A stretch of DNA of 45,585 bases. Origin: Pectobacterium brasiliense (GTDB lineage Bacteria; Pseudomonadota; Gammaproteobacteria; Enterobacterales; Enterobacteriaceae). The stretch lies in the NCBI RefSeq assembly GCF_013449685.1, contig NZ_JACDSF010000019.1, positions 14,034 to 59,618 of the forward strand, read 5' to 3'. The notes under the pieces were generated by a model. It saw nothing but the letters and a program-made list of their open reading frames with translations. It was not told the DNA's origin and did not search any database. Position numbers and translations under genes: made by a program. Positions within the stretch are counted from its first letter, which is position 1. Each line of letters opens with the position of its first letter. This document shows, one piece after another, positions 1-45,585 of this stretch.

Positions 1-1
1 A

Positions 2-1783
2 GTTGAAGCCATGATTCGGGACGTGAATTTAACCGGCAAAAAATTTAAATCCGGGGTTTATCAGGAAAACGTTCAGGATGAATGTGGCGAGCTGCGAATT
101 CATGTTCATTTTGAGCAGAATCGGGTCGCCGATATTGCGCTGGAGAATAGCGAAATGGATGAATCGCTAAAAATCAGTTTTGAAATTATCCGTGAACGCA
201 TTCTGGATACCAATAGTCCCCACGTTGATGCCGTAACGGGTGCAACGGCGCAGAGTGAAGCGATTAAAAAAGCCGTTACCAAAGCGATGGTGAAATCGAG
301 CAAAGACGCCATTATTGCCGACGGCGGTAACCCAGACGCGCGTCGTGAAGCGGATGTGGTGGTGATTGGCAGCGGCGGTGCGGGTCTGGCGGCGGCGATT
401 CAGGCCAGCGAAGAGGGCGCGCGCGTTATCGTCATTGAAAAGATGCCCGTCATCGGCGGCAATACCATCAAGGCCTCTGCCGGTATGAACGCGGCGGGCA
501 CTGTCTTCCAGCAAAATAAAGGTATTGAAGATAGCCAGGCGCTGTTCTATGACGAAACGCTGAAAAGTGGAAAGCAGAAGAATAACCCGGCGCTGGTGCA
601 ATATTTCGTCGAGCACGCGCCTGACGCGATTAACTGGCTGGCGCAGCACGATATTGAGCTTAGCGATATCACCACAACGGGCGGCATGAGCGTTGACAGA
701 ACGCATCGCCCTGCCAATGGGGCTGCGGTGGGCGGCTATCTGGTCAGCGGCCTGATTAAGAACCTCAATAAATACAATATTGAGGTGCTGCTGGAAACGT
801 CGGTGACGGAGATTGTGCAAGAGAAGGGCAAAGTGACCGCCGTCAGAGTCGTCAATGATGAGCACGAAGAAAGCCTGATTGCGACAAAAGCGGTGATTGT
901 TGCCACAGGCGGTTTTAGTGCCAATCAGGCGATGGTGGAGTCATACCGCCCAGACCTGAAAGGCTTCGTCACCACCAACCATAAAGGCGCAACGGGCGGC
1001 GGCATTCGCCTGCTGGAACAGATCGGCGCAGATACGGTGGACATGGGGGAAATTCAAACCCATCCGACGGTTGAACAGACGACGTCTTATCTGATCTCCG
1101 AATCTATTCGCGGCGGCGGAGCCATTCTGGTGTCGCAGCGTGGAGAACGTTTCTTTAACGAAATGGAGACGCGGGATAACGTCTCGTCCGCCATCGTCAA
1201 CCTGCCGGAAGAGTACGCGTACATCCTGTTCGACGAGCAGGTCAGAAACCGCAACCGTGCAGTTGAAGAATATGTCGCACAAGGGCTGACCGTCAGCGCG
1301 GACAGCGTCGCTGAACTGGCCGACAAGCTCGATATGCCGCCCGCTGCGCTGCACGCCTCGCTCGAACGTTACAATGCCTTTATCGCCGACAAACACGATG
1401 AAGACTTTGGCCGTACCACGGGGATGCGCGATCCGTTGAATCAAGCGCCGTACTACGCGATTAAGGTAGCACCGGGCGTACACCACACGATGGGCGGCGT
1501 CACCATCAACGAGAAAGCGGAAGTGCTGAACCGCTATAAAGAGACGATCTCCGGGGCTTATGCCGCGGGGGAAGTGGTTGGCGGTATTCACGGGGCGAAC
1601 CGCATTGGCGGCAACGCCGTGGCGGATATTATTATCTTCGGCATTCAGGCGGGGATGCAGGCTGCGGCCTATGCGCGGGCACCGCGTCGTTCCGACGTTT
1701 TTCCAACGAAAGCGCGTAAGCCAAAGTTTGCGAAAGCGGCGGCGAAAACGACTGAAAAGCAGCCGATACTGGTCGCAGAATAA
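2..1783 (+). CDS. FMN/FAD-dependent fumarate-reductase-like flavoprotein, probably 5'-truncated by the window edge
   Basis: This is a soluble flavoprotein of the fumarate/urocanate reductase group. Counting from the Met at base 11, an FMN_bind domain (about residues 15-95) carries DAVTGAT at 73-79, the motif whose Thr is covalently flavinylated by ApbE. A FAD_binding_2 domain follows, with a GSGGAG dinucleotide loop at 120-125. The catalytic set of soluble fumarate reductases is visible: His351 (QTHPT), Arg388 (ETRD), His491/His492 (HHTMGG) and Arg531 (GANRIGGN). An apbE gene lies 115 bp downstream. The frame is open to the left edge and no ribosome binding site is seen in the ten bases before the Met. 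In the Klebsiella-type NADH:fumarate reductase an Old-Yellow-Enzyme domain precedes FMN_bind, so the true N-terminus may lie outside the window. Fumarate as substrate is inferred from the conserved residues; another enoate such as urocanate is possible. Confidence 0.88.
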   Translation, partial: VEAMIRDVNLTGKKFKSGVYQENVQDECGELRIHVHFEQNRVADIALENSEMDESLKISFEIIRERILDTNSPHVDAVTGATAQSEAIKKAVTKAMVKSSKDAIIADGGNPDARREADVVVIGSGGAGLAAAIQASEEGARVIVIEKMPVIGGNTIKASAGMNAAGTVFQQNKGIEDSQALFYDETLKSGKQKNNPALVQYFVEHAPDAINWLAQHDIELSDITTTGGMSVDRTHRPANGAAVGGYLVSGLIKNLNKYNIEVLLETSVTEIVQEKGKVTAVRVVNDEHEESLIATKAVIVATGGFSANQAMVESYRPDLKGFVTTNHKGATGGGIRLLEQIGADTVDMGEIQTHPTVEQTTSYLISESIRGGGAILVSQRGERFFNEMETRDNVSSAIVNLPEEYAYILFDEQVRNRNRAVEEYVAQGLTVSADSVAELADKLDMPPAALHASLERYNAFIADKHDEDFGRTTGMRDPLNQAPYYAIKVAPGVHHTMGGVTINEKAEVLNRYKETISGAYAAGEVVGGIHGANRIGGNAVADIIIFGIQAGMQAAAYARAPRRSDVFPTKARKPKFAKAAAKTTEKQPILVAE

Positions 1784-1898
1784 GTGATAGAAAAGAACGT
1801 GATAAAAGAGTAAGGCTGATGGCGGGCGTCTCAAAGGGCGCTCGCGATTTTCCCACCGTTTCCTCTCTATACCGCCATTCGATCATGGGAGTCACCGT

Positions 1899-2870
1899 AT
1901 GCCTTCTGTCAATAACGCCTACGTCTATTCCGTTGACCTGATGGGCAGCCCCATTCTGCTCAAACTGTTTGTCCATGATGAAACCGCCGTCAGGCAGGTT
2001 TTCCAACGCATCAAACAGCTCGAAGATCGGCTAACCGTTAATCGAGCGCAGTCGGAAGTGATGAGCATCAACCATGCGGCTGGGAAAGAATACGTTCCGG
2101 TCAGCCCGTTGGTCTTTGAGCTGATTAAGCGCGCCAAAGCGGTCAGTCTGATTGAAAACAGCGGCTTTAATGTTGCGATTGGCCCTGTCGTGAAACTATG
2201 GAAAATCGGTTTTAGCGGCAGCACGGTGCCTGACCACGAGTCAATACAACGGGCGTTGGCATTAACGCATCCCGAACGCATTATTCTCAGAGAGCAGGAC
2301 TGCGCCGTGTTGCTAGAAAGTGCCGGAATGGAGATCGACCTGGGCGCGATTGCGAAAGGTTATATTGCCGATATCGTCCGGGACGTTCTGCATCAACATG
2401 CGATTCAGGATGCGCTGATCAATCTGGGGGGGGACGTGCTGGCTATCGGCAGCGCACTGACGGATGAGCAAGGGCTATGGAGCGTCGGGTTGCAGAAGCC
2501 CTTCGCGGATCGCGATAGCCTGCTTGGCATCATTAAGGTGAAGAACAAATCCGTGGTGACATCCGGCGTCTATGAACGCTTTTTTACCGTGGACGATCGT
2601 ATCTATCATCATATTCTCGATCCCCGGACGGGTTATCCGCTGGATAATGAGCTGCACAGCGTCACGGTTATCTCGAACGACTCTCTCGACGGTGATATCT
2701 ACACCACGCTGCTTTATGGCATGGGCGTCAGCGCAGGCATTACCTTTCTACAAAACCAGCCGGATATCGAAGCGATATTTGTGACAAAAGCACGAGAGAT
2801 TATTTTCTCTTCGCAGCGGGATTATACGTTTGAATTATTGGATAAGGATTATTCGGTGATGGTATGTTGA
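1899..2870 (+). CDS. apbE: ApbE-family FAD:protein FMN transferase
   Basis: The product (323 aa) belongs to the ApbE family, which moves FMN from FAD onto a Thr or Ser of a partner flavoprotein in a Mg-dependent reaction. Family blocks are present in order: the MEIDLGAIAKGY stretch, INLGGDV, TSGVYERFF and HHILDPRTGYP. There is no signal peptide or lipobox, whereas the common periplasmic ApbE has one. This enzyme should therefore work in the cytoplasm, which matches the upstream flavoprotein, also without a signal and bearing a DAVTGAT acceptor motif. The two genes share direction and are 115 bp apart, so co-transcription is likely. The pairing strongly suggests a dedicated maturation factor. 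The family call is firm; the partner assignment is inferred from context. Confidence 0.92.
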   Translation: MPSVNNAYVYSVDLMGSPILLKLFVHDETAVRQVFQRIKQLEDRLTVNRAQSEVMSINHAAGKEYVPVSPLVFELIKRAKAVSLIENSGFNVAIGPVVKLWKIGFSGSTVPDHESIQRALALTHPERIILREQDCAVLLESAGMEIDLGAIAKGYIADIVRDVLHQHAIQDALINLGGDVLAIGSALTDEQGLWSVGLQKPFADRDSLLGIIKVKNKSVVTSGVYERFFTVDDRIYHHILDPRTGYPLDNELHSVTVISNDSLDGDIYTTLLYGMGVSAGITFLQNQPDIEAIFVTKAREIIFSSQRDYTFELLDKDYSVMVC

Positions 2871-2908
2871 ACATTGGAAATACATCACCGTAGTATCCAG
2901 CAACGCGC

Positions 2909-3561
2909 TTAATCAATCTCTGGGTTCAGCTGAACCTGTTCCAATATCAAGGCAACGCTTTGATAGTAAGATTTTGCCTCATTCATAAATGGGGATTTAT
3001 TATCAATAAGATAGGTATAGGAGATGACATCATTGCTGATGTTTTTAATCGTATAATTAATGGTGGCAGTGATACGCTTTTCGAGAATGAATGCGTTTAG
3101 GTTTTCTTTCGTGTAGAAAACCATAAATGTTGCCGCAAAATGGCGATTTGCTTGTTTTATTAGATATCCAGCATCGCTGCGTGCATAATCGATATAACAG
3201 ATATCATTGTTTATATCTTCATCTAGGTTGTGCCATATCTGCTTAGCCTCAAGGGCAATACTTTCCAATTCATTTTTTATATAAAGATCAACTCGGCCTT
3301 TTCTTGTATCGCTATCAGGGTTTTCTCCTGTATCACCCTTTATTTTTTTGCCTGACGGGTATTCTTCAATCGCCGTCCAGCCTAATGACCACGCCGCCCA
3401 GCGAGAACGCTGACATTCGTGCGTTCATTGTACCACCAGCAACAATCTGTTCTGTTTAATAGTTCAATATAGCGTTTATTTGCGCTAATCCACCCATTTA
3501 ACAATTGCTCAATAAAACAGTCGTTTGCACAGACTTTTTGAATAAAAATATAACACTCCAT
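2909..3561 (-). pseudogene. Frameshifted gene for an unknown protein (single-base loss in a G run)
   Basis: Two overlapping reading frames together spell one plausible protein of about 217 residues. The first starts at the ATG at 3559-3561 (MECYIFIQKVCANDC...) and runs to WYNERTNVSVLAG. The second picks up at AAWSLGWTAIEEY and continues through KGRVDLYIKN and ALEAKQIWHNL to a stop at 2909. The junction lies in a run of three G (minus strand; plus 3397-3399). One more G there would restore a continuous frame reading LAGAAWS. The second frame has only an internal TTG as a possible start. I do not recognise the family. The D-LYI...E-AK spacing resembles a PD-(D/E)XK nuclease core, but that is only a suggestion. 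Base composition is lower in GC than the neighbours, which hints at an accessory origin. A sequencing error is the alternative to a real mutation. Confidence 0.6.
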
Positions 3562-3569
3562 GTAAAATA

Positions 3570-3932
3570 TTAAATTTCGACTATTTCAGTATCTGCCCAT
3601 AGAGAAATCGCCTCAAGTACGGGTTTAAATGATTGCCCGAACTCGGAAAGGGAATAAACAACTTTGAGCGGCGGTTTATCACCAAAAACTTCTCGTGTGA
3701 TCAGCCCATCTTTTTCGAGTTTCTTAAGCTGTAAACTTAACGTCATTTCAGTGATGTGAGGAATATCCTTGCGCAATTCACTGAATCTTTTATTGCTGTT
3801 TTTCAAATAGTAGAGAATAACGCCTTTCCATTTTCCACCGATTAAATCCATCACCATGCTAACTGGGCAAGGATAGATTTTGTCATCCAAAAATACCTTA
3901 CAAGCTGCATTTTTAGTGATTTTCTTCTTCAT
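3570..3932 (-). CDS. HxlR-family (DUF24) winged-helix regulator
   Basis: HxlR-family repressor or activator of 120 residues. The frame extends further upstream, but the Met at 3930-3932 (MKKKITKNAAC) is chosen because GGAG lies 5 nt before it and family members start shortly before the conserved CPV. The family hallmarks are visible: Cys22 in CPVSMVMDLIGGKWKGVIL, and the winged helix with FSELRKDIPHIT and LSLQLKKLEKDGLI. A second Cys sits at residue 11. HxlR proteins such as YodB and QorR sense quinones, diamide or aldehydes through that Cys and control adjacent oxidoreductases. Here the divergent gene at 4043 is such an oxidoreductase, and two related palindromes lie between the two starts. 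Quinone or electrophile sensing is inferred from family and context. Confidence 0.88.
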   Translation of the reverse strand: MKKKITKNAACKVFLDDKIYPCPVSMVMDLIGGKWKGVILYYLKNSNKRFSELRKDIPHITEMTLSLQLKKLEKDGLITREVFGDKPPLKVVYSLSEFGQSFKPVLEAISLWADTEIVEI

Positions 3933-3941
3933 GCTATCTCC

Positions 3942-3959
3942 ACTATCGTTCCTGATAGT
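3942..3959. promoter_or_regulatory. Inverted repeat next to hxlR start, candidate regulator site 1
   Basis: ACTATC and GATAGT face each other across 6 bp, 10 bp upstream of the hxlR start codon. The CTATC/GATAG half-sites recur in the second palindrome at 3999-4017. Binding by the HxlR protein is inferred. Confidence 0.5.
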
Positions 3960-3998
3960 TATTGTCAATGACAACCGACGCGATAAACTTACCACGAA

Positions 3999-4017
3999 AG
4001 CTATCATTTTGATAGCT
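3999..4017. promoter_or_regulatory. Perfect palindrome, candidate HxlR operator site 2
   Basis: AGCTATCA-TTT-TGATAGCT is an 8+3+8 perfect palindrome, ending 25 bp before the start codon of the divergent oxidoreductase gene. It shares CTATC...GATAG half-sites with the repeat at 3942-3959. The position suits an operator of the oxidoreductase promoter. Confidence 0.6.
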
Positions 4018-4042
4018 ATGAGCTGTTATTAATGGAGATTGT

Positions 4043-4591
4043 ATGACATTAATCATACTGGCACACCCAGATATCGATAACTCTATAGCAAATAGAACCA
4101 TTGTAACTGAATTACAGCAGGGTCTTATTGACTTGGAAATACGTAATATTTTTCAGCTAAATCCTGACTACAAAATTAACGTAAAAGAAGAACAGGCTGC
4201 CTTATTACGCCATGAACTGATTATTCTGCAATACCCCATGTATTGGTACAATATGCCTGCTATTTTGAAAGTTTGGTTTGATCTGGTTTTTACCTATCAA
4301 TTCGCCTATGGTTCAAAAGGCGATAAACTTAAAGATAAAACGCTATTACCCAGTCTTACCGTTGGTCAGCCTGAATATAATTTCGCACGAGGAAATAGCG
4401 ATCCGTTAATGGAAAGTATATTGATGCCTATAAAGATGTCGGCGGAATATGCTCAAATGCACTATATCGACCCTGTTGTTTTGTACGATACTTCAACAGT
4501 ATCTGGGCATACTGAATCAGATATTAGATATAAAGCAGAAATTCACAGCCAAAGACTAAGAGGAATAATAAATAGGAGTCGGGATATTTGA
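4043..4591 (+). CDS. NAD(P)H-dependent quinone/flavin oxidoreductase (flavodoxin_2 family)
   Basis: The 182-residue product has the flavodoxin-like fold of the KefF/MdaB/YwrO group, which reduces quinones or nitro compounds by two electrons using FMN or FAD and NAD(P)H. Visible blocks are the N-terminal strand and phosphate loop (LIILAHPDIDNSIANR), the central LIILQYPMYWYNMPAILKVWFD typical of this family, and FAYG further on. GGAG lies just upstream of the ATG. The divergent HxlR regulator and shared palindromes suggest induction by electrophiles. A terminator follows directly. The exact substrate cannot be told from sequence. Confidence 0.85.
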   Translation: MTLIILAHPDIDNSIANRTIVTELQQGLIDLEIRNIFQLNPDYKINVKEEQAALLRHELIILQYPMYWYNMPAILKVWFDLVFTYQFAYGSKGDKLKDKTLLPSLTVGQPEYNFARGNSDPLMESILMPIKMSAEYAQMHYIDPVVLYDTSTVSGHTESDIRYKAEIHSQRLRGIINRSRDI

Positions 4592-4598
4592 ATTAGAG

Positions 4599-4628
4599 AA
4601 AGTAGCCTATCAGAGATAGGCTACTTTT
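4599..4628. terminator. Bidirectional terminator between the oxidoreductase gene and fabI
   Basis: AAAGTAGCCTATC and GATAGGCTACTTT form a 13-bp perfect stem with a 3-nt loop. T residues follow on the plus strand and the A-rich side serves the minus strand. It sits between convergent genes. Confidence 0.85.
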
Positions 4629-4634
4629 GATGAC

Positions 4635-5423
4635 TTACTTCAGTTCCAGCTCGTTCATGGCAGCGATGCTGAAGCCGCCGTCAACGTGCAGGACTTCACC
4701 GGAGATACCGGCTGCCAGATCGGAACACAGGAACGCAGCAGAGTTGCCCACGTCTTCAATGGTAACGACACGGCGGATTGGCGTAACAGCTTCGCAATGC
4801 GACAGCATTTTCTTGAAGTCTTTGATGCCGGATGCAGCCAGTGTACGAATCGGGCCCGCAGAGATGGCGTTAACGCGCACGCCCTGAGCACCCATCGCAT
4901 TCGCCATGTAACGAACGTTCGCTTCCAGAGACGCTTTTGCCAGACCCATTACGTTGTAGTTAGGGATGGCACGCTCAGCACCCAAATAGGACAAGGTAAC
5001 CAGCGCAGAGTTCGGGTTCAGCATCTTACGGCAGGCTTTCGCCATCGCGACGAAGCTGTAAGAGCTGATATCGTGAGAAATGCTGAAACCTTCACGGGTA
5101 ACGGCATCAACGTAGTCACCGTCCAGTTGGTCGCCCGGTGCGTAAGCAATGGAGTGCACGAAGCCATCAAAGTTCGGCCATACGTTAGCCAGTTCGGTAA
5201 ACAGTGCTTCGATGCTGGCATCTTCAGCGACATCACACGGCAGAACGATGCTGGAACCCAGTTCGCTGGCAAAGCCTTCAACGCGTGCTTTCAATTTTTC
5301 GTTCTGATACGTGAACGCCAGTTCGGCACCTTCGCGCTGCATTGCTTGTGCAATACCGTAGGCAATAGAACGGTTGCTGGCAACACCTGTTACCAGAATG
5401 CGCTTACCGGTAAGAAAACCCAT
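4635..5423 (-). CDS. fabI: Enoyl-[acyl-carrier-protein] reductase (NADH)
   Basis: FabI catalyses the last reduction in each round of type II fatty-acid elongation and is the triclosan target. The product from the chosen start is 262 residues, the normal length. The atypical short-chain-dehydrogenase features are in place: [11 protein letters not shown] cofactor loop at 13-23, and Tyr146, Tyr156 and Lys163 as the catalytic set. The frame is open for 86 more codons upstream, but Met at 5421-5423 matches the conserved [13 protein letters not shown] start and has AAGGA before it. Its place downstream of sapF is as in E. coli. The 193 bp between the two genes probably hold the fabI promoter; I could not pick convincing boxes. 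Confidence 0.97.
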
Positions 5424-5616
5424 AGAAGTAATCCTTGTGATCATTGTTGCTGCGATCGCCACCTTTGTACCCGTAAATCTACGTGGCAAGTGACGACCGA
5501 GATGAATAAACCGCGCAATTCTACCATGTTGGGGACGGTAGCGGTACTCCGAGCAGTATCCGCCTTTTTCCACAGCCCTGTGGCTGTCTCGGGGATGCTG
5601 CCGTGGTGCGCGGAGA

Positions 5617-6432
5617 TTAACGTTGTGCGCCGTCGCGTCGCCAGGCGTCGGCGCTGAGCGCTTCGCCGAAGTGGCTGGCAATCAAACGTTTCGTCAGGTC
5701 ATGGAGCGGGGCGGACAACACATCGGCGGTACTGCCGCGTTCGACCACTTCGCCAGCCTGCATCACCAGAATCTGGTCGCTGATGTGTTTCATCATGCCC
5801 AGATGCTGCGTCACGTAAATATAAGAGATACCGTGCTTTTCCTGTAACTCCAGCATCAGATTGATAATCTGTGACCGCATAGACATATCCAGTGACGCCA
5901 GCGCCTCATCGGCGACAATCACTTTTGGTTGCAGGATCAGCGCCCGCGCCAGACCGACGCGCTGTTTTTGCCCCGGCGCGAGCGCATGTGGATAGTAATA
6001 GGCGTGATCGGGACGTAGCCCGACCTGATGCAGCGCTTGATTAATCGCTCTTTCACGCGCTTCGGCGCTGAGATCGGTATTCAGCCGCAGCGGGACATCC
6101 AGCAGTTGCCCGATGCGCTGACGCGGATTGAGGGCATTGCTCGCATCTTGAAAGATCATGCGGATGCGCTGGCTGCGGTAGCCGTAATCGCCGTAACGCA
6201 ACGGATGATCATCGATAACCAGCTCGCCGGACGTCGGCGCGATCATGCCCGACAGCATTTTAGCCAGCGTCGATTTCCCCGATCCGTTCTCGCCGATGAT
6301 GGCGAGCGTTTGCCGTTCACGTAGCGTAAAGCTGACGGACTTCACAGCCTCAACATGCTGACGACGGAACAGCCCGGTCCGATAGCGGAACGTCTTGGTC
6401 AGGTTGCGGGCTTCAAGCAGCATCTCAACCAT
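5617..6432 (-). CDS. sapF: Peptide transport ATPase SapF
   Basis: SapF (271 aa) is the second ATPase of the Sap peptide importer, linked to resistance to antimicrobial peptides, and in E. coli SapBCDF exports putrescine. Walker A GENGSGKS is at 47-54, Walker B is [12 protein letters not shown], and the signature LAPGQKQR replaces the common LSGGQ, as in known SapF. The start overlaps the sapD stop by one base (TAATG), which signals translational coupling. It is the last gene of the operon. I saw no convincing U-tailed terminator between it and fabI. Confidence 0.95.
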
Positions 6433-7424
6433 TACGGTTCCTCCATGTTGAGCGGGAAGTGGCAGGCATATAAGTGGTTCTTAACGGAAAGCAGCGGCGG
6501 CGTTTGCATACACTGCTTTTGCGAATACGGGCAGCGTGGGCCAAGCCGGCAGCCAATCGGCAGGTGCTCCAGCGAGGGGATCGCGCCGTTCAGGGTGTTC
6601 AGTCGGCTTTTGTGCGGCAGAGAACGACCGAAATCGGGCATGGCGCGAATCAGCGCCTGCGTATAAGGGTGGTGCGGCGCGGTGATCAAATCTTCACAGG
6701 TGGCGCTCTCCACCGTCTGCCCACAATAGAGCACGTTGATCCGGTCGGCCCATTTGCTCATGGTTTGCAGGTCATGGCTAATGAGCAGAATCGTCGTGTT
6801 ATTGTTCTGGTTCAGGCGCGACAGCAGGCGGAAAATCTGCGCCTGCGTGGTGGATTCCATCGCGTTGGTCGGCTCATCGGCAATCAACAGGCGCGGTTGG
6901 TTCGCCAGCGCGATAGCAATCATCACCTTCTGACACTCGCCGTCGCTCAGCTCATAGGGATAGCTGCCCATAATATCTTTGTGATCTTTAATCCCGACGC
7001 GGTGCAGCAGTTCAATTGCACGGCGTTTGCGCCAGTTAAACCGTTGCCACCAGCGGCCTTTGTACGTCCAGCCTGGAATCGCCTGTACCAGCTGCTTACC
7101 GACGCTTTCGGACGGATCGAGACAGGATTGCGGCTCTTGGAAAATCATGGAGACGTTATGGCCGACCAGCTTACGCCGCTCGCGTGACGACAGTTGCAGC
7201 AGGTCGATATCATTGAAGCGGAAGCGATCGGCTGTCACGCGCCAGTTTTCTTTGGTGATCCCGCAAATGGCTTTAGCGATCAGGCTTTTACCGGAACCGG
7301 ATTCGCCGACCAGCCCGCGAATTTCACCTTCGTTCAGCGTCATACTGACGCGGTCGACGGCTTTTACCGCGCCCTCGGCGGTCAGAAATTCAATCGTCAG
7401 GTTACGGATATCAAGTAATGGCAT
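6432..7424 (-). CDS. sapD: Peptide transport ATPase SapD
   Basis: SapD (330 aa, same length as in E. coli) is the first ATPase of the Sap system and also activates TrkG/TrkH potassium uptake in E. coli. Walker A GESGSGKS is at 40-47, the signature is LSDGECQK, and Walker B reads [12 protein letters not shown]. The oligopeptide-type C-terminal block [15 protein letters not shown] is present. The gene lies 16 bp after sapC and overlaps sapF by one base. Confidence 0.95.
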
Positions 7425-7440
7425 AGGGAGTTGTCGCCTC

Positions 7441-8331
7441 TTATTCCGTTTCCGCGACGAGCGCGCGGTGGATGCCGTCGCCCAGCAGGTTGACGATTAA
7501 CACGCTCAGCGCGATAGCCGCGCCGGGCAGCATGACGGTCCAGGGAGCGGCATAAACCAGCTCCAGCGAGTTGCCAAGCAGGGCACCCCATTCGGTCGTC
7601 GGCAACTGCGCGCCCAAATCGAGAAAGCCCAGCGCGGCGATATCCAGAATGGCAATCGACAGCGCGCGGGTAAATTCGGCAACCAGCAGCGCGGCGATAT
7701 TGGGCAGCACGACGTACCACACCAGATAAAACGTGGACGCGCCATCAAGACGCGCGGCGATCATGTACTCTTTATCCATTTCATCGTGTACGGCGCTGTA
7801 AATAGTTCGCACCATACGTGGCAACAGTGCCAGCCAGACGGCGAGCATCGCGTGCTCGAGCTTGGGGCCGATAAAGGCGATGACCACAATCGCCAGCAGC
7901 AGCGATGGAATAGACAGCAGCGTATCCAGAATATGGTTGAGCATCGCGGAGCGCAGCCCGCGTGTGACGCCCGCAAAGACGCCCAGTACGATGCCGCACA
8001 GCGCCGCTGCATAGGTGACGATGAGCGATGCGCCGACGGTCGGCGCTGCGCCACTCAGCAGGCGGCTTAACTGATCGCGACCTAAATCGTCGGTGCCAAG
8101 AAAGAACGAGACTTCACCGTAGCGAGACCAGGAGGGGGGCAGCAACTGATAGCCCAAAAATTGCTGGTCAACTTCATAAGGCGCGAGAAATTTGCCGAAC
8201 AGGCACAGGCCGATCAGAATCAGAAAACCGTATAGCCCAATCATCGCCAGCATATCCTGATGGAATGCTCGCCAGGTATCGCCTAGTCGGCTAGGCAGCC
8301 GTTTTTCGCTAGAGACGTTATCGTAGGGCAT
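7441..8331 (-). CDS. sapC: Peptide transport permease SapC
   Basis: Inner-membrane permease of the Sap ABC transporter, 296 aa, the same length as in E. coli. It has the conserved N-terminal block ending [18 protein letters not shown], the [12 protein letters not shown] motif of DppC/OppC-type permeases, several transmembrane stretches, and the EAA-like loop around [12 protein letters not shown]. The start overlaps the end of sapB by 14 bp, so the two are translated together. Confidence 0.95.
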
Positions 8332-9283
8332 ACCATTCCTTATGTTTCAACGGATTTGCCATGGCACCCCAAATATCGGACAGGATGTTGACCGTTATGA
8401 CCATTGCGCCGACCACCATCACGCCCGCAGAAATCGCCGCGAAGTCCTGCTGGCGAATGGCGTTCACCAGCCAGCGACCAATCCCCGGCCAGTTAAAGAC
8501 CACTTCGGTAATCATCGTCAGCGTCAACATGGTGGAAAACTGTAACCCTAGTTTGGGAATAATCGGCGGCAGCGCGTTGTGAATCAGGTGACGACGAATG
8601 ATCGTAAAGCGCGACAGTCCACGAGTTGCCGCCGCTTTCATGTAGTTTTTGCTGATAATTTCCGTGGTGCTGACGCGCATCAGGCGGATCACTTCGGTGG
8701 TCGGCCCGACGGCCAGCACGGTAATCGGCAAAATCAGGTGGCGAATGGCGCTGACGATCATTTCACCGCGATGTGGCGAATCTGACAGCCAGGCGTCAAT
8801 CAGTGCAAATCCGGTGACGGTTTTCACCTGATAGAGCAGGTCGAAGCGGCCTGAAACCGGCAGCCAGCCGAGGTGCAGCGAGAAGAAGAGCGTCAGCAGC
8901 AGCGCTAGCCAGAACACCGGCAGGGAGAAACCGATGAGCGCCAGCGTGCTGATCACAATGTCCGCGCCGCGGTTCTGCATTACGCCAGCGGTAATCCCCA
9001 GCGGAATACCGACCAGCAGCGAGAGCGCAAATGCCAAAAGACAAAGCTCGATCGTGGCCGGAAACACTTCTTTCAGCAGTTCGCTGATGGCCTGTCCGTT
9101 AATGCTGGAGCGACCGAAATCTCCCTGAAGCAGGCTGGTGAGGTAAAAGTGATAGGCATCAAACAGCGCTGCGCCGTTGAGCGGAGCGTTGGGCGTGTAG
9201 TAACTGAGGCTAAAGCCAACCAGCGTCAGCAGTGACAAGGTCACTATCAATAACACCAGACGTCGCAAGGTAAAGATAATCAC
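8318..9283 (-). CDS. sapB: Peptide transport permease SapB
   Basis: The first permease of the Sap transporter, 321 aa, as in E. coli. It is a DppB/OppB-type protein: N-terminal transmembrane segment, [13 protein letters not shown] before the permease domain, repeated hydrophobic segments, and the cytoplasmic loop [14 protein letters not shown]. The start is GTG, overlapping the sapA stop by four bases (GTGA). That coupling supports the start choice. Confidence 0.95.
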
Positions 9284-10968
9284 GGCTGTGCTTCCTCCAC
9301 GGTTTCCGGTGCAGAAGGCTTCTGCTGCGCCTGTTGATCTTCGCGGAAGACGCCCGCGAACGAGGCATTGCCGAAGGGACTTAATACCAGCCCTTTCATG
9401 TCATAGCGGTAAGCCAGCAGTCGTAATGACGACGCCAGCGGCAGAACGGGTAACTGTTCCGCTAGAATGCGCTGTGCCTGCTGATAATAGTCAATCCGCT
9501 TAGAAAGCTGCTGTGACGAGAGCGCGTTTTGCAGCACTTCATCAAACGTGGGGTCGCACCAGTGCGCGTAGTTGCTCTGGGAGCGTATCGCCGCGCAGCT
9601 TAGCAATGGTCGGAAAAAGCTGTCCGGGTCGTTACTGTCCGTTGCCCAGCCTGCCAGTGTTAAATCGTGGCTAAGCTCCATCAGCCGCGCTTCCTGAAAA
9701 CGGCCTTCCACCGGAACGATGGTTACGGTGACGCCAATTTGCGCTAGATCGGCCTGTATCAACTCTGCCGTTTTCAGCGGGCTAGGGTTGTAGGACTGTG
9801 AAGCACTGGGAACCCACAGGCGCAGGTTGAGGTTAGTTAGCCCCAGTTCCTGCAAGATTTGTTGCGCTTTTTGCGGGTTATATTCCGTAATCTGCGATTC
9901 ATTGTCGTATGCCCACGATGCACGGGGCAGAATAGACGCCGCCGTTTCCGCCGTGCCGTAATAAATCGACTGCATTAGCCTGTCGTTATTGATCGCCAGT
10001 GCGATGGCTTCCCGCACGCGGCGGTCATCCAGCGGCGGTTTACGCACGTTGAAGGCCAGGTAGGCGACGTTCATGCCGGGACGCAGCGAGAGACGCAGAC
10101 GGGGGTCGTTACGCAGGATCGTCAACTGGCTGGCAGCCGGATAGGCGAGGACGTCACATTCGCCCGTCAGCAGTTTGGATAAGCGACCCGTCCCGCCGGA
10201 ACCGAGATCGACAACTACCTGCCGCATGCGTGGCAGGCCGCGCCAGTAATTACCGTTGCGCGTCAGGCGAATATATTGCCCGTTGCGGTATTCATCGAGC
10301 AGATAAGGGCCGGTGCCGACCGGTTCGCGATCCAGCCGTTCCTTTTTGTCCTCTTTGGCCAGACGCTGCGCGTATTCCGCAGACAGAATCGGCGCGTAGT
10401 GCGTGGCCAGATGCCAGAGAAAAGAGGCGTCCGGGCTGTTGAGCCGAATCTCAATACTGTACTCGCCCAGCTTGCGGATGCTTTGCACCGAATCGGCAAA
10501 TTGCAGGCTGTCGAAATAGGGATATTCGCCGCCGTTGACATCATGATACGGGTGCTTTTCGTCCAGCATGCGCTGGAAGCTGAATATCACGTCGTCGGCG
10601 TTCATATTGCGGGTTGGGCTGAACCAGGCGGTGTGCTGAAACGGCACATCGCGGCGCAGGTAGAAACGGTATGTCGAACCGTTGTCCGAGACTTCCCAGC
10701 GCTGGGCCAGTTCAGGCATCAGACGATAGGTATAAGGATCGACATCCAGCAGGCGATCGTAAAGCTGCGCCGCCAGCGTATCAATGGTGACACCGCTGCG
10801 CGCCATCTGCGGATTAAATGTGTTCAGGACATCATTGACGCAATAAACAAAACCGCTCTGGCGAATATTGTCCAGCGGAGCAGGCGGCGTTAGCACGGAC
10901 GGCGGTGCGGCCAGTGCAGGCAACGTCAGCCAGGTGAGTGCCAGTGCGAAACAGGTTTTTCCGAACAT
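9280..10968 (-). CDS. sapA: Periplasmic peptide-binding protein SapA
   Basis: SapA (562 aa from the chosen start) binds peptides, including cationic antimicrobial peptides, for delivery to SapBCDF. A signal peptide is visible ([20 protein letters not shown], cleavage near Ala-Ala). The SBP_bac_5 body then begins [20 protein letters not shown]. The family stretch [20 protein letters not shown] and the block [18 protein letters not shown] are present. The frame continues 31 codons upstream, but the Met at 10966-10968 is the one that starts the signal peptide. No strong ribosome binding site is seen there. It heads the sapABCDF operon and is divergent from the toxin-antitoxin pair. Confidence 0.95.
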
Positions 10969-11085
10969 ACGGGATTTTTCAGTCAAGACGGTTATACACA
11001 GAGTGTATCGCACTCTTGGCATCCTCCCCACTCTTGTTATGCGCGTCTGGCGACTTTCCAACCGTTTGAGCCACCAGATGAATGA

Positions 11086-11113
11086 TTGAAAGCGTCATAA
11101 TGAATGCTATAGT
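11086..11113 (+). promoter_or_regulatory. Sigma70 promoter of the Xre/RES operon
   Basis: TTGAAA (11086-11091) and TATAGT (11108-11113) are 16 bp apart, about 30 bp upstream of the antitoxin start. An inverted repeat CGTCAT (11093-11098) / ATGACG (11123-11128) straddles the -10 box. Such sites usually bind the antitoxin for autoregulation; that is inference here. Confidence 0.65.
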
Positions 11114-11139
11114 TAAGTCACAATGACGAGGAAATAACT

Positions 11140-11580
11140 ATGAATGCAGAAATCAGTCTTAAAGTTGAAAACTTTGCTCGTGAAGCCGAGTTGCCTGATG
11201 GCGTTTTCCATGACCCGTTGATGTTCGTTAATGTCGTGCGCGGTGGGATCTCCGGCGCGATGCTGAAGCGTGGTGCGGATGCCAGCGGGCTAAGCCGTAA
11301 GCTGATTGGCTCGGCGCTGTCCGTCGATCCGTCGAATATCTCCCGCTTATTCCGTCGTAAGCATTTAACGCTGGAGCAGGGGGAAGCGGCGCTGGAGACG
11401 TTCCGCTTGTGGCTGAAAGCCATGACGACGTTTGAAGATGAAGTGAAGGCGCAACTGTGGATGGAGAGCGGCATTCCGGCCTTTGGCGGGAAAACGCCGG
11501 CGGAAATGCTGGATACGCACAAAGGGCGCCAGTTGGTTGATAACGCGCTGAATCGTATTGAATACGGCGAATTTATATGA
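11140..11580 (+). CDS. Xre/MbcA/ParS-type antitoxin (DUF2384)
   Basis: Antitoxin of 146 residues. The middle holds a helix-turn-helix (LSRKLIGSALSVDPSNISRLFRRK). The C-terminus has the toxin-binding block PAEMLDTHKGRQLVDNALNRIEYGEF, the hallmark of antitoxins paired with RES toxins. GAGGAA precedes the ATG and a good sigma70 promoter lies upstream. Its stop overlaps the next start by four bases (ATGA). It binds and neutralises the RES toxin and probably represses its own promoter. The pair sits in the sapA-ryhB-celV interval of otherwise conserved backbone. Confidence 0.9.
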   Translation: MNAEISLKVENFAREAELPDGVFHDPLMFVNVVRGGISGAMLKRGADASGLSRKLIGSALSVDPSNISRLFRRKHLTLEQGEAALETFRLWLKAMTTFEDEVKAQLWMESGIPAFGGKTPAEMLDTHKGRQLVDNALNRIEYGEFI

Positions 11581-12065
11581 GGCTTTACCGCATTACTAAA
11601 GCGGTCTGGCTGGAGGCGTTTTCAGGACAAACAGGCGTAAGTTTCCAGCACGGTGCGCGTTTCAATCAGCCCAACACGCCAGTGCTCTATTTCAGTGAAA
11701 CGCCCGCCGTCGCGATGCTGGAAATGGGGAATTATCTCCCTTCGCCGCAGTTGCTGCCCGCCAGCTATCGTTTGGGTGTATATGAACTGCCGGACGACGT
11801 CCCGCAAGAATCCATCACGTTGGATATGCTGCCCGAAGACTGGCATCGCTATCCGTTTATGCCGGACGTGCAAGCACTGGGATCGCGCTGCCTGAACGCT
11901 GGGCAATCGCTGGTGATTTGGGTACCGACCAGCGCCGTTAAGCCATTTGGCAGCATGCGTAATGCGCTGATTAACCCGCTACATCCCGCGTTAAGCCAGC
12001 TACGCCTGATTGAGGCGATCCCGGATTTCTACAGTCATAGGCTGTTTAATCCGGTAGGACACTAG
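11577..12065 (+). CDS. RES-domain toxin
   Basis: RES-family toxin of 162 residues. Studied members (ParT, MbcT) consume NAD+ by hydrolysis, phosphorolysis or ADP-ribose transfer, halting growth. The family residues are visible: YRI at the start, GARFN with Arg28, Ser40 in VLYFSETP and Glu49 in AVAMLEM. The usual GGRWN is GARFN here, a tolerated variant. Translation is coupled to the antitoxin gene by a four-base overlap. The enzymatic activity is known for the family but cannot be proved from sequence. Confidence 0.9.
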   Translation: MRLYRITKAVWLEAFSGQTGVSFQHGARFNQPNTPVLYFSETPAVAMLEMGNYLPSPQLLPASYRLGVYELPDDVPQESITLDMLPEDWHRYPFMPDVQALGSRCLNAGQSLVIWVPTSAVKPFGSMRNALINPLHPALSQLRLIEAIPDFYSHRLFNPVGH

Positions 12066-12103
12066 GTTTGCCATCGGCAGGAACCCTATAGTCAGTATGG
12101 TAA

Positions 12104-12118
12104 TGAGAAAAATTCTCA
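12104..12118 (+). promoter_or_regulatory. Distal Fur box upstream of ryhB
   Basis: TGAGAA-AAA-TTCTCA is a perfect inverted repeat close to the 7-1-7 Fur consensus TGATAAT-N-ATTATCA, in the TGAGAA...TTCTCA form often seen in enterobacteria. It lies about 60 bp upstream of the likely ryhB start. Confidence 0.6.
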
Positions 12119-12141
12119 ACAAAGTGCTTTACAGATGATAC

Positions 12142-12156
12142 TGATAACTATTATCA
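12142..12156 (+). promoter_or_regulatory. Proximal Fur box over the ryhB promoter
   Basis: TGATAAC-T-ATTATCA matches the 7-1-7 Fur consensus at 13 of 14 positions. It overlaps a -10 candidate (TATTAT, 12149-12154) served by TTTACA at 12128-12133, so iron-loaded Fur would block transcription. Confidence 0.8.
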
Positions 12157-12162
12157 TCATTT

Positions 12163-12265
12163 TCGCACTTCGACGGTGGCTTCTCGCAGGCACTGAAGGA
12201 GAGCACGACATTGCTCACATTGCTTCCAGTATTATCTTAGCCAGCCGACGTGCTGGCTTTTTTTT
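12163..12265 (+). ncRNA. ryhB: RyhB small RNA
   Basis: The core AGCACGACATTGCTCACATT (from 12202) and the following TGCTTCCAGTATTA are the most conserved part of enterobacterial RyhB, the Hfq-dependent sRNA that shuts down iron-using proteins when iron is scarce. The 3' end is a Rho-independent terminator: AGCCAGC (12239-12245) pairs with GCTGGCT (12252-12258), followed by eight T. The Fur box upstream fits. The 5' half differs from the E. coli RNA, and the start (about 12160-12168) is estimated from the promoter, so that end is approximate. Confidence 0.93.
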
Positions 12266-12392
12266 GCCTGCAAAATGACCTCACCAGATACTTATCTTAC
12301 TTACTATTTCTCTATAAATAATTAATAAAATCAATATGGTTGGGATGTTTCCTAAATTGTTTGCGGGAACGAAAATCTCCCTTATCATGCCT

Positions 12393-12412
12393 ACACCCAA
12401 GATCATGGGTGT
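12393..12412 (+). promoter_or_regulatory. Inverted repeat in the celV leader
   Basis: ACACCCA and TGGGTGT (7-bp arms, 6-nt spacer) lie about 20 bp upstream of the celV start codon. It could be a leader hairpin affecting translation or an operator. No regulator can be named. Confidence 0.4.
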
Positions 12413-12432
12413 TCACAATGGAGATAAGGAAT

Positions 12433-13965
12433 ATGTGGATGAGAAGGAATCAAATTGTCAGGAAATTGACGTTAGGGGTGGTAACAACGGTGCTGGGGAT
12501 GTCGCTCAGCTTTTCAGCATTATCCGCTACGCCAGTAGAAACGCATGGTCAGCTGTCCATCGAAAACGGACGACTGGTGGATGAACAGGGGAAAAGGGTG
12601 CAACTGAGAGGGGTCAGTTCGCACGGTTTGCAGTGGTTTGGCGACTATGTCAACAAAGATTCGATGAAGTGGCTGCGTGATGACTGGGGGATTAACGTAT
12701 TCCGTGTCGCCATGTACACGGCAGCGGATGGCTATATTTCCAATCCTTCCCTCGCCAATAAGGTAAAAGAGGCCGTTGCGGCGGCGCAAAGCCTCGGCGT
12801 TTACATCATCATCGACTGGCATATCCTGTCGGATAACGATCCCAATATTTATAAAGCACAAGCAAAAACCTTCTTTGCCGAAATGGCTGGGCTGTATGGC
12901 AGCTCGCCGAACGTGATTTATGAAATCGCCAATGAGCCAAACGGTGGCGTGACATGGAACGGGCAGATTCGGCCTTATGCGCTGGAAGTGACTGACACCA
13001 TCCGTAGCAAAGATCCCGATAACCTCATTATCGTCGGTACGGGCACCTGGAGTCAGGATATCCACGACGCGGCGGATAATCAGCTGCCCGATCCGAATAC
13101 GATGTACGCGCTGCATTTCTATGCCGGCACGCACGGGCAGTTCCTGCGCGACCGCATTGACTATGCACAAAGCCGTGGCGCCGCGATTTTCGTCAGCGAG
13201 TGGGGCACCAGCGATGCGTCCGGCAACGGTGGGCCGTTCCTGCCTGAATCGCAGACCTGGATCGATTTCCTGAATAACCGCGGCGTAAGCTGGGTGAACT
13301 GGTCGCTTACCGACAAGGCTGAGGCATCCGCCGCGCTGGCACCGGGAGCGAGCAAATCAGGTGGTTGGACAGAGCAGAATCTGTCGACGTCAGGTAAATT
13401 TGTCAGAGAGCAGATTCGCGCGGGTGCGGATCTGAGCAATGGCGATAACGGTGGCGATACGCCGACTCCGCCAACGGAACCGACTAACCCAGGTAATGGA
13501 ACAACGGGTGACGTCGTGCTGCAATATCGCAATGTGGATAACAACCCGTCCGATGATGCTATTCGTATGGCCGTTAACATCAAAAATACCGGAAGTACGC
13601 CGATCAAGCTGAGCGATCTGCAAGTGCGTTACTACTTCCATGATGATGGCAAACCCGGCGCGAACCTGTTTGTTGACTGGGCGAACGTTGGCCCTCACAA
13701 CATCGTGACCAGTACAGGGACACCAGCCGCCAGCACCGACAAAGCCAACCGCTACGTTCTGGTGACCTTCAGCAGCGGAGCCGGTTCCCTCCAGCCGGGT
13801 GCGGAAACCGGTGAAGTGCAGGTGCGTATCCACGCGGGTGACTGGAGCAACGTGAATGAAACGAATGACTATTCATATGGCGCTAACGTCACAAGCTATG
13901 CCAACTGGGATAAGATCACCGTGCACGATAAAGGCACGTTGGTATGGGGTGTGGAGCCGAAATAG
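12433..13965 (+). CDS. celV: Secreted endo-beta-1,4-glucanase CelV (GH5 + CBM3)
   Basis: This is the soft-rot cellulase CelV/Cel5, which cuts internal beta-1,4-glucan bonds in plant cell walls and leaves the cell through the type II (Out) system. From the ATG with AAGGA upstream (12433), the 510 residues are: signal peptide ending SFSALSA at about 32; GH5 catalytic domain 38-330 with acid/base Glu168 (IANEPNG) and nucleophile Glu256 (VSEWGTS); a Pro/Thr/Asn linker about 340-358; and a family 3 cellulose-binding module to the end. An alternative Met at 12418 would add five residues. It is almost identical to CelV of Pectobacterium carotovorum as I remember it, and is the strongest taxon marker in the window. 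Confidence 0.96.
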
Positions 13966-13997
13966 CACGTCGCTGACCTATTAATCTAGTAATCCTG

Positions 13998-14018
13998 CGG
14001 GCGTGAATTCGCCCGTAT
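13998..14018 (+). terminator. Terminator after celV
   Basis: CGGGCG (13998-14003) pairs with CGCCCG (14010-14015) around a 6-nt loop, followed by TATTTTCTTT. It lies in the short gap between celV and the convergent pspF. Confidence 0.65.
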
Positions 14019-14033
14019 TTTCTTTCCAGACCG

Positions 14034-15023
14034 TCACTCATTTACCACAATGTCGTGTTTCTTTAGCAATCCACGCAGTTGGTGATAGGTTAATCCCAGC
14101 AGCTCAGCGGCTTTACGCTGGTTAAATTTTGCCTGAGTTAATGCCCGATCGATCAAGCCTTTCTCTTGTTCCAATAGCCACGGTTTCATCTCCAGTGGTA
14201 AATCCGGCTGGCCGGTTGTCGCACGCGGTGGCGTTTCCTGAACGGCGGGAGTGCGGCGGAAAGGATTCAGAATGATGGCATCAAGAGGCTGTTCGCTGTC
14301 GCCGTGACGGTACACTGAACGTTCAACCACGTTTTTTAGCTCACGGATATTGCCCGGCCAATCGTAATTCAGCAGCGTTTCGCGCGCAGCAGGCGTAAAA
14401 CCGGGAAACAGCGGCAGATGCAATTCGCGGCACATCTGAATCGCGAAATTATCCGCCAGCAGCATGATATCCTGCTGGCGTTCACGCAGCGGTGGGAGCT
14501 GCACAACGTCAAAAGCCAGACGATCGAGCAGGTCTGCCCGGAATTTACCGCTGGCGGCAAGCGCAGGCAGATCGTCGTTGGTCGCGCACACCAGACGCAC
14601 GTCAACCTGTAGCTGATCTCTGCCGCCGACGCGCTCCAGCATGCCGTATTCGATCACCCGCAATAATTTTTCCTGCACCAGCATCGGCGCGGTAGCCAGT
14701 TCATCCAAAAACAGCGTTCCGCCGTCGGCGCGTTCGAAACGTCCCAGATGGCGCTTCTGCGCCCCGGTAAAAGCACCGGCTTCATGACCAAATAGCTCGG
14801 AGTCGAGCAGATTCTCGTTGAGCGCCGCACAGTTGAGGGAAACGAACGGCCCTTGCCAACGCGGGGAAAGGTAATGCAGGCGGCTGGCGATCAGCTCTTT
14901 ACCGGTACCGCGTTCGCCAATCACCAGCACGGGCTTATTTAACTGTGCTAACTGCGACACCTGTTCCAGAACCTCCAGAAAGCTGTTGGCTTCGCCCAGC
15001 AGGTTCTCTTTTTCCTGAAGCAT
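14034..15023 (-). CDS. pspF: Phage shock protein operon activator PspF
   Basis: PspF (329 aa) is the sigma54 enhancer-binding activator of pspA, held inactive by PspA. It lacks an N-terminal receiver domain, as known PspF does. The AAA+ module has Walker A GERGTGKE at 36-43, the sigma54-contact loop GAFTGA at 83-88, and GGTLFLDELATA as Walker B region. A Fis-type helix-turn-helix ends the protein (RKAAELLGLTYHQLRGLLKK). It is divergent from pspA with 225 bp between. Confidence 0.96.
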   Translation of the reverse strand: MLQEKENLLGEANSFLEVLEQVSQLAQLNKPVLVIGERGTGKELIASRLHYLSPRWQGPFVSLNCAALNENLLDSELFGHEAGAFTGAQKRHLGRFERADGGTLFLDELATAPMLVQEKLLRVIEYGMLERVGGRDQLQVDVRLVCATNDDLPALAASGKFRADLLDRLAFDVVQLPPLRERQQDIMLLADNFAIQMCRELHLPLFPGFTPAARETLLNYDWPGNIRELKNVVERSVYRHGDSEQPLDAIILNPFRRTPAVQETPPRATTGQPDLPLEMKPWLLEQEKGLIDRALTQAKFNQRKAAELLGLTYHQLRGLLKKHDIVVNE

Positions 15024-15141
15024 GATGTTTCACCGTGTTATTTTTACTAACTGTTAGCGTATTTGACTAATCTAGCGGAAAGGGGAAAATAGTCAAAATT
15101 ATCTATTCTTTAATTTTCAGTTAGTTAAATTGAATTAAAAG

Positions 15142-15158
15142 TTGGCATGCTTATTGAT
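15142..15158 (+). promoter_or_regulatory. Sigma54 promoter of pspA
   Basis: TTGGCATGC-TTA-TTGAT fits the -24/-12 pattern, with GG at 15144-15145 and G at 15156 (GG-N10-G). It lies about 90 bp upstream of pspA, as expected. The AT-rich 15090-15140 stretch before it is where PspF and IHF sites would be. Confidence 0.85.
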
Positions 15159-15248
15159 ATACCTATAGGGAGATCGCGACTGGCTCGGCTGGTCACGGTG
15201 ATAAATCAGGCGTAATCAGACGCTGGAAATCATGAAGAGGATGTAATT

Positions 15249-15914
15249 ATGGGTATTTTTTCTCGTTTTGCCGACATCGTGAACGCCAACATCAATTCAT
15301 TGCTGGATAAAGCTGAAGATCCGCAGAAATTGGTGCGGCTGATGATTCAGGAAATGGAAGATACGCTGGTTGAAGTGCGTTCAACCTCGGCGCGGGCGTT
15401 GGCAGAAAAGAAACAGATTGCCCGTCGTATTGAACAAGCGCACGGTCAGCAGGATCAGTGGCAGGAAAAAGCCGAGCTGGCGCTGCGTAAAGATAAAGAC
15501 GATCTGGCCCGTGCGGCGCTGATTGAAAAGCAGAAGCTGACCGACCTGATCGCGGTGTTGCAGCATGAAGCCGAAAGCGTGGATGAAACGCTGGAGCGCA
15601 TGAAGCGTGAAATCGGTGAGCTGGAAAACAAATTGAGCGAAACCCGCGCTCGCCAGCAGGCGCTGACGCTGCGCCACCAGGCTGCGGCATCGTCGCGTGA
15701 TGTGCGTCGCCAGTTGGATAGCGGTAAGCTGGATGAAGCGATGGCGCGTTTCGATCAGTTCGAACGCCGTATCGATACGATGGAAGCCGAAGCTGAAAGC
15801 CACGGATTGGGGAAACAAAAATCGCTGGATCAGCAGTTTGCCGAACTGAAAGCGGACGATGAAATCAGCGCGCAGTTGGCAGCACTTAAGGCTAAAGTTA
15901 AGCCAGCAGAGTAA
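15249..15914 (+). CDS. pspA: Phage shock protein A
   Basis: PspA (221 aa) is a coiled-coil ESCRT-III-like protein that both inhibits PspF and coats damaged inner membrane. The N-terminal amphipathic helix ([20 protein letters not shown]) is followed by a long charged coiled coil to about residue 185. GAGGA precedes the ATG. It heads pspABC under the sigma54 promoter. Confidence 0.97.
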
Positions 15915-15938
15915 TAAGAGCGTAAACGCCATCGGATG

Positions 15939-15962
15939 GGCTGTCGTTAGAAAACGGCAGCC
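15939..15962 (+). other. Hairpin between pspA and pspB
   Basis: GGCTGTCGTT pairs with AACGGCAGCC (one G-U) around the loop AGAA in the 80-bp intercistronic gap. There is no T run, so it is not a classic terminator. It may protect the pspA message and help keep PspA above PspB and PspC. Confidence 0.5.
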
Positions 15963-15994
15963 ACCGGCGTGTGAATAATAACTAAGGAGACACA

Positions 15995-16219
15995 ATGAGT
16001 GCGTTGTTTCTTGCCATTCCGCTGACCATTTTCATGTTGTTTGTGGCACCGATATGGCTTTGGCTACATTACAGTCAGCGTAAAAACGGTGCTCAACTGG
16101 GACAAAACGATATGCAACGTCTGACACGTTTAACGGAAGAGTCCAACCGTATGCGTGAGCGTATCAGGGCGCTGGAAGACATTCTGGATGCAGAACACCC
16201 GGACTGGAGAAAATCGTAA
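15995..16219 (+). CDS. pspB: Phage shock protein B
   Basis: PspB (74 aa) is a small inner-membrane protein with one N-terminal transmembrane segment (FLAIPLTIFMLFVAPIWLWL) and a basic cytoplasmic coiled coil. With PspC it senses membrane stress and draws PspA off PspF. AAGGAG lies upstream. Its stop overlaps the pspC start (TAATG). Confidence 0.96.
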   Translation: MSALFLAIPLTIFMLFVAPIWLWLHYSQRKNGAQLGQNDMQRLTRLTEESNRMRERIRALEDILDAEHPDWRKS

Positions 16220-16584
16220 TGAAAAATACGTGGTCAGGTAAAACGTTATATCGCATACCGGAAGAAGGCATGCTGAAAGGGGTTTGTGCTGGTTTAGCGC
16301 GTTATTTTGACGTGCCGGTGAAGCTCCTGCGGATAATCGTGGTGCTGTCGATGTTTTTCGGCCTGTTCTTTTTCACCATGGTGGCTTACATCATTCTGAC
16401 CTTTATGCTCGATCCGGCTCCATCGGGAATGGGATTTGAGGATGAAAAGACGGCTCGCACACCCAGCCAACTGCTGAATGAGGCGGATGCGACCTTGCAG
16501 GCTAGCGAACAGCGCCTGCGCAACATTGAGCGCTATGTCACCTCGGATACGTTTGGCGTTCAGAACCGCTTTCGTCACCTGTAA
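16219..16584 (+). CDS. pspC: Phage shock protein C
   Basis: PspC (121 aa) is the membrane partner of PspB. It has the PspC domain (LYRIPEEGMLKGVCAGLARY), a transmembrane segment (IIVVLSMFFGLFFFTMVAYI) and a C-terminal cytosolic coiled coil. It is coupled to pspB by a one-base overlap. It is the last gene of this operon: no pspD or pspE follows. Confidence 0.96.
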   Translation: MKNTWSGKTLYRIPEEGMLKGVCAGLARYFDVPVKLLRIIVVLSMFFGLFFFTMVAYIILTFMLDPAPSGMGFEDEKTARTPSQLLNEADATLQASEQRLRNIERYVTSDTFGVQNRFRHL

Positions 16585-16614
16585 TTTGTCATCAGTTATA
16601 CGCTTTCGCTGACC

Positions 16615-16649
16615 TTATCCACCTTACGACTTGAGTCGAGAGTGGATAA
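16615..16649. other. Nested hairpin after pspC
   Basis: Outer arms TTATCCAC (16615-16622) and GTGGATAA (16642-16649) enclose an inner stem CGAC/GTCG (16627-16638). It lies between the convergent pspC and lipoprotein genes. It could end transcription from both sides, though T runs are weak. Confidence 0.45.
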
Positions 16650-16676
16650 TGTCGCGCTGCTTTTTCGCTGCAATCT

Positions 16677-17231
16677 CTATGATCCGATCCCGCTGTGCAT
16701 GGGATGCCAGCCATTTCCTTCTTTTGCACTGTAGCGAATATTTTGCAGTGGTATGCGCTGCCACTGCCCATTGCTGTCTTGCTCGATTTCGCTGGCATGA
16801 ACGCGACAGCGGAACCGCAATGTATCGGTTTCCAGTTGGAACTGATAAAGCTTCCCTTCTTCGGGCGTGAAATAAGTATCCACAAGGCAGGTATGCTTAC
16901 CTTCAACGTAAACATTGACTACTTCGGTTTCTGCACCTGCAATGAGTTGCGTTTCGTAGTAGTCAATATTGTATTTCTCTCCGGCAACTTTTGGCATCCC
17001 CCGATCCACTGTATTCTGTAATACCCACTCACTGGAGCGTATCAGTCCACCTTTGCTTTCACCATTGAGCATTTGATAAAGGCTGGTTTGCTCAGTGTTA
17101 TCGACAATTCTCAGCCATGGGGCATGAGCACGTTGAGGTGGGGGGACGAAAAAAGTATGGTCTGGAATAAAGGCACAGCCCGCAGCGGTCAGAATGACCG
17201 CTGCGTTCGCAGAACGCAGCAACCGTTTCAC
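16677..17231 (-). CDS. Unknown lipoprotein-like protein at the end of the cdi operon
   Basis: A 184-residue protein I do not recognise. The start is GTG with GGAG upstream, overlapping the cdiI stop by four bases, so it is translated with cdiI. The N-terminus looks like a signal with an imperfect lipobox (LRSANAAVILTAAGC, Cys about 19). The mature part is hydrophilic, with no repeats and two further Cys (HTCLV, LRFRCRV) that could form a disulfide. Its place suggests a link to CDI, for example a second immunity factor or an envelope helper, but it may simply be cargo from recombination at the cdiA 3' end. Function unknown. Confidence 0.75.
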   Translation of the reverse strand: MKRLLRSANAAVILTAAGCAFIPDHTFFVPPPQRAHAPWLRIVDNTEQTSLYQMLNGESKGGLIRSSEWVLQNTVDRGMPKVAGEKYNIDYYETQLIAGAETEVVNVYVEGKHTCLVDTYFTPEEGKLYQFQLETDTLRFRCRVHASEIEQDSNGQWQRIPLQNIRYSAKEGNGWHPMHSGIGS

Positions 17232-17485
17232 CGTTTATCTCCTTTACTGTATTCCATGCGCATATGTATCCAGACACCCAGGCCAATGACTGGCCCTGAA
17301 GCGATGCCAATTCGCAGAGCCTTAGTCAGTAAAGGTTGCCATTGCATACCTGATGGCATTTGCAGGATAAACTGGTAGTAGAGCCATACCCCAAAATAGA
17401 CGAGTGCCACCGTGCAGGAGAGCGCCAGGAAGCAGCCAGCCATCAGATAGAAAAGCGTACTAAAACCAGGTTTTTTTGTACTCAC
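17228..17485 (-). CDS. cdiI: Probable CDI immunity protein, small integral membrane
   Basis: The product has 85 residues and two clear hydrophobic segments: about 9-41 (LFYLMAGCFLALSCTVALVY and on) and about 57-73 (LRIGIASGPVIGLGVWI). The gene starts three bases after the cdiA stop, the position of cdiI in every CDI locus. Immunity proteins are highly variable, so homology cannot confirm it; location is the evidence. A membrane-embedded immunity protein is known for ionophore-type CdiA toxins such as that of E. coli EC93, so the cognate toxin probably acts at the inner membrane. Confidence 0.72.
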   Translation of the reverse strand: MSTKKPGFSTLFYLMAGCFLALSCTVALVYFGVWLYYQFILQMPSGMQWQPLLTKALRIGIASGPVIGLGVWIHMRMEYSKGDKR

Positions 17486-17488
17486 TGC

Positions 17489-20400
17489 TTATTTTCCTTG
17501 TTGATCCTGCGGCTTCTTATCAATCGCTTTCTGGATTATCGTCCCTGTACCTTCAGAAACAGCGGCTCCAAAAGTACTCCCCAGCATGTCCGCTGCAGGT
17601 TTCGGCAATTTTGTACCCGCTGCGCCACTGATAATAGTCGAGGTAGTGGCACCGGCAACGTTACCGACTCCAGCGCCGGTAACAGCCCCAGTAGAATCTT
17701 TATCACCCTTAATTTTACTACCAACATAGGCTCCGCTCATCCCCCAAGCTTGGGTTGCCAAGAAACTCTTTCCTGTGGTGACGGCGCTGACGCCTGTAGC
17801 AATTAAAGCGTCAGTGTAACTTATGCTTTCACCCGGTTTCATGGTGATTACCTGGTTATTGATATTGGCTGCGCCACCGATGAGTCCATTGACGGTGATC
17901 GCTCCACCCGTCACTGTACTCCCTCCACCGAGTGTCAGGGCATTAACCATAAAGAAGCCCCAGGCTTGCAGTAATCCTCTTACCGGATCCTGATTCTCGG
18001 AAAGGGTGCCTCTGTTGTAGATGCGTAATGATTCACTGACCTGCTCAGGCGTTTTGCCATGCTCAATCTCATATTTGGCGAGTGACACCGCACCAGAACC
18101 CCAGGACATCATGCCAGGGCTTAACAGATCATTGTTGTCCACCGCATTTTTACTGGAATCATGCGCAGTGACAGCGCCAGCAGAAGTATCCGTGCTGAGT
18201 CCGCCAGCAAGAGCCCCTGCCAGCGATGCCAGATTGCTAATCTTAGTACGTTGTTCTGGTTTGAGATCTTCCGTTTTAACACCAGGGTATAAATATTCAC
18301 GAATAGCACGTGCAGCGAGTTCTCCACTCGCCGCGCCGATGGCGCCTGCAGCAGCATTTGTTCCCGACAATTCAGCCACAACACCACCTAATACAGCATG
18401 CCCAATAGCATTTGCTGCAATTTGACCGGCCGTCGGGTCTTCATCAAAGCCTACTGTCATGCCTTTTACTACTCCAGCCATATAAGGCGCAGCTCCGGCG
18501 GCCAGCGCTTTCGCTGGGTCGCCACCAGCCAGAGCCGTAATTGCAGCAGCAGCAGCGCGAACTCCGCGGTCAAGATCGCCTCCAGCCTTATACTGGTCAC
18601 TCACGCTTTTATAAGCGTCTGTATTTTTGACACGATTCCAGTAAACATCACGCTTTTCTTTACCATCCCACTCACCAGCTTCTTCAATGCCGGCACTGTT
18701 AGCCATAATTTCACCCTGCTTGAGAGTAATATCGACGGCCTGATTCGCGATATCGCTAATCAACCGCAATTGGCTCAGACGCTGCTGTTCCTTCGCTTTA
18801 TCGAAGATTGGGCTGATACTTTGATTCGCATGCTCGACATCGCGGCTCAGCTCGCTGACATCCTGCTGCTGGTTCGCCTGGTCACGGATAATCAGCGATC
18901 CCGGCGAAACGGCGGCATAGGTGGTGCCGGAGGCATTCCCATCGCTGCCACCCGCTCCCAGACCATTAGCCGCCAGATTCTGTACGGCATTTTTCAGCAG
19001 ATCCTGCGCGCCCAGACCGCCAGTGCTGATACCGACACTGCTGTGCGATACTTCAAATTCTGCACGGTTGTCGATATTGCTGAAGCCCAGCGTGCCGGTA
19101 TCGAGACGGTTTTTATCTTCGCTGGCGGTGCTACCAATCACTGCGCCATCCAACTGGGTGTGATTGCCGACGGTGATATCGAAGCCGCCGTCACCGGCGA
19201 AGATACCGGTCTGCTCCTGCACGCTGTTATAGGTGCTGTGGATCTTATCTTTCGCCACGCTGGCGCTGACGCTACCGGTCATGCTGCCAAAGGTAAAGCT
19301 GGCGCCTGCCGAGCTGTTCTTCTGCTTCGAGTCATAGTTATTGACGTCCTGCTCACTCTGCAGCGTCAGGTCACGTCCGACATTCGCTACCACCTGCGCG
19401 GCACTCAGCTGTGCGCCGCGCAGGGTGGTGTCACGTCCGCTGTTAACCGTCAGCTTATTCCCTGCATCGATCGTGGTTTCGGTGTGGGTCAGGCCCTCGC
19501 CATTTTCGTTGCCGGAACCTTTACTGGCGTTAGCAAATACGCTGATCCCCGCGCCGCCTTGGCCAGCGCCGATGCTGACGCCCACGCCGCCGCCGCTGCT
19601 GCTGTTCTTGCCGGTCTGCAGTTGGGTATTCTGCGCCGACAGCAGGTTGATATCGCGGTTCGCCGACAGCAGCACATCGTTGCCCGCTTTCAGCTGGCTG
19701 CCGCCGATGGTCAGATCGCCATCTGCGCCATTTTCTGAACCGGTCGCCACCAGATTGATATTGTTGCCCGCCTGCACGGTACTGCCGGAAGCGTTAACCG
19801 CTTCGCTGTGGCTCTCGCTCTTCGACTTTGAGGTGCTCAGCGACAGGCTGACGCCAATGGCATTCTGATCCGCGGTATTCTGCGAAGCCAGTACCGCGGC
19901 CTGAGCGGCCTGTACGCCTGCCAGACCGGATTTCAGCTTTTGCAGTGACGCCATACGGCCATCCTGCTGCTCATCGGCGGCTTTCGCGCTGGTGTAAGCG
20001 GCATTAATCGCGCTGCCGATCGCGCCGGACAGCGCCAGCGTCAGACCCGTCTGTTTACGCTCATAGGTGGTGTCGGTGGTGCTCTGATTATTCGCGGCAT
20101 CAATGGTGATAGTGTTCGCCACCATATTGATGTCGTTACCGGCGATCACATCGGAGCCCTGCACGGCGATATTATTGCCCGCCACCAGACTGGTATCGCC
20201 ATTGACGCTGCCCAGCGTGCTGTTGTTGTGGGTCAGCGCCGCAGTATCGGAGGTCGAACTCTCTTTGATTGAACCGACAAAGAAGCCAATGCCGCCGCTG
20301 CTCATCAGGCCCGACTTGGTGGTTTTCTTCATCGACCAGCTGTCGCGGCTTTCTTCTGCCGCCGTGACGTTGAGGTCGTTACCGGTACGCAGTGCCAGAT

Positions 20401-23400
20401 CCCGATCAGCCGCCACATCGCTGCCGGTGATATTCAGATTGTTACCCGCGCTGATGGAGATATTTTCCCCGCCCAGACTGCTGCCATTTGCCAGCGTGGC
20501 ATCGTAACCGGCGCGGGTGGTAGTGGTGCGTTTCGACAGGAAGCCGGAACCTTTCACCTTGGAATTCATATCCAGATATTCCTGGCTGCTGGCGCTGCCG
20601 AGGTTGATATCATTGGTGGCGGTCAGCGCAAGCTGCCGATCGGCATTCAGCTTCGCCGCCTGGGTGTTAATATTATTGCCGGCATTCAGCGAGATATTGC
20701 CGTCGCTGGTAACTTCACTGCCTTGTACCTGAGTCAGCGTCTGCGTGACGTGGTTATCTTTATCCCACACGACTTTGTCGCGGCTGCCGGTGGTGACGGT
20801 GGTCATAGTGATATCGCGGTTAGCAGCGATCTGCGTCTGGCTGTTTTCACCGGAGCTGACCACCTGTGCGGCCTGCAGATTGACATCACGGCCTGCCTGC
20901 AGCAGCAGTTTGCCATCGTCACCCTGCACATACATGCCTGCCACGCGGTCGATATTGTCGCGGCTGAAGCGGTTACTGCCGTTCTGACTTTCCGCGTGGT
21001 TGGTCTCGCTGGCAACGGTGATATCGCGTCCGGCTTGCGCCAGCAGGGTATCGGTGGCACGTATTGTACCGCCGGTGTTAGTGAGATCGTTGGTCGCCTG
21101 CAGCGACACGGATTTACCCGCAATGATGCCGCCGACGTTAACGATATCGTCGCCGGAAACGCTGACCAGCTGTGTGGCGCTGATGCGTCCGCTGTTCAGC
21201 ATGCCTCCGCTGACGCCAATGCTGACGTTCTTACCGGCCAGCAGCGCACCGCTGCCGTCCATATCGCTTTGCTGCACCTGTGCATACACCTGCGGTACCA
21301 GCACGTTCTGGGTGGTGCCATCCGGCATCTTCACATCCTGCGCCACCAGCCACACCATATCCTGAGTGATCTGCTTCATCTGTTCGGCGGTGAGCGCCAC
21401 GCCCGGCACCAGATTGAATTGCTTCGCGAAGCTGACGCCCGCTTCCATCAGGCCCTTATACTGCTCTTCATCGCTGGTGTAGTCGGCGAGATAGCGCTGG
21501 CCGACCAGCTCAACGATCTGCTCGCGCACCAGACGTTGCTCATAGAAACCATCGCCGAGGCGTTTTTGCGTGATCGACGGGTCGGTCTGCAACTGGCGCA
21601 GCATATAGTCGGAGCTCAGCCAGGTTCTCTGATTGGTGAAGCGCGGATCGGTTTCGATCAGATAGCTGCTTGTGGCATCTGGCAGGGTGGTGAACAGGCT
21701 GCCGGTTGGCAGGGAAGCATCCGGTGTCATCGAACGAATCACATCGGTGTTCTGTCCGGCCACGTCCACGCGCTGTGCGGCATACTCAGCCAGCGATGGT
21801 GCGCTGCTGGTCGCCTGGGTATTCTCCTTCATCACGGTCGGGCTGAGGCTGATGGACTGAATTTCCGTTGGCGGTGTATAGGCCGAAGCGCGTGCTTTCT
21901 GGCTGTCTTTGCCTTTTTTATGGATACGATCCCATTCGATGACCTGACCGACTTTCTCCGTCAGTTTCTGGCCAGTGACTTCGGTATTCACCAGTTCCTT
22001 CACCGCCGTCAGCAGGGTGCCACCGGCAATAATCTGGCTCTTGTCGTTCAGCAGCTTATCGCCGGAGAGCGAAATCTGACCGCCTGCGATGATTTTCGCT
22101 GGGTCGCTCTGGGCGATCTGCTCTTCGCGAATGGTCTCGGTATAGCTGTACTGATAGTAATGGTCGCGACCACACACCACGCCTTCGATACAGATATGGC
22201 GCACTTCATTTTTGTAGAAGCTGATGTTGTAGTCGTCAGGGCTGTAGTGGACGCCATTATTCAGGTCGACCACCATGTACTCATCTTTCTGCCGCTGCGA
22301 CAACTGCACCATACTGGTGGCGAAGTTGTCATTGATATTGTTCAGCGCGGTGAAGCTCAGCGCCATATTGCCCACAGATTCGATAGTCGAGCTGTGGTTG
22401 TTAATTTCGCCTGCCTTGCCGGTCGCCAGCGTATCCGCATCCAGCGCGCCGCCGATGGCTATATCCCCATTGCTGTAGATCAGGGAGTGGTCGCGGTTAT
22501 TCAGCGTACCGATGCCCAGATCCAGACGCTGGCGCGCCGCGATGGTAGCGCTGCTGTTATTTTCCGCCAGATTATTTAGCGTCGCTGCGCCGATCGCCAG
22601 GCCGTCGCCATAAATACGGCCGGTGCCGATATTATTCACGGTGCTGGCGTTGATGCGGGTCAGCACGCCGTCGATCAGGCCACGGTTGCTCAACGTATCG
22701 CTGGCGTTCAGCGTGGTCTGTTGGGAACTTAGTTCGCCAGTGGTCTGGTTGTCGATGTTGCTGGCCTGCACATTCAGCTTACCGCCTGCGCCAAGCAGTG
22801 CCGTGTTGATCAGGCTGTTATTGACGTTCAGCGTCAGATCGCCATTTGCCAGCGTTTTATTGTTGTTACTGAAGCCGTCCGCGAAGCTGAGATCCATATC
22901 GCCAAGCGACAGAATTTCACCGCTGCCATTAATCTCGCGACTGCGGAAGGTCAGTTGCTGACCCGCCACCAGACGGCCACCTTCATTGCTGATACGCAGA
23001 TCGCTGCTGGTGGCTGCGGTGCGTGCGAGGGCGCTGCTGTTTTGCTGATCGAGCGTCAATTGCTTATTGGCGGAGATCTGTCCCTGATTGTTATTCAGCA
23101 CCGGCGTGGCGATCGCCAGATCGTTGGCAGCGGCCAACGTACCGTTCTGGTTGTTCAGTTCACTGCTGGCCGCAACATTCAGCGAGCCGGAACCGGCCGC
23201 CATAATGGTGCCGCCCTGGTTATTCAGGCTGGCGCTCTGTACGCTGAATTTTTTGGCATTGGCGGCGATGCGGCCATTCTGGTTATCAATGCTGTCGCTG
23301 CTGAGTTGCAGATCGCTGTCGCCGCTCTGCAGCAACTGACCACCGCGGTTACTGATAACCGGGGTGCTGACCTGCAGCGCATTGGCGTTAATCACGCCGC

Positions 23401-24862
23401 GATCGTTGCTGAGTTTACCGGCGGCGGAGAGTTTCAAATCGCCGCTCGCCAGCAGTTGCGCGTCGTCGGTGATGATATCGCTGCTGCTGGTCAGCGTGGC
23501 GTGATGCGCGGCGGTATCGCTGCCGCTGAGATCAATCTGGCTGGCGCTGGCGTTCAGATTGCCACCGGCCAGCGCCTGACCCCGGCTGGTCAGTTTACCG
23601 TCGCTGGCGAGTGTCAGATTGCCGCTGTCGGCTAGGGTGCCATCGGTTTTCATCCCGGCGGCAATGGCCGCGCCTTTGCTGTTGCGGATGCTGGCACCGC
23701 GCACATGGGTATTGCCTTTGGCGGCGATAAGGCCGGTATTCGTCACCTCGCCGCTGGCGGTAGTGCTGTGATCGCGCTGGGCAAACAGGGTGCCACTGTT
23801 GTCAACTTTTTTACCGCCCAGCAGCAGATCCTGACCGGCATTGACCGTACCGCTGTTGACGATATCGCCATTGGCGTTAATGGTGATGTCACCCGCCTGA
23901 CTGCCAAGCGTCCCTTTGTTGCTGACGCCGACCCCTTGCTCGGTCGCCACCAGACGGATTTTACCGGCATACATGCCGCCCAACTGGGCGACGTCGATCG
24001 CCAGCGTCGGTTTGACGTCGCTGCTGTCGCTGTCCGCCGCGCTGCTGGCTGTGGCCGTGCTGTTATCGGCGGCCACCTCGTTTTTACCGGTGGTGACGGT
24101 CACATCTTTTGCCCAGATACCGGCATTGACCTTCACGGTGCGGGCAATCAGGTCGGTGTAATCCTGACGGCTGCTGTCCATGCCAGCGCCTTCCACCACG
24201 ATTTCACCCTTGCCCACGCGGTAACCACGCAGTTCACCATTGGCCATCTGCGGCGTGCCGGTGGTCAGCGTGGCACGGTTGGCGTTAATAAAGCCACAGC
24301 CGTCGCAGCTGATGCCCGCCGGGTTGGCTATGACTACCTGCGCCTTACGGCCTGCCACTTCGACATAGCCGTTCAGCTTGCTCGGGTCGCGCGAGTTGAC
24401 CTCGTTAAGAATAATTTTGGCTTCGCCTTTCGCCAGCCATGGGTTACCCGCCACCCAGCCGCCCATCTGAGTCTGCACCTGTTTGTGCGAGTTATTGAGG
24501 ATGGCGCCTTTGTTATCGACGTCAAACTGGGTGTATTTGTTATGCGAAACACCACCGGCACTCGGCGTCTGGATATTGACCTGCGGCATGCCGTTGGCGC
24601 TCTGCATCACATTCGGCTGCTGGCCGCCCGGGGCGCTCTTGTCGGCGACAATTCCGGCCGCCAGCGTCTGTGGCGCGAGCGTGACCAGACCGAGTGCGGT
24701 CATGGTCAGGAAGGCGGTAGGCTTCATGCGGCCAATCAGCTGGCTCAGCGTATGGCCGACGCCGTTGGCACCGCTTTTACCCTGGCCGCGGTTGATGTCG
24801 GAAACCACCATTAACAGGCCGCGAGCCTTGTTGAAAATGATGCGATAGAGGTTCTTATTCAC
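17489..24862 (-). CDS. cdiA: Contact-dependent inhibition toxin CdiA (filamentous haemagglutinin family)
   Basis: The 2457-residue product is a two-partner-secreted toxin filament. In order: extended signal peptide (1-70, MNKNLYRIIFNKARG... to TLAAG); TPS haemagglutinin domain with NPAGISCDGCGF near 180-195; FHA-1 repeats to about 830; a non-repetitive receptor-binding/YP stretch about 840-1200 (ICIEGVVCGRDHYYQ, DPRFTNQRTWLSS); FHA-2 repeats to about 1960; and a pretoxin domain from about 2010 ending in VDNN at 2241-2244 (18131-18142), where VENN is usual. The remaining 213 residues are the variable toxin: Gly/Ala-rich, hydrophobic, without catalytic motifs I know. It is short for CdiA (often over 3000). 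Start is GTG with AGGGA upstream. CdiB exports it and CdiC probably acylates it. Confidence 0.93.
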   Translation of the reverse strand: MNKNLYRIIFNKARGLLMVVSDINRGQGKSGANGVGHTLSQLIGRMKPTAFLTMTALGLVTLAPQTLAAGIVADKSAPGGQQPNVMQSANGMPQVNIQTPSAGGVSHNKYTQFDVDNKGAILNNSHKQVQTQMGGWVAGNPWLAKGEAKIILNEVNSRDPSKLNGYVEVAGRKAQVVIANPAGISCDGCGFINANRATLTTGTPQMANGELRGYRVGKGEIVVEGAGMDSSRQDYTDLIARTVKVNAGIWAKDVTVTTGKNEVAADNSTATASSAADSDSSDVKPTLAIDVAQLGGMYAGKIRLVATEQGVGVSNKGTLGSQAGDITINANGDIVNSGTVNAGQDLLLGGKKVDNSGTLFAQRDHSTTASGEVTNTGLIAAKGNTHVRGASIRNSKGAAIAAGMKTDGTLADSGNLTLASDGKLTSRGQALAGGNLNASASQIDLSGSDTAAHHATLTSSSDIITDDAQLLASGDLKLSAAGKLSNDRGVINANALQVSTPVISNRGGQLLQSGDSDLQLSSDSIDNQNGRIAANAKKFSVQSASLNNQGGTIMAAGSGSLNVAASSELNNQNGTLAAANDLAIATPVLNNNQGQISANKQLTLDQQNSSALARTAATSSDLRISNEGGRLVAGQQLTFRSREINGSGEILSLGDMDLSFADGFSNNNKTLANGDLTLNVNNSLINTALLGAGGKLNVQASNIDNQTTGELSSQQTTLNASDTLSNRGLIDGVLTRINASTVNNIGTGRIYGDGLAIGAATLNNLAENNSSATIAARQRLDLGIGTLNNRDHSLIYSNGDIAIGGALDADTLATGKAGEINNHSSTIESVGNMALSFTALNNINDNFATSMVQLSQRQKDEYMVVDLNNGVHYSPDDYNISFYKNEVRHICIEGVVCGRDHYYQYSYTETIREEQIAQSDPAKIIAGGQISLSGDKLLNDKSQIIAGGTLLTAVKELVNTEVTGQKLTEKVGQVIEWDRIHKKGKDSQKARASAYTPPTEIQSISLSPTVMKENTQATSSAPSLAEYAAQRVDVAGQNTDVIRSMTPDASLPTGSLFTTLPDATSSYLIETDPRFTNQRTWLSSDYMLRQLQTDPSITQKRLGDGFYEQRLVREQIVELVGQRYLADYTSDEEQYKGLMEAGVSFAKQFNLVPGVALTAEQMKQITQDMVWLVAQDVKMPDGTTQNVLVPQVYAQVQQSDMDGSGALLAGKNVSIGVSGGMLNSGRISATQLVSVSGDDIVNVGGIIAGKSVSLQATNDLTNTGGTIRATDTLLAQAGRDITVASETNHAESQNGSNRFSRDNIDRVAGMYVQGDDGKLLLQAGRDVNLQAAQVVSSGENSQTQIAANRDITMTTVTTGSRDKVVWDKDNHVTQTLTQVQGSEVTSDGNISLNAGNNINTQAAKLNADRQLALTATNDINLGSASSQEYLDMNSKVKGSGFLSKRTTTTRAGYDATLANGSSLGGENISISAGNNLNITGSDVAADRDLALRTGNDLNVTAAEESRDSWSMKKTTKSGLMSSGGIGFFVGSIKESSTSDTAALTHNNSTLGSVNGDTSLVAGNNIAVQGSDVIAGNDINMVANTITIDAANNQSTTDTTYERKQTGLTLALSGAIGSAINAAYTSAKAADEQQDGRMASLQKLKSGLAGVQAAQAAVLASQNTADQNAIGVSLSLSTSKSKSESHSEAVNASGSTVQAGNNINLVATGSENGADGDLTIGGSQLKAGNDVLLSANRDINLLSAQNTQLQTGKNSSSGGGVGVSIGAGQGGAGISVFANASKGSGNENGEGLTHTETTIDAGNKLTVNSGRDTTLRGAQLSAAQVVANVGRDLTLQSEQDVNNYDSKQKNSSAGASFTFGSMTGSVSASVAKDKIHSTYNSVQEQTGIFAGDGGFDITVGNHTQLDGAVIGSTASEDKNRLDTGTLGFSNIDNRAEFEVSHSSVGISTGGLGAQDLLKNAVQNLAANGLGAGGSDGNASGTTYAAVSPGSLIIRDQANQQQDVSELSRDVEHANQSISPIFDKAKEQQRLSQLRLISDIANQAVDITLKQGEIMANSAGIEEAGEWDGKEKRDVYWNRVKNTDAYKSVSDQYKAGGDLDRGVRAAAAAITALAGGDPAKALAAGAAPYMAGVVKGMTVGFDEDPTAGQIAANAIGHAVLGGVVAELSGTNAAAGAIGAASGELAARAIREYLYPGVKTEDLKPEQRTKISNLASLAGALAGGLSTDTSAGAVTAHDSSKNAVDNNDLLSPGMMSWGSGAVSLAKYEIEHGKTPEQVSESLRIYNRGTLSENQDPVRGLLQAWGFFMVNALTLGGGSTVTGGAITVNGLIGGAANINNQVITMKPGESISYTDALIATGVSAVTTGKSFLATQAWGMSGAYVGSKIKGDKDSTGAVTGAGVGNVAGATTSTIISGAAGTKLPKPAADMLGSTFGAAVSEGTGTIIQKAIDKKPQDQQGK

Positions 24863-24889
24863 GAAAAGTTATCCCTGCTAAAAGTGATG

Positions 24890-25405
24890 TTAAGCAACCA
24901 GCGGCGTGTTCTGCTGCCAGAGTCTGAATTGTTGTTGGGTGACGTCATCGCCACGGAATTGCAGTACCCGTTGCCCGCGTTCCGCCCCTTTGTGGTACAG
25001 CGCACGGCCGCATAAGTGGGGAAACAGCGTGCCGCCGACGATGCGACGAAATGCCAGCTGATCGCCGAAGGGCGCGACCCAGTCGCGGAACCACAGGCGG
25101 TTGCCGCTGGTCCAGTCCTGCGGTTGTACCAGGATGCCGGGGCCGGTGAGGTAGCGCTGTTCCGCTTCTTCGTCCATCCACGCCCAACTGAGGAAAAACA
25201 GGGGCTTGTCATCGCGGCTGGCAATAACAAACTGCTGATGTTTGATCGCGGGCAGCAGCAGCGTCGGCAGCACACTGAGCGGAATATCGCGGTGCTGTTC
25301 CGAATGCATCCACAGCCAGACCGCCGCGCCAAGCGCTTCCGCTTCGCTGAACTGACCGCCGAGCAGCGGGGCGGTTAACTGATAGCCATTAACAGGAATC
25401 TTCAT
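24890..25405 (-). CDS. cdiC: HlyC-like toxin-activating lysine acyltransferase CdiC
   Basis: RTX_C-family enzyme of 171 residues that transfers a fatty acyl group from acyl-ACP to lysines of a toxin. His38 (SEQHRDIP) aligns with HlyC His23. Asp108 lies in DWTSGNRLWFRDWVAPFGD, which matches the HlyC active-site segment (Asp92) nearly residue for residue. The ATG at 25405 is chosen because AAGGAGG is 6 nt upstream; the GTG one codon earlier is too close. It lies 11 bp after cdiB and 27 bp before cdiA, the cdiBCAI order. CdiA as its target is inferred from the operon. Homologues normally modify RTX toxins or, in such loci, CdiA. Confidence 0.9.
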   Translation of the reverse strand: MKIPVNGYQLTAPLLGGQFSEAEALGAAVWLWMHSEQHRDIPLSVLPTLLLPAIKHQQFVIASRDDKPLFFLSWAWMDEEAEQRYLTGPGILVQPQDWTSGNRLWFRDWVAPFGDQLAFRRIVGGTLFPHLCGRALYHKGAERGQRVLQFRGDDVTQQQFRLWQQNTPLVA

Positions 25406-25416
25406 CACGCGCCTCC

Positions 25417-27159
25417 TTAGTACTGCCAGCTCAGGTTGAAACCGAGGGTGACCGGGCTGGTGTGGAAACCTTCCGGTTTGGAGAACGGCACACCGACAAA
25501 CAGGTCGTAGCCGGTGTTAAAGGCGTTACCGCGCAGACCAAGCACGCCGCCCGCCAGATGTTTTCCGGCGAGGTAATCACGCGTGCCGTCTACTTCGCCG
25601 TAGTCAGCGCCGAGATACAGTTCCTGATTAGGGAGCGGGGTGCGCCAGGCCAGATCGTTGCGCACGAACCAGCCGTTGTCGGCCGTCAGGGTGCGTTCAC
25701 CATCAAAGCCGCGCACGGTCCAGCGGTTACCAATCGACAGCTGATCCTGTGGCGTCAGTTTGGTATGGTTGATCTGGCGCAGATACTGCACGTTGTAGCG
25801 GAAGGTCTGATTGCCCAGCGTAAACGGCATATCGAGTTGTGCATTCAACTGGATAATTTTCGCCAGCGCGGTGCCTTCATCGAAATACTCTTCCTGCGCC
25901 GGAATAGCGCCGAACCAGCGGGTGCCGCGCTGGTAGCTCACTGCGGCATCAAGGGTGGTAGCGCCGAAGTAGTGGCGATGCTGCAGACCCAGACGCCAGG
26001 CGCTGGTTTTACGCCGCTGCACATCCACTTCGGTATCGTTGACGAAGTTCTGCGATTCGCGCGTCAGAATTTCATAGCTCATTGAAGTTTTCTGACTGCC
26101 GCTGCGGTGCAGCACCCGGCTCAACTGGAAGTTAAGGTTTTTGCTGTTGCCGCTGTAGTTGTAGTCTTCATACGCGCCCGCCACATTCTGGTTGTAGTCG
26201 TAGCCGCTGGCGGTGACGCCCGCCATCCAGTAACCGAACGGTACGGAATAGTGCAGCATGTAGTTCTTGCTGCCTTTTTCGCTGCCGGATTCAAGGTCAT
26301 GGTTGCCGGAAATGTAGAATAGGTCGCTGAGTGAGAAGGGATTATCGATATACAGCGTCAAGCCGCCCTGATAACGACCGGTGGTTTCGGTGCCAGAGTC
26401 ATCGAGCGTCGCACCGAGACGCCACATTTTTTCCTGTTTCCAGGTGACGTCAATGTCGCTTTCACCGGGCTGTTCGCCCGGCACAATCGCCATCTCTGCC
26501 TGTACGGTGGGCACGCGCTGCAGGTTTTCCAGTCCCTGCTCAATGTCACGCAAATCCAGCAGTTCGCCTTCACGCGCCGGCAGGGCGCTCCAGAGGTTCA
26601 CGTAGCGATCGCTCTCTTTGGTCAGTTTGATCTGGCGCGTTTTGCCCGGAATCAGGGTGATATGCAGGGTGCCGGTTTTCAGGTTTTGCGGCGGCGCCAT
26701 GACGCGCGCGGTCACGTAGCCATGGTCGATCAAACGGTTTTGCAGTGCGCTCATCAGCAGGTTGACACCCTGAGCGCCCAGGCACTGACCTTTACCCTGA
26801 TCGGCCAGCTGTTGCAGTGGGATACGCAGCCAGGAGGGGAAATCGTCTTTGCCGGTCAGTATGATGTGATACAGCGTAAAGCACTGTTGCTCCTGCGGGA
26901 ATTGCAACTTAGTAAAGAATGAGGAAGGTGGTTGCAAACGCACATCAGGCGTTTGCGGCGCTAATTGCTGCTGCATCGCACGCTGGCGATCCTGCTGATT
27001 GATATTTAGCTGTTCATCCACCCGGTTCGGTGCGGCAAGAGGCGTAAGATTATTATCTGCCGCCCAACTGCTTGCTGAGGTGGTCAATAAAATAAATAGC
27101 GCAAGCGGGCTGAGACGCGCAGATTGATACCCGTCAGTGAATGACGCATTCCGTAGCAT
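25417..27159 (-). CDS. cdiB: Two-partner secretion outer-membrane transporter CdiB
   Basis: CdiB (580 aa) is an Omp85/TpsB channel that exports and displays CdiA. A signal peptide ends near SASSWAADN (about 34). POTRA domains follow ([19 protein letters not shown], then [21 protein letters not shown]), and the second half is a 16-strand barrel with the VRGF lid-lock motif ([14 protein letters not shown], about 476) and a terminal aromatic strand (GFNLSWQY). It is the first gene of the locus. The upstream region is shared with the divergent ycjX and carries tandem repeats. Confidence 0.94.
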
Positions 27160-27263
27160 AATGAATTAACCTGAATTATTAATTGTTATTGGGACACCAT
27201 TCGTTTCCAGAAACAATTGGTTACTTGGTACAATTTCAGGTTATATACGTTAACAATTTGTTG

Positions 27264-27301
27264 GCTAAGAGTTGTCTTATTGCTTGCTAAGAGTTGTCTT
27301 A
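27264..27301. repeat. Tandem 16-bp direct repeat with RcsAB-box-like palindromes
   Basis: GCTAAGAGTTGTCTTA occurs twice, at 27264-27279 and 27286-27301, with a 22-bp period (two helical turns). Each copy contains TAAGA-N4-TCTTA, a 14-bp inverted repeat (27266-27279, 27288-27301). This is the size and outer shape of the RcsAB box TAAGAATATTCCTA (10 of 14 match). The repeats lie about 105-142 bp upstream of cdiB and 150-190 bp upstream of ycjX. Which gene they control, and by what protein, is not shown. Confidence 0.7.
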
Positions 27302-27453
27302 AAAATATCGTTTCTTTACATTTTGGCGGTAAAAATACGGTATGAGATAGGTGAGCGGGGTTGAACTTATATCGGCGTGAGCGTGAGGCGTTTGTCTGAC
27401 TTTATTATATTGATACGATATATCTCTCAACCAAAGGAGTAATGGTTCATTCG

Positions 27454-28851
27454 ATGAGTCGACTACAGAACGAAATTAACTCTCTGGTCAATCGCGGCGT
27501 GGATCGCCACCTGCGGATTGCCGTCACTGGGTTGAGCCGCAGTGGCAAAACCGCGTTTATCACCGCGTTCGTCAATCAATTATTGAATACCCACAGCGGT
27601 GCGCATTTGCCGATGTTTTCTCCCGTGCGCGAAGAGCGTTTGCTGGGGGGGAAGCGTGTGCCGCAGCGCGATCTGGGCGTGCCGCGTTTTGCTTATGATG
27701 AAGGCATGGCCGCGCTGTATGGTTCGCCGCCGGCTTGGCCAACGCCGACGCGCGGCGTGAGTGAGATTCGTCTGGCGCTGCGCTATCGCTCTAAGGATTC
27801 CTTGCTGCGTCATTTCAAAGACACCTCGACGCTCTATCTGGAAATTGTCGATTACCCCGGCGAATGGCTGCTAGATCTGCCGCTGCTGGAGCAAACGTAT
27901 TTGAGCTGGTCGCAGCAGATGAGTGGTTTGCTGCAAGGGGCGCGCACCGAGTGGGCCAAACCCTGGCTGGCGTTGTGTGAGAAAGTCGATCCGCTGGCCC
28001 CGGCGGATGAAAACCAGCTTGCCGAGGTGGCGCAGGCTTACACCGACTATCTGCATCGCTGCAAACAGGAAGGGCTGCACTTTATTCAACCGGGGCGATT
28101 TGTGCTGCCGGGCGATCTGGCTGGCGCGCCGGTGCTGCAATTCTTCCCCTGGCCGCAGGTGAATCAGATCGGTGAAGCTAAGCTGGCGCAGGCGGATGAA
28201 AAAACCAACATCGGCATGCTGCGCAAGCGTTTTGACTATTACTGTCAGTCGGTCGTCAAAGGATTTTATAAGGATCACTTTGTACGCTTCGACCGGCAGA
28301 TTGTTCTGGTCGATTGCCTGCAACCGCTCAATAGCGGCATTCATGCGTTTAACGATATGCGGCTGGCGCTCACCCAACTGATGCAAAGTTTTCATTACGG
28401 GAAGCGCACGCTGTTCCGGCGTTTGTTCTCGCCCTGCATCGACAAACTGATGTTTGCGGCGAGTAAAGCGGATCACATTACCGCCGACCAGCACGCCAAT
28501 CTGGTGTCGCTGCTTCAGCAACTGGTGCAGGAAGCGTGGCAGAACGCGGCGTTTGAAGGCATCGACATGCGCTGCGAAGGCATTGCGTCGATCCAGTCAA
28601 CGCAGAGCGGGGTGGTCGATCATCAGGGACAGAAAATTCCGGCGCTGAAAGGGCATCGGCTCAGCGACGGCCAGCCGTTGACGGTCTACCCTGGTGAAGT
28701 GCCTGCGCGTTTACCGGGGGCGGCATTCTGGCAAACGCAGGGCTTCCATTTCGATCAATTTCGTCCGCGAGAAATGACGGTAGACACGCCGTTGCCACAT
28801 ATCCGGTTGGATACAGTCATGGACTTTCTGTTAAAGGATAAATTGCGATGA
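27454..28851 (+). CDS. ycjX: YcjX, DUF463 P-loop protein
   Basis: Nucleotide-binding protein of the DUF463 family, 465 aa, part of the heat- and envelope-stress-linked ycjXF pair. Walker A is GLSRSGKT near residue 25. Family blocks such as [20 protein letters not shown] and [16 protein letters not shown] are present. The start is uncertain: [15 protein letters not shown] at 27454 aligns with the E. coli start but is 14 nt after AAGGAG, while the ATG at 27442 is only 2 nt after it. The function is unknown in detail; structures show a GTPase-like fold. Confidence 0.92.
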
Positions 28852-29891
28852 ACGAGCCACTGAAACCCCGCGTCACGTTCGATGACGTTTCACCGCAAGA
28901 GCCACAGCCGCAACTACGTGCCGGGTTAGCATTTGACGAGCAGAGCTGCACACCATTTTCCCCGATCAGCCGTGAAGAAGAAGTACCGGAAGAAGGTGCG
29001 GCGGAAGAAGCGATTAGCGCGGCGCTGCGTCCTAAGCGCAGCCTGTGGCGGCGTATGGTGATGGCGGGAATTGGGCTGTTTGGTGTTAGCGCGCTGGCAC
29101 AGGGCGTGCAGTCACTGCATAACGCCTGGGTACAGCATGACTGGATCGCGCTGGGCGGCATTACCGCAGGCAGCCTGATTGTGGCAGCGGGCGTCGGTTC
29201 GCTGGCTGTCGAGTGGCGACGCCTCTACCGCTTGCGGGAACGGGCGGAAGAGCGCGACGTGGCTCGCGAGCTGTTACATAGCCACGGCGTGGGGCGCGGG
29301 CGCGAATTCTGTGAAAAGTTGGCACGTCAGGCAGGGCTGGATAGCGGCCATCCGGCGATACAGCGCTGGCAGGCTTCGCTCCATGAAACCCACAATGACC
29401 GCGAAGTGCTGGAGCTTTATGCGCGTCTGGTTCAGCCCGTCCTGGACACGCAGGCGCGGCGTGAAATCAGCCGATCGGCGGCGGAATCCACCTTGATGAT
29501 TGCCGTCAGCCCGCTGGCGCTGGTGGATATGGCCTTTATCGCCTGGCGCAACCTGCGCCTGATTAACCGTATTGCCGCGCTGTACGGCATCGAACTCGGC
29601 TATTTCAGCCGCATTCGCCTGTTTCGGCTGGTGCTGGTCAATATCGCGTTTGCTGGCGCATCGGAGCTGGTGCGGGAAATTGGCATGGATTGGATGTCAC
29701 AGGATCTGGCCGCACGTCTATCAACTCGTGCTGCGCAGGGTATTGGTGCTGGGCTGCTGACCGCGCGCTTGGGTATCAAAGCGATGGAACTGTGCCGCCC
29801 GTTGCCGTGGCTGGATGACAAACCACGCCTCGGCGATTTCCGCCGCGAACTGATTGGTCAGATAAAAGAAACGCTGCAAAAAGGGCGTTAG
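28848..29891 (+). CDS. ycjF: YcjF, inner-membrane DUF697 protein
   Basis: Inner-membrane protein of 347 aa from the UPF0283/DUF697 family. A hydrophilic N-terminus is followed by two transmembrane segments ([38 protein letters not shown]), then the conserved block [20 protein letters not shown] and the C-terminal part ending in [14 protein letters not shown]. It overlaps ycjX by four bases (ATGA), so the two are coupled. The role is not established. Confidence 0.93.
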
Positions 29892-29898
29892 AGCTGAA

Positions 29899-29931
29899 AA
29901 CGATGGTACAGGCAGTGTGCCATCGTTGTTT
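29899..29931 (+). terminator. Terminator after ycjF
   Basis: AACGATGG (29899-29906) pairs with CCATCGTT (29920-29927), followed by GTTTTAT. It lies 8 bp past the ycjF stop. Confidence 0.75.
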
Positions 29932-29939
29932 TATCGTGG

Positions 29940-30259
29940 CTTAACATCGCCAGCAAAGGCTTTCATATCATTGCCGGTGAAGCGCCTATGCGGTCAGAAG
30001 TGAGATCGATTCCCCGCTGAGTCACTGGGCGGTTGCGACGACAACCGCAGCGCGCGGCATCGCACCAGATAAGAATCGTATGATGGGCGGGACGTTACCG
30101 ATGAGCGGCGCGGTCAGCGTATTGAAAGTGCCTTACGTCATCGTTCCTCTGGTGAATGCCGACAATAATCAGCATAGTTTTGATGAGAATTTGCGCCTCG
30201 GTAACTATCTGGAAGGTATTCGAACCATTGTGGCGATGGCCACGACGCCGCTGTCTTAA
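29940..30259 (+). pseudogene. Remnant of an M20-family peptidase/amidohydrolase gene
   Basis: Only the C-terminal quarter of an M20 (ArgE/DapE/carboxypeptidase G2-like) metallopeptidase remains. An open frame from 29981 to the stop at 30257-30259 reads SEIDSPLSHWAVATTT..., PDKNRMMGGTLPMSGAV, PYVIVPLVNADNNQHSFDEN and LRLGNYLEGIRT, all typical of the end of that family. Just upstream, a second frame (NIASKGFHIIAGEAPM) continues the similarity, so there is also a frameshift near 29985-29998. The first roughly 380 residues, with most metal ligands, are gone. No start codon or ribosome binding site serves it. It is evidence of gene decay between ycjF and tyrR. Confidence 0.75.
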
Positions 30260-30395
30260 CCCCGTTTCGTCATTGACGTGGAAAAAACGTACAGATGTGT
30301 CAACTTTTGCTGCCACCTTACTTCATCCGGTGCAAACGAAAGGGTATTATCAGTAGTAATAGCCCTATCGTGTCTCTTGAAGAAGGTAGCCGTTG

Positions 30396-31964
30396 ATGCA
30401 TCTGGAAGTGATTTGTGAAGACCGTATTGGTATGGTCCGTGAACTGTTAGATCTACTTGCGTCACGCAATATTGATTTACGCGGCATTGAAATTGCGTCT
30501 ATTGGTCGTATCTACCTCAATTTTGCCACCCTCGATTTTGATGATTTCCGTCTGCTGATGACGGAAATCCGCCGTATTGACAGCGTCAGCGATGTGCGTA
30601 CCGTGGCGTTCATGCCGTCTGAGCGCGAGCATCGGGCGTTGAATGCGCTGTTGGAATCGATGCCTGAACCCGTATTCTCGCTGGATATGAAAGGAAAGCT
30701 GGAGCTGTTTAACCCCGCGGCGCTGGCGCTGTTTGAACAATCGGCAGAGACCATCAGCGACGTGACGATTGGCAGCATGATCCCCGGTTTCAATTTCGCC
30801 AGTTGGCTGGAGAAGAGCAGCGCCGTCGTGGCGGAGCGTGCGGTGATTCGCGGTCAGGATTTCCTGCTGGAAATGACGCCCGTCCGTCTGGAAGATGATG
30901 CCGGTAAAGTGGCAACGGCGGGCGCGCTGGTGATGCTGAAATCGGCCGCTCGCATGGGTCGCCAGTTACAGAACCTCGCCGTGAATGATGAAAATGAGTT
31001 CGATCATATCGTGGCTGTTAGCCCGAAAATGCGTCAGGTGGTGGAGCAGGCGCGCAAATTAGCGATGCTGGACGCGCCATTGCTGATCGTGGGCGATACA
31101 GGGACGGGTAAGGATATGCTGGCGCGTGCCTGCCACCTGCGCGGGCCGCGCGGCAAGAACCCTTTCCTGGCGCTGAACTGTGCGGCCTTACCCGATGATG
31201 TGATGGAGAGCGAGCTGTTCGGCCATGCGCCCGGCGCGTATCTCAACGCGCAGGAAGGCAAAAAAGGTTTCTTCGAACAGGCAAACGGCGGTTCGGTTCT
31301 GCTGGATGAAGTCGGTGAAATGTCGGCGCAGATGCAGACCAAATTGCTGCGTTTCCTGAATGACGGGACATTCCGCCGCGTCGGTGAAGATCATGAAGTC
31401 CATGTCGACGTGCGGGTGATTTGCGCGACTAAGAAAAACCTGTTGGAGCTGGTGCAGCGCGGTGAGTTCCGGGAGGATCTTTATTATCGCCTCAATGTAC
31501 TCTCGCTGACGTTACCGCCGCTGCGTGAGCGCCCAGCGGATATTATGCCGCTGGCCGAGCTTTTTGTGGCGCGCTTTGCCGACGAACAGGGGATTCCTCG
31601 CCCTAAACTGGCCGCAGATGTGGAGCATTTCTTGCCGCAGTATGGCTGGCCGGGTAACGTTAGGCAGTTGCGAAATACTATTTATCGCGCACTGACGCAG
31701 TTGGAAGGCAACGAACTGCATATGCAGGACATCGATCTCCCAGCGTTTTCGATTGATGCGCCGCAAGATGAAACCTTGCTTGATGGTTCGCTGGATGACA
31801 TCAACAAACGTTTCGAGCGTTCCGTGCTGACCCGCCTTTATCAATCTTATCCAAGCACACGCAAACTGGCGAAACGGTTAGGCGTATCGCACACGGCGAT
31901 AGCCAACAAACTGCGGGAATATGGACTCAGCCAACGCAAATCGGCTGGGGATGACGAGGAATAA
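30396..31964 (+). CDS. tyrR: Aromatic amino acid regulator TyrR
   Basis: TyrR (522 aa) controls aromatic amino acid biosynthesis and transport with Tyr, Phe or Trp as ligands. Order: ACT domain 1-75 (MHLEVICEDRIGMVRELLD), PAS about 80-190, AAA+ about 205-430 with Walker A GDTGTGKD and FLNDGTFRRVGEDHEVHVDV, then a C-terminal helix-turn-helix (TRKLAKRLGVSHTAIANKLREYGL). Where sigma54 activators have GAFTGA, this protein reads GAYLNA, so it probably works with sigma70 as in E. coli. ATG at 30396 follows AAGG by a usual distance; a TTG one codon earlier is rejected. I did not find a clear TyrR box in its leader. Confidence 0.95.
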   Translation: MHLEVICEDRIGMVRELLDLLASRNIDLRGIEIASIGRIYLNFATLDFDDFRLLMTEIRRIDSVSDVRTVAFMPSEREHRALNALLESMPEPVFSLDMKGKLELFNPAALALFEQSAETISDVTIGSMIPGFNFASWLEKSSAVVAERAVIRGQDFLLEMTPVRLEDDAGKVATAGALVMLKSAARMGRQLQNLAVNDENEFDHIVAVSPKMRQVVEQARKLAMLDAPLLIVGDTGTGKDMLARACHLRGPRGKNPFLALNCAALPDDVMESELFGHAPGAYLNAQEGKKGFFEQANGGSVLLDEVGEMSAQMQTKLLRFLNDGTFRRVGEDHEVHVDVRVICATKKNLLELVQRGEFREDLYYRLNVLSLTLPPLRERPADIMPLAELFVARFADEQGIPRPKLAADVEHFLPQYGWPGNVRQLRNTIYRALTQLEGNELHMQDIDLPAFSIDAPQDETLLDGSLDDINKRFERSVLTRLYQSYPSTRKLAKRLGVSHTAIANKLREYGLSQRKSAGDDEE

Positions 31965-32016
31965 CAGTAGCGTTTGGTCTACGCATTGTAGGGAATAATT
32001 AATCAAAGGAGTGATT

Positions 32017-34134
32017 ATGGATCAAGAACAGGCTCGACAACTGCTACAGACGGCATTGGCTAACCCCGCCGCACAGTTTCGTGACGGGCAGTGGGAAGCG
32101 ATTGACGCGCTGGTTAACCGCCAGCAGAAATTACTGGTAGTACAGCGTACTGGCTGGGGAAAGAGTTCGGTCTATTTCATCAGTACGAAAATTTTCCGCG
32201 ATCGCGGCATGGGGCCCACTATCATTGTGTCGCCTCTGTTGGCGCTGATGCGTAACCAGATAGATTCTGCCGGGCGATTAGGGATTGTGGCGGAAACGCT
32301 GAATTCTACTAACAAGAGTGAATGGGAAAATGTCACACAGCGCGTGCTCCGGAATCAAGTGGATTGCTTGCTGATCTCTCCAGAGCGTCTGGCGAATGAT
32401 TCATTCGTTGAAACGGTATTGCAGCCTATTGCCGACCATATTGCCCTGATGGTGATTGACGAGGCACACTGTATTTCGGATTGGGGGCATGACTTTCGAC
32501 CGGACTATCGGCGCATTGTGAATATTCTTCGCCAACTGCCGGCTAATACCCCCGTACTGGGTACGACAGCCACGGCCAATAATCGCGTGGTTGAGGATAT
32601 TCAGGCTCAACTAGGTAATATTCGCATTCAGCGTGGTTCACTCATTCGTGAAAGCTTGTCGTTACAGACGATGAGATTACCCGACCAATCATCGCGTCTT
32701 GCATGGCTGGTACAGGCGATTCCAACCCTACAAGGGACCGGAATTGTTTATGTACTGACGCAGCGCGATGCGGAGATGGTTTCTCGCTGGCTCAATCAAT
32801 CGGGTATCGTCGCACGGCCTTATTACAGCGGTGTAACGCATGACGATTTTATGACGTCGGCAGGAAAAGCTGATTCAGATGGGTATCGCCAACACCTTGA
32901 ATCATTGCTGCTTAATAACCAGATTAAGGTGCTCGTGGCGACGACGGCGCTCGGCATGGGATACGATAAACCCGATCTAGGTTTTGTGATTCATTATCAG
33001 ATGCCAGGATCGATTGTTGCGTATTACCAGCAGGTGGGGCGTGCCGGACGCGGTATCGAGCGAGCTGTCGGTATCCTGATGTCTGGCGTTGAAGATAGAG
33101 AGATTCACGAATTTTTCAGGGGATCGGCTTTTCCTGCGGAGACGCAAGTGACTGAGATTTTGCAGGCGCTCGCAAATGCGGATGGTCTGACATTGCGAGA
33201 AATTGAAGAACAAACCAACCTGCGTTATGGGCAGATCGAGAAAGTGTTGAAATTTCTCAGCGTCGATAGCCCCGCACCCGTGATAAAAATTGACCAGAAA
33301 TGGCGTAGGACGCCTATCCCTTATGCGATGGATCGTAGTCGCATTGCTCATCTGACTGGGCAACGAGAACGGGAATGGCAGGAGATGCAGGCTTATCTGG
33401 CAGAGACGAGTTGCAAGATGACATTTTTGCGTCACGCACTGGATGACCGAGATACGACGCCGTGTGGTCAGTGTACTTCCTGCCTTGGACGTCCGGTGAT
33501 CGCTATTCCGCTTAAGGCTGAGCTTATTCATCGGGCAGGAATGTTTCTCAAACAGGCTGAAACTGTTATTCGACCAAACATACAGGTCGCCGCTAATGCT
33601 TTTATTAAATACAGTTTCCGTGGAAATCTGGCGCAAAACTTACGTACTCAAGAAGGGCGCGTCTTGTCCCGTTGGGGAGACGCAGGATGGGGACGGAAGG
33701 TGGCAGACAATAAATATGCAGGCCATTTTAGTGACGAATTGGTTGCTGCGATGGCGGAGATGATCCAACAACGCTGGCAGCCTGAACCCGCACCTGAATG
33801 GATCTGTTGTGTGCCTTCACGTAATCACCCTACATTGGTGCCTGATTTTGCTCAGCGCCTGGCTAAACGGTTGAACCTGCCGTTTGTGGATGCTATTCAT
33901 AAAATACGGGATAACCAGCCACAGAAAGGTCAGCAAAATCGCTTCCACCAGTGCCGTAATCTGGATGGTGCGTTTGCCGTCATCTCCTCGATACCAAAAG
34001 GTGCTGTGTTGTTGATTGATGATATTGTTGATTCTGGCTGGACGTTGGCGGTGATTGCTGCCTTATTACAACAAGCGGGCAGTGGTTGTGTTTATCCGGC
34101 CGCGCTCGCGTCTGCTTCGGTGAGTGATGCATGA
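32017..34134 (+). CDS. RecQ-type DNA helicase fused to a ComF-like phosphoribosyltransferase
   Basis: A 705-residue fusion. The RecQ part (about 1-500) has Walker A GWGKSS at 46-51, DEAH at 148-151 (VIDEAHCISDWGHDF), ATTALGMGYDKPD, and the motif VI region QQVGRAGRG. The RecQ zinc site is exact: C466-x16-C483-x2-C486-x2-C489. The HRDC domain is missing. In its place a ComFC-type PRTase (about 585-700) has CVPSRNHP, KGQQNRFHQCRNLDGAF (like the ComF Q...R..N..aF block) and the PRPP loop LLIDDIVDSGWTL. The ATG is set by AAAGGAG 5 nt upstream. Its stop overlaps the dprA-like start by four bases. It is inserted between tyrR and tpx, which are neighbours in E. coli. It is not the housekeeping recQ (different architecture and locus). 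The role is unknown; DNA processing or defence is likely. Confidence 0.88.
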   Translation: MDQEQARQLLQTALANPAAQFRDGQWEAIDALVNRQQKLLVVQRTGWGKSSVYFISTKIFRDRGMGPTIIVSPLLALMRNQIDSAGRLGIVAETLNSTNKSEWENVTQRVLRNQVDCLLISPERLANDSFVETVLQPIADHIALMVIDEAHCISDWGHDFRPDYRRIVNILRQLPANTPVLGTTATANNRVVEDIQAQLGNIRIQRGSLIRESLSLQTMRLPDQSSRLAWLVQAIPTLQGTGIVYVLTQRDAEMVSRWLNQSGIVARPYYSGVTHDDFMTSAGKADSDGYRQHLESLLLNNQIKVLVATTALGMGYDKPDLGFVIHYQMPGSIVAYYQQVGRAGRGIERAVGILMSGVEDREIHEFFRGSAFPAETQVTEILQALANADGLTLREIEEQTNLRYGQIEKVLKFLSVDSPAPVIKIDQKWRRTPIPYAMDRSRIAHLTGQREREWQEMQAYLAETSCKMTFLRHALDDRDTTPCGQCTSCLGRPVIAIPLKAELIHRAGMFLKQAETVIRPNIQVAANAFIKYSFRGNLAQNLRTQEGRVLSRWGDAGWGRKVADNKYAGHFSDELVAAMAEMIQQRWQPEPAPEWICCVPSRNHPTLVPDFAQRLAKRLNLPFVDAIHKIRDNQPQKGQQNRFHQCRNLDGAFAVISSIPKGAVLLIDDIVDSGWTLAVIAALLQQAGSGCVYPAALASASVSDA

Positions 34135-35438
34135 ATTTATCTCCCATGGCACAAGCGACACTGCTTTTGACCTGTTATTTCAGCAAAGCAAGTGCTGACG
34201 ATCTCAAACCACTCACTAATACGGAGTGGGGGCGCTTTGCAATGTGGTTAAAAGAAAAATCACTGAGCCCTGCGGATCTCCTTGTGCCTGACCCTGCGGC
34301 ACTGCTCAGTGGTTGGCATGATTCACGGGTGAGCGTCGCTCGGATTGTGCAACTGTTGAACCGAGGGCATAGTTTGGCACTCGCGATTGAAAAGTGGCAA
34401 AGAGCGGGATTATGGGTCGTTACGCGTTCGGATTATGATTATCCCAAGCGTTTAAAGCAGCGGCTGAAAAGTGATTCTCCTCCCGTATTATTTGGCTGTG
34501 GTAATCGTGCGCTCTTAAATTCCAGAGGGCTGGCTGTGGTCGGTTCGCGCAATGCTAATGACATGGATTTATCGTTTACGCATCAGGTTGGTATGCAAGC
34601 TGCCGCTGACGATATTGCCATTGTTTCTGGTGGAGCCAGAGGCGTGGATGAAACGGCGATGCTGGGTGCTATGAGTCAGGGGGGCGTTGTCATCGGCGTA
34701 ATGGCCGATAGCTTGCTTAAAGCGAGTACGAGTACGAAATGGCGTAAAGGATTGATGGAAGGGCGAGCGGTGTTGGTGTCTCCTTTCTATCCTGAAGCGG
34801 GTTTCAGTACGGGCAATGCAATGGCGCGGAATAAATACATTTATTGTCTTGCCGAAAGTGCTTTAGTCGTTCACTCAGGTAAAAAGGGGGGGACGTTCAG
34901 CGGCGCCCAGGAAAACCTGAAGAAAGGCTGGGTACCGCTGTGGATAAAGCCAACAGACGAAGCGTCTGCTGGTAATGCGGAGTTGGTCGCCGCAGGTGGA
35001 CGCTGGTGTGATATGGATTGGCGATCTCTGAATATTGCTAAATTACTCGATCAGGTTAGCCTTGTATCGACGTCCGTTGCCATGGGAGAACAAGGTAGCC
35101 TGTGTTTGCGCGAAGAGCCGCAAACGACACTACCCGAGCAGCCTGACTCGCAAAAAACATGTGCCGAAAATACTGCTGCGACGATTGAAGATAGCCTTAC
35201 TACAGCAGAGGGAATCAATGTTATTAAGAGTGAATCCATTGATTTTTATACGTTGTTTTTACAGGAGCTCAATCGGCTGGCGGTAGAGGCAGTCAGTCTG
35301 GAGGAACTCATTAGCTTCACTGCGCTACACAAATCGCAGATTGCCGTTTGGTTACAGCGGGCTGTTGATGAGGGGGCTATTAAAAAACACAACCGACCGG
35401 TTCGTTATCAATGGATCGCTAATTCCCATCCTTCTTAA
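34131..35438 (+). CDS. DprA/Smf-like Rossmann protein with C-terminal winged helix
   Basis: A 435-residue DprA-family protein. The Rossmann core runs about 110-300: PPVLFGCGNRALLNSRGLAV, VVGSRNA, then IVSGGARGVDETA, the DprA Gly-rich loop, and ARNKYIYCLAESALVVHSGKKGGT. A variable acidic linker follows, then a winged helix (SLEELISFTALHKSQIAVWL...EGAIKK) as in true DprA. DprA loads RecA on single-stranded DNA in transformation; paralogues in mobile regions belong to the wider SLOG superfamily tied to nucleotide signalling and conflict. It overlaps the upstream helicase-PRTase gene by four bases and is followed by a strong terminator, so the two form a closed unit. It is not the housekeeping dprA, judging from locus and divergence. 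Confidence 0.88.
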   Translation: MNLSPMAQATLLLTCYFSKASADDLKPLTNTEWGRFAMWLKEKSLSPADLLVPDPAALLSGWHDSRVSVARIVQLLNRGHSLALAIEKWQRAGLWVVTRSDYDYPKRLKQRLKSDSPPVLFGCGNRALLNSRGLAVVGSRNANDMDLSFTHQVGMQAAADDIAIVSGGARGVDETAMLGAMSQGGVVIGVMADSLLKASTSTKWRKGLMEGRAVLVSPFYPEAGFSTGNAMARNKYIYCLAESALVVHSGKKGGTFSGAQENLKKGWVPLWIKPTDEASAGNAELVAAGGRWCDMDWRSLNIAKLLDQVSLVSTSVAMGEQGSLCLREEPQTTLPEQPDSQKTCAENTAATIEDSLTTAEGINVIKSESIDFYTLFLQELNRLAVEAVSLEELISFTALHKSQIAVWLQRAVDEGAIKKHNRPVRYQWIANSHPS

Positions 35439-35450
35439 GTCAGGATAACA

Positions 35451-35478
35451 AAACGGCTGCTTGCGCAGCCGTTTTTTA
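35451..35478. terminator. Bidirectional terminator between the dprA-like gene and tpx
   Basis: AAACGGCTGC (35451-35460) pairs with GCAGCCGTTT (35465-35474) around TTGC, followed by more T on plus; A residues flank the minus-strand side. It serves the convergent dprA-like gene and tpx. Confidence 0.9.
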
Positions 35479-35500
35479 CGTAATTTCAGCGTAGCTTAGC

Positions 35501-36004
35501 TTATTTCAGAACAGCCAGTGCAGCATCATAGTCTGGTTCAGTGGTGATCTCGTTCACCAGTTCGCTGTGCAGCACGTTGTCGTTTTCATCCAGAACAACA
35601 ACCGCACGAGCAGTCAGACCTTTCAGCGCGCCATCGGCGATAGCAACGCCATAGTTCTCTTTGAACTCACCGCCACGCAGGGTAGACAGCACAACAACGT
35701 TGTTCAGACCTTCCGCGCCGCAAAAACGGGACTGCGCGAACGGCAGATCGGAAGAGATACACAGAACAACGGTGTTATCCAGCTCGGAACCTAGTTGGTT
35801 GAATTTGCGCACGGACGTGGCACAAACACCGGTATCGATGCTTGGGAAAATGTTCAGGATTTTGCGTTTGCCAGCATAGTTGCTCAGCGGGGTATCGGAC
35901 AGATCTTTAGCCACCAGAGTAAATGCCGGGGCTTTGCTTCCTTTGGCTGGGAATGACCCTGCTACTGGCACAGGATTGCCTTGAAAATGTACGTTCTGTG
36001 ACAT
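35501..36004 (-). CDS. tpx: Thiol peroxidase
   Basis: Tpx (167 aa) is an atypical 2-Cys peroxiredoxin that reduces hydroperoxides with thioredoxin. The peroxidatic Cys61 lies in [11 protein letters not shown] and the resolving Cys95 in SRFCGAEG; a third Cys at 82 is also common. Length and start ([14 protein letters not shown]) match the E. coli protein closely. It is monocistronic, with a terminator just past the stop. Confidence 0.97.
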
Positions 36005-36083
36005 GTTTGCGTCCTTAATTACAGGTGATTAACACGCTGCTCAGTTTAGGGCAACATTAGCAACATTGGTATAAAAATTACGA

Positions 36084-36803
36084 TTAAAATTGCTGGCTTA
36101 GCAATGCCACCATCGCCTTCAGGTAGCATTCGCTGGCAGCATCTGCCGAGATTGGCGGAAGCTCAGCGGTAATGCAATGAAGCGAACGATCGGCGCACCA
36201 GCTTCCGAAAGAGCCTGGCGTGTCGTAACCGATACTCGATACTAACGGCAGTTCGCACCGCTGCGCCAACCAGAGACCGAGTTCGGAATGATGTGGATCT
36301 TCAATACACGCGAGTGGCTCATGAAAAGAGACAACCCAGTGAGGATTAAGTTTCTCAATCAGCGTGCAAAGGGCTTTTGTTTCCGGCTCTGAACCTGCCG
36401 TTTCGCCCGTGGATAGCTCGACATCGCGTTCATCTGCGGCGCTATTCCAGCGGTAGACTGTCTTCCCCGGTTGCCAGTTACTGGCCGGAAAATTGCGATT
36501 GAGATCGACACCGTTAGCGTTGGCACGCAGGCCCAACTGACAGCCATCTGGGTTCACCGCAAGAATCACGTGATGGCGGCGCTGGCCTGAAAAGAGGGTG
36601 CGAAGCGCGCAGGAAAGCGCCACGACTGCTGCGGTTTCATCGCCGTGTGTTCCGGCAATAATCAGCCCGCTCTCTGAGGGAGCTAATTCGGCGGGGAAAT
36701 ACAGCAGCGGCGCGCCCAGCAGCGATTTCCCATACGGTTCGCCCAGCGAAGGTAAATTACCTCGTTGCTGGCGTGCCTGAAGAGGAATGATCGGGTTTTC
36801 CAT
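36084..36803 (-). CDS. mpaA: Murein peptide amidase A
   Basis: MpaA (239 aa) is an M14 zinc carboxypeptidase that removes meso-diaminopimelate from murein tripeptide (L-Ala-gamma-D-Glu-mDap) during cell-wall recycling. Zinc ligands His53 and Glu56 (AGTHGDE) and the later His in VVSFHEP are present, as are LDLNRNFP-type residues (VDLNRNFPASNW). There is no signal peptide, as expected for a cytoplasmic enzyme. It is divergent from mppA, which captures the same peptide. Confidence 0.93.
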   Translation of the reverse strand: MENPIIPLQARQQRGNLPSLGEPYGKSLLGAPLLYFPAELAPSESGLIIAGTHGDETAAVVALSCALRTLFSGQRRHHVILAVNPDGCQLGLRANANGVDLNRNFPASNWQPGKTVYRWNSAADERDVELSTGETAGSEPETKALCTLIEKLNPHWVVSFHEPLACIEDPHHSELGLWLAQRCELPLVSSIGYDTPGSFGSWCADRSLHCITAELPPISADAASECYLKAMVALLSQQF

Positions 36804-36968
36804 GTTGTTGCCCTGTGGTTACCTATGCGTTTCATCATAAAAAAATCGGCCCAGAGACGCAAACGGCGATGCGGGCTGACAAATTGCGGGGGTATCGCTG
36901 GATGATAGCGCTGATTTCTGACTATTATATTCTTCAATCAATTCATTACGCTTTCAGGTCAAATCATC

Positions 36969-38585
36969 ATGCACTATGGATATTCTGCATTTTATGCCGC
37001 GTTGATGGCGGCCATGACGGGCAATGCCGTCGCGGCGCAGGTTCCGGCGGGAACGGTTCTGGCTGAGAAGCAAGAAATCGTCCGCCACATTAAAGATGAA
37101 CCTGCTTCTCTCGATCCGATAAAAGCGGTGGGGTTGCCCGAAGCTCAGGTGGCGCGCGATCTGTTTGAAGGGCTGGTCAATCAGGACGCGAAAGGGAATC
37201 TGGTTCCCGGTGTAGCGCTGCGCTGGCAGACGACCGATAACCGCACATTTATCTTTACCCTACGCGATAATGCTCGCTGGTCTAACGGTGAACCCGTTAC
37301 GGCAAAGGATTTTGTTTACAGCTGGCGTCGTCTGGTCACCCCTGAAAACAGCTCGCCGTTCGCCTGGTTTGCTCGACTGGCGGGAATTCAGAACGCCGAG
37401 CAGATTCTCGCGGGCAAACTGCCCGTCGATCAGCTTGGCGTGACGGCCGTCAATGATCACACGCTGAAAGTGCAGCTCAGCAAGCCTGTACCTTATTTTG
37501 TCAGCCTGACGGCAAATTTCAGCCTGTTTCCGGTGCATCAGGCTACGATAGAAAAATTCGGGAACGACTGGACGAAGCCGGGCAATCTGATTGGCAATGG
37601 CGCGTTTAAGCTGGATCAGCGCGTCGTCAATGAGAAGCTGGTGCTCACGCAGAATCCATATTATTGGGATAACGCCCACACGCGCCTGACAAAGGTGACC
37701 TTTGTGCCGATCAATCAGGAATCGAACGCGACGAAGCGCTACCTGTCTGGGGATATCGACATCACCGAGTCGTTTCCTAAAAACCTGTACCAGAAACTGC
37801 TGAAAGACTTGCCCGGCCAGGTTTATACGCCAGATCAGCTTGGCACCTATTATTACGCGTTTAACACGCAGCGTGCGCCGACCAATGACGTACGAGTGCG
37901 AAAAGCGCTGTCTTACGCCATCGATCGTAAAGTGATTGCGGAAAAAGTATTGGGCACGGGGGAAAAGCCGGCCTGGCACTTTACGCCGGACGTCACCGCG
38001 GGTTTCAAACCGACGGAAAGCCTGTTGCAGCAGTATTCTCAGGATGAGCTGGATGCGCAGGCCAAAGCGCTGATGGCAGCGGCGGGCTATGGTCCAAACA
38101 ATCCTCTGAAATTATCGCTGCTGTACAACACGTCGGAAAGCCACCAGAAGATCGCGATTGCCGTGGCATCCATGTGGAAGAAAACGCTGGGCGTAGACGT
38201 GCGTTTGTCCAACCAAGAGTGGCAAACCTATATCGACAGCCGCAACAGCGGTAATTTTGACGTCGTGCGAGCGTCCTGGGTTGGCGACTACAACGAACCG
38301 TCGACATTCCTTTCGTTGCTGGCGTCGCACCACAGCGGGAATATCGCGCGCTTTAAAAATGCGAATTACGATCGCGTCCTAGATGAAGCGGGTAATCAGA
38401 CTAACCCGCAGACACTGAATGCGGACTACAACCGAGCAGAGCAGATTTTGATGGATGAAGCACCGATTGCGCCGATCTATCAATACACCAACGGACGTTT
38501 GATCAAACCGTGGGTGAAGGGCTATCCGATGACTAACCCGGAAGACGTGGCATACAGCCACATGCTTTACATCGAAAAGCATTAA
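36969..38585 (+). CDS. mppA: Periplasmic murein-tripeptide/oligopeptide-binding protein
   Basis: OppA-like solute-binding protein (538 aa) that passes peptides to OppBCDF; MppA is the murein-tripeptide specialist. A signal peptide is visible (about 1-23, ending GNAVAA). The SBP_bac_5 body begins EIVRHIKDEPASLDPIKAVG and contains WSNGEPVTAKDFVYSWRRL and LIGNGAFKLDQR. Its place beside mpaA supports MppA over OppA. A CAGG element sits a little far upstream of the ATG. The 165-bp gap from mpaA holds both promoters; I did not assign boxes. Confidence 0.9.
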   Translation: MHYGYSAFYAALMAAMTGNAVAAQVPAGTVLAEKQEIVRHIKDEPASLDPIKAVGLPEAQVARDLFEGLVNQDAKGNLVPGVALRWQTTDNRTFIFTLRDNARWSNGEPVTAKDFVYSWRRLVTPENSSPFAWFARLAGIQNAEQILAGKLPVDQLGVTAVNDHTLKVQLSKPVPYFVSLTANFSLFPVHQATIEKFGNDWTKPGNLIGNGAFKLDQRVVNEKLVLTQNPYYWDNAHTRLTKVTFVPINQESNATKRYLSGDIDITESFPKNLYQKLLKDLPGQVYTPDQLGTYYYAFNTQRAPTNDVRVRKALSYAIDRKVIAEKVLGTGEKPAWHFTPDVTAGFKPTESLLQQYSQDELDAQAKALMAAAGYGPNNPLKLSLLYNTSESHQKIAIAVASMWKKTLGVDVRLSNQEWQTYIDSRNSGNFDVVRASWVGDYNEPSTFLSLLASHHSGNIARFKNANYDRVLDEAGNQTNPQTLNADYNRAEQILMDEAPIAPIYQYTNGRLIKPWVKGYPMTNPEDVAYSHMLYIEKH

Positions 38586-38620
38586 GTCCCGTAGTCATAC
38601 ATTGAATGATGTGGCAATAA

Positions 38621-38651
38621 AGCCGGAGCGGTCGTGATGGTCGCTCCGGCT
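38621..38651. terminator. Hairpin after mppA, probable terminator
   Basis: AGCCGGAGCG pairs with CGCTCCGGCT (10 bp perfect, 11-nt loop). No T run follows on plus, so it may act with Rho or simply stabilise the mppA 3' end. Confidence 0.5.
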
Positions 38652-38708
38652 GACAGAGTACAACACTGATAGCAAAAGAACTGATAGCAAAACCGTTGGA
38701 GGCAAGAC

Positions 38709-39692
38709 GTGGAATCCTTGGCAGGAAAAGAGTTGCAACACAGCGGTGCGGTTCATGCGTATCAGTTGGATGGAAAGGGGGGCGTGACTCCGATTGGCGA
38801 GCAGGATGTGGTTAACAGCGAGAAACCCTGCTGGCTACACCTAGATTCTACATTGCCTGCCAGCGTGCGCTGGTTGAATAAAACGATGCTGGTGCCGGAC
38901 AGCGTACGCAATGCGTTGGCGGGGGAAAGCGCTCGCCCCAGAGTGACGCGTTTGGGTGAAGGTACACTGATCACCCTGCGCAGCATTAACCTAAATGCCA
39001 ATGCGCGACCGGATCAACTGGTGGCCGTTCGGGTATTCATTACCGACAAACTGATTGTTTCTACCCGACGCCGTAAAATTCTGGCTATCGATGAGATTCT
39101 TACCGACCTGAAGGAAGGCAATGGCCCCACGGACAGCGGAAGCTGGCTGGTTTCCATTGCAGAATCGTTGACCGATCATACCAGCGAGTTTATTGATGAT
39201 TTGCATGAGAAAATCATCGATCTGGAAGAGGATTTGCTGGAGCAAAAAATCCCGCCGCGCGGCGAGCTGGCGCTGATTCGTAAACAGCTTATCGTGTTAC
39301 GCCGCTATATGACGCCACAGCGTGATGTATTTTCGCGTATTTCCGGCGAGAAACTGCCCTGGATGCAGGATGACGATCGCCGCAGAATGCAGGAAATTGC
39401 CGATCGATTAGGGCGTGGGCTGGAGGATTTGGATGCCAGTATTGCGCGCACCACGGTACTGTCGGATGAAATCACTGCGTTGATGACCGAAGCGATGAAT
39501 CGCCGTACCTATACGATGTCACTTTTAGCGATGGTTTTCCTGCCGACGACATTCTTAACTGGGCTATTTGGCGTCAACTTAGGGGGAATTCCCGGCGGCG
39601 ATGCACCGTTTGGTTTTTTCACGTTCTGCCTGATGTTGGTGATATTGGTGGGCGGCGTTGCATGGTGGTTAAAACGCAGTAAATGGCTATAA
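38709..39692 (+). CDS. zntB: Zinc transporter ZntB
   Basis: ZntB (327 aa, same length as in E. coli) is a CorA-family homopentameric channel for zinc. The long cytoplasmic funnel carries [22 protein letters not shown] and ENLDE-type helices. Two C-terminal transmembrane segments flank the selectivity motif GVN ([17 protein letters not shown]). GGAGG lies 7 nt before a GTG start. The fnrS gene follows, as in E. coli. Confidence 0.95.
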
Positions 39693-39760
39693 CGAGTTGC
39701 GGAGAGTGGGTGCGCAGATAATCACAAACTGTGGCGAACGGCTAAAAAACCACGCGTAAA

Positions 39761-39774
39761 TTGAGCAATATCAA
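39761..39774 (+). promoter_or_regulatory. FNR box of fnrS
   Basis: TTGAG-CAAT-ATCAA matches the FNR consensus TTGAT-N4-ATCAA at 9 of 10 positions. Its centre lies about 42 bp before the fnrS start, the class II activator position. A -10 box TATCAT is at 39800-39805. Confidence 0.88.
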
Positions 39775-39809
39775 CATTTTTTACCCTGTTGTGCGGCACT
39801 ATCATTCCC

Positions 39810-39929
39810 GCAGGTGAATGCAACGTCAAGCGATGGGCGTTGCGCTCCATATTGTCTTACTTCCTTTTTTGAATTACTGCATAGCACAATTGATTCACAC
39901 CATGCCGACAGTTTTGTCGGCTTTTTTTT
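39810..39929 (+). ncRNA. fnrS: FnrS small RNA
   Basis: FnrS is the anaerobically induced, Hfq-dependent sRNA that represses aerobic functions such as sodB, maeA and gpmA. From GCAGGTGAATGCAACGTCAA onward the sequence is nearly identical to the E. coli RNA as I remember it, through GATGGGCGTTGCGCTCC and CATAGCACAATTGATTC. It ends in a Rho-independent terminator: GCCGACA (39904-39910) pairs with TGTCGGC (39915-39921), followed by eight T. Position after zntB is conserved. The FNR box lies upstream. Confidence 0.96.
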
Positions 39930-39970
39930 GTCCTCTATTCCCATTCTTGCCTCTTCATCCACGCTGACAA

Positions 39971-40018
39971 TAAAAAACACGGTGGTGAAACAGCAACCGC
40001 TGCTTCTTGCCACCGTGT
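39971..40018 (-). terminator. Terminator after ttcA
   Basis: On the minus strand ACACGGTGG pairs with CCACCGTGT around a 24-nt loop and is followed by a run of T (A run at plus 39972-39977). It lies 45 bp past the ttcA stop. Confidence 0.8.
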
Positions 40019-40063
40019 CTCTATTCTTTAGGGTAATGCCATTCCTGCACCGGAATGTCGCGC

Positions 40064-40999
40064 TTATTTTATTTCCAGCACGTCAAGGCGGGTCACGGAT
40101 GGCGCGTCATCGTCATCTTCCGGCTGCCAGCCAACGGGCTGCAACGGCAGTTCTTCACGGTCAAAAGCCAGATCGCCACCATCCACCACGTCGCTACCGT
40201 GACGAATGCCTTTAAAATCGAACAGCGCATGATCGGCAAGATGAGAAGGCACAACGTTCTGCATGGCGCTGAACATGGTCTCAATACGGCCAGGATAGCG
40301 TTTGTCCCAGTCACGCAGCATGTCTTTAATCACCTGACGTTGCAGATTTGGCTGCGACCCGCATAGGTTGCACGGAATAATCGGATATTGACGGGCTTCA
40401 GCAAAGCGTTCGATATCTTTTTCACGGCAGTAGGCGAGAGGGCGGATGACGATATGCTTACCGTCGTCGCTCATCAGCTTCGGCGGCATGCCTTTCAGCT
40501 TCCCACCGTAGAACATGTTCAGGAACAGCGTTTGCAGGATATCGTCGCGGTGGTGACCAAGGGCGATTTTTGTTGCGCCGAGCTCCGTCGCGGTACGATA
40601 CAGAATCCCGCGGCGCAGACGTGAACATAGTGAGCAGGTGGTTTTCCCTTCTGGAATCTTGTCTTTCACAATTCCGTAGGTATTTTCTTCGACGATCTTG
40701 TACTCCACGCCGATGCTATCGAGGTATTGCGGCAGAACGTGCTCCGGGAACCCCGGCTGCTTCTGATCCAGATTCACCGCAACCAGAGAAAAGTTAATCG
40801 GCGCGCTCTGTTGCAGATTGCGCAGAATTTCCAGCATGGTGAAGCTATCTTTCCCGCCGGACAGGCACACCATAATGCGGTCGCCATCTTCGATCATATT
40901 GAAATCAGCGATAGCTTCGCCGACGTTACGCCGCAGGCGCTTTTGCAATTTGTTCAAATTGTATTGTTGTTTCTGGTTAATTTGTTGATTTTCTGACAT
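40064..40999 (-). CDS. ttcA: tRNA 2-thiocytidine(32) synthetase TtcA
   Basis: TtcA (311 aa) makes 2-thiocytidine at tRNA position 32 using ATP and an oxygen-sensitive [4Fe-4S] cluster. The PP-loop SGGKDS is near residue 50. Cluster cysteines are in [10 protein letters not shown] and the later [13 protein letters not shown]. Met at 40997-40999 ([15 protein letters not shown]) matches the E. coli start, seven codons inside the longest frame. In E. coli this gene is the integration site of the Rac prophage; no prophage is seen here. Confidence 0.96.
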
Positions 41000-41312
41000 T
41001 TTTATCTGTGCTCGTTGCAAAAGGCGTTGCGGATGGAAAACGGTTCAGTGCAGACGCTAACACGGTCTGCACGATCATGGCGTGTATGGTACGGATTACG
41101 GCGACGAATGCCAGATCGTTTTACAGCGGTGTTCCAGAATTACCCCGTAGGTGAAGGGACGTTGCTACTTTTACTCACTTTTTCACAGGGATAACAGAAA
41201 AGCACAACCTGCATGCTGTTTGGCTGTAATCGTGACATGAAGCCATTTTTGGCAACGGTGTCGCTTATTACTATCCTGATAGAGGAGTGTTCAAACAAGA
41301 GAGGAAGATATC
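41000..41312. other. Intergenic gap, nothing recognised
   Basis: About 310 bases between the divergent ttcA and the Gly/Ser-rich gene must hold both promoters. I see no RNA gene, repeat or clear -35/-10 pair that I would defend. Confidence 0.5.
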
Positions 41313-41480
41313 ATGAGTAAAGGTGCATCAAGAGGAGCATCGTCAAGTCACCCTCAACAGGGAGGGAACTGGCCTAGCACAACCGGAAATCCATCGGGTG
41401 GCAATAGAGGTAACGCTCCTTCATCTTCAGGTGGCAATTCAGGTAAGGCAGGAGGTGGCTCTGGCAAAGCAGGGAAGTAG
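41313..41480 (+). CDS. Small Gly/Ser/Asn-rich protein of unknown function
   Basis: A 55-residue frame beginning MSKGASRGASSSHPQQGGNW, rich in Gly, Ser, Asn and Pro, with a single Trp, no Cys, no signal peptide and no hydrophobic segment. The C-terminus repeats GK (SGKAGGGSGKAGK). GAGGAAG is placed well before the ATG, and a good terminator follows within 60 bp, so it looks like a real monocistronic gene. It should be unstructured and basic, perhaps stress-related or nucleic-acid-binding. I do not recognise the family. Confidence 0.65.
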   Translation: MSKGASRGASSSHPQQGGNWPSTTGNPSGGNRGNAPSSSGGNSGKAGGGSGKAGK

Positions 41481-41494
41481 GAGATATATAACCA

Positions 41495-41540
41495 CGCTAC
41501 AGCTTGTGAGTTAAATCCACTAGCTGTAGCGTTATTTATT
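41495..41540. terminator. Terminator between the small gene and the cystatin-like gene
   Basis: CGCTACAGCT (41495-41504) pairs with AGCTGTAGCG (41522-41531) around a 17-nt loop, followed by TTATTTATT. It can serve the plus-strand small gene and possibly the convergent minus-strand gene. Confidence 0.75.
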
Positions 41541-41543
41541 GCG

Positions 41544-41816
41544 CTATTGCGGCAGGACTTCTTCAATTTTAGTAATGTGCGCATCGCCGCTCAGCGGCTT
41601 ATAAATATGAATTTTGACAATTTTTAGTGGTGCCTCTGGTGTCGTTATCGTACCTTTGGTCAGGAACGAGTAGTTCGTGCCCGATACCACCTGTGTTGCA
41701 ACAAATAGCGGCGTATAAGCCACACCCAGTAAATGTACGGTAGATTTAAAAAGTGATTTATCAGCATCATTCAAATCACGGAAAGCAGTCCATCCACCAG
41801 CAAGTTGATCTGACAT
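41544..41816 (-). CDS. Stefin-like (cystatin-fold) protein, putative cysteine protease inhibitor
   Basis: A 90-residue protein without signal peptide. The order of features is that of type 1 cystatins (stefins, about 98 aa): an N-terminal Gly-Gly (LAGGW), a helix (NDADKSLFKSTVHLLG), then the first inhibitory loop QVVSG in ATQVVSGTNYSFLTKG (classic form QVVAGTNY), and a C-terminal strand-loop (VKIHIYKPLSGDAHI). Cystatins wedge these three parts into papain-like proteases. GAGGTGA precedes the ATG. In a plant pathogen the target could be host papain-like proteases or an endogenous enzyme. The missing signal means export would need another route. The fold is a confident guess; inhibition is inferred. 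Confidence 0.75.
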   Translation of the reverse strand: MSDQLAGGWTAFRDLNDADKSLFKSTVHLLGVAYTPLFVATQVVSGTNYSFLTKGTITTPEAPLKIVKIHIYKPLSGDAHITKIEEVLPQ

Positions 41817-41819
41817 TAT

Positions 41820-42250
41820 TTCACCTCATTTAATTTGATTGATAATATATCGCTGCGTTTCCCTGTTAATATATTTACAGGACAGTAAGATGAGACTAGG
41901 TTATTTAATTTTTCTTGGCAAGAAAGAACGCCATTCTCTTTATATGAATAAAGTGAAAGCATATCAAAAAATAATAGATTTTATGTTAGTGATTAAGATA
42001 TTTAAAAATATAATTAGTGTGGTAATTATATTTTTAAATATAAATATCAAAAAGTTTATGCAACAAGCCATCGACTAACCACGTTACGTTCTGAACGCTG
42101 TTTCCTTGATCTTTTCCCAGTTCCCCACATTGAGCTCTGTGTTGCCATTCCGAGGTGTGATAGATATAGTCTTCGTCTGAAAAGTCTATTCGATAGGTGC
42201 TGATGCCAAACGTGGTATCAGAACTTTCGCTCCACCCGATCCGAGGCCAA
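41820..42250. other. AT-rich gap of about 430 bp without a convincing gene
   Basis: From about 41825 to 42060 the sequence is very AT-rich, with long A/T tracts. From 42060 it returns to normal composition. Frames exist on both strands (plus 41839-42078, minus 42034-42255) but neither has a good ribosome binding site and a family I know. It looks like an accessory junction or decayed DNA and includes the promoter side of the cystatin-like and DUF333 genes. Confidence 0.45.
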
Positions 42251-42253
42251 AAC

Positions 42254-42544
42254 ATGAAATTATTGCCATGGCTATGTACTGCCGCTGCGCTCCTGCTGGC
42301 GGGATGCAGTAATCATAGTGAGAACACTGCTGCTACCCAGCAAAACGCCACGCAAAATGATGACACAAGCGCCGTGGTGTTGCTGAAAAGCAGTTCGCCA
42401 GTTGACGTTAACTGTACGTTGATTGGTGGAACGATGGCGATCTCCCGGCAGCTTGATGGTGCGAGCGTGGGAGCCTGTCAGTTGGCCAACGGTAAGCGTT
42501 GTAGCGAACAATCGCTGATGAATGGGAGTTGTCCGGCAGGGTGA
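42254..42544 (+). CDS. DUF333 lipoprotein, YdbJ-like
   Basis: The 96-residue product has a lipoprotein signal with a strong lipobox (MKLLPWLCTAAALLLAGC, Cys18). A Ser/Asn/Thr-rich spacer leads to a DUF333 domain: VNCTLIGGTMAISRQLDGASVGACQLANGKRCSEQSLMNGSCP, where the conserved Cys positions are kept. The frame is open further upstream, but the Met that begins the signal is clear, with GAGG 7 nt before it. In E. coli the DUF333 gene ydbJ lies close to hslJ and ldhA, and ldhA is the next gene here; hslJ is missing. Function unknown. Confidence 0.85.
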   Translation: MKLLPWLCTAAALLLAGCSNHSENTAATQQNATQNDDTSAVVLLKSSSPVDVNCTLIGGTMAISRQLDGASVGACQLANGKRCSEQSLMNGSCPAG

Positions 42545-42548
42545 GTGT

Positions 42549-42570
42549 TGCGGCAGTCAGCACTGCCGCA
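42549..42570. terminator. Hairpin between the DUF333 gene and ldhA
   Basis: TGCGGCAGT pairs with ACTGCCGCA around CAGC (9-bp perfect stem) in the 33-bp gap between convergent genes. T runs are weak on both sides. Confidence 0.55.
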
Positions 42571-42577
42571 GGAAAAC

Positions 42578-43570
42578 TTAAGAGGTAACCAGATTTGCGC
42601 AAGGCGCGTTCTGGCTGATGTCTTTCAGGTTCTGTAGTGTGGTTTGGGAAATGCTGATTAGCGCTTCTTCCGTCAGGAACGCCTGATGCCCAGTAAACAG
42701 TACGTTGTGGCACGCAGATAAGCGGCGGAAGATATCGTCCTGAATCACATCGTTGGATTTATCTGCGAAGAAGAGATCGCGCTCGTTTTCATAAACATCC
42801 ATACCCAGCGCACCAATTTTCTGTTGCTTCAACGCGTCGATAGCGGCTTGTGAATCGATCAGGCCACCACGGCTGGTATTGACGATCATGACGCCGTTTT
42901 TCATTTGCGCAAAGGCCGTCTGATTCAGCAGATGATGATTCTCCGGCGTCAGTGGGCAGTGCAAGGAGATGACGTCCGCATTGGCATACAGCGTTTTGAG
43001 ATCGACGTATTCCGCCCCTAATTCCAAGGCCTGCGGGTTTGGATAGGGATCGAAGGCCAGCAACCGCATGCCAAAGCCTTTCAGGATGCGCATGGTGGCG
43101 ATGCCGATTTTTCCGGTGCCGATAATGCCCGCCGTCCGGTTGTGCATATTGAAGCCAATCAACCCTTCCAGAGAGAAGTTCGCGTCGCGAGTACGCTGAT
43201 AGGCACGGTGAATGCGGCGGTTAAGCGTCAGCATCAGGCCGACGGCATGTTCGGCGACGGCTTCAGGGGAATACGCAGGAACGCGTACCACGCTGATGCC
43301 CAGCTCCTTAGCGGCTTCCAAATCGACATTGTTAAAGCCCGCGCAGCGCAGTGCCAGCGTTTTAATGCCCAACGCAGCCAGTTCTGTCAACACTTCGCGC
43401 CCACCGTCATCGTTCACAAAGATGCAGACGGCCTGACAGCCCGCGGCGGTTTTCGCGGTGCGCGATGTCAGCATGAAATCAAAAAACTCTAGCTCATAGC
43501 CAAACTGCTGATTGACCTGTTCCAGATATTTACGGTCATACTGCTTCGTGCTGTAAATTGCCAGTTTCAT
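42578..43570 (-). CDS. ldhA: Fermentative D-lactate dehydrogenase
   Basis: LdhA (330 aa) reduces pyruvate to D-lactate with NADH in anaerobic growth. It is a D-2-hydroxyacid dehydrogenase: NAD loop GTGKIG at 151-156, and catalytic Arg234 (NTSRGG), Glu263 (DVYENE) and His295 (TGHQAF). RCAGFNNVD at 75-83 is typical. Length and start match E. coli LdhA closely. Confidence 0.96.
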   Translation of the reverse strand: MKLAIYSTKQYDRKYLEQVNQQFGYELEFFDFMLTSRTAKTAAGCQAVCIFVNDDGGREVLTELAALGIKTLALRCAGFNNVDLEAAKELGISVVRVPAYSPEAVAEHAVGLMLTLNRRIHRAYQRTRDANFSLEGLIGFNMHNRTAGIIGTGKIGIATMRILKGFGMRLLAFDPYPNPQALELGAEYVDLKTLYANADVISLHCPLTPENHHLLNQTAFAQMKNGVMIVNTSRGGLIDSQAAIDALKQQKIGALGMDVYENERDLFFADKSNDVIQDDIFRRLSACHNVLFTGHQAFLTEEALISISQTTLQNLKDISQNAPCANLVTS

Positions 43571-43625
43571 TGATAGTTTCTCCGAAAAATCCTTAGGTTA
43601 AGCTATCAGAAAATCGGGCGGTGAC

Positions 43626-43655
43626 AAACCGTTACCTGACTGACAGTAACGGTTT
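43626..43655. other. Perfect hairpin between ldhA and the Aer-like gene
   Basis: AAACCGTTAC pairs with GTAACGGTTT (10 bp, 10-nt loop), 35 bp past the stop of the Aer-like gene and upstream of ldhA on the same strand. It may end the receptor transcript or be an operator of ldhA; there is no T run. Confidence 0.5.
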
Positions 43656-43689
43656 GAAATTGAGAGGTAAGAATAGCGTAAGAACGATG

Positions 43690-45243
43690 TTAGCGAGACG
43701 TGCTGAAAACTGACACAGCTTCGGACATCGTGGAGATCTGCTGTTCCAGGCTGTTAATGGCAGAACTGGAATGTGTCGCCAAAATGGTGTTCTGGCGCGT
43801 CAATTCATCAATGTTGTTCACCGCCGAGTTAATCTGTCCCAGGCCTTGCGATTGCTCTTGTGTCGCTAGGCTGATTTGGTTCACAAGCTGCGTCACCTGC
43901 TGTACCTGAGTCAATATATTGTGCATCGATTGGCTGGTGTGGTTGACCAATTTATCGCTGGTGTGGATGTTGGCGATCGTGGTGTCGATAATCGCCGCGA
44001 TGTCTTTGGCGGCAGCGGCGCTACGCTGTGCCAGAATACGGACTTCGCCTGCGACCACGGCAAAGCTCTTGCCCTGTTCTCCGGCGTGAGCGGCTTCTAC
44101 TGCCGCATTGAGCGCCAGAATGTTGGTCTGAAATGCCAGATTATCCAGCACGCTGATGATGTCGGTGATCTCTTTACTGGAACGGGTCATCACCGCCATG
44201 GTGTCCGTGACCTGATTCACCGCTTTCTCACCCGCATCGACGGCCTGATTGGCATCGTTCGCACAGCGTGTTGCCAACTGCGAAGCCGAGGCGTTGCTTT
44301 GAATCGTCGCTGTCAGTTCTTCCATTGATGACGCGGTGGATTGCAAACTTTGTGCGGTATCTTCACAGCGCTGGCTTAGCGTGTAATTTCCGGAAGCAAT
44401 CTCGCCGCAGGCGTGGCGCAGTTCGGCCAGTTTGCCGTTGACATCATCGACAAACGTGCGGAAATTCATGCCGGATTGATTGACGGCGCGTAATAACATG
44501 CCAACTTCATCCACGCGATTAAGTTGAAACGAGTTATCCGCCTGTCCAGATGCGGAATTAATAGCTTGGCGTAGAATCTTTTCCAGTGGTTTTGCCAGGT
44601 GTTGAACTAATAATTCACTGGTTATTACTGCACCAGCGAGTAGCGCCAAAACAAAAACTAATAGCGGTATGGTGACGGGAAGCGTCGCCAGTAGGAAAAG
44701 TAGTGCGAATAGCATGAAAAAGAATATGTAGATTCTTATCCGCCAACGTACGGGAATAACATTAAATAAGCTAAGAAGTTTTAGCGGCCCTTTATAAATC
44801 AGCAGTCCCTGAAAGAGTCGGCGGTTTTTTAATTTATTCTCATTCATTTGGCGATAAAGTGCTTCAGCCTGCCGAATCTCTTCCGGTGAAACTCGGGTTC
44901 GTACCGACATATATCCTGTTATTTTTCCTTCTTTCATGAGTGGCGTTGTACTGGCTTTTACCCAGTAGTAATCGCCATTCTTGCGGCGGTTTTTGACGAC
45001 GGCCGTCCAGATTTTACCTGCCTTCAGCGTGGCCCACATGTCGGCAAATGCCTGTGGGGGCATGTCTGGATGGCGCACGATATTGTGAGGTTGGTGGAGG
45101 ATTTCCTCAAAGTCGTAACCACTGGCATCAATAAAATCGTCATTGGCATAAGTGATATGGCTATCAGTGGTGGTAACCGACATCAGCTTGGCTTTTTCAT
45201 CTAATAAATACTGAATATCACTGACCGGAAAATTCTTACGCAT
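43690..45243 (-). CDS. Aer-like PAS-FAD energy/redox chemoreceptor
   Basis: Methyl-accepting-type receptor of 517 aa with Aer layout. The PAS domain (1-120) keeps the residues that hold FAD or matter for signalling in Aer at the same numbers: Arg57, His58, Asp60 (NIVRHPDMP), Trp79 and Asn85 ([13 protein letters not shown]). A short linker leads to a hydrophobic membrane stretch (about 170-210, no periplasmic domain), HAMP-like region (about 210-265) and signalling domain with the hairpin tip [20 protein letters not shown]. There is no C-terminal NWETF pentapeptide for CheR/CheB. AAGGAT precedes the ATG. A FliA-type promoter lies upstream. It probably steers cells by electron-transport or redox state. 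Confidence 0.93.
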
Positions 45244-45327
45244 TTATTGATCCTTTTAGTATAAGCAAGCATAAACGTAATGTTTTTAGATCCATGTGCT
45301 AACAGAAAAGCGATGAGTGCTATTTAA

Positions 45328-45354
45328 TTAACGGCAATGTTTGCAAAATACTTA
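45328..45354 (-). promoter_or_regulatory. Sigma28 (FliA) promoter of the Aer-like gene
   Basis: Read on the minus strand: TAAGTATT, 11 bp, GCCGTTAA. The consensus is TAAAGTTT-N11-GCCGATAA; the -10 matches 7 of 8. The start would be about 75 bp before the receptor gene, which belongs to the flagellar/chemotaxis class. Confidence 0.75.
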
Positions 45355-45414
45355 GCGAGTAGACTTATATATTCTTACTAGTTTCATCCGTTATTTTTTC
45401 TTTGGGAAACTGTT

Positions 45415-45504
45415 ATGTTTTCTTTAGAAAATGAGTTGCCTAACCTGACTCGCAGTAAGCGCCAGTCGATGACCAAAAGCATTCATTTATTAAGTATATT
45501 ATGA
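45415..45504 (+). CDS. Possible 29-residue small protein, doubtful
   Basis: The frame runs from ATG at 45415 (MFSLENELPNLTRSKRQSMT...) to TGA at 45502-45504. A GGGAAA lies about 8 nt upstream. It is basic at the middle and ends hydrophobic. It could be a leader peptide, a remnant, or chance. No family recognised. Confidence 0.25.
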   Translation: MFSLENELPNLTRSKRQSMTKSIHLLSIL

Positions 45505-45554
45505 CTCTGCGAATTTGCACTGTGGCCGGCGCATGTTTAAGAAAGGGATAAATG

Positions 45555-45585
45555 ATGAGGAAACAGGGGGACGGTCGCCCTGATA
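45555..45585 (+). CDS. Possible start of a gene cut by the window end
   Basis: AAAGGG followed by two consecutive ATG (45552 and 45555) opens a frame MRKQGDGRPD that runs off the window. Too short to judge. Confidence 0.25.
   Translation, partial: MRKQGDGRPD

Follow-up and report, generated by a model that had tools for sequence, protein, structure and literature searches.

A probable PsyrTA (RqlHI) toxin–antitoxin pair at a variable tyrR–tpx junction of Pectobacterium brasiliense

A two-gene insert of Pectobacterium brasiliense is very probably a full-length PsyrTA (RqlHI) module, a judgement from sequence that covers both its identity and its presumed toxin–antitoxin mode of action. The insert lies in a stretch of 45,585 nucleotides, hereafter the window, between two genes that we take to be tyrR, which ends at 31964, and tpx, at 35501–36004 on the minus strand. 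It contains two genes only, psyrT and psyrA, and the stop of the first overlaps the start of the second as ATGA. The G+C content of the unit, 50.5%, differs mildly from the 54.7% of the flanking regions 28848–31964 and 35501–38585. We take the ATG at 32017 as the start of psyrT, giving 705 residues, instead of the upstream GTG at 32011 from which the open reading frame lister begins; AAAGGAG stands just 5′ of this ATG, and residue 1 of the ATG form is where the alignment starts for many relatives among the best 80 of 288. The features of the locus are:

32017..34134 (+), psyrT / rqlH, RecQ-family helicase with a C-terminal phosphoribosyltransferase, putative toxin, 705 residues (PADLOC PsyrT and Pfam)
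32149..32169 (+), Walker A motif TGWGKSS containing K49, the residue changed in the K49A mutant of E. coli RqlH
32458..32469 (+), DEAH box with D148 as its first residue, the position of the D148A mutant of E. coli RqlH
33412..33483 (+), zinc-site region C466-C483-C486-C489 (alignment)
34021..34032 (+), PRPP loop DIVD, residues 669–672, counterpart of the DIVD 663 mutated in E. coli RqlH
34131..35438 (+), psyrA / rqlI, DprA-like protein, putative antitoxin, 435 residues (PADLOC PsyrA and Pfam DNA_processg_A)
35447..35477 (no strand assigned), terminator hairpin of the tyrR–tpx junction, outside the unit and also found in genomes without it

Both proteins match named PADLOC models nearly from end to end. 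The PsyrT model (PDLC03928) covers residues 3–704 of 705 at 1038.7 bits and the PsyrA model (PDLC03927) residues 1–428 of 435 at 561.5 bits, with the next-best PADLOC matches far weaker (DpdF, 287 bits; ShosA, 87.7 bits). PsyrTA is an already known, named system, and because PADLOC names both genes, the present copy is no new system; the preliminary description, made from the sequence alone, had left the unit without a named system. PsyrTA of P. syringae was reportedly the subject of work by Sberro and colleagues in 2013. Passages of PMC4670107 pair the P. syringae proteins with their orthologues, PsyrT with RqlH and PsyrA with RqlI, and describe PsyrT as toxic in the absence of PsyrA.

In Pfam, PsyrT is composed of DEAD and Helicase_C domains followed by a Pribosyltran domain at residues 611–698 (32.5 bits against a cut-off of 26.3 bits). 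The RecQ-like helicase core extends to about residue 365, and the cysteines C466, C483, C486 and C489 follow the pattern C-x16-C-x2-C-x2-C. RecQ_Zn_bind scores 19.9 bits, under its cut-off of 25 bits. All four cysteines, together with D668, D669, D672 and S673, are invariant in 43 aligned rows (the window and 42 of the best 80 relatives), and K49, D148, E149 and H151 are kept in 79 of 79 rows (the window and 78 of the best 80, two relatives with an internal stop having been left out). The domains and the invariant cysteines bear out the RecQ helicase with an intact zinc site that had been read from the sequence, and the loss of HRDC read along with it agrees with the lack of any Pfam HRDC match at E values up to 0.05. 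Searched alone against solved structures, the phosphoribosyltransferase part gives weak matches, the best with an E value of 0.094.

PsyrA carries a DprA domain at residues 89–290 (Pfam DNA_processg_A, 145.1 bits), in keeping with the DprA-like second gene and the ATGA overlap described earlier; a separate winged-helix model from Pfam finds no match in the protein. In an alignment of relatives, conservation is strong except at residues about 276–400 (window 34956–35330), a very poorly conserved stretch that separates the DprA domain from the C-terminal end. Another frame of the same genome, of 376 residues, gives a weak match to the PsyrA model (93.1 bits), and its size and score suggest an ordinary DprA.

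Broken copies do occur elsewhere, with a frameshifted rqlH in E. coli RM19259 and an internal stop in 2 of the best 80 PsyrT matches, and the window copy might likewise be a degenerate, non-functional remnant. This is scarcely credible for a unit with two open, full-length frames that retains K49 and D148 as well as its zinc cysteines and PRPP-loop residues.

In the competence of Gram-positive bacteria, single-stranded DNA that enters the cell is handled by ComFA, ComFC and DprA. The preliminary description had proposed that the present operon rebuilds this trio, with a helicase, a phosphoribosyltransferase and DprA intercepting incoming single-stranded DNA. Both proteins do resemble competence proteins in their domains, a resemblance that is not new, since the authors of the 2015 RqlHI paper already raised it (PMC4670107, in the parts that discuss competence). 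We nevertheless consider competence-like DNA handling very improbable. The best PADLOC match is PsyrTA, and neither protein reaches the cut-off of its competence subfamily: the ComF model TIGR00201 scores 22.5 bits against 233.55, so that the Pribosyltran match supports a phosphoribosyltransferase for which 'ComFC-type' is a loose label, and the DprA equivalog TIGR00732 scores 96.8 bits against 191.15. The portions of PMC4670107 that concern E. coli further report that loss of RqlI is harmful through RqlH and that no transformation was detected in the isolates; the published pair works there as a toxin–antitoxin system and not by intercepting single-stranded DNA from outside.

The same paper describes slower growth, SOS induction and filamentation in E. 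coli producing RqlH alone, and a toxicity that requires the phosphoribosyltransferase domain and its PRPP pocket and for which the isolated domain is insufficient; RqlI binds RqlH and negates this toxicity (PMC4670107). Its authors also remark on features unlike those of usual toxin–antitoxin systems, and according to the paper E. coli K-12 MG1655 has neither gene. For a related pair, passages of a review (PMC12593503) present ShosT as a phosphoribosyltransferase and pyrophosphatase that disturbs purine metabolism, and ShosA as a DNA-binding protein. In our reading PsyrT couples a RecQ-like motor and its zinc site to a phosphoribosyltransferase that binds PRPP. By extension from the E. coli relative, this phosphoribosyltransferase, when unrestrained, would damage DNA metabolism, with SOS induction and filamentation. 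PsyrA would bind and restrain PsyrT, and the helicase activity, which in the E. coli relative seems to curb the phosphoribosyltransferase too, may do the same here. By analogy with ShosT, the chemistry would most likely combine phosphoribosyltransferase and pyrophosphatase action and upset the purine nucleotide pool. As to use, we lean towards abortive-infection defence, in which infection would disturb PsyrA, or the DNA watched by PsyrA, and so free PsyrT.

The view of PsyrTA as an anti-phage system is said to go back to Millman 2022, and for the window copy such activity, and with it the possible defence role suggested earlier, is plausible by analogy with its family. The published evidence is mixed. 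Rousset et al. 2022, in passages of PMC9122126, report a DprA and phosphoribosyltransferase system that protected against T7 and lambda, and connect it to shosTA, syrTA and rqlHI. Part of PMC10855318 counts PsyrTA among the abortive-infection systems, with reference to Millman 2022 and Sberro 2013, and places 81.8% of PsyrTA carriers (11 strains) among the phage-resistant strains. By contrast, in the relevant passages of PMC12409345, deletion of PsyrTA from E. coli NILS69 left infection by 10 phages unchanged, and the NILS69 pair, cloned in a K-12 strain susceptible to 15 phages, gave no detectable protection and caused a growth defect.

A scan of species genomes found 288 stretches encoding a relative, and the comparison covers the best 80. 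In 77 of them psyrT is immediately followed by psyrA, and in the other three the PsyrT match reaches to 1–2 bases from the contig end, which upholds the reading of the two genes as one unit. The best 80 loci represent the closest relatives, and strains with RqlH alone fall outside this sample; the survey in PMC4670107, in the part that gives its counts, finds RqlH without RqlI in 55.3% of strains. Loose default thresholds also match control genomes (14 of 14 with the PsyrT model, 11 of 14 with the PsyrA model), and only high scores therefore count. Within the genus, the PsyrA model matches all 25 genomes at an E value of 0.001 or better and exceeds 540 bits in 4 of them, the next-best match scoring 95.9 bits, as expected of an ordinary DprA. 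In the family sample, 7 of 149 genomes, the own genome included, pass an E value of 1e-80, against 0 of 14 controls.

DNA-level matches of any length, short ones included, occur in 1655 of the 5426 complete genomes of E. coli; in 29 of the 5426 a single place spans at least 80% of the unit. Three E. coli genomes were viewed, with the pair at gntU–yhgN in two and in an integrase-bearing tRNA-Thr island in one. At the RM19259 locus, where the frameshift of rqlH is an annotation, the DprA-type partner is still open. None of the 27 matching records in a phage collection covers 80% of PsyrT, and 3 of the 113 matching records in a plasmid collection cover at least 80% of PsyrA. In flanks of at most 6 kb per side, the best 80 relatives have no tpx or mpaA match and no tyrR match above 55% identity.

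Comparison of the tyrR–tpx junction among relatives, as had been proposed earlier, indicates that the pair is accessory. The junction holds PsyrTA in 4 of the 25 genus genomes (G000, G001, G003 and G016), is empty in 10 and carries other cargo in 11; all four carriers have the pair between tyrR and tpx. The empty junctions, with 49–67 bases between the two genes, corroborate the earlier reading that the unit is an insertion. They also bear on whether the pair serves host DNA maintenance, as in the model of Russell and Mulvey, in which PsyrA would resolve modified nucleotides made by PsyrT and toxicity would be a by-product of imbalance. This model shares the identity of the pair with the toxin–antitoxin reading and differs from it in purpose. 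It draws on the DNA-stress phenotypes and direct interaction of the E. coli proteins and on the many bacteria with RqlH and no RqlI (PMC4670107, passages on both), and the study that saw no phage protection (PMC12409345, in part) also fits it. Patchy presence and clean empty sites suit a housekeeping role poorly, and the E. coli double mutant was found without fitness loss in the account given by PMC4670107; we therefore regard a maintenance role as unlikely, and keep to a toxin–antitoxin module.

A slightly variable hairpin, AACAAAACGGCTGC...GCAGCCGTTTT, directly follows tyrR in every one of the 10 empty sites; at PsyrTA loci it is present on the tpx side only. Because near-identical hairpins occur in all 10 empty sites, the terminator belongs to the tyrR–tpx junction and not to the unit; the strong terminator that the preliminary description saw closing the unit does exist, but as a part of the junction. 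It is not a landing site repeated across the genome either, since the hairpin at 35447–35475 has one location in the own genome, matched on both strands with up to 2 mismatches.

The other cargo is mostly of one kind. In 10 of the 11 genomes (loci L146–L155, assigned by eye) it consists of an RTX-repeat protein of about 704–706 residues and a protein of about 260 residues, or parts of these. In L152 (9307–12236), the large protein has one RTX calcium-binding repeat match and its neighbour of about 260 residues has no Pfam match; neither protein of this L152 pair has a PADLOC match. One or two copies of the protein of about 260 residues are seen by eye, with shortened copies in several genomes. 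The junction terminator is complete on both sides of this cargo in 9 of the 10 genomes, and in the tenth (G004) half of it stands at each end. There, at locus L147, two identical frames of 436 residues lie at the ends of the insert, each beside a half hairpin; by eye they look like IS transposases. The remaining genome (G013, locus L156) has a 5.9-kb insert with a six-gene operon that, again by eye, looks like one for lipid or phospholipid synthesis.

The closest tyrR among the 16 genomes compared, at 98.9% identity, belongs to G008, whose junction is empty, and gain or loss of the pair would thus be recent when set against the divergence of tyrR. Compared with the three other carriers, the window shows protein identities of 96.8–98.5% for tyrR, 92.1–94.6% for PsyrT and 83.5–86.4% for PsyrA, so that the pair diverges more than its flank, and PsyrA most of all. 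A tentative reading, which we consider less likely than not, is that the tyrR–tpx junction is a small cargo slot and its terminator hairpin a landing or exchange point, where PsyrTA, the RTX-repeat pair and the lipid-type operon might replace one another, mostly without a recombinase gene of their own, perhaps via recombination within conserved flanking sequence or between the copies of the terminator on either side of the RTX cargo. The earlier judgement that the unit is 'probably mobile' fits its patchy presence in the genus, but the insert holds just two genes. In sum, the unit, its domains, its accessory status and a possible defence role stand from the preliminary description, whereas the competence trio and the unnamed system find no support. 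Literature searches, with thin coverage of subscription journals, found nothing on the Pectobacterium tyrR–tpx junction, and a search for PsyrTA with Pectobacterium gave a match that concerned Providencia only. A clean PsyrTA instance with empty-site relatives in the same genus should be useful for testing how PsyrTA acts.

Among known systems, canonical RecQ, DpdF and ShosTA each share a part with the window pair. PsyrT passes the broad RecQ family cut-off (TIGR00614, 235.8 against 219.8 bits) and differs from RecQ in its C-terminal phosphoribosyltransferase and absent HRDC match; canonical RecQ was rejected, since TIGR01389 scores 270.5 bits against a cut-off of 640.2. DpdF of the Dpd system resembles PsyrT at the level of the helicase, up to the PADLOC score given above, and was rejected at 136.2 bits for NCBIfam DpdF against an equivalog cut-off of 550 bits. 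ShosTA likewise pairs a phosphoribosyltransferase toxin with a DprA-like antitoxin, and the solved ShosA 9vzo matches PsyrA residues 86–257. The PADLOC ShosT model, of 237 positions, matches only the phosphoribosyltransferase part of PsyrT (residues 586–698, 23.1 bits) and so lacks the helicase part, whereas PsyrT is a helicase fusion of 705 residues; ShosTA proper, with its stand-alone phosphoribosyltransferase toxin, was rejected because PsyrT includes the helicase.

RqlH–RqlI of E. coli F11, in the parts of PMC4670107 that describe it, has the same domains, gene order and mutated positions, with K49 and D148 bearing the same numbers; the DIVD of the PRPP loop starts at 669 in the window and at 663 in E. 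coli RqlH. Identities to the window come from two E. coli strains other than F11, whose pairs share its gene order: SCU-102 (75.1% for PsyrT, 61.7% for PsyrA) and A30 (63.6% and 52.9%). The A30 PsyrT has 698 residues, with GKS at 48, DEAH at 148 and DIVD at 663, which fits the 698-residue RqlH and its K49, D148 and D663 mutants in the published description (PMC4670107, in part). In the three E. coli genomes viewed, RqlHI occupies different chromosomal sites, gntU–yhgN or the tRNA-Thr island, as opposed to tyrR–tpx in the window. With PsyrTA of P. syringae, as modelled in PADLOC, the window pair shares a near end-to-end match of both proteins and a toxin gene that comes first, and the differences found are those of sequence divergence alone.
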